Assembly (NCBI GenBank): GCA_016210825.1
Contig: JACQTM010000058.1
Coordinates: 1-34,153 of the forward strand
Direction: 5' to 3'
DNA from: Hyphomicrobiales bacterium
Lineage (GTDB): Bacteria > Pseudomonadota > Alphaproteobacteria > Rhizobiales > Xanthobacteraceae
DNA length: 34,153 nt
Within the stretch, counting starts at the first letter, position 1; every line of letters begins with the position of its first letter. The translations under genes and the position numbers were made by a program. Below, piece after piece: positions 1 to 34,153 of the stretch. The notes beneath the pieces were generated by a model. The model was not told the DNA's origin. It did not search any database and saw only the letters and a list, made by a program, of their open reading frames with translations.

Positions 1-230
1 GTGTTTGAGGCTTGCTCCGTGTTCGCCCCCGGTGGACACAGGGTTCCTATCCACCGCTAGTGCCCGGACCGCACTCCAGGCGGGATGCCACGGCTTGGGC
101 CTCCACGAACGCGCTGCGTCGGCAACGCGCCCATGGCCACCGCCTCCCACCCCACGCCGCGTGACGAGCGCTTAACGTCCCCGGTAGCCGGGGCGGGATC
201 ATGTGAATATAATCCTAGATCGCGGCGGGA

Positions 231-695
231 TTATGACGGGCGAATTCCCGATCGCCCGCGCGGCCGCGGCGTGCGCGCGGTGTCGAGAACGTCGAGCACC
301 GGGCAATCCGGCGCCGTCTTGCCGGTGCAGCGCGCGACCGTGCGCGACAGCAGGCGTTCGAGCTTGCCGAGGTCGGACATTTTCGCGCGGATGTCGTGAA
401 GGTGACGCGTGGCGATCTTGCGGACGTCGCCGCACGACGCCTTGCCCGGTCCGCCAAGGTCGAGCAGCGCACGAATCTCAACGAGATTGAAGCCGAGTTC
501 ACGCGCGCGGCGGATGAAGGCGAGAATGCGAACGTCGTCCCGGCCGTAGAGCCTATGGCCGCCTTCGGTGCGGCGCGGTGCGGCGAGCAGCTTGATGCGT
601 TCGTAATAGCGGATCGTCTCGATATTCACGCCGGACAATCGGGATAACTCACCGATCGGCAACCCTAGCGCTCGCGAAGCCGTGATCGGGGCCAT
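231..695 (-). CDS. merR: MerR-family mercury-responsive transcriptional regulator
   Basis: Protein from ATG at 695: MAPITASRALGLPIGELSRLSGVNIETIRYYERIKLL... is a MerR HTH; three Cys (GKASCGDV, ARCTGKTAPDCPVLD) match MerR metal-binding positions; divergent from merT. Confidence 0.93.
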   Translation of the reverse strand: MAPITASRALGLPIGELSRLSGVNIETIRYYERIKLLAAPRRTEGGHRLYGRDDVRILAFIRRARELGFNLVEIRALLDLGGPGKASCGDVRKIATRHLHDIRAKMSDLGKLERLLSRTVARCTGKTAPDCPVLDVLDTARTPRPRGRSGIRPS

Positions 696-706
696 GCGGA
701 ATATCC

Positions 707-740
707 TTGATCCTGTAGCGGCTACAGGATGCACGATAGT
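707..740 (+). promoter_or_regulatory. mer operator/promoter: perfect palindrome ATCCTGTAG-CGG-CTACAGGAT (710-730) overlapping a TTGATC -35-like box
   Basis: 9-bp perfect inverted repeat in the divergent merR/merT intergenic region; a candidate -10 follows at the long (19-20 bp) spacing typical of MerR promoters. Confidence 0.82.
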
Positions 741-768
741 CCCAATCACGATCAAGGAGAATGACCGC

Positions 769-1182
769 ATGAGCGATCTCATTCATTCGGCCGATACAAC
801 CCGGGATTTGCCGCTTAGCGCGTCGGGTACGATCGGCGGACGGCAAAAGTTGGCCGCAATTGGCGGCATTCTCGGCGCGCTTGCCGCATCGTCCTGCTGC
901 ATCCTGCCAATCGTGCTGTTCAGTCTAGGCGTCAGCGGGGCGTGGATCGGAAAATTCACCGTGCTTGCGCCCTATCAGCCGTACTTCATCGCCGCGACCG
1001 TGGCGTTCCTTGGCTATGGTTACTGGCTCGTCTACCGCGCGTCGAAAGTCGTCTGCGCCGGCGGCGAAGCCTGTGCGCGGCCGGTGCCGAACCGGCTGGT
1101 CATGACCACGCTCGTCCTCGCGACGCTGCTCGTCGTTGCCGCGCTCGGGTTCAATCTCGTCGCGCCCTATCTCTTCGCATGA
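769..1182 (+). CDS. merT: Mercuric ion transporter MerT
   Basis: Membrane protein with ASSCCILPIVLFSLGVSGAWIG and a second Cys pair VVCAGGEACARP; follows the mer operator. Confidence 0.93.
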   Translation: MSDLIHSADTTRDLPLSASGTIGGRQKLAAIGGILGALAASSCCILPIVLFSLGVSGAWIGKFTVLAPYQPYFIAATVAFLGYGYWLVYRASKVVCAGGEACARPVPNRLVMTTLVLATLLVVAALGFNLVAPYLFA

Positions 1183-1199
1183 TGAATGGAGACACGCAG

Positions 1200-1484
1200 A
1201 TGACCAAGTTGCTCACCTCCGCGGCCTTTGGTCTTGGCCTCCTGGCTTCGCCGGCGGCAATCGCGGGCGAGAAAACCGTCACGCTTGCGGTGCAGAACAT
1301 GTTCTGCGCGGCGTGCCCGCAAATCGTCCAGAAAAGCCTCGAAGCCGTGCCCGGCGTCGCCAAGGTTGCCGTGTCCTACAAGGAAAAGACCGCAGTCGTA
1401 ACCTTTGACGACAGCAAGGCCGACGTGAAGGCGCTCACCGCCGCGACCACGAATGCCGGCTATCCGTCGGCGCCAAGGAGCTAG
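1200..1484 (+). CDS. merP: Periplasmic mercury-binding protein MerP
   Basis: Signal peptide plus HMA domain VTLAVQNMFCAACPQIVQKSLEAVPGVAKVAVSYKEKTAVVTFDD. Confidence 0.93.
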   Translation: MTKLLTSAAFGLGLLASPAAIAGEKTVTLAVQNMFCAACPQIVQKSLEAVPGVAKVAVSYKEKTAVVTFDDSKADVKALTAATTNAGYPSAPRS

Positions 1485-1491
1485 TTACACC

Positions 1492-1743
1492 ATGAACGAC
1501 CGCGCACTCATCGGAACCGGCGGCGTTGGCGCAACCATTGCGGCGATCTGCTGTGTGACGCCGATCCTCGCAATTACATTTGGCGCGCTCGGCCTTACAG
1601 CTTGGCTCTCCATTGCCGATTACGTGGTGATTCCGGCACTGATTATCTGCCTCGGACTGGTTGGCTTCGGGCTCTATCGGCGACGCGCAGCGATGCAAGC
1701 TTGTTGCGATCCGACCGTTCCCAAGCAGGTGACCAGGCCATGA
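1492..1743 (+). CDS. merF: Mercury transporter MerF
   Basis: Small 2-TM protein MNDRALIGTGGVGATIAAICCVTPILAITFGALGLTAWL... with vicinal CC motifs. Confidence 0.88.
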   Translation: MNDRALIGTGGVGATIAAICCVTPILAITFGALGLTAWLSIADYVVIPALIICLGLVGFGLYRRRAAMQACCDPTVPKQVTRP

Positions 1744-3167
1744 GCGATTGTTGTGTGCCAAATAACAACGGCAAGGGCTACGATCTGGCGGTCATAGGCG
1801 CCGGCTCGGCCGGGTTCTCGGCCGCAATCACGGCAGCGGAGCAGGGCGCGCAGGTGGCGCTGATCGGCCACGGCACCATTGGCGGTACCTGCGTGAATAT
1901 CGGCTGCGTGCCGTCGAAGACGTTAATCCGCGCCGTCGAAACGCTGCATCAGGCAAACACTGCTGGCCGCTTCGCCGGCATTTCAGCGAGGGCGCGCGCC
2001 AACGATTGGGCCGCGCTCGTACACCAGAAAGACGAGCTCGTTGCCGAATTGCGGCAGTCGAAATACGCCGATCTTTTGCCGGCCTACAACGGCATTAGCT
2101 ACATCGAAGGGCAGGCGCGACTGGCCGAAGGCGGCGTTGCCTTGAACCGCGACCTGATCAGGACGGGACGCGTCGTCATCACCACCGGCGCACGGCCGGC
2201 TTTGCCAGCCATCCCCGGTATCGAGGATGTGGAGTATCTGACCAGCACGTCCGCGCTTGCGCTCGAAACGCTGCCGAAATCGCTGCTGGTCGTCGGCGGT
2301 GGCTTCATCGGCGCGGAGCTCGCGCAGATGTTCGCCCGGATGGGTGTGAAAGTTACGATCGTCTGCCGCAGCAAGCTCTTGCCGGCAGCGGAACCGGAGA
2401 TCGCGGAGGCGTTGTCGAAGTACCTGCAAGATGAAGGTATCAAACTGGTTTGCGGCATCACGTACGAGCGCATTAAATACACTGATAACGGTGTCTCTCT
2501 CATCGTACGAGAAGGCACGCGCGAGATGATGCTAGATGCTGAACGCGTTCTGATCGCGACCGGCCGCGCGCCGAACGTCGAGGGGCTCGGTCTCAAAGAT
2601 GCCGGAATTGCGCAAGCGCCGAACGGCGGCATTAAAGTCGACGACCGGATGCGTACAACGCGGCCCGGTATTTATGCGGCGGGCGACGTAACCGGCAGCG
2701 ATCAGTTCGTCTACATGGCCGCCTATGGCGCCAAGATCGCCGCAAAGAATGCCCTCAATAGCAACAGCCTGCGCTACGACAATTCCGCCATGCCGGCTGT
2801 CGTATTCACCGACCCTCAAGTGGCGAGCGTCGGCTTGACTGAGGCTGCAGCCCGCGCTGCGTTCCATCATGTGCGGGCCTCGGTGCTGCCGCTGAGCTAC
2901 CTGCCTCGCGCGTTGGCCGCGCGCGATACGCGCGGGCTGATCAAGCTCGTCGCCGAGACCGGCAGCGGCAAATTGCTCGGCGCGCATATTCTGGCACCCG
3001 AGGGCGCGGATTCGATCCAGACCGCCGCGCTGGCGATCAAACACGGCATGACGGTGCAGGATCTCGGCGCGACCATCTTCCCGTATCTGACGACGGTTGA
3101 AGGGTTGAAACTTGCGGCGCAAACCTTCGACAAGGACGTGGCAAAGCTTTCGTGTTGCGCGGGGTGA
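1740..3167 (+). CDS. merA: Mercury(II) reductase MerA, without an NmerA (HMA) domain
   Basis: FAD-binding GAGSAGFSAAI, redox-active GGTCVNIGCVPSK, C-terminal vicinal cysteines KLSCCAG. Confidence 0.96.
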   Translation: MSDCCVPNNNGKGYDLAVIGAGSAGFSAAITAAEQGAQVALIGHGTIGGTCVNIGCVPSKTLIRAVETLHQANTAGRFAGISARARANDWAALVHQKDELVAELRQSKYADLLPAYNGISYIEGQARLAEGGVALNRDLIRTGRVVITTGARPALPAIPGIEDVEYLTSTSALALETLPKSLLVVGGGFIGAELAQMFARMGVKVTIVCRSKLLPAAEPEIAEALSKYLQDEGIKLVCGITYERIKYTDNGVSLIVREGTREMMLDAERVLIATGRAPNVEGLGLKDAGIAQAPNGGIKVDDRMRTTRPGIYAAGDVTGSDQFVYMAAYGAKIAAKNALNSNSLRYDNSAMPAVVFTDPQVASVGLTEAAARAAFHHVRASVLPLSYLPRALAARDTRGLIKLVAETGSGKLLGAHILAPEGADSIQTAALAIKHGMTVQDLGATIFPYLTTVEGLKLAAQTFDKDVAKLSCCAG

Positions 3168-3177
3168 GAGGAGCACA

Positions 3178-3432
3178 ATGAATACGGGCGACAAGGTGTT
3201 GGCGCTGCTTGGAGTAAAGGTCATCTGTTGCGGCCTGCTCATCCTCGCTGCGACCGGCGCGCTCGGCGGCGTTGGGGCTTGGTTGATTGACGGCTCCGGC
3301 CGGTGGCTCCTCGCTGGCGCGTTTGTTGCAGCCATTGCGGCGATTATTCTCGGCAAGCGCGACCGCATTGTCACGCACGAGCAGCAAGCCGCGGCGCACG
3401 CCAATATCGAGAATAAGAAGCGTGCGGGCTAG
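3178..3432 (+). CDS. Small membrane protein, MerF/MerT-like (ICC motif)
   Basis: MNTGDKVLALLGVKVICCGLLILAATGALGGVGAWL resembles MerF ICCVTPILAITFGALGLTAWL; immediately downstream of merA with a GAGGAG ribosome-binding site. Confidence 0.7.
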   Translation: MNTGDKVLALLGVKVICCGLLILAATGALGGVGAWLIDGSGRWLLAGAFVAAIAAIILGKRDRIVTHEQQAAAHANIENKKRAG

Positions 3433-3441
3433 GGGGCCGTC

Positions 3442-3672
3442 ATGCGGCTTTGGTCTCGAAATCCTTGGTCGGTGTATGGCCTGATGATCGTTGGACTTAT
3501 TCTCGTCATCGAGCCCGCGCTGCCTTGGTATCACTTCTCGCTGTTTTGGTTTTCGCTTGGGATCATCGCTGTGGCTATCGCGTTATATGACCTGCTCCGT
3601 AAGTCTTCGTGGGCGCGCGCCAACGAGCAGAGCACGCCAACAGGCGGAGCAAATGACAAAGGAAAACGATGA
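3442..3672 (+). CDS. Small two-TM hypothetical protein in the mer operon
   Basis: 76-aa ORF, hydrophobic segments YGLMIVGLILVIEPALPW and FWFSLGIIAVAIALYDLL; overlaps the next ORF start (3669). Confidence 0.6.
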   Translation: MRLWSRNPWSVYGLMIVGLILVIEPALPWYHFSLFWFSLGIIAVAIALYDLLRKSSWARANEQSTPTGGANDKGKR

Positions 3673-4121
3673 CGAACGAGAAGTATGGTGCGTTCGATTA
3701 CTTGTTCTCGCTGGAACTTAATTACAGGGGTCCGGTGGAATTGGCTCCGATCGGTGGGAAAAATGCCACCCTTATTGGCGGCGGCGATGGAACGGTGGAC
3801 GGTCCCAGCATCTGCGGGACCGTTCGCTGGTCAAACTATGAGACGACCGGTGACGACATGGTCTGTGATTTGCAAGTGCCAGGAATAATCGAGACGCAAG
3901 ATGGCGCCGAGATTCGTTTCGAGGGCCGCGAATATGCGATGCCGCTCGCGAACGGGCGTAAGCAGTGGAAAATTGTGGGCGTCATGCGATTCAAGACCGA
4001 CGACCAGCGCTACCAATGGTTAAACGAGACCTTTGCCGTCACCAGCGGAGCGTTCGACTACGACACCGGACGGGCTCGCTGGCAGGCTTATATTCCGAGC
4101 GGCGCAGCGCCAATCCCTTGA
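3669..4121 (+). CDS. DUF3237-family protein
   Basis: FSLELNYRGPVELAPIGG...GTVDGPSICGTV...GAEIRFEGREYA...RFKTDDQRYQWLNETFAVTSGAFD matches the DUF3237 pattern. Confidence 0.75.
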   Translation: MTNEKYGAFDYLFSLELNYRGPVELAPIGGKNATLIGGGDGTVDGPSICGTVRWSNYETTGDDMVCDLQVPGIIETQDGAEIRFEGREYAMPLANGRKQWKIVGVMRFKTDDQRYQWLNETFAVTSGAFDYDTGRARWQAYIPSGAAPIP

Positions 4122-4141
4122 CGATTTCGGACGAGCCCGTC

Positions 4142-4510
4142 ATGACGAACACACTCTCACGCTCTCGCGATTGGGTCGGCAGCGCGCGCGGCTATGGGTT
4201 GGCGTGGGGGCTTCCCCTTGCCGCGATTGTGGCGGGGTTGCTCGTCGATGTACCAGCGCGAACGGTGATCTGGATCATCGCGCTTGTCTGGATGGGCACG
4301 GCCTGCCTGCTCAATGCGCGGCGCTGCGGGCGCACCCATTGCCGGTTCACCGGGCCGTATTACCTAGTGATGATTCTTCCGGTGCTCGTACTTGGCTTCG
4401 GAATTGTTGCCGCCAACATTTACGGTTGGATTGCGCTGGCGGTCCTAATCGTTCTCGGCAGTAAGATAGTCTGGTGGGCGACCGAGCGGGCGTGGGGCAA
4501 ATTCTCCTGA
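4142..4510 (+). CDS. Conserved Cys-rich membrane protein (TACLLNARRCGRTHCRFTGPYYL motif)
   Basis: 122-aa ORF with several TM segments and a C-x6-C-x4-C motif; last co-directional gene of the mer cluster. Confidence 0.65.
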   Translation: MTNTLSRSRDWVGSARGYGLAWGLPLAAIVAGLLVDVPARTVIWIIALVWMGTACLLNARRCGRTHCRFTGPYYLVMILPVLVLGFGIVAANIYGWIALAVLIVLGSKIVWWATERAWGKFS

Positions 4511-4536
4511 CCTCGAATAAACGCGTTGCTGCGCTT

Positions 4537-5322
4537 TCAGTTGGGAAAATTTTCCGCAATTGCCTCCAGCACCGCCAATGACGCGGCGGTGCCGTCGGCT
4601 TCGCCTTTTTCGAAATCGTCGCCCGCCCGTCCCATCGTGTTGGTGACATGGGCGAGGCAGAGGATTTTCACGCCCGCCGTTCGTGCGAACGTATAGAGCG
4701 CGGCGGCCTCCATCTCGACGGCGAGCACATTTTTCGATTTCGCCAATTCGATCGCGGCAGCCGTTTCGCGGAACGGCGCATCGGTGGTCCAACTTGCGCC
4801 GACGATCGCATGAAGCTTTTTCGCCGCGAGCGCATCACGTGCCGCGGCAACCAGTTGCGGGTCGGCCGTGGCGAATTCGCCCGCGTTCGCGGGCGCGTAG
4901 TGATAGCTCGTGCCCTCGTCGCGCAGCGCACGGTCGATGATGACGAAATAGGGCGGCGGTCCGGCAGCGACGATCTGCCCCGCCGAGGTCAAACTCACAA
5001 GCAGCTTGCAACCGCTCGCGAACAATTCCTCGGCGATCAGCACGGCGAAGGGCGCGCCGACGGCGCAGCCGATAATGCCGGCGGTCTTCCCCGCTAGCGT
5101 GAAGGTATCGAGCTCGGTGTGATAGCAGGGCCAGGCGTCGAATATTTTCGCCTGTCCGGTTTGGCGCAGCCGGCGCACGATATCTCCATCGGGATCGAGA
5201 ATGCACAGCGGCGGCACGTCGATTGCGGCAATGCCCTTTTGCCGCCGCGCCTCGCGCAGCAATGCCTTCGGCGCAAACACCGAGGGCGCGGAATGGTCTT
5301 TGTTGTCGAGAATGGGCGGCAC
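4537..5322 (-). CDS. Nucleoside phosphorylase (PNP/UDP phosphorylase family)
   Basis: GIIGCAVGAPFAVLIAEELFASGCKLLVSLTSAG...VEMEAAALYTFARTAGVKILCLAHVTN. Confidence 0.85.
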   Translation of the reverse strand: MPPILDNKDHSAPSVFAPKALLREARRQKGIAAIDVPPLCILDPDGDIVRRLRQTGQAKIFDAWPCYHTELDTFTLAGKTAGIIGCAVGAPFAVLIAEELFASGCKLLVSLTSAGQIVAAGPPPYFVIIDRALRDEGTSYHYAPANAGEFATADPQLVAAARDALAAKKLHAIVGASWTTDAPFRETAAAIELAKSKNVLAVEMEAAALYTFARTAGVKILCLAHVTNTMGRAGDDFEKGEADGTAASLAVLEAIAENFPN

Positions 5323-5327
5323 GGTTG

Positions 5328-5933
5328 TCAGGATGGTAAGCGTTCGAACACAGCGGCATAGTGGTAGGGCGGCACTTCGACAAGCTGTAACAGGCGCAAG
5401 CCCCCAGCCTCGACGGCGTCGATGGTCTGCTCTGGCGATAGCCGCAAGTCCGTTCGCGGTCCGCGCGGCTCACCCAGGATCACCGTCTCCTCGCGCGGCC
5501 GCTGATGCCAATTAACGATGGCGAATTTACCGCCCGGCGCGAGCGCCGCCTTAACCGCGCGCGCGAGGCGCGACTTGTCGGGAACACCGTGAAAGGCGTT
5601 GGCGAGAAAAATAAAATCGGCCGGCTGCTTGAGAAGTTTGTCAACGTTATACGCATCGTCTTCGACATAATCGCAATTCGACAGGCCGCTTTCGGCGAGA
5701 CGATGGCGCGCTACGTCGAGCAGCTTGCCGTCGATGTCGATGGCCGTAACGCGGCGCGCGACTCTCGCGATCTGTAATGTGAACCAGCCGTCGCCGGAGC
5801 AAAGATCGACCACATTCATGCCGGGCGCGATACCGGCGGCCGCCAGCACGCCGGCCGGATCGGGAAACAGCGCCTCCCACCAGCCGGCGGTCGGCATTTC
5901 GGTACCTTCGAAGAAACCGGGTGGATGGGTCAT
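5328..5933 (-). CDS. Class I SAM-dependent methyltransferase
   Basis: MNVVDLCSGDGWFTLQIA motif I, VTAIDID, ADFIFLANAFHGV, GGKFAIVNW; 5 bp upstream of the phosphorylase start. Confidence 0.85.
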   Translation of the reverse strand: MTHPPGFFEGTEMPTAGWWEALFPDPAGVLAAAGIAPGMNVVDLCSGDGWFTLQIARVARRVTAIDIDGKLLDVARHRLAESGLSNCDYVEDDAYNVDKLLKQPADFIFLANAFHGVPDKSRLARAVKAALAPGGKFAIVNWHQRPREETVILGEPRGPRTDLRLSPEQTIDAVEAGGLRLLQLVEVPPYHYAAVFERLPS

Positions 5934-6040
5934 CTGTGTCGCGCAGTAAAAGATTGGTGGCAATCGCCGGGCTCTCTAGCACATCGGCGATCTGCGCGAT
6001 CTCACATTGGCGGGATGATCCGCGCGGTAGCTTCATGTTT

Positions 6041-6187
6041 CCCCTCTCCCCTTGTGGGAGAGGGTGTCCGAGCCGCGCGAGCGGCGAGGGCGGGTGAGGG
6101 GTTGTCTTCGAAAGAGTCTTGCGAAGCGACCCCCTCACCTGGCTCGTGCTTCGCACTCGCCACCCTCTCCCACGAGGGGAGAGGTGA
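6041..6187. repeat. Large imperfect inverted extragenic repeat (CCCCTCTCCCCTTGTGGGAGAGGGTG ... CACCCTCTCCCACGAGGGGAGAGG)
   Basis: 6041-6102 and 6129-6187 are inverted copies of one GC-rich unit, each with its own internal hairpin. Confidence 0.8.
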
Positions 6188-6213
6188 AGTGAGGTTGGAG
6201 CGAAGTCGCGGCG

Positions 6214-6417
6214 TCACGCCTCCGATGGGCGCTTGCGGCGATTTTGTGTGAGTTTTTTATCCTTAACGCGCGTAGCGATTTCGCCCGGCTGTGTATCGGC
6301 AGATTTCTTGTCTCCGCCGAGTAATGCCGCGAAAAAACCCAGCTCCTCACTTCGAGCGCGCACGCGTTCCACCAGTGCATCAATAATGCTGATCGGAGGC
6401 TTGTCGCTTGGATTCAT
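6214..6417 (-). CDS. Hypothetical protein
   Basis: 67-aa ORF MNPSDKPPISIIDALVERVRARSEELGFFAALLGGDKKSAD...; no family recognised. Confidence 0.4.
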   Translation of the reverse strand: MNPSDKPPISIIDALVERVRARSEELGFFAALLGGDKKSADTQPGEIATRVKDKKLTQNRRKRPSEA

Positions 6418-6590
6418 GATCCACCCGTCCCAAGACTGAATTATTGTCGCGCTCCGGACCATAATACCAGCCCATTAGTTGCTGTTTTTTTGTGCTTTTT
6501 TCGGTCATACAGGCCCCCCCGATGAACGCCCATGGCTTGACACGGGGCGAAGGGGCAGTGTCTTTCGGCGCGATTTCGCGCAAGGACCCT

Positions 6591-7535
6591 ATGACGGCGG
6601 CATTCATCTTTCCCGGGCAGGGCAGCCAAGCGGTCGGCATGGGCAAGGCCATGGCGCAGGCGTTCGCGCCGGCGCGCGCGGTGTTCGATGAGGTTGATGC
6701 GGCGCTCGGCCAGAAGCTCTCGGCCATCATGTGGGAAGGCCCCGCCGAAACGCTGACGCTGACCGAGAACGCCCAGCCGGCCCTCATGGCGGCGTCGCTT
6801 GCGGTGATGCGCGTGCTCGAAGCCGAAGCCGGAGTCGATCTCAAACGCGATGCCAAATTCGTCGCCGGCCATTCGCTCGGCGAATATTCCGCGCTCGCCG
6901 CCGCGGGCGCACTCACGATTGCCGACACCGCGCGCCTCGTACGCACGCGCGGCCGCGCCATGCAGAAGGCGGTGCCGGTCGGCACCGGCGCAATGGCCGC
7001 GTTACTCGGTCTTGAATTCGACATCGCGGCGGCGGTGGCGCTGGAGGCGGCGCAAGGCCAGGTGTGCCAGGCGGCGAACGATAACGGTGGCGGGCAGGTG
7101 GTGATTTCCGGCAACAAGGCGGCGGTCGAGCGCGCGGTCGAGATCGCTAAAACTAAGGGCGCCAAACGCGCCATGCTTCTGCCGGTGTCCGCGCCCTTTC
7201 ATTGCGCGCTAATGCAACCCGCCGCCGATGTAATGGCGGAGGCGCTGTCGAAGGTGACGGTGAGCGCGCCAATCGTGCCGGTCGTCGCGAACGTGGTTGC
7301 GAAACCGATTTCCGACCCGAAGGACATTGTGCGTAATCTCGTCGCCCAGGTGACGGGTACCGTGCGCTGGCGCGAATGCGTGAGCTATATGGCGGGGCAG
7401 GGTGTGATGAAATTCTACGAAGTCGGATCGGGCAAGGTGCTCACCGGCCTCGTCAAGCGCATCGCCGATGGCGCCACGGGACAAGCCATCGGCACGCCGG
7501 ATGACGTTGTCGCATTCAAGGCCGCGCGCGGCTGA
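6591..7535 (+). CDS. fabD: Malonyl-CoA:ACP transacylase
   Basis: MTAAFIFPGQGSQAVGMGKAMAQ; GHSLGEYSALAAAGAL active site. Confidence 0.96.
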   Translation: MTAAFIFPGQGSQAVGMGKAMAQAFAPARAVFDEVDAALGQKLSAIMWEGPAETLTLTENAQPALMAASLAVMRVLEAEAGVDLKRDAKFVAGHSLGEYSALAAAGALTIADTARLVRTRGRAMQKAVPVGTGAMAALLGLEFDIAAAVALEAAQGQVCQAANDNGGGQVVISGNKAAVERAVEIAKTKGAKRAMLLPVSAPFHCALMQPAADVMAEALSKVTVSAPIVPVVANVVAKPISDPKDIVRNLVAQVTGTVRWRECVSYMAGQGVMKFYEVGSGKVLTGLVKRIADGATGQAIGTPDDVVAFKAARG

Positions 7536-7550
7536 GTTGAACTCATGGCA

Positions 7551-7591
7551 CCATCCTTCGAGGCCGGCTGAAAGCCGGCCTCGAAGGATGG
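7551..7591. repeat. Perfect 19-bp hairpin CCATCCTTCGAGGCCGGCT-GAA-AGCCGGCCTCGAAGGATGG
   Basis: Direct reading; between fabD and fabG; no T-tract follows. Confidence 0.9.
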
Positions 7592-7616
7592 CGGCGAGAA
7601 AACGAGGAGAGCGTTA

Positions 7617-8354
7617 ATGTTCGATTTGACCGGCAAGACCGCGCTTGTCACCGGCGCGACCGGCGGCATCGGCGGCGCCATCGCGCGCGCGCTGCACGCC
7701 CAGGGCGCGACCGTCGCCATTTCCGGCACGCGGCGCGAGGTGCTCGACCAATTGGCCGGCGAATTGGGCAGCCGCGTGCACGTACTGCCATGCAATCTCG
7801 GCGACAAGGACGCGGTCGAGGGTCTCGTCCCCGCTGCCGAGAAAGCGATGGAGAAGCTCGACATCCTAGTCGCCAATGCCGGTATCACCCGCGATAACCT
7901 GTTTGTGCAATTGCGCGACGAGGATTGGGACGAGGTGATCGCGGTCAATCTTACCGCCACCTTCCGCCTCGCACGCGCGGCGATGAGGGGCATGATGCGC
8001 CGGCGTTCGGGACGCATCATCGGCATAACGTCCGTTGTCGGGGTCACCGGCAATCCGGGGCAAGGCAATTACACCGCCGCCAAGGCCGGCATGATCGGCA
8101 TGATTAAATCGCTCGCCGCCGAATATGCACGGCGCGGGGTGACCTCGAATTGCGTTGCGCCAGGTTTCATTGCCACCGCGATGACCGACAAGCTCAATGA
8201 CAAACAGCGTGAGGCAATCCTTGCACGCGTGCCGGCTAATCGCCTGGGCGCTCCCGCCGACGTCGCTTCGGCGGTCGTGTTTCTCGCTTCCGACGAGGCC
8301 GCCTATATCACCGGGCAGACGCTGCACGTGAATGGCGGTATGGCCATGATTTGA
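7617..8354 (+). CDS. fabG: 3-oxoacyl-ACP reductase
   Basis: SDR: LVTGATGGIGGAIARAL, NAGITRDNL, SVVGVTGNPGQGNYTAAKAG. Confidence 0.96.
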   Translation: MFDLTGKTALVTGATGGIGGAIARALHAQGATVAISGTRREVLDQLAGELGSRVHVLPCNLGDKDAVEGLVPAAEKAMEKLDILVANAGITRDNLFVQLRDEDWDEVIAVNLTATFRLARAAMRGMMRRRSGRIIGITSVVGVTGNPGQGNYTAAKAGMIGMIKSLAAEYARRGVTSNCVAPGFIATAMTDKLNDKQREAILARVPANRLGAPADVASAVVFLASDEAAYITGQTLHVNGGMAMI

Positions 8355-8582
8355 GTGGGAAAATACCTCCGGTGCGGCATTGGGAAATGATGCCGCGCAA
8401 TGCTGGTCAAGGGTTTTGAAGTATGATAACCGAACCCACTGGCCGGGCTGGGGAGGCTTTCTGGGAGCGCGTCGCAAACGCAGCGACCCGAAACCCGCCG
8501 TCACCACGACGCGGCCCAACCGCCATGGTTCCGACCGCGACGCCGGTCGGGCTGAAATCTTGAAAATGCAGAGGTTCGAACG

Positions 8583-8822
8583 ATGAGTGACATTGCCGAG
8601 CGGGTAAAGAAGATCGTCGTGGAGCATCTGGGCGTCGAGCCCGACAAGGTGACCGAAGCCGCCAGCTTCATCGACGATCTGGGGGCCGACAGCCTCGACA
8701 CCGTCGAGCACGACATGGCCTTTGAGGAGGAGTTCGGCTGCGAGATCCCCGATGACGCCGCCGAAACCATTCTCAACGTCGGCGATGCCATCAAGTTCCT
8801 CGAAAAAAACGCCAAGAGCTAA
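8583..8822 (+). CDS. acpP: Acyl carrier protein
   Basis: [42 protein letters not shown]...[17 protein letters not shown]; phosphopantetheine Ser in DSL. Confidence 0.96.
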
Positions 8823-8956
8823 CTTCGACTTACCATTTGCTGGACCGCGCCGCAGCGATTGCGCGGGTCGATCGATAATCGCGCGCGTCGTCCGCGCTTG
8901 GCCGTTGCCGCTTCACACCATAGTTAAGGGAAGCGTCCGGCGAATTTGAGCCGATC

Positions 8957-10222
8957 ATGAGACGGGTTGTGGTCACGGGTCTCGGCATGGTTACGCCGCT
9001 CGGTTGCGGCGTGGAGGCGACGTGGCAGCGTCTGCTCAAGGGTGAGAGCGGCGCGCGTAAGGTCGAGACCTTCGATGTTTCCGATCTGCCGTGCAAGATC
9101 GCCTGTGTCGTTCCGCGCGGCAACGGCGCCAACGGCACCTTCAATCCCGACCAGTGGATGGAGCCGAAGGAGCAGCGCAAAGTCGATGACTTCATCGTCT
9201 TCGCCATGTCTGCCGTGCGCCAGGCGCTCGACGACGCGAAATGGAAACCGCAGTCTTATGAGGACCAAACCACGACCGGCGTGCTCATCGGCTCAGGGAT
9301 AGGCGGCATCGGCGGCATCGCCGAAGCCGCGATCACGCTGAAGGAGCGCGGGCCGCGGCGCATCTCGCCGTTCTTCATTCCCGGGCGGCTGATCAATCTC
9401 GCGTCGGGCTACGCCTCGATCGAATTCGGTCTGAAGGGTCCGAACCACGCGGTGGTCACCGCATGCTCCACCGGCGCGCACGCCATCGGCGACGCCGGCC
9501 GCCTTATTGCGCTCGGCGACGCCGAGGTGATGGTCGCGGGCGGTACGGAATCCCCGGTCAACCGCCTTTCGCTCGCGGGATTTTCCGCCTCGCGCGCGCT
9601 GTCCACCGGCTTCAACGACACACCAGAGCGCGCCTCGCGACCCTACGACCGTGATCGCGATGGCTTCGTCATGGGTGAGGGCGCGGGTGTCATCGTGCTC
9701 GAGGAATTGGAGCATGCGAAGAAACGCGGCGCGAAGATCTATGCGGAACTGATCGGCTATGGCCTTTCCGGCGACGCCTATCACATCACCGCGCCGGCGC
9801 AGGACGGCGACGGCGCCTACCGCTCCATGCAGGCCGCGCTCAAGCGCGCCAATGTGACGCCGTCGGAGATCGACTACATCAACGCGCATGGCACTTCGAC
9901 GCCGCTCGGCGACGAGATCGAGCTCGGCGCGGTCCAGCGTCTCGTCGGCAACGCGGCCGCCCGCATCGCCATGTCGTCCACGAAGTCCTCGGTCGGCCAT
10001 CTGCTTGGCGCCGCGGGGGCGGTGGAGGCGATTTTCTCAATCCTTGCGATCCGCGACAAAGTAGCGCCGCCCACGATCAATCTCGATAATCCGTCGGTCG
10101 AGACCGCGATCGATCTCGTTCCGCACCAGGCGAAGAAACGCGAAATCGACGTTGTGCTGTCAAATTCCTTCGGATTTGGTGGAACCAATGCCTCGCTGGT
10201 ATTCCGGCGCGGTGTGGATTAG
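8957..10222 (+). CDS. fabF: 3-oxoacyl-ACP synthase II
   Basis: MRRVVVTGLGMVTPLGCGVE; VVTACSTGAHAIGDAG; INAHGTSTPLGD; SSTKSSVGHLLGAAG. Confidence 0.97.
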   Translation: MRRVVVTGLGMVTPLGCGVEATWQRLLKGESGARKVETFDVSDLPCKIACVVPRGNGANGTFNPDQWMEPKEQRKVDDFIVFAMSAVRQALDDAKWKPQSYEDQTTTGVLIGSGIGGIGGIAEAAITLKERGPRRISPFFIPGRLINLASGYASIEFGLKGPNHAVVTACSTGAHAIGDAGRLIALGDAEVMVAGGTESPVNRLSLAGFSASRALSTGFNDTPERASRPYDRDRDGFVMGEGAGVIVLEELEHAKKRGAKIYAELIGYGLSGDAYHITAPAQDGDGAYRSMQAALKRANVTPSEIDYINAHGTSTPLGDEIELGAVQRLVGNAAARIAMSSTKSSVGHLLGAAGAVEAIFSILAIRDKVAPPTINLDNPSVETAIDLVPHQAKKREIDVVLSNSFGFGGTNASLVFRRGVD

Positions 10223-10393
10223 CGCGGGAATTCGATCCACCCTTTCGCCATATTCACCTATAACCGTCATACCTGCCTTTATGTCTGCTACGTTCATTGC
10301 GCCGGAACTTCGTCGAGGTGACTTGGCCGTGCCGTATTGTCGGTGTGCGATCGATGCGGCGGTGGCGGCGAATGTGGGAGTGTTGTGGTGAGC

Positions 10394-11713
10394 ATGCCAC
10401 CAGGAAATGACGGCAGAAGCCCGCTGCGGCCGGGTACAACTTTACCGCAGGCGCCGGAACGCCCGCGTTCCATGCAGAAACTTTCCGACGTGGAGCGGCA
10501 TTACTACGCCACGAACCGGAGCGGCAATCCGCAATCGGGAACGCCGCAGCGCATGCGGCCGCCGCCGCGTGTGCGCTCGCGGCGCGTGCGCCATCCGATC
10601 GTCATGGTTGGCAACGCGATCTTCACGCTAATTTTGTTGCTCGCGATCGCCGTCGGCGCGCTGCTCGTGGTTGGTAAGCAGCGTTTCGACGCGCAGGGGC
10701 CGCTCGCCCAGGACCGGATCGTCAACATTCCGCGCGGCGTCGGCATCCGTGACATCGCTGATCTGCTGGTACGCGAAGGCGTGATCGAGCAACCTTACGT
10801 GTTCATGGGCAGTGTCATCGTACTCAAAGCGCGCGATGACCTTAAATATGGCGAATACCAATTTCCGAAACAGGCGAGCCTGCGCGACGTGGTCGATCTC
10901 ATCACCAGCGGGCGCGTGGTGCAGCACAATCTCACCCTCGCTGAGGGTTTGACCTCCGAGCAGATCGTGCAGCGCCTCCTCGAAAACGACATTCTCAGCG
11001 GCAACATCCGGGAAATTCCGCGCGAGGGCACGCTGCTGCCGGAGACCTACAAGTTCACCCGCGGCATGACGCGCGAGCAAATGATTCAGCGCATGCAGCA
11101 GAGCCAGCGCCGCACCTTGCAGGAGATCTGGGATCGCCGCGCGCCCGATCTGCCGGTCAAGTCGCCGGAGCAGCTTATTGTGCTCGCATCCATTGTCGAA
11201 AAGGAAACGGGCAAGTCGGAGGAGCGAACGCGCGTTGCCGCCGTGTTCGTCAATCGCCTGCGCCAGAAGATCAAGCTGCAGTCTGATCCGACCATCATCT
11301 ATGGCCTGGTCGGCGGCAAAGGCTCGCTCGGCCGTCCGATCTTGAAGAACGAGATCGATCAGCCAACGCCGTACAACACTTATGTCATCGAAGGGCTGCC
11401 GCCGGGACCGATCGCCAATCCGGGTCGCGCCTCGCTCGAAGCCGCCGCCAATCCGGCGCGCACCAAGGAACTGTTCTTCGTCGCTGACGGCACCGGCGGT
11501 CATGCGTTCTCCGACACCTACGAACAGCATCAGAAGAATGTCGCGCGCCTGCGCGTCATCGAGCAGCAGGCGAAAGATCCAACCCCCGCGCCGGCCGCTG
11601 CCGATCCAAAACCCGCGCCCGCGCGTCCCGCCGCCAAGCCAAACGTGAAGCCGGCGGCGCAAGGCAATACGCAACCGGCCGCGCAAAAGCCCGCACCAAC
11701 GCAGACGCAGTGA
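10394..11713 (+). CDS. mltG: Endolytic transglycosylase MltG (YceG-like)
   Basis: Single TM, then ASIVEKETGKSEERTRVAAVFVNRLRQKIKLQSDPTIIYG...PYNTYVIEGLPPGPIANPG; Pro/Ala/Lys-rich C-terminus; exact start uncertain (GTG 10385 possible). Confidence 0.93.
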   Translation: MPPGNDGRSPLRPGTTLPQAPERPRSMQKLSDVERHYYATNRSGNPQSGTPQRMRPPPRVRSRRVRHPIVMVGNAIFTLILLLAIAVGALLVVGKQRFDAQGPLAQDRIVNIPRGVGIRDIADLLVREGVIEQPYVFMGSVIVLKARDDLKYGEYQFPKQASLRDVVDLITSGRVVQHNLTLAEGLTSEQIVQRLLENDILSGNIREIPREGTLLPETYKFTRGMTREQMIQRMQQSQRRTLQEIWDRRAPDLPVKSPEQLIVLASIVEKETGKSEERTRVAAVFVNRLRQKIKLQSDPTIIYGLVGGKGSLGRPILKNEIDQPTPYNTYVIEGLPPGPIANPGRASLEAAANPARTKELFFVADGTGGHAFSDTYEQHQKNVARLRVIEQQAKDPTPAPAAADPKPAPARPAAKPNVKPAAQGNTQPAAQKPAPTQTQ

Positions 11714-11817
11714 TCGCGCGATTGGCGTGCGGCTTGTGAGCCGGATGCGCTGTCGTTAAGGTCCCTCACCGATTCCGGCGTTCCGATAAATATTCCGCGA
11801 GGCGAGAGATCCGGCCG

Positions 11818-12705
11818 ATGGCGCTGTCGAGCATGACCGGCTTCGCGCGGAGCCACGGCGTGAGCGGGACCTATGTATGGTCCTGGGAGCTTAAATCCGT
11901 CAACGCCAAGGGCCTCGATCTGCGGATGCGCTTGCCGACCGGTTGGGACGCGGTTGAGGTGCCGGTGCGCCGCCGCGGCGCCGAGGCGTTATCGCGCGGC
12001 AACGTCTATGTGACGCTCACCGTCAAGCGCGAAGGCGTGACCCCGATGGTGCGCATCAACGAGCCGGTGCTGGATGCCGTGCTTGCCGCCATGAAAAATC
12101 TCACCGGCCGCGTTGATGCCGAGGCGCCGCGCCTCGATGGCGTACTCGGCTTGAAAGGCGTCATCGACGTCATCGACGAAGAGGAAGATGAGAACACGCG
12201 CGCCGCCGCGGAAGCCGCCGTCGTTGCGGGCTTCGACGTTGCGCTCTCAGGGCTCACCGAGATGCGCAAGCACGAAGGCAAGGCGATCGGCGACGTGCTC
12301 GGAGAACGATTGAAGGAGATCGCGGCCTTGGCGAAGCGCGCCGACGCGGCGCCGGGACGAAAGGCCGAAGCGATCAAGGCCCGGCTCGCCGAGCAGATCG
12401 CGGCGTTGCTGCAGACCTCCGACCGCTTCGACGCCGACCGCCTGCACCAGGAAGCAATCCTGATTGCCACCAAGGCCGATATTCGCGAGGAACTTGACCG
12501 GCTTGGCTCGCATGTGGCCCAGGCTCGCCGGTTGATGTCCGAGGGCGGGGCAATCGGCCGGCGGCTCGATTTCCTTGCACAGGAACTTAACCGCGAGGCG
12601 AATACGCTGTGCGCCAAGGCCAACGACGTCGAGCTGACCAATATCGGCCTCGAATTGAAAAGCGTGGTCGAACAGTTCCGCGAGCAGGTGCAGAACCTGG
12701 AGTGA
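11818..12705 (+). CDS. yicC: YicC family protein
   Basis: MALSSMTGFARSHG...WELKSVNAKGLDLRMRLP...C-terminal LDFLAQELNREANTLCAKANDVELTNIGLELKSVVEQFREQVQNLE. Confidence 0.95.
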   Translation: MALSSMTGFARSHGVSGTYVWSWELKSVNAKGLDLRMRLPTGWDAVEVPVRRRGAEALSRGNVYVTLTVKREGVTPMVRINEPVLDAVLAAMKNLTGRVDAEAPRLDGVLGLKGVIDVIDEEEDENTRAAAEAAVVAGFDVALSGLTEMRKHEGKAIGDVLGERLKEIAALAKRADAAPGRKAEAIKARLAEQIAALLQTSDRFDADRLHQEAILIATKADIREELDRLGSHVAQARRLMSEGGAIGRRLDFLAQELNREANTLCAKANDVELTNIGLELKSVVEQFREQVQNLE

Positions 12706-12754
12706 CGGCGGCGAGAACAAACGATGAAGTGCATTTTTGAATCGCCTCCCCCCG

Positions 12755-12921
12755 CTGAAATCGGATGTATCCGATTTCAGCCACTCCAATCATGGTCCAA
12801 GTCGGAAACATCCGACTTGGACTGGGGGAGGCCGGCGCGAAGCGCCGGGAGGGGGGTAAGCCGCAAATTCCCGGCTTGCCGCTTACCCCCCTCCCTAACC
12901 CTCCCCCGCAAGGGGGGAGGG
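12755..12921. repeat. Cluster of four hairpins in the yicC-gmk intergenic region
   Basis: Inverted repeats 12755-12780, 12795-12822, 12847-12895 (15-bp arms GGGAGGGGGGTAAGC/GCTTACCCCCCTCCC), 12899-12921. Confidence 0.85.
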
Positions 12922-12936
12922 AAAAGGGATTAAGCA

Positions 12937-13638
12937 ATGGCCGTGAAGCGAACGCTAAATCGAAAGCAGAAAGATACGTCAAAGCCGAAAAGTAAGGCAG
13001 CGCACCCCACGGCCATCGCGCGGCGCGGTTTGATGTTTGTATTGTCCTCACCGTCCGGCGCCGGCAAGACGACGATCTCGCGCATGCTTTTGCGTGATGA
13101 GCCGGGGCTCAAGCTGTCGATCTCGGTGACCACACGTCCGAAGCGCCCGGGTGAAGTCGAGGGACGTGACTATCGCTTCGTTACCGCGGCTAAATTTGAA
13201 AATATGGTGCGTGCGGGTGAGCTCCTGGAGTTCGCCAAGGTGTTCGGCAACCATTACGGCACGCCACGCGCGCCAGTTGAGGCAGCGCTGACGGCGGGCC
13301 GCGATGTGCTGTTCGACATTGACTGGCAGGGCACGCAGCAATTACGCGAAAAAGCCGAGGGCGATCTGGTCAGCGTTTTCCTGCTACCGCCGTCGATCGA
13401 GGAGCTGCGCCGCCGCCTGAAGCGCAGGGCACAGGACAGCAATACGGTGATCCGGGACCGCATGTCGCGAGCAGGCCATGAGATGAGCCATTGGGCGGAA
13501 TACGACTATGTCGTCGTCAATCTTGATCTCAAGCGGACCTTCTCCGATATCCGCGCCATCCTGTACGCCGAACGGCTCAAGCGGACGCGCCAGAGCGGCT
13601 TGACCTCGTTCGTGCGCCGGCTTCAGGCGAAGCTTTAA
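12937..13638 (+). CDS. gmk: Guanylate kinase
   Basis: MFVLSSPSGAGKTTISRMLL; SISVTTRPKRPGEVEGRDYRFV. Confidence 0.95.
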   Translation: MAVKRTLNRKQKDTSKPKSKAAHPTAIARRGLMFVLSSPSGAGKTTISRMLLRDEPGLKLSISVTTRPKRPGEVEGRDYRFVTAAKFENMVRAGELLEFAKVFGNHYGTPRAPVEAALTAGRDVLFDIDWQGTQQLREKAEGDLVSVFLLPPSIEELRRRLKRRAQDSNTVIRDRMSRAGHEMSHWAEYDYVVVNLDLKRTFSDIRAILYAERLKRTRQSGLTSFVRRLQAKL

Positions 13639-13643
13639 GTTGC

Positions 13644-14711
13644 TCAACCGTTTTCTTCGCAGTTCAGAACAAGGCGGCCGACCACGCGGCCGGCGCGCAG
13701 GTCGTCAAGAGCCGCCTGCGCCTGCGACAGCGGCCGTTCGCTGAACGGGATGGCCGAAACAATTCCGGTGCGAGCCAAGGCCAGCATCTCCCTGGCTTCG
13801 GCAAGGGTGCCGGTCATCGTGCCTTCGATGGTCATCGCTTTGAGTGGAATCATTGCGATCGGGGTTGAGAAAGTGCCGCCAAGGAGTCCCGTGACCACGA
13901 CTTTCCCGCCTTTGACAAGCACGCCGGTGGCGAAGGCGAGCGACTGATCGGAGCCGACGAAATCGCAGGCGCCATAGACGCCGCCGGTCGCGGCGAGCAA
14001 GGCTTTTCGCGCGCTCGTATCGGCGGGGTCATAAGCCGCAGCCGCGCCAGCCTTCAGTGCCGCCTCGCGTTTCGCCGCATCGATGTCGGTGACCACCGGC
14101 GCGTGGGCGAACATCGCGCGCGCGAGCGAAAGCCCCATCATGCCGACGCCGCCGAGGCCGACGAGGAGCAGCGGCCCGCGTGCCGCTTGTGCCGAAAGCC
14201 GCTTGAGCGCCGCATAGGCGGTGAGGCCCGAGCACATGAACGCGCCGGCGAGCGCCGCCGGCAGTGGCGCGTAATCGAGCAAGTAGCGCGGATGCGGCAC
14301 GAGCACGTGGCTTGCGAATCCGCCATCGACCGTAATGCCGAGATGGCGCGGCGCGGCGCAGATGTTTTCCTCCCCGGCGACGCAAGCCGCGCATGTCCCG
14401 CAGCCGATCCACGGATAGACCGCAACATGGCTGCCGATCGCCGCGCCAGCCGCCTCCGGCCCCGCACGCTCGACCGTGCCGGCGATCTCGTGGCCGAGCG
14501 TGAAAGGGAGCGTCCGCCCGCCGCGGACGTCGAGATTCTTGTCGGCGCCGAGCTTGAAATAGCCGTCCTGCATGTGCAGGTCGGAATGGCAGACGCCGCA
14601 GCGCGCGATGCGCAGGAGCACCTCGCTGCCGCGCGGCTGCGGCGCCTCCACCACCGTCTCGCATAGCGACGCGCCATAGGCGGTCAGCGATTGCCGATGC
14701 ATCTGCGTCAT
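13644..14711 (-). CDS. Zinc-dependent alcohol dehydrogenase (MDR family)
   Basis: GVCHSDLHMQDG, GHEIAGTVERAG, CGTCAACVAGEENIC structural Zn site, LLLVGLGGVGMMGLSLA. Confidence 0.93.
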   Translation of the reverse strand: MTQMHRQSLTAYGASLCETVVEAPQPRGSEVLLRIARCGVCHSDLHMQDGYFKLGADKNLDVRGGRTLPFTLGHEIAGTVERAGPEAAGAAIGSHVAVYPWIGCGTCAACVAGEENICAAPRHLGITVDGGFASHVLVPHPRYLLDYAPLPAALAGAFMCSGLTAYAALKRLSAQAARGPLLLVGLGGVGMMGLSLARAMFAHAPVVTDIDAAKREAALKAGAAAAYDPADTSARKALLAATGGVYGACDFVGSDQSLAFATGVLVKGGKVVVTGLLGGTFSTPIAMIPLKAMTIEGTMTGTLAEAREMLALARTGIVSAIPFSERPLSQAQAALDDLRAGRVVGRLVLNCEENG

Positions 14712-14720
14712 GCAGGAAGG

Positions 14721-14835
14721 CTAGCCGATTTTTCCTGCAAAGGCGCGGGTCAGCGCGACAAAACCTTCAACCGGAATGTCCTCCGCCCGCGCGGTCGGCT
14801 CGACTTCGTGCGCGGCTTGCAAACGAAGCTCTAGG
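14721..14835 (-). pseudogene. Remnant of an rsmA 3' end (C-terminal ~30 codons plus stop)
   Basis: ...EVEPTARAEDIPVEGFVALTRAFAGKIG* versus intact RsmA ...[26 protein letters not shown]...; about 74% identical over ~69 ungapped nt by manual alignment. Confidence 0.85.
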
Positions 14836-14877
14836 CGGCGCATTGTAAGCACCCAGGGTCTCGCTTGGGTGCACGCG

Positions 14878-16077
14878 ATGGGAAGCTTCTTACGTCTTTT
14901 GTCGCTGTTGATACTTGTCATTTCAACCGACATTCGCGGCGCTAACGCGGAGTCGCTGACGTTCGCAATTAATGGTCAGACCCGGACCGTCATGCTGGAG
15001 CGTGCCGCAGGAACTGGCCCGCATCCGACAATCATCGTGCTTCACGGCGCCGCGGCGACCTTCGCTGCGGAAGCCCGCGCCACGGAACTTGCCGAACAAG
15101 GCCCGCGCCAGGGATACGCGGTGGCGTTTCCGCAAGGGCTGGGCTTGCGCTGGAATTTTTTTCCGCCGGGGCGGGAAACGGCTAGTACAGTGACGTTTTT
15201 TGCGCGCTTTGGCGGGCCGCCCGACGATCTCGGCTTTCTGAAAACGCTGGTCACCGAACTCATCCAGCGCGGTATTGCAGATCCGAAACGAATTTACTTG
15301 GTCGGCCGCTCGTTGGGCGGCGTTATGGCGTTGCGCATGGCTTGCACCAACACAAACATGTTCGCCGGTATTGCTTTGCTGATTTCGGCGATGCCGGAGG
15401 TACTCGGCGCAGACTGCGCCTTCGCCAAACCCCTGCCGGCGATCGTCATCAATGGGACGGAAGACTGGGTGCTGCCCTATCAAGGCGGGCTTAGCCGAGG
15501 CGGCGACAACTTGTGGCCGACCGAACAGATGGTGTCGTTCTTGCGCAAGACCAATGGCTGCACCGGAAATGCCGAACGAAGCGTTTTACCGTTCGGTCCG
15601 CAAAGAGCCGAAATCGAGCGTGCGGCAGCCTGCGCGGGCGGCCCGGTCGTTTTTTATCGGATAGTTGGCGGCGGTCACGACGTTCCTCTTTCGCTCAAGC
15701 CGGCGACGGCGCTGCTCGCATTCTTCGGACCCGGTGCCAATCCACCGCCGGTACAAATCGCCAAGCCGCGATGCACCCGCTTGGAAACGCGCATGTTCAC
15801 CGACTTTTGCAATGGCTGCACACGGCCACCGTTCAATCAGCAAATCGTCAGAACGGCCGACAATGAATGGACGGTCACTTACGTCGATGGCAATAAAGTG
15901 CAACGCACCTCCAAGTATAGCGCGTTGGCCGAAAGCAGTTCCGAAATTTTGATGTATGACGGCAGCCGCGATATCCAGGCGAAATTTGACTTGAAATCCC
16001 GAACAGGTTTCGTCCGCAGAGGTCAGCGGGGTGAATGGACGCCGGTGCTGAACATTCTCAAGGACGACTGTTCGTAA
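14878..16077 (+). CDS. Secreted polyhydroxybutyrate depolymerase/LpqC-like esterase with extra C-terminal domain
   Basis: Signal peptide MGSFLRLLSLLILVISTDIRGANA; TIIVLHGAAATFA, LVGRSLGGVMALRMAC nucleophile elbow, VINGTEDWVLPY, GGGHDVP. Confidence 0.82.
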   Translation: MGSFLRLLSLLILVISTDIRGANAESLTFAINGQTRTVMLERAAGTGPHPTIIVLHGAAATFAAEARATELAEQGPRQGYAVAFPQGLGLRWNFFPPGRETASTVTFFARFGGPPDDLGFLKTLVTELIQRGIADPKRIYLVGRSLGGVMALRMACTNTNMFAGIALLISAMPEVLGADCAFAKPLPAIVINGTEDWVLPYQGGLSRGGDNLWPTEQMVSFLRKTNGCTGNAERSVLPFGPQRAEIERAAACAGGPVVFYRIVGGGHDVPLSLKPATALLAFFGPGANPPPVQIAKPRCTRLETRMFTDFCNGCTRPPFNQQIVRTADNEWTVTYVDGNKVQRTSKYSALAESSSEILMYDGSRDIQAKFDLKSRTGFVRRGQRGEWTPVLNILKDDCS

Positions 16078-16116
16078 AACGGACGATCCGGTACATCACA
16101 GCTAGCGGGCTCGTTC

Positions 16117-17016
16117 TCAAGCGCCGGCGTTAGTGGATGCCCGGCGCTTGGGCGTGGAGTTATTTGCGAATGCGCGCGCGAGCGCAACAAAGCCTGCCAC
16201 GGAAATTTCCTCGGCGCGTGCGGTTGGTTCGAGGCCCGCGGACGCAACCAGTTTCAACGGATCGGCGCCTAGCGATTTCAAACTCTGCCGCAACATTTTA
16301 CGGCGCTGACCGAAGGCGGCGGCGGTTACGCGCTCGAGCGCACGCCGGTCGACCGGCAGCGGCTCAGCGCGCGGGACGAATTGCACCAGCGAGGATTTTA
16401 CCTTTGGCGGCGGCACGAATGCCGATGGCGCGATATCGAATAGAATCTTCGCCTCGCAACGCCACTGCACCAGTACGGAGAGCCGGCCGTAGGTCTTGCC
16501 GCCCGGCGCGGCGACAATACGCTCGGCCACCTCGCGCTGGAACATCAGCACGAGACGATCGTACCAGGGCGGCCACGGCTCGACGGTGAGCCAACCGGTT
16601 AGCAGCGCGGTGGCGATATTGTAGGGCAGGTTGGCGACGATGCGCGCGGACCCGCCGTCGAGATAGGGTCGCGGATCGAAGGTGAGCGCGTCGGCCTCGA
16701 TCGCTTCAACGCGGCCGGCGTGGCATTCGGCGATCTCCACGAGCGCCGCGATGGCGCGGCGGTCGCGCTCGATCGCGACGACGCGGCGCGCGCCGTTTGC
16801 CAACAGCGCGCGCGTCAAACCGCCGGGACCGGGGCCGACCTCGATCACCGTGACACCGTCAAGCGGCCCCGCCGCGCGCGCGATGCGGCCGGTGAGATTG
16901 AGATCGAGAAGGTAATTCTGGCCAAGAGATTTTTTCGCCTGCAGGCCGTGGCGCCGGATTACCTCCCGCAATGGCGGAAGGTCATCGATGGCCGCGTGAT
17001 CGTCCCGTGTCATCAA
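16117..17016 (-). CDS. rsmA: 16S rRNA (adenine1518-N6/adenine1519-N6)-dimethyltransferase
   Basis: [53 protein letters not shown]. Confidence 0.96.
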
Positions 17017-18035
17017 ACGGCGTGAGCAGGCGCTCGCTCTGTGGCGGAAAGCCGCGCGGCGAGATTAAGCGCCGCGATGAGGCTCGATGGGCCGGCGCGC
17101 CCGGTGCCGGCGATGTCGAAGGCGGTGCCGTGGTCGGGCGAGGTGCGCACAAAGGGCAACCCCAGCGTGACATTGACTGCGTGATCGAAGGCGAGCGTCT
17201 TGATCGGGATCAGCGCCTGGTCATGGTACATGCATAAAGCCGCATCATAGCGCGCGCGCGCGGCCGGATGGAACATGGTGTCGGCGGATAGCGGACCGCG
17301 CACGTTGACGCCTTCGGCGGCGAGCGCCGCGACCGCAGGCGCAACAATCGAGGCATCCTCTTCGCCCATGCTGCCTTCCTCGCCCGCGTGCGGGTTGAGG
17401 CCGGCGATGGCAAGGCGCGGCCGCGCAATGCCGAAACGCGCGATGAGATCGCGCGCGACGATGCGTCCGGTTGACACGATCAACTCGGTGCTGAGCGCCC
17501 GCGGCACGTCCTTGAGCGCAAGATGAATGGTGACAGGCACAACGGCGAGGTCCGGCGACCACAGCATCATCACCGGGCGGACATCGCGCCCGCCGATCTC
17601 ACGGGCAAGCGCCGCGAGATATTCGGTGTGGCCCGGCTCGGCGAAGCCCGCGGCATAGAGAATCGATTTCGCGACCGGATTGGTCACCAGCGCTCGTGCC
17701 CGGCCGGCGACAACGTCGGCAGTCGCACGGCGGATCGATGCGATCGCCGCGGGTGCGCTCGAGGCATCTGGCTTACCTGGCGCGGCGGTGATCGCGACGC
17801 CAAGCGGCACGATCGGAAGCGCTGTCGCGAATACTGCCGCGGCGTGCTCCGGCTCGACCTCTTTGAGCGGGATCGCGGTGCCAAGCTGCGCGGCGCGGCG
17901 GGCAACGAACTCGCGTTCGCCGAGAAGATAAAACGGCGGTAGCGCCAGCGCTGCGCGGCGCTGCCATGTGGCGATGGTAATGTCCGGCCCGATGCCAGCG
18001 GGCTCGCCGATCGTCAGCGCCAGGGGCCGCATCAT
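17013..18035 (-). CDS. pdxA: 4-hydroxythreonine-4-phosphate dehydrogenase
   Basis: [75 protein letters not shown]. Confidence 0.96.
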
Positions 18036-18039
18036 TGAA

Positions 18040-18987
18040 TTAGTTTCTGTACTCGATCATGGCGGCGCTCCGCAGTTCCTTCAGAAAACGCTTCGAGTGT
18101 GTATCAAACTGCTCGGAGAACATTTCTTCGCGTACTTTGCGCTGACCCGGCGTTTCCGCTTTCGAGTCTTTCTTTCCGCACACCGCGAACATCTCAATGC
18201 CATTCGGCGTAACTTCCGGCGGCGTCAGACGTCCGGTCTCCACGTTATCAATCACCGCGCGAAGTTGGACGCTGAGATCGGCGGACGTACGCGTGATCGC
18301 GTCGCGAACGGCGACATCCCTGAGCGCGCGGACAAAGGGAATGCCTTCTTCACAATTGGTAAATCGTGCGCGCAACGCCTCGGCTTCGCGGCGCTTGGCC
18401 TCGATGGCCGCTTCGGTCGACCCGCGCGGCAGTACGAGTAAAACCGGGCGCAGCGAGTAGTCGAAGCTGGCTTCCTTTTCGCTAGCCTTGCGCGAATCCG
18501 CCGCTGCGAGCACGTCCTTCTCGCGGATCTGCAGGCTCGCGCCAAATTTACCGCGGACCATTTGCCCCCACGCTATGTCGGATTTCAGACGCGCCTTGAG
18601 TGTTGCTGCCTTGATGCCGGACGATTCCAGGCGTTGCGCGAATTGCTGCGGCGTGGCGCGCATGCGCTGCGCGATGGTGGCAAATGCGGTGTCGACTTCC
18701 TTCTCGGTAACTTCCAGGTTGTAACGTTTGGCGATGTGAAGCTTCAGCTTATCGTCGATCAGTAGGTTGACGATCTCATCGCGCGTCGGCGGCTTCGTCG
18801 AGCCCGATCGTTCGAGCCGCATGCGCTGCTCGATATCGAAGACCGTGATCGGGTCACCGTTGACGATGACGGCTACCTGAGCCCGCGCTGGCATGCCACC
18901 GGCCATCCAGGCGAATGCGCAGATCAGAGCCGCCGCGATGAACCGGGTGATCGAGAGAGGTAGAAATAGGGTCAATGTCTTCGGCAT
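18040..18987 (-). CDS. surA: SurA-type periplasmic chaperone/peptidyl-prolyl isomerase
   Basis: Signal peptide then VAVIVNGDPITVFDIEQRMRLERSG...; directly downstream of lptD. Confidence 0.85.
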   Translation of the reverse strand: MPKTLTLFLPLSITRFIAAALICAFAWMAGGMPARAQVAVIVNGDPITVFDIEQRMRLERSGSTKPPTRDEIVNLLIDDKLKLHIAKRYNLEVTEKEVDTAFATIAQRMRATPQQFAQRLESSGIKAATLKARLKSDIAWGQMVRGKFGASLQIREKDVLAAADSRKASEKEASFDYSLRPVLLVLPRGSTEAAIEAKRREAEALRARFTNCEEGIPFVRALRDVAVRDAITRTSADLSVQLRAVIDNVETGRLTPPEVTPNGIEMFAVCGKKDSKAETPGQRKVREEMFSEQFDTHSKRFLKELRSAAMIEYRN

Positions 18988-19079
18988 TGTCGTATCAACT
19001 CGAGGGTCTGTTGGCGTTCGCGGCGCCCCATGCAGGACAGACCGCCGCGGCCGTATTTTACGCCATGCCGGCGCGGACG

Positions 19080-21593
19080 CTAGTTGCCGCTGATGTTTCG
19101 GGACACCGCTGTGCCGCCGAGTGTCCGCAGGCTTATCTGCAGCGAAATACGGTGATCGATCTGCGTGGTGTTCGTATAATTGTAGCTGGCGGTGTAGTTG
19201 AGGCCCCAGAGAATGCAATCGTTAATATAGCCGATACCGACGCGGGTCTGGTCGATCCTGGACGCATCGAGATCGTAACGCGCAGCGCCGCTCAATACCC
19301 AGTTGGCATCGAGCTTGACGGAAGCGCTGCCGAGAATGCCCTCGCGGCGCGTCAGGAATCCGAGCAACGGCTGGGCGTCGTAATTGCCGTAGAGCAGCGT
19401 CGTTGTCCACCGGTCGAAATTTGCACGGCCTTCGATCTCAAGACGCCGCAATGTGAAGTCCTCCTCGTCGAACCGGAATCGGGAGGTGAATGTGAATACT
19501 TTGTCCGGCTGATAGGAGACGCGCGCTACGTAATCCGAACGGCGGGTATCGAGACCGCTTTCGAGCCCGGTATTGGCGATGTCGCCAACCGCGAAGGAAT
19601 TGGTCCCGAATAGATGATAGGATTGCCCGAACAGTGCGCTGGCGAAGCCGCCTTGGTTAAATTGCGTCGTGTACTGGACACCGGCATTGATTCGTCCACC
19701 GCCTTCTTCGCGGTCCAAACCCGAGAATTTATCCACGCGGAACAGATTGCTGTCGTCGAAAATTAAGCTTTGCGCATCCTCATTCGGGAGCTTGCCGATG
19801 TTGGTCTCGTTGGGGCGCACGATGAGTTGCGCGATCGGCTCGATCGTTTGCGTGCCCCAGGATTGCACGCCAATGAAGGGGTAACGATATTCAAGACCGA
19901 CCGTCGGCATCGCGCGAACGATCTCGTTATCCCCGGTCTGGATGAAATTCGCGACGCCGGGCTGCGCTCGGATATTGACGGCGGCGGCATCGGCGCGCAC
20001 CGAAGCGAACGGCGTGAAAACCTGGCCAAAGGAATCCGTAATCGTGCGCTTCCATGTTGCTTCGGCGGTGAAGCGCGTGTATTCGCCGGGTATTCCGCGC
20101 AGTAGGCAATTGGCCGGAATCTTGACCGCCGGATCGGCTGTCGAGGGCGAGCACGGGCCACCGGCAAGATTGGTAACCACACTGGTGTTGCCCGTGGTTT
20201 GCGAAATTTGGTCGAAGGAGGCGCTGTCGCGACTCAGACTGGTCACGTTGACACGGTATCCAAGTTCGCCGCCGAACACCGGCTGTCCGAATGTGTAGTT
20301 GTAGTCCACGACCGGATGGATGATCGGCAATTGATCCTGACGGTCGGCCGACGAGAAGCCTTTGTAGTGGATCGTGCGCACGTCGAAGTAGCTGCGCTCG
20401 CCCTTGCCCGTGAGATAAACCTGCGACACGCCGGCATCGACGACAGGCTTGAACGGATCGATCGACCGGAAATGCGACAGGCCGTAATCTTGTAAGTAGG
20501 TGCGATCCGATACAAGGATACCATCCCAGCCCCATAACCACTTGTTCGAGAGCGCGAACTGGCCCGAAGTCTCCACGCTTCCGCGCCAATCGCGATAGCC
20601 GGGATTGTTCGTGCCAAGGCCGTCCGAGGCAAAGGCATCCTTGTCGAGCTGGTAGATTCCGCTGCCGCGAATCGAATATGAGCCATTGACCAGGCGCTGA
20701 CGCCATTCCGCCTGCAACAGCGGTCCTTGCTTCGTGGTGATCAGCGGGGTGAGCGTAACGTCATAGTCGGGCGCGAGCGCCCAGTAATAGGGAATCTCGA
20801 CGCCGAAGCCGTAAACCGAGGACGATTTAAATTCAGGTACGAGGAAGCCAGTTTTACGCTTGACCGTCGGATCGGGCGTCGAAAAGTAAGGGAAATAAGC
20901 GATCGGCGCGCCGAAGAATTCCAGGCTGCCGTTCTCGAAATAGATCATCTTCTCAGATTCATTATGGATAATCCGCGCCGCCTTGACCTGCCAGAGCGGC
21001 GGCTTTTTTGGATCGTCCTTGCATGGCAAGCAGGCAGTATAGACGCCGTTTTGAAACACGGTGTAATTGCCGCCCGACCGATCCGCACGCGTGGCCGCAA
21101 AGCGCGTCTGATCAGGCGCTTCGAGCCGCAGCGAATCGACGAAGCCGTCCCGGTAGTCATCACTCAGGTCGAGGATTTCACCGTAGGTGATCTTGCCGTC
21201 GCGTTCGGTGAGCCTGACATTGCCTTCCGCGTGCAGGCGTTTGGTTTTTTGGTTGTAGACGATCTTATCGGCCTCGACGGTCGAACCGGAATAATACATC
21301 TGCACATTGCCGACGGCGGAGACGCGGTCGTTGGTGTAATCGTAATTGATCTCGTTGGCCTGAACGAGCATCTGTTCCTGGCCGGCGCCCTTCTTCTTCA
21401 ATGTATCGAAGGCGCTCGGCTGCCCCGCAGACCGCTGCGGTCGCTTGGGGAACTGCAGAAAATCAGTTTGCGCGAATGCCGAGGTGCAATCGATCGCGCC
21501 GAGCGCGACGAAAGTCGCGGCCAGGATCAGAACGACGCGGCGAACTGCGCGTGCGCGCGTTTTTAGCCGATGGGAAAAGGCTTCGCGTGCCAT
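19080..21593 (-). CDS. lptD: LPS-assembly protein LptD
   Basis: Signal peptide; VQANEINYDYTNDRVSAVGNVQMYYSGSTVEADKIVYNQKTKRLHAEGNVRL (LptA-like), IAYFPYFSTPDPTVKRKTGFLVPEF; long beta-barrel C-terminus. Confidence 0.96.
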   Translation of the reverse strand: MAREAFSHRLKTRARAVRRVVLILAATFVALGAIDCTSAFAQTDFLQFPKRPQRSAGQPSAFDTLKKKGAGQEQMLVQANEINYDYTNDRVSAVGNVQMYYSGSTVEADKIVYNQKTKRLHAEGNVRLTERDGKITYGEILDLSDDYRDGFVDSLRLEAPDQTRFAATRADRSGGNYTVFQNGVYTACLPCKDDPKKPPLWQVKAARIIHNESEKMIYFENGSLEFFGAPIAYFPYFSTPDPTVKRKTGFLVPEFKSSSVYGFGVEIPYYWALAPDYDVTLTPLITTKQGPLLQAEWRQRLVNGSYSIRGSGIYQLDKDAFASDGLGTNNPGYRDWRGSVETSGQFALSNKWLWGWDGILVSDRTYLQDYGLSHFRSIDPFKPVVDAGVSQVYLTGKGERSYFDVRTIHYKGFSSADRQDQLPIIHPVVDYNYTFGQPVFGGELGYRVNVTSLSRDSASFDQISQTTGNTSVVTNLAGGPCSPSTADPAVKIPANCLLRGIPGEYTRFTAEATWKRTITDSFGQVFTPFASVRADAAAVNIRAQPGVANFIQTGDNEIVRAMPTVGLEYRYPFIGVQSWGTQTIEPIAQLIVRPNETNIGKLPNEDAQSLIFDDSNLFRVDKFSGLDREEGGGRINAGVQYTTQFNQGGFASALFGQSYHLFGTNSFAVGDIANTGLESGLDTRRSDYVARVSYQPDKVFTFTSRFRFDEEDFTLRRLEIEGRANFDRWTTTLLYGNYDAQPLLGFLTRREGILGSASVKLDANWVLSGAARYDLDASRIDQTRVGIGYINDCILWGLNYTASYNYTNTTQIDHRISLQISLRTLGGTAVSRNISGN

Positions 21594-22687
21594 CACCCAT
21601 CCTCCAGATACAGCAGCGCCATCAATCCGGTCAGCCCGCCGACGACGACGGGAATCCATGCGGCGGCAAAGGGATGCAGCAGTTCCGCCTTGCTGATGTC
21701 TTCGGTGACTTTGGAGAAGACGTAGAGCAAGAAGCCCGAGAGAATTCCGCCGAGCACCATTTTCTGCACGCCGCCGAAGCGGAAAAACCGAAGACTAAAT
21801 GCGGCAGCCAGCAGCACCATTGCGGCCAACAGGAACGGGCGCGACAAGAGTTTCTGGTATTGCAGCCGATAACCTGCCGCCGCGAGCCCCGCATGCTCGG
21901 CGGTCTCGATATACGAGGGCAGTTGCCAGAACGGCACCGTCTCCGGCGTGGCGAAGCTCTCGCGTACCTGCTCGGGTGTCAGATTCGTGTTCAGCAGGTA
22001 AGTGTCCTTGGATTGCGGAAGAATTCCGGGGGCAAAAATGCGCGCCTCCGACAATCGCCAGGCTCCCGGCTGTAGCAATGCAGACTTCGCCTCAATTCGC
22101 TCCTTGAAGGCGCCGGATTGATCGAACGTGAAGATCGTTAAATTGGCGAGCCGGACGCCTTGTTCCTGGCTCGACGCCGCGTTGATGATCGATTGACCAT
22201 CCACGCTCTTCTGCCGGATCCAGAAGCCGCTGACACCATAGGTTCCGAAAAATTGCGCATTGCCGAAAATTACCCCTTCAAGACGCTTCGAGCGCTCATG
22301 CATCGCCGCCGAGATCGGATTGTAAATCGTAGTTGCAAGGATGCCGATGCCGAGCGCAACGATGACGGCGGGCGCAATAAACTCCCAGGCCGACACGCCG
22401 GCGGCGCGCGCCACAACCAGCTCGTTGCGCCGCGATAGCGAAAGATAGCAGCTCATCGCGCCGATCAGAACGCAGAACGGCATGATTCGTTCTGTTACCT
22501 GCGGTACGCGGAAAATCGACGTCTGGAAAACCATCAGCGCGGTGGCGTGCGGGATATCCGCGGTTCGCCGCACCAATTCGACGTAATCGATCAAGGCGAC
22601 AAGCGCCATCACGCCGCCAAGTGCCGCGAGTGTCGCGAGCAGGAAGCGGGTTCCAAAATAGCGTGACAGCGTTTGTCCTACTCGCAC
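21593..22687 (-). CDS. lptG: LPS export ABC transporter permease LptG
   Basis: YjgP/YjgQ-like: LSRYFGTRFLLATLAALGGVMALVALIDYVEL...; probable GTG start at 22687; overlaps the lptD start. Confidence 0.92.
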   Translation of the reverse strand: MRVGQTLSRYFGTRFLLATLAALGGVMALVALIDYVELVRRTADIPHATALMVFQTSIFRVPQVTERIMPFCVLIGAMSCYLSLSRRNELVVARAAGVSAWEFIAPAVIVALGIGILATTIYNPISAAMHERSKRLEGVIFGNAQFFGTYGVSGFWIRQKSVDGQSIINAASSQEQGVRLANLTIFTFDQSGAFKERIEAKSALLQPGAWRLSEARIFAPGILPQSKDTYLLNTNLTPEQVRESFATPETVPFWQLPSYIETAEHAGLAAAGYRLQYQKLLSRPFLLAAMVLLAAAFSLRFFRFGGVQKMVLGGILSGFLLYVFSKVTEDISKAELLHPFAAAWIPVVVGGLTGLMALLYLEDG

Positions 22688-22697
22688 GCGCGCCCCC

Positions 22698-23858
22698 TCA
22701 GGTCGGTGCCAAGCGGCGCACGAGGCGCTCGGAGATTGCGGTGATCGCATTAGCGATGAACGCCGGGGTCTCGATGATGGTGCCGCGCGAAATCGCGACC
22801 AGGGCAGCCCCGGAGACCGTTGCCATCAGCAGATATTGGAAGAACGGCGCGACGGGAAAATTCACGCTCAAGATGATGCTGATGAAGCCGAGTAGGCGAA
22901 TGAGCGAAATCGCACCGCCGGCCGCAGCGATCGAGAGGCCGCGACTTTGCCGCGTCGTGCGCGGAGCGCCGAGATAGGCGTAGGTGATGATAACGAAGAC
23001 GATAGGGTAGAGCGGCGCCATCAGCCGGTCGTGTAACTCGGCGCGATATTGCGACGCCTGGATTTTATAGGACGGTTCGTCGACGTTGGGCCAAATCAGT
23101 TCGGACAATAGCCGTTCGCGCACCGATATCTTGTCGTATTGCTGCGTGCCGGAGAATTGCGAGAGATCGAAGGGATAACGGTCGTAGAAGACGAGCGCGG
23201 GGTCGCTCTGATTATCCTCGCGGCGTTGAATGCTGCCATTTTCGAGCAGCAGGAACGTGCCGGATTCATTGTTGACGATCGATCCCTGTTCGGCGAGGAA
23301 AGTGGCGCGTTCCTTGGGATTACGGCGGTCGTCGATGAAGATGCCGAGCAGGAGCCCGTCGCCGCGCCGCTCGCGGATATGGAACGTCAAGCCGCGCTCG
23401 AACGTGGAGAAGCGGCCCGGTTGGGCGATGTTGGTGACGAGATCGGCGCGTACCTCGGCCGCCCATCTGTGCACCTTTTGCAGGCAGAGCGGCACCACAT
23501 AGGTGCTCAAAGCCGCCACCACCGCGCTGACCAAAAGCGCGACGTAAAGAAACGGGCGAAACAACATCCATGGCGACGTTCCAGCGGCGCTGATGACGAT
23601 AAGTTCGGAATCACCCGAGAGCTTGTTGAGGACATGCGCGACGGAGATCATCAGTGCAATTGGCGCGATCACGAGAATCAGCACCGGAACCACGAGACCG
23701 GTGATGCCGATGAAGACCAGAATGGTCTGGCCCTTGTTGGTCATCAGGTCGATGTCGCGCAAAGCTTGCGTCACCCAGACCACGGCGGTCAGGCTGATGA
23801 CGACGATTAGGAACGCACCGAGGGTGGTGCGAAAAATATACCGGCTGATCGACCCCAT
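22698..23858 (-). CDS. lptF: LPS export ABC transporter permease LptF
   Basis: YjgP/YjgQ-like: MGSISRYIFRTTLGAFLIVVISLTAVVWVTQALRDIDLMTNKGQT... Confidence 0.93.
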   Translation of the reverse strand: MGSISRYIFRTTLGAFLIVVISLTAVVWVTQALRDIDLMTNKGQTILVFIGITGLVVPVLILVIAPIALMISVAHVLNKLSGDSELIVISAAGTSPWMLFRPFLYVALLVSAVVAALSTYVVPLCLQKVHRWAAEVRADLVTNIAQPGRFSTFERGLTFHIRERRGDGLLLGIFIDDRRNPKERATFLAEQGSIVNNESGTFLLLENGSIQRREDNQSDPALVFYDRYPFDLSQFSGTQQYDKISVRERLLSELIWPNVDEPSYKIQASQYRAELHDRLMAPLYPIVFVIITYAYLGAPRTTRQSRGLSIAAAGGAISLIRLLGFISIILSVNFPVAPFFQYLLMATVSGAALVAISRGTIIETPAFIANAITAISERLVRRLAPT

Positions 23859-24207
23859 CGTCCCCTGACTCGATACTGCTGGGTGCCGGACCCTCCCAAG
23901 GCCCTAACGCGGCACCCCGTCTCGACCCACCCCGCAGCCCCCTTGATTGGGTGCACAAAATGGCTCTGGCAAGGCAAAACCTGTTGTAAATGCACCACTA
24001 AAAGTTAAATCCCTCCGACCATGAATTAACCATGCCGTGGCTCCCGGGGGTGGCTAGGAAGCGCCGGCGCGGGAACCTGCGGAAAAGGCTGGCATTGCAG
24101 GGTTTCCACCGCCGGGTCATATGATCCGCCGGCGGCGCAAGCCGCCCCCGCCGTCCGCGTCAAAACTGTTTCATCCACAGGAACTTGCTCGAATAAGGAC
24201 CCCGCCC

Positions 24208-25713
24208 ATGGCTGACGCCCCGAAGCTCGTGTTTGCACCCTTCGGGGCCGCAAAAGTCCCGCCCAAAACCGGCGTTCTTGTGGTGTTCTGCGACGAGGAG
24301 CTCAAACTCGGCTCGGCCACCCGCCAGGCGCTTAAAGGCGCGGGCGACCTGATCGCGCGCGCGGCCGCGTCGGATCGCTTCACCGGAAAGAGCGGGTCGG
24401 CGCTCGATATCGTGGCGCCAACAGGACTCAAGGCCGCGCGGCTGGTCGTGATCGGCACGGGCAAAGAGGCACTCAAAGCGCAGGACCTGGTCAAGCTCGG
24501 CGGTGCCGCCACCGGCCGCATTCCTGCTAACGCGGCGCACGCGACGATCATTGCCGAAATGCCGGGCGGCGCAATGAAGCCCGACCAGGCCGCCGAACTC
24601 GCGCTCGGTGCGACGCTGCGCGTTTACGCCTTCGATCGCTACAAGACGAAGCGCAAGGAGGGCGAGGAGCCGCCGAGCCGGCGCGATATCGTTATCGCGG
24701 TGGGCGATGTCGCGCGCACACGCAAGGCCTGGAGCCGGAATGAGGCGGTGGCGAACGGCGTCGTGTTCGCGCGTGATCTCGTCAATGAGCCGGCCAACGT
24801 TCTCTACCCAGAGGAATTCGCCCGCCGCGCCGGAAAGCTGCGCAACCTCGCCGTCAGCAACGACGAGCTTGACGTAACCGCGATGAAGAAACTTGGCATG
24901 CACGCGCTGCTCGGCGTCGGCCAGGGTTCGGCGCGCGCGAGCCGCGTCGTCGTCATGCGCTGGAAGGGCGGCAAATCCGGCGCCGACCCGGTCGCCTTCG
25001 TCGGCAAGGGCGTGTGCTTTGACACTGGCGGCATCTCGATCAAGCCGGCGGCGAGCATGGAGGACATGAAGGGCGACATGGCGGGCGCTGCCTGCGTTGT
25101 CGGCTTGATACAGGCGCTCGCCGCGCGGAAAGCCCACGTGAACGCCGTCGGCGTCATCGGCCTTGTCGAGAACATGCCCGCCGGCAACGCGCAGCGGCCG
25201 GGCGACATCGTCAAATCCATGTCGGGGCAGACGATCGAGATCATCAACACCGACGCCGAGGGCCGCCTCGTGCTCGCCGATGTGCTCTGGTACACGGCGA
25301 AACGCTTCGAGCCGAAATTCATGATCGATCTCGCGACGCTGACCGGCGCGATCATCGTCTCGCTTGGCCACGAATATGCCGGGCTGTTCGCAAACGACGA
25401 CAAGCTCGCGGAACGTTTGACTAAGATGGGGGAGGCGACGGGTGAGAAAGTCTGGCGCATGCCGCTCGGACCGGAATACGACAAGCAAATCGATTCGAAA
25501 TTCGCCGACGTGAAGAATACCGGCGGGCGCATGGGCGGCGCGATCACGGCGGCGCAATTTCTCCAGCGCTTCGTCGGCAAGACGCCATGGGCGCATCTCG
25601 ACATCGCCGGCACCGGCTTCGCCTCGCCGCAGAACGACATCAACAAAAGCTGGGGCTCGGGCTTCGGCGTTCGCCTGCTCGATGCATTGGTGGCGGAGTA
25701 TTACGAGAAGTGA
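24208..25713 (+). CDS. pepA: Leucyl aminopeptidase
   Basis: [47 protein letters not shown]. Confidence 0.96.
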
Positions 25714-25722
25714 GATTCGGCC

Positions 25723-25986
25723 ATGAAACCGAAACGCAGCGAAGTTATCGACGTTCTCGAAACCCTCATGCAACGCATCGCTGGCTATCCAGACGCGGCA
25801 CTGCGGGAATTGATGCAGGCGATGGATAAAATCGAGAGGAAGCATGACCTGCTCTATCGCCTCAGCGATGACGAGCGGGCGGCAGTGCAGGAAGGTCCTG
25901 CCCAAGCGAAGCGAGGCGAGTTTGCGACGGACGAAGAAGTTGAGGCGATCTTTGCACGTCATCGCAGGCGAAAGATTCGTAAGTGA
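25723..25986 (+). CDS. Antitoxin-like small protein (type II TA, RelB/ParD-like tail)
   Basis: ...LSDDERAAVQEGPAQAKRGEFATDEEVEAIFARHRRRKIRK; C-terminal pattern typical of RelE/ParE-partner antitoxins; no toxin ORF follows. Confidence 0.6.
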   Translation: MKPKRSEVIDVLETLMQRIAGYPDAALRELMQAMDKIERKHDLLYRLSDDERAAVQEGPAQAKRGEFATDEEVEAIFARHRRRKIRK

Positions 25987-26008
25987 CAGATACTCGTTGC
26001 AGCTAAAG

Positions 26009-26067
26009 CTCGGAGCTTCGGCGGGCGCCTGCTCGATACGCTCGTGGCGGAGCATTATGAGAAGTGA
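26009..26067 (+). pseudogene. Remnant of a pepA 3' end
   Basis: 53-nt ungapped match (45/53 by hand, 26015-26067 versus 25661-25713): encodes SFGGRLLDTLVAEHYEK* versus pep[18 protein letters not shown]. Confidence 0.92.
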
Positions 26068-26704
26068 TGCGCGAATTGCTTCGCGTTTACGTACCAGAGA
26101 CGGAACAGCACGAATGTTTTTGGCCGACGACCGTCCAAGGACGCTCCGAGACGCAACGGAAATAAAGCGTCGTCGAAAATTGCTTGCTGAGCCACATATG
26201 CGCGGACTGCGCGAATACGTCGAAAGCCTGCGGTCAAGAGAAATCCAGGTGCCTGATTTTGACCCTATGGACGCGGGTATCGATGCACAGGCCCTTTTTC
26301 TATTTGAAAAGCCCGGCCCTCTAGCCGCTGCATCCGGCTTTATTAGTCGCAACAATGACGACCCGACTGCCGAGGCTACTTTCAATTTTATGGTCGAGGC
26401 TGAAATCCCTCGCAGCAAAATTGCGATTTGGAATGTCATTCCGTGGTGGGATGGACAAATTCAGCTAAACGTGGAGCAAAGAAATCGCGGCATAGAAAAG
26501 CGTTTCGTGCTCGTTTCGCTTCTTCCTCGTTTGACAGCGATCATGTTCGTAGGTCGAAACGCAGCTCGGGTATTACCGCTGTTCGCCAACGTAAAGTACT
26601 GCTACGAATCTGCGCATCCGTCCGCGCGCGTGCGAGCTAGATACCCCAAGCGTTGGCGTTCAATTCCCAGCAAATGGGCCCAAGTGAAGTCGCATTTCAC
26701 ATAA
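26057..26704 (+). CDS. Uracil-DNA glycosylase-superfamily protein
   Basis: DAQALFLFEKPGPLA (motif A-like) ... KIAIWNVIPWW ... ESAHPSARVRARYP (motif B-like HPS); ATG lies inside the pepA tail remnant in another frame. Confidence 0.75.
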   Translation: MRSDARIASRLRTRDGTARMFLADDRPRTLRDATEIKRRRKLLAEPHMRGLREYVESLRSREIQVPDFDPMDAGIDAQALFLFEKPGPLAAASGFISRNNDDPTAEATFNFMVEAEIPRSKIAIWNVIPWWDGQIQLNVEQRNRGIEKRFVLVSLLPRLTAIMFVGRNAARVLPLFANVKYCYESAHPSARVRARYPKRWRSIPSKWAQVKSHFT

Positions 26705-26774
26705 AGCTCATCGTTTCGTTTCTACAAATGACTTGTCATCGTTTCTGAACGCTGCAGCTAATGCAAAGTTACCC

Positions 26775-27227
26775 ATGACCGAAGTCCTCTTCTACCACCT
26801 GCACCGTCAGCCGCTGGAGCGCGTGCTACCGCCGCTCTTGGAAAAATCGCTCGAACGTGGCTGGCGCGTGGTTGTGCAGACCTCGTCGGAGGAGCGTGTC
26901 GAGGCGCTTGACGCGCATCTTTGGACCTATCGCGACGACGGTTTCTTGCCGCACGGCTTGGCAAGCGAGACGGAAGCCGCGGTTCAGCCGGTGCTGCTGA
27001 CGACGACCGAGCAAAATCCTAATTCCGCGAATGTGCGCTTTCTTATCGACGGCGCGCCGGTGCCGGATAATGTCAGCGCCTATCAACGCATCGTCCTTAT
27101 CTTTGACGGCGAGGATGAAGAGGCGGTCACCGCCGCGCGCGCGCATTGGAGCGCCGTGAAGGCGAAAGGGTTCGAGGCGACCTATTGGCAGCCGGATGAA
27201 CAGGGGCGCTGGGTCAAGAAAGCTTAG
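26775..27227 (+). CDS. holC: DNA polymerase III chi subunit
   Basis: MTEVLFYHLHRQPLERVLPPLLEKSLERGWRVVVQTSSEERVEALDAHLWTYRDDGFLPHG. Confidence 0.94.
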   Translation: MTEVLFYHLHRQPLERVLPPLLEKSLERGWRVVVQTSSEERVEALDAHLWTYRDDGFLPHGLASETEAAVQPVLLTTTEQNPNSANVRFLIDGAPVPDNVSAYQRIVLIFDGEDEEAVTAARAHWSAVKAKGFEATYWQPDEQGRWVKKA

Positions 27228-27321
27228 AGCATGATGAAGATTGCAGTAGGAGCGGCATCATCTCCCCGCACGTGCGAGCCTAGCGATTAATGAATACATA
27301 AATTCGTCGCCATCGCCCCGG

Positions 27322-27642
27322 TCACTCCTTGCCAAATTGCTTGCGCAATTCGCCCTTGGCGGCATTGAGCACGCGCTTTCGCGAGGCTGGTAGATTCCTT
27401 CCGGCGCGGTTGATGAAAAATGTCAGCATCGACAATGCCGAGTGGTACGGATCGGACTTCCGTCTGCGGCTACGTTCGGCGGAGCGTTTGAGCGAGGCCG
27501 CGATCCGCTTCGGATCATTCAGGGTGAATACGCCCCGCCTGAGATCGAGAGCGTTGCTATGTTCGGTCACTGCCTGCGACCATCGCCGCCGCGCGCCTGG
27601 CCGACGTACATGCAGGGCCTTCGCAGTTGCTTTCGACGCCAT
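27322..27642 (-). CDS. DUF3175 domain protein
   Basis: WSQAVTEHSNALDLRRGVFTLNDPKRIAASLKRSAERSRRRKSDPYHSALSMLTFFINRAGRNLPASRK. Confidence 0.85.
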   Translation of the reverse strand: MASKATAKALHVRRPGARRRWSQAVTEHSNALDLRRGVFTLNDPKRIAASLKRSAERSRRRKSDPYHSALSMLTFFINRAGRNLPASRKRVLNAAKGELRKQFGKE

Positions 27643-27759
27643 GGTTACGTAGCGCCATCCATTTTGGTGCGTTCCAGCTTGCCCGCGCCTAAGGCGGCTG
27701 TCCCCGGTAACTATGCCGCAGGTATTGCCTTGCTCGTGACGTAAAGACCGTTTTGCGTT

Positions 27760-28572
27760 ATGAAAAATACGATGACGGGCAAGACCCGGGGCTTGGCCGT
27801 GCAGGGTATGTTGTATAACGCGAAAATCTGGCTGCGGGGTCCGCGAACGGCACTTTTTGTGGTGCCGGCGCTATTTCTTACGGCTTGTGCTGCCGACCAG
27901 ATCGTCGCCACCAATACCAAATCCAGCGTTTTTGATAAGCCCGACTGGGCGGTCTCCAGCTGGGATCTGGCGGGTTCGCAGAAAAAGTCTGCCCGTGAGG
28001 TCAAGCCCGAGGAGCTCGTCGGTGCCGACGGGCTATGTGCCAGCCTGGCCCCGGCGCAGCCGCCGGAACCCGCTCCGCCTTTGCCATCTGATGTGGCCCC
28101 AACACCGCCACCTGTCATTTCTATGTCCAACAGCTTCACCAGTGAGGGACGAAGCCCGGTGGCCGCAGCTCCGGCACCAGCACCCGGACCTCAGTCGGGC
28201 GGCGCGCCATCACTGACCGGCGGGATCGCGTTGGACATGACCGAGTGCCAAGTGGTGCAGCGCGCCGGCATAATTGCCGATCGCGTTGAGATCGGTGCCA
28301 ACGAGCGCAATGAGCGCGCGGTGACGCTGACCTTCATGCGCGGCGAGCGGCCGGGCATTTATCGCTTTGTCGCCGGCCGCCTGGTGTCGATCGAGCGCGG
28401 GCCCACTCCGCCGCCCGAGCCAAAGCCCGTCAAGCAAGCCAAACCCGCCAAGAAGATTGCAAAGCCGGCCGCGCCCAAGCCGGCGGATAACTGGCCTTCA
28501 GATCCCAAGCCGTCGAATGCCGTCCAATCGGCGCCGCTGAGGGAGCCGACAAAGATTACCGTCGGGCGTTGA
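27760..28572 (+). CDS. Putative Pro-rich lipoprotein
   Basis: Signal sequence with lipobox LTAC, long PAP-rich linker, conserved-looking segment LDMTECQVVQRAGIIADRVEIGANERNERAVTLTFMRGERPGIYRFVAGRLVSIER. Confidence 0.75.
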   Translation: MKNTMTGKTRGLAVQGMLYNAKIWLRGPRTALFVVPALFLTACAADQIVATNTKSSVFDKPDWAVSSWDLAGSQKKSAREVKPEELVGADGLCASLAPAQPPEPAPPLPSDVAPTPPPVISMSNSFTSEGRSPVAAAPAPAPGPQSGGAPSLTGGIALDMTECQVVQRAGIIADRVEIGANERNERAVTLTFMRGERPGIYRFVAGRLVSIERGPTPPPEPKPVKQAKPAKKIAKPAAPKPADNWPSDPKPSNAVQSAPLREPTKITVGR

Positions 28573-28680
28573 TCGCATCCCGTGATCGGCAGCTGGGCGT
28601 TGCGCGTCGCCGCGCGCGGCGCGATCCCCGCCTGGGCGGATGTAAAGATGCCGCCGCATTCAATTTCGCAGGAGGCCATC

Positions 28681-29499
28681 ATGTGTGTTCCGGGATGCGA
28701 GCAAGCCGTACGGCACGCACTGTCGCGCCGCGGCTTTTTCAAGAGCGCTGCGGCGGCGAGTTTCGCCGCGACATTCGTTTCGCCCGTGTTGGCTGAGGCT
28801 GCGCCGCGCCGGTTCAAATCCGCAGTCGACCTTACCCACACCATGTCGCCGGAATTCCCAACCTACTTCGGTGTGCCGGGGATCGAGTTCGAGAAGAAAT
28901 TCGATTTCAAAAAAGACGGCTTCAATCTGAATTGGTGGCGGATCATCGAGCATGCCGGCACGCATATGGATGCGCCGATCCATTTCTCCGAATCCGGGGC
29001 CACCGTGGAGAAGATCACGGTTGACGCGCTCGTTGTGCCACTCGCGGTGATCGACGTCTCCGCCAAGGCGGCGAAAGATCCCGACTATCTGCTCTCGCGC
29101 CAGGATCTCGGGATTTACGAAAAGCGGCACGGGCGGCTGCCGGACAATAGCTGCGTCGCCATGCATTCCGGCTGGGCGCGTCACGCAGGCGACGCGGTGA
29201 AATTTACCGGCAAGGATGTTGCGGGTGTCTTCCATTTCCCCGGCTTTTCACCCGAGGCGGCGCAATGGATGCTGACTTCGCGCAGGGTGGCAGGGCTTGC
29301 CGTCGATACGCTTTCGCTCGACCACGGCCCCTCCAAGGACTTCAAGACCCACTATCTTTGGCTGCCGTCCGGCCGCTGGGGGCTCGAAAACGTTGCCAAT
29401 CTCGACAAGGTTCCGCCTGCTGGCGCAACCCTCGTAGTCGGCATGGCCAAAGTGAAGGGCGCGACCGGCGGCCCAGCACGGCTGATCGCATTGGTCTAG
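28681..29499 (+). CDS. Cyclase family protein (kynurenine formamidase-like), Tat-exported
   Basis: Twin-Arg SRRGFFKSAAAASFAA; DLTHTMSPEFPTYFG; HAGTHMDAPIHF metal-binding motif. Confidence 0.88.
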   Translation: MCVPGCEQAVRHALSRRGFFKSAAAASFAATFVSPVLAEAAPRRFKSAVDLTHTMSPEFPTYFGVPGIEFEKKFDFKKDGFNLNWWRIIEHAGTHMDAPIHFSESGATVEKITVDALVVPLAVIDVSAKAAKDPDYLLSRQDLGIYEKRHGRLPDNSCVAMHSGWARHAGDAVKFTGKDVAGVFHFPGFSPEAAQWMLTSRRVAGLAVDTLSLDHGPSKDFKTHYLWLPSGRWGLENVANLDKVPPAGATLVVGMAKVKGATGGPARLIALV

Positions 29500-29503
29500 C
29501 GGT

Positions 29504-30031
29504 CTAATCGAGCTTGCGCATCGCGCCCATCCCGCTCTCGCGCTGAAAGACGATGAGGTCGAGGGATTGGGCGTCGCCGGTGATCGCCGTGAGTAGGCAA
29601 TGCGCCTGGCCGCGATGGTGGGTCTGGTGGTTGAAGAAATGGTCGAGCGCGGGGGCGAGTTCTTGTTCAATGGTCACGGGGTTGACGATGGTGCGATAGC
29701 GGAAGGGCTTCGTCAGATCGCTTTCGGAAAGTCCATCGATATAGCGCGAGATGCGCGCGTCCTCAGCGCGCCGCGCTGCGCGCAAAGTCGCAAGATCATC
29801 GTAGATGATGGCGTCGAGTTTGGTCAGGCCCTTGCCTGGTCCTTCGCCGGTGAAGCGGTACATCCAGATCAGGTCGCCAACGAGGAGATGATTGAGGGTG
29901 CCGTGCATCGACTTGAAAAAGGCGCCGCGATTGGCGCAGTAATCGGCATCGGCAAGCGCGGCCGCACCATCGTAGATGCGTTCGTTGGCCCAGTGGTTAT
30001 AGGCGGCAAACATCACGTAGCGGGATTTCAT
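29504..30031 (-). CDS. DinB family protein
   Basis: MFAAYNHWANERIYDGA...MHGTLNHLLVGDLIWMYRFTG...HFFNHQTHHRGQAHCLLT (three His positions). Confidence 0.9.
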   Translation of the reverse strand: MKSRYVMFAAYNHWANERIYDGAAALADADYCANRGAFFKSMHGTLNHLLVGDLIWMYRFTGEGPGKGLTKLDAIIYDDLATLRAARRAEDARISRYIDGLSESDLTKPFRYRTIVNPVTIEQELAPALDHFFNHQTHHRGQAHCLLTAITGDAQSLDLIVFQRESGMGAMRKLD

Positions 30032-30167
30032 CGTCATCTCGCATGCGATCGAACCAAAACACGATATCAACACAGCTTGTTGCGAATTGCGACGAATGAT
30101 GACGGCTCTGCTACGGTCGCATACCGCACGTCACCGATTCGCGAACGCGCGGGCAGAAGAGGACACC

Positions 30168-30896
30168 ATGGCCAAAAGAGCTTCAAGGATCCCCGCCACT
30201 GCGCGGAAGGACTTTATCGATCAGAAATTCATCGCCGAACTCGTCGGCACGCTGGTGTTAATACTTGTAGGATGTGGCGCGATCGCAATCGGCGGCGGCG
30301 GAACCGCACTGCAGATCGGGCTCGCGTTCGGTCTTGCCATTACCGCGATGGCGTATTCGGTCGGCCCCCTTTCGGGCGGCCATTTTAATCCAGCGGTGAC
30401 GGTTGCCATGTGGGCCGCGGGCCGCACCACCGGGTGGGAAGTGTTACGCTATGTGATCGCGCAGGCGATCGGCGCTGTTATCGGTGCCGGCATCCTCGTC
30501 GCCATCCTCAAAGGGCGCGTGGCGGATTTCAACGTCATCGGCTCCAATCTCGGCCAGAATGGATTCGGCCCCGGCGTTCTCGGTGGCTATGGTCCTTTCG
30601 CCGCGATGTTCACCGAGATCGTGGCGACGCTGATCTTCACGCTTGTTATTCTCGGCGTCACCGGTCGTCGCGGCACGCCGGCTTTCGCCGGCTTGATCAT
30701 CGGGCTGACGCTGGCGCTGCTGCATCTGCCGTTCATGAATGTCACGGGCTTGTCGGTGAACCCGGCGCGCAGCCTCGGCCCCGCGGTCTATGCGCAGGGT
30801 GCGGCGCTGACACAACTTTGGGTGTTCATCGTGATGCCGGTGGTCGGTGGCGCGTTAGCAGGCTGGCTGGTGAAAGCGAAGACAATCGACATCTGA
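30168..30896 (+). CDS. aqpZ: Aquaporin Z (MIP family channel)
   Basis: Two NPA motifs GGHFNPAVTVAMW and SVNPARSLGPAV; N-terminal FIAELVGTLVLILVGCGAI. Confidence 0.94.
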   Translation: MAKRASRIPATARKDFIDQKFIAELVGTLVLILVGCGAIAIGGGGTALQIGLAFGLAITAMAYSVGPLSGGHFNPAVTVAMWAAGRTTGWEVLRYVIAQAIGAVIGAGILVAILKGRVADFNVIGSNLGQNGFGPGVLGGYGPFAAMFTEIVATLIFTLVILGVTGRRGTPAFAGLIIGLTLALLHLPFMNVTGLSVNPARSLGPAVYAQGAALTQLWVFIVMPVVGGALAGWLVKAKTIDI

Positions 30897-30932
30897 TCCG
30901 CGCGCCAATCGAGCGGCGAAAAAGCGCAACGC

Positions 30933-30966
30933 AAAACCCCGGCCTCGCGAACGAGACCGGGGTTTT
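30933..30966. terminator. Bidirectional intrinsic terminator AAAACCCCGGCCTCGCGAACGAGACCGGGGTTTT
   Basis: GC-rich stem flanked by A4/T4, between convergent aqpZ and the 30990-31238 gene. Confidence 0.85.
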
Positions 30967-30989
30967 CGACTACTAAATTGGATCGGTGC

Positions 30990-31238
30990 TTAGTAGCAAA
31001 CCCAGTACTTCTTCAGAACCGGGCCATACGGGGTATCAACCCAGTACTTCTTCCAGCAGCTATAGCCATAGCCGTACGAGACGTACGCAGGGGCGCTGTA
31101 GGTGTAGTAGTTCTTGTAGCCGTAGCTGTAGCCGCCCCAATACTTGTGCTTATAGCTGGCCGAGGCCGTGGTCGGGGCGAGCGCCGCCGCGCCAATCGTG
31201 GCGATGGCAGCAATCGCGAGGGTCACCTTGCGGAACAT
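30990..31238 (-). CDS. Small secreted Tyr/Lys/Gly-rich protein
   Basis: Signal peptide MFRKVTLAIAAIATIGAAALAPTTASA then YKHKYWGGYSYGYKNYYTYSAPAYVSYGYGYSCWKKYWVDTPYGPVLKKYWVCY*. Confidence 0.7.
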   Translation of the reverse strand: MFRKVTLAIAAIATIGAAALAPTTASASYKHKYWGGYSYGYKNYYTYSAPAYVSYGYGYSCWKKYWVDTPYGPVLKKYWVCY

Positions 31239-31497
31239 CGTAGTGTCTCCTGTGTGTTGGATGTGTTCTCACATCCTGGGCATTCGTCGCGTGGGGGGTG
31301 TGGTCGGTTCAGGCCGTTCCGGCGGATAACGCAAGCGTGACCACGAATCCGAATAATGCTCTAAGTCATTATAAATACAGAGATATTGTATTTGGTGGGG
31401 GACCATGCGGGCTCGCCCGGCTCGGCTTGCCGCTCAAGGAGACCGCCGCTATAAGCCGCCGACCCTGGTTTCTACCCGCAAAATGAAGGACGATCCG

Positions 31498-31920
31498 ATG
31501 GCGGTCGAGCGGACTTTTTCCATCCTCAAACCCGACGCGACCACGCGCAATTTGACTGGCGCCATCAATGCCATGATCGAGAAGGCGGGCCTGCGCATCA
31601 TCGCGCAAAAACGCATCCGCATGACACTCGCCGAGGCCGAGACGTTCTATGCCGTGCATCGCGAGCGGCCGTTCTTCGGCGAGCTCGTGCAATTCATGAC
31701 CTCGGGACCCGTGGTTGTGCAGGTACTCGAGGGCGACAATGCCATCGCCAAGTATCGCGATGTGATGGGTGCGACCGATCCAGCGAAGGCGGCCGCGGGC
31801 ACAATCCGGAAAGTCCACGCCATGTCAGTTGGGGAGAATTCCGTGCACGGATCCGATGCGCCGGATACCGCGGCGAAGGAAATTGCGCAGTTTTTTTCCG
31901 GCAACGAGATCGTCGGATGA
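31498..31920 (+). CDS. ndk: Nucleoside diphosphate kinase
   Basis: [36 protein letters not shown] active-site His. Confidence 0.96.
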
Positions 31921-32038
31921 TTTTCCACTCAGACATCGCTGGCCAAGTTTGCAATGAGGCCGATAGACTAGACGGGATGTCGCGATAGACGCCACCCGGT
32001 CGGATTAGGTAAAAAAATCGAAAGAAGGGGGAATTCAG

Positions 32039-32824
32039 GTGGAGGGACTCTGGGCCGACGTGCTGTCGACGACATTTTGGATCGGCGTCGGCAAGATCAT
32101 TGGCGTCAACATCATCCTGTCCGGCGACAATGCGGTCGTTATCGCGCTCGCTTGCCGGATGCTGCCGCCGCGGCAGCGTATGTGGGGAATGATTCTCGGT
32201 GCCGGCGTCGCGGTTCTGCTGCGCATATTGTTCACGCTCGTCGTCGCGCAGGCGATGGAATACCCCTACCTCAAGTTGGTTGGCGGCATCCTTCTGTTGT
32301 GGGTCGCGATTAAGCTCGTCGTGCCGGAGGAGAGTCATGGCGAGGGCAAGATCGAGGCCGCTGAGAATCTCTGGCGCGCGGTGCGTATCGTCGCTATTGC
32401 CGACATCGTCATGAGTTTAGACAATGTGATCGCCATCGCCGCGACTGCCGAGACAGCGGCAGCCTTGGTGGATCCCGCGCATGCGAGCACGATCAAGGCC
32501 ATCCTGATCATCATCGGTCTTGCGACCAGCATTCCCATGATCGTCGCCGGCAGCGCGCTGCTAATGATGCTGCTCGAACGCTATCCGATCCTGGTCTGGG
32601 CTGGCGCCGGTTTGCTCGGCTGGGTCGCCGGCGACATCATGATCAAAGATGACGCTTTGTATCGCTGGTTCCCGGCAACGGTGGTCGATCTAATCCATCG
32701 CTATCCGGTCTTCGGCTCGCTATACTTAAACATTGCAGCGATTGCCGGTGCGATTTTCGTCATCGCATTCGGCTATATCGTAATGCGAATGCGGCGGCCT
32801 GCCGCGGAGGTCGGCGACGCGTAG
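32039..32824 (+). CDS. TerC family integral membrane protein
   Basis: IIGVNIILSGDNAVVIALACRMLPP; VIADIVMSLDNVIAIAA-type repeat (IADIVMSLDNVIAIA); GTG start with AAGGGGG RBS. Confidence 0.92.
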   Translation: MEGLWADVLSTTFWIGVGKIIGVNIILSGDNAVVIALACRMLPPRQRMWGMILGAGVAVLLRILFTLVVAQAMEYPYLKLVGGILLLWVAIKLVVPEESHGEGKIEAAENLWRAVRIVAIADIVMSLDNVIAIAATAETAAALVDPAHASTIKAILIIIGLATSIPMIVAGSALLMMLLERYPILVWAGAGLLGWVAGDIMIKDDALYRWFPATVVDLIHRYPVFGSLYLNIAAIAGAIFVIAFGYIVMRMRRPAAEVGDA

Positions 32825-32837
32825 CTGAGAGCGAACG

Positions 32838-34153
32838 ATGCACGAGCCCTTGCAAAAAACGGTCCGTGCATCGGTCTGCCCGCACGATTGTCCCTCGACC
32901 TGCGCGCTCGAGGTCGAGGTCATCGACAAGCACACAATTGGCCGCGTGCGCGGTGCCGCGGACAACGCCTATACCGCGGGCGTGATCTGCGCCAAGGTCG
33001 CGCGTTATGCCGAGCGCATCCATCATCCCGATCGCTTGACGCGCGCACTGCGCCGCAAAGGCGGGAAGAGCTCGGGCGAATTCGAGCCGATCGCCTTCGA
33101 CGACGCGCTCGATCTCGTTGCCGAGAATTTCATGCGCGCGGAAGCGCATCACGGGCCTGAGGCGGTTTGGCCCTATTACTATGCCGGCACCATGGGCCTC
33201 GTGATGCGCGACGGCATCAACCGATTGCGCCACGCGAAGAAATATTCCGGCTTCCATTCGACCATTTGCGTCAATCCGGCCTGGACCGGCTTCATCGCCG
33301 GCACCGGCCGGCTTGCCGGATCCGACCCGCGCGAGATGGCAAAATCCGACCTCGTGATCATCTGGGGCACCAATGCGGTGAACACCCAAGTCAATGTGAT
33401 GACGCACGCCGTGCTCGCGCGAAAGGAACGCGGCGCCAAAATCGTCGCCGTCGATATCTATATGAACGGAACGATGGAGCAGGCCGATCTCGCGGTGATG
33501 GTGCGCCCGGGCACCGACGCGGCGCTCGCCTGCGCGGTTATGCATTGCCTGTTCCGCGACGGCAAAGCCGATTGGGACTATCTGGAAAAATACACCGACG
33601 CGCCGCGTGAACTCGCCGAGCACGTGCGCACGCGCGGTCCGGAATGGGCGGAAAAGATCACCGGCTGCCCGGCGGCGACGATCGAGGAGTTCGCGCGCCT
33701 CGTCGGCGCGACGAAGCGCGCCTATTTCCGTCTCGGTTATGGCTTCGGACGCTCACGCAACGGCACGGTCAACATGCATGCGGCAAGCTGCATCGCCGCG
33801 GTGACGGGCGCATGGCGCTACGAAGGCGGCGGCGCCTTTCACAACAACGGCGCCATTTACCATTGGGACCGCACCATGATCGAAGGCCTCGATGTCGTCG
33901 ATCCGAAGGTTCGCGTGCTCGATCAATCGCGCATCGGGCCGATCTTGTGCGGGGACCGCGACGCGCTTACCGGCGGCCCCCCGGTCACCGCATTGCTGAC
34001 GCAGAATACTAATCCGGTCTCGGTCGCGCCCGAGCAGGAACGCGTCAAGCGCGGCTTCGCCCGCGATGATCTCTTCGTCTGCGTGCACGAGCAGTTCATG
34101 ACCGAGACCGCGCGCTAGGCCGAAGTTGTGTTGCCGGCAACGATGTACATGGA
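32838..34153 (+). pseudogene. Molybdopterin-containing oxidoreductase, interrupted by in-frame TAG at 34116-34118 and running off the window
   Basis: SVCPHDCPSTCALEVEV (Fe-S-type N-terminus), NPAWTGFIAGTGRLAGSDPREM, NTNPVSVAPEQ; after TAG the same frame continues AEVVLPATMYM. Confidence 0.8.

Follow-up and report, generated by a model that had tools for sequence, protein, structure and literature searches.

The window analysed here (34,153 nucleotides) corresponds to an entire contig, C373, of a fragmented MAG related to the Xanthobacteraceae, which comprises 401 contigs, is 80% complete and has an estimated contamination of 1.4%. At the right-hand end of the window, genes for a nucleoside diphosphate kinase (NDK) and a TerC-family membrane protein are followed by an open reading frame (ORF) of 426 codons (32838-34118 with its stop codon) coding for the N-terminal part of a molybdopterin oxidoreductase (Table 1). 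Residues 9-63 and 73-425 were assigned by Pfam to Molybdop_Fe4S4 and Molybdopterin, respectively; because of these domains and of orthologues 72-83% identical to the ORF, at 80 loci retained from the genome collection, we consider it a real gene. Its best relatives are found in MAGs and genomes named Pseudorhodoplanes, Rhodoplanes, Xanthobacteraceae and Afipia, and the orthologue group is common in Hyphomicrobiales/Azospirillum and uncharacterised. The recoding known in the formate dehydrogenase superfamily is that of TGA to selenocysteine (Sec) at the Mo ligand. Alignment points to Cys144 as the putative Mo ligand of the present protein; it is encoded by an ordinary Cys codon, so the superfamily's known recoding site is not the TAG described below. 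Elsewhere in the window, a 759-codon open frame (24160-26439, minus strand) lies antisense to a peptidase M17 gene (24121-25713); at 62% G+C long frames often arise antisense to genes, and this one is unlikely to be a real gene.

Table 1 Features at the right-hand end of the window and the evidence for each.
Feature	Position	Strand	Evidence
Nucleoside diphosphate kinase gene, upstream neighbour	31405..31920	+	Pfam NDK, synteny
TerC-family membrane protein gene, TAG stop, upstream neighbour	32039..32824	+	Pfam TerC, synteny
N-terminal 426 codons of the molybdopterin oxidoreductase gene (full gene most likely ~697 codons), cut by the contig end	32838..34115	+	Pfam, orthologues
Cys144 codon, ordinary Cys, aligned with the Mo-ligand Cys/Sec of formate dehydrogenases	33267..33269	+	Alignment to FdhF of 7qv7
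Final 60 bases of C373, end-to-end match to the C312 terminus 10302-10361 (minus strand), 8 mismatches	34094..34153	+	
In-frame TAG; C312 has TTG (Leu)	34116..34118	+	Sequence comparison
GAA (Glu); Asp in C312 and in 84/84 orthologues	34122..34124	+	Alignment
TAC (Tyr); Phe in C312 and in 84/84 orthologues	34146..34148	+	Alignment

The ORF closes at a TAG located 36-38 bases before the end of C373. A previous sequence-only reading had described this codon as an amber interruption of a conserved segment, and the bases and the position that it quoted are exact, in frame with the 426-codon ORF. Its statement that the frame stays open afterwards is also true, though the contig ends after 35 more bases.

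With the end of the window as query, a search of this MAG led to a second contig, C312, whose terminus matches positions 34094-34153 end-to-end with 52 of 60 bases identical. C312 reads TTG (Leu) for TAG, and its frame remains open for 278 residues, down to a TGA. The extension of the contig called for in the sequence-only reading is thus available indirectly, through a neighbour that is open to the natural C-terminus and lacks the TAG. In nearly all relatives the N- and C-terminal halves join in exact register, the part shared by the two contigs being FMTETAR, and their identities to the same relatives are about equal. Each half is present once in the MAG; all other matches are superfamily members at 24-28% identity. 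The C373 half covers positions 8-301 of the PF00384 profile and the C312 half positions 295-353; the latter also carries Molydop_binding (PF01568), so that Molybdop_Fe4S4, Molybdopterin and Molydop_binding follow one another in order across the two contigs, as in members of the superfamily. Neither half reached a curated cut-off of NCBIfam.

The gene order points the same way. NDK, TerC, the oxidoreductase, often a DoxX-like gene and then the genes of C312 lie on single contigs in dozens of relatives; C373 ends with NDK, TerC and the N-terminal half of the oxidoreductase, and C312 opens with its C-terminal half followed by the further genes of this neighbourhood, which from their sequences we take to include purN, purM and genes for a CDP-alcohol phosphatidyltransferase and a polyphosphate kinase. 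As in the relatives a single gene within a conserved neighbourhood comprises both halves, C373 and C312 must be adjacent, with the break inside the oxidoreductase gene. At the far end of C312 (1-101) we observed a short dispersed repeat, parts of which match 23 other places of the MAG at 82-99% identity, and which may be the cause of C312 stopping there.

We then examined the conservation of the site across 84 orthologues. The residue at the TAG position is variable (Met in 56, Val in 12, Ala in 8, Leu in 3, and Ser, Tyr, Ile, Trp and Cys in 1 each) and none of the 84 carries a stop there. The proposal that TAG had replaced a Tyr codon therefore loses its ground, Tyr being found in a single orthologue and the rival contig reading Leu. 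From the site onward, the 12-codon tail of C373 contains, besides the stop, Glu for an invariant Asp and Tyr for an invariant Phe, all three in the terminal 38 bases. Conserved columns are broken in 0 of 66 cases in the C312 half and in 3 of 173 in the C373 body; for the tail, the Fisher p is 0.03, the stop not being counted. The stop lies beyond the natural variation, yet two more anomalies fall in the same 38 bases, which makes the sequence suspect rather than the gene. A regular-expression search for the motif in the other molybdopterin enzymes of the MAG gave no match and was of no informative value. Among the orthologues, that on the chromosome of isolate AGun1 (CP078014.1; L078, locus 6440-6455) lacks about 90 residues, its 689-aa alignment jumping from query residue 489 to 580, a gap that would correspond to an internal deletion or to an assembly error.

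The eight differences between the two contig ends are of two kinds. Three are damaging, each with A in C373 and T in C312; the remaining five either leave the residue unchanged or contribute to an Ile/Val change. Rarer codons (GCA, TTG and GTT) occur in the C373 tail. An origin of the tail from elsewhere was rejected: its last 42 bases, searched with up to 3 mismatches in 385 genomes of the class, were found in none besides the source MAG, and no piece of it of at least 12 bases recurs in the rest of the window on either strand. For the last 69 bases, the best matches in the family are 87-89% identical. The tail may mix base errors with reads of a co-occurring relative, and is in either case an unreliable reading of the genome.

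Other contig ends of the assembly were compared in the same way, 80 further contigs being read in stretches and 163 ends included. After removal of a palindrome, five terminal overlaps were left: C373/C312 and C301/C113, both inexact, and three exact ones of 20, 46 and 47 bases. In the C301/C113 pair (C301:1-330, L190; C113:1-330, L262), 13 mismatches occur in 330 bases, mostly in one 90-base stretch; 12 of the 13 are transversions. These mismatches alter 10 residues of one open frame, and a comparison with 24 homologues comes out 64 to 6 in favour of the C113 residues; the end of C301 thus carries wrong bases, independently of the C373 case. A 24-base terminal match between C374 and C4 was dropped as palindromic, as it occurs in the same-direction control too. 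Plain k-mer overlaps left by the assembler were rejected as an explanation, since the terminal overlaps vary in length (20, 46, 47, 60 and 330 bases). The other end of the window (1-400) was also considered. Its positions 3-246 resemble C70:5142-5387 (L148) at 81%, and the genes are probably paralogous; the match is local and not end-to-end, and says nothing on overlap errors.

Taken together, the TAG is very probably an artefact of the end of C373, an assembly error rather than biology. The sequence-only reading had offered a nonsense mutation, a sequence error or a suppressed stop and had chosen none; the second is the one that we retain, with high confidence. The assembly would have broken inside the gene, with the first 426 codons in C373, the remainder in C312, and two ends that overlap and disagree. 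The terminal bases of C373 would probably stem from a single read or a few reads, either wrong or derived from a co-occurring relative; TAG would stand in place of what is most likely TTG (Leu) in the genome, and the invariant Asp and Phe are altered too. As expected of such an artefact, the anomaly is found at the terminus only, C312 is free of it and continues the gene, and another end of the assembly (C301) is faulty while three overlaps are exact. Both the attribution of the wrong reading to C373 rather than to C312 and its cause at the level of reads are what we infer from these observations. Against an artefact, the five mild differences resemble natural divergence and not random error, and the sample may contain a genuine variant sequence. 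The oxidoreductase gene of the organism is most likely intact, with about 697 codons, and the TAG is an ordinary finding.

An alternative is that the nonsense mutation is real, C373 coming from a strain with a broken, decaying gene and C312 from a strain with the intact one. The strain-like character of the synonymous or conservative differences speaks for it, and relaxed selection would be compatible with the D-to-E and F-to-Y changes. However, the 426-codon body is intact, with only 3 of 173 conserved columns broken and without the further disabling changes of a pseudogene; neither half occurs twice in the MAG, whose estimated contamination is low; every anomaly is confined to the contig terminus, and the C301 end is demonstrably wrong. 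We consider this explanation unlikely. The same low probability applies to its particular form, in which a co-occurring strain would carry a recently broken allele of the terC-linked oxidoreductase, with a true amber codon 427 and the early loss of two invariant residues.

Functional readthrough, in which the TAG would be suppressed or reassigned and decoded as an amino acid, is extremely improbable. It agrees with the open frame past the TAG, but no CTA anticodon was present among the 33 tRNA genes found in this 80% complete MAG, so that the amber-suppressor tRNA whose search had been suggested did not appear. Moreover, TAG serves as the normal stop of three homology-supported genes of the window (TerC, cyclase-family and ketoacyl synthase), the in-frame stop is kept in none of the orthologues, and the recoding of the superfamily affects the Mo-ligand codon, here ordinary Cys. 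Finally, a natural end of the protein at the TAG, with the C-terminal half as a separate gene, has a negligible probability: the ORF formally closes there, but the orthologues, instead of ending at this position, continue past it into the C-terminal part without a change of frame, and the cut would split the PF00384 domain.

With the artefact of the C373 end as the preferred explanation, a false lead is removed: the TAG warrants no annotation as pseudogene, recoding event or amber-suppression site. Since wrong bases can occur at contig ends of this MAG, as seen for C373 and C301, any frame break or odd residue less than about 150 bases from a contig end in the assembly should be compared with overlapping contigs before being interpreted.

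With the Mo-bisPGD oxidoreductases of the formate dehydrogenase / DMSO reductase superfamily, the present enzyme shares the Fe4S4, Molybdopterin and Molydop_binding domains; it falls below every NCBIfam curated cut-off, so that no substrate is assigned. The selenocysteine recoding of formate dehydrogenases resembles our case in that an in-frame stop interrupts a member of the same superfamily, but here the codon is TAG and not TGA, stands at codon 427 and not at the Mo-ligand position (Cys144), and is not conserved. A further likeness is offered by the curation of MAGs: according to the guide of Chen et al. 2020 (PMC7111523), assembly halts at points of uncertainty, scaffold ends hold variant sequences, and the usual overlaps are perfect and of k-mer length. 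Like the cases described there, C373 stops inside a gene at an uncertain point and its neighbour C312 holds a variant of the same bases; unlike them, the C373/C312 overlap is inexact, and the overlap lengths in this MAG vary from 20 to 330 bases.
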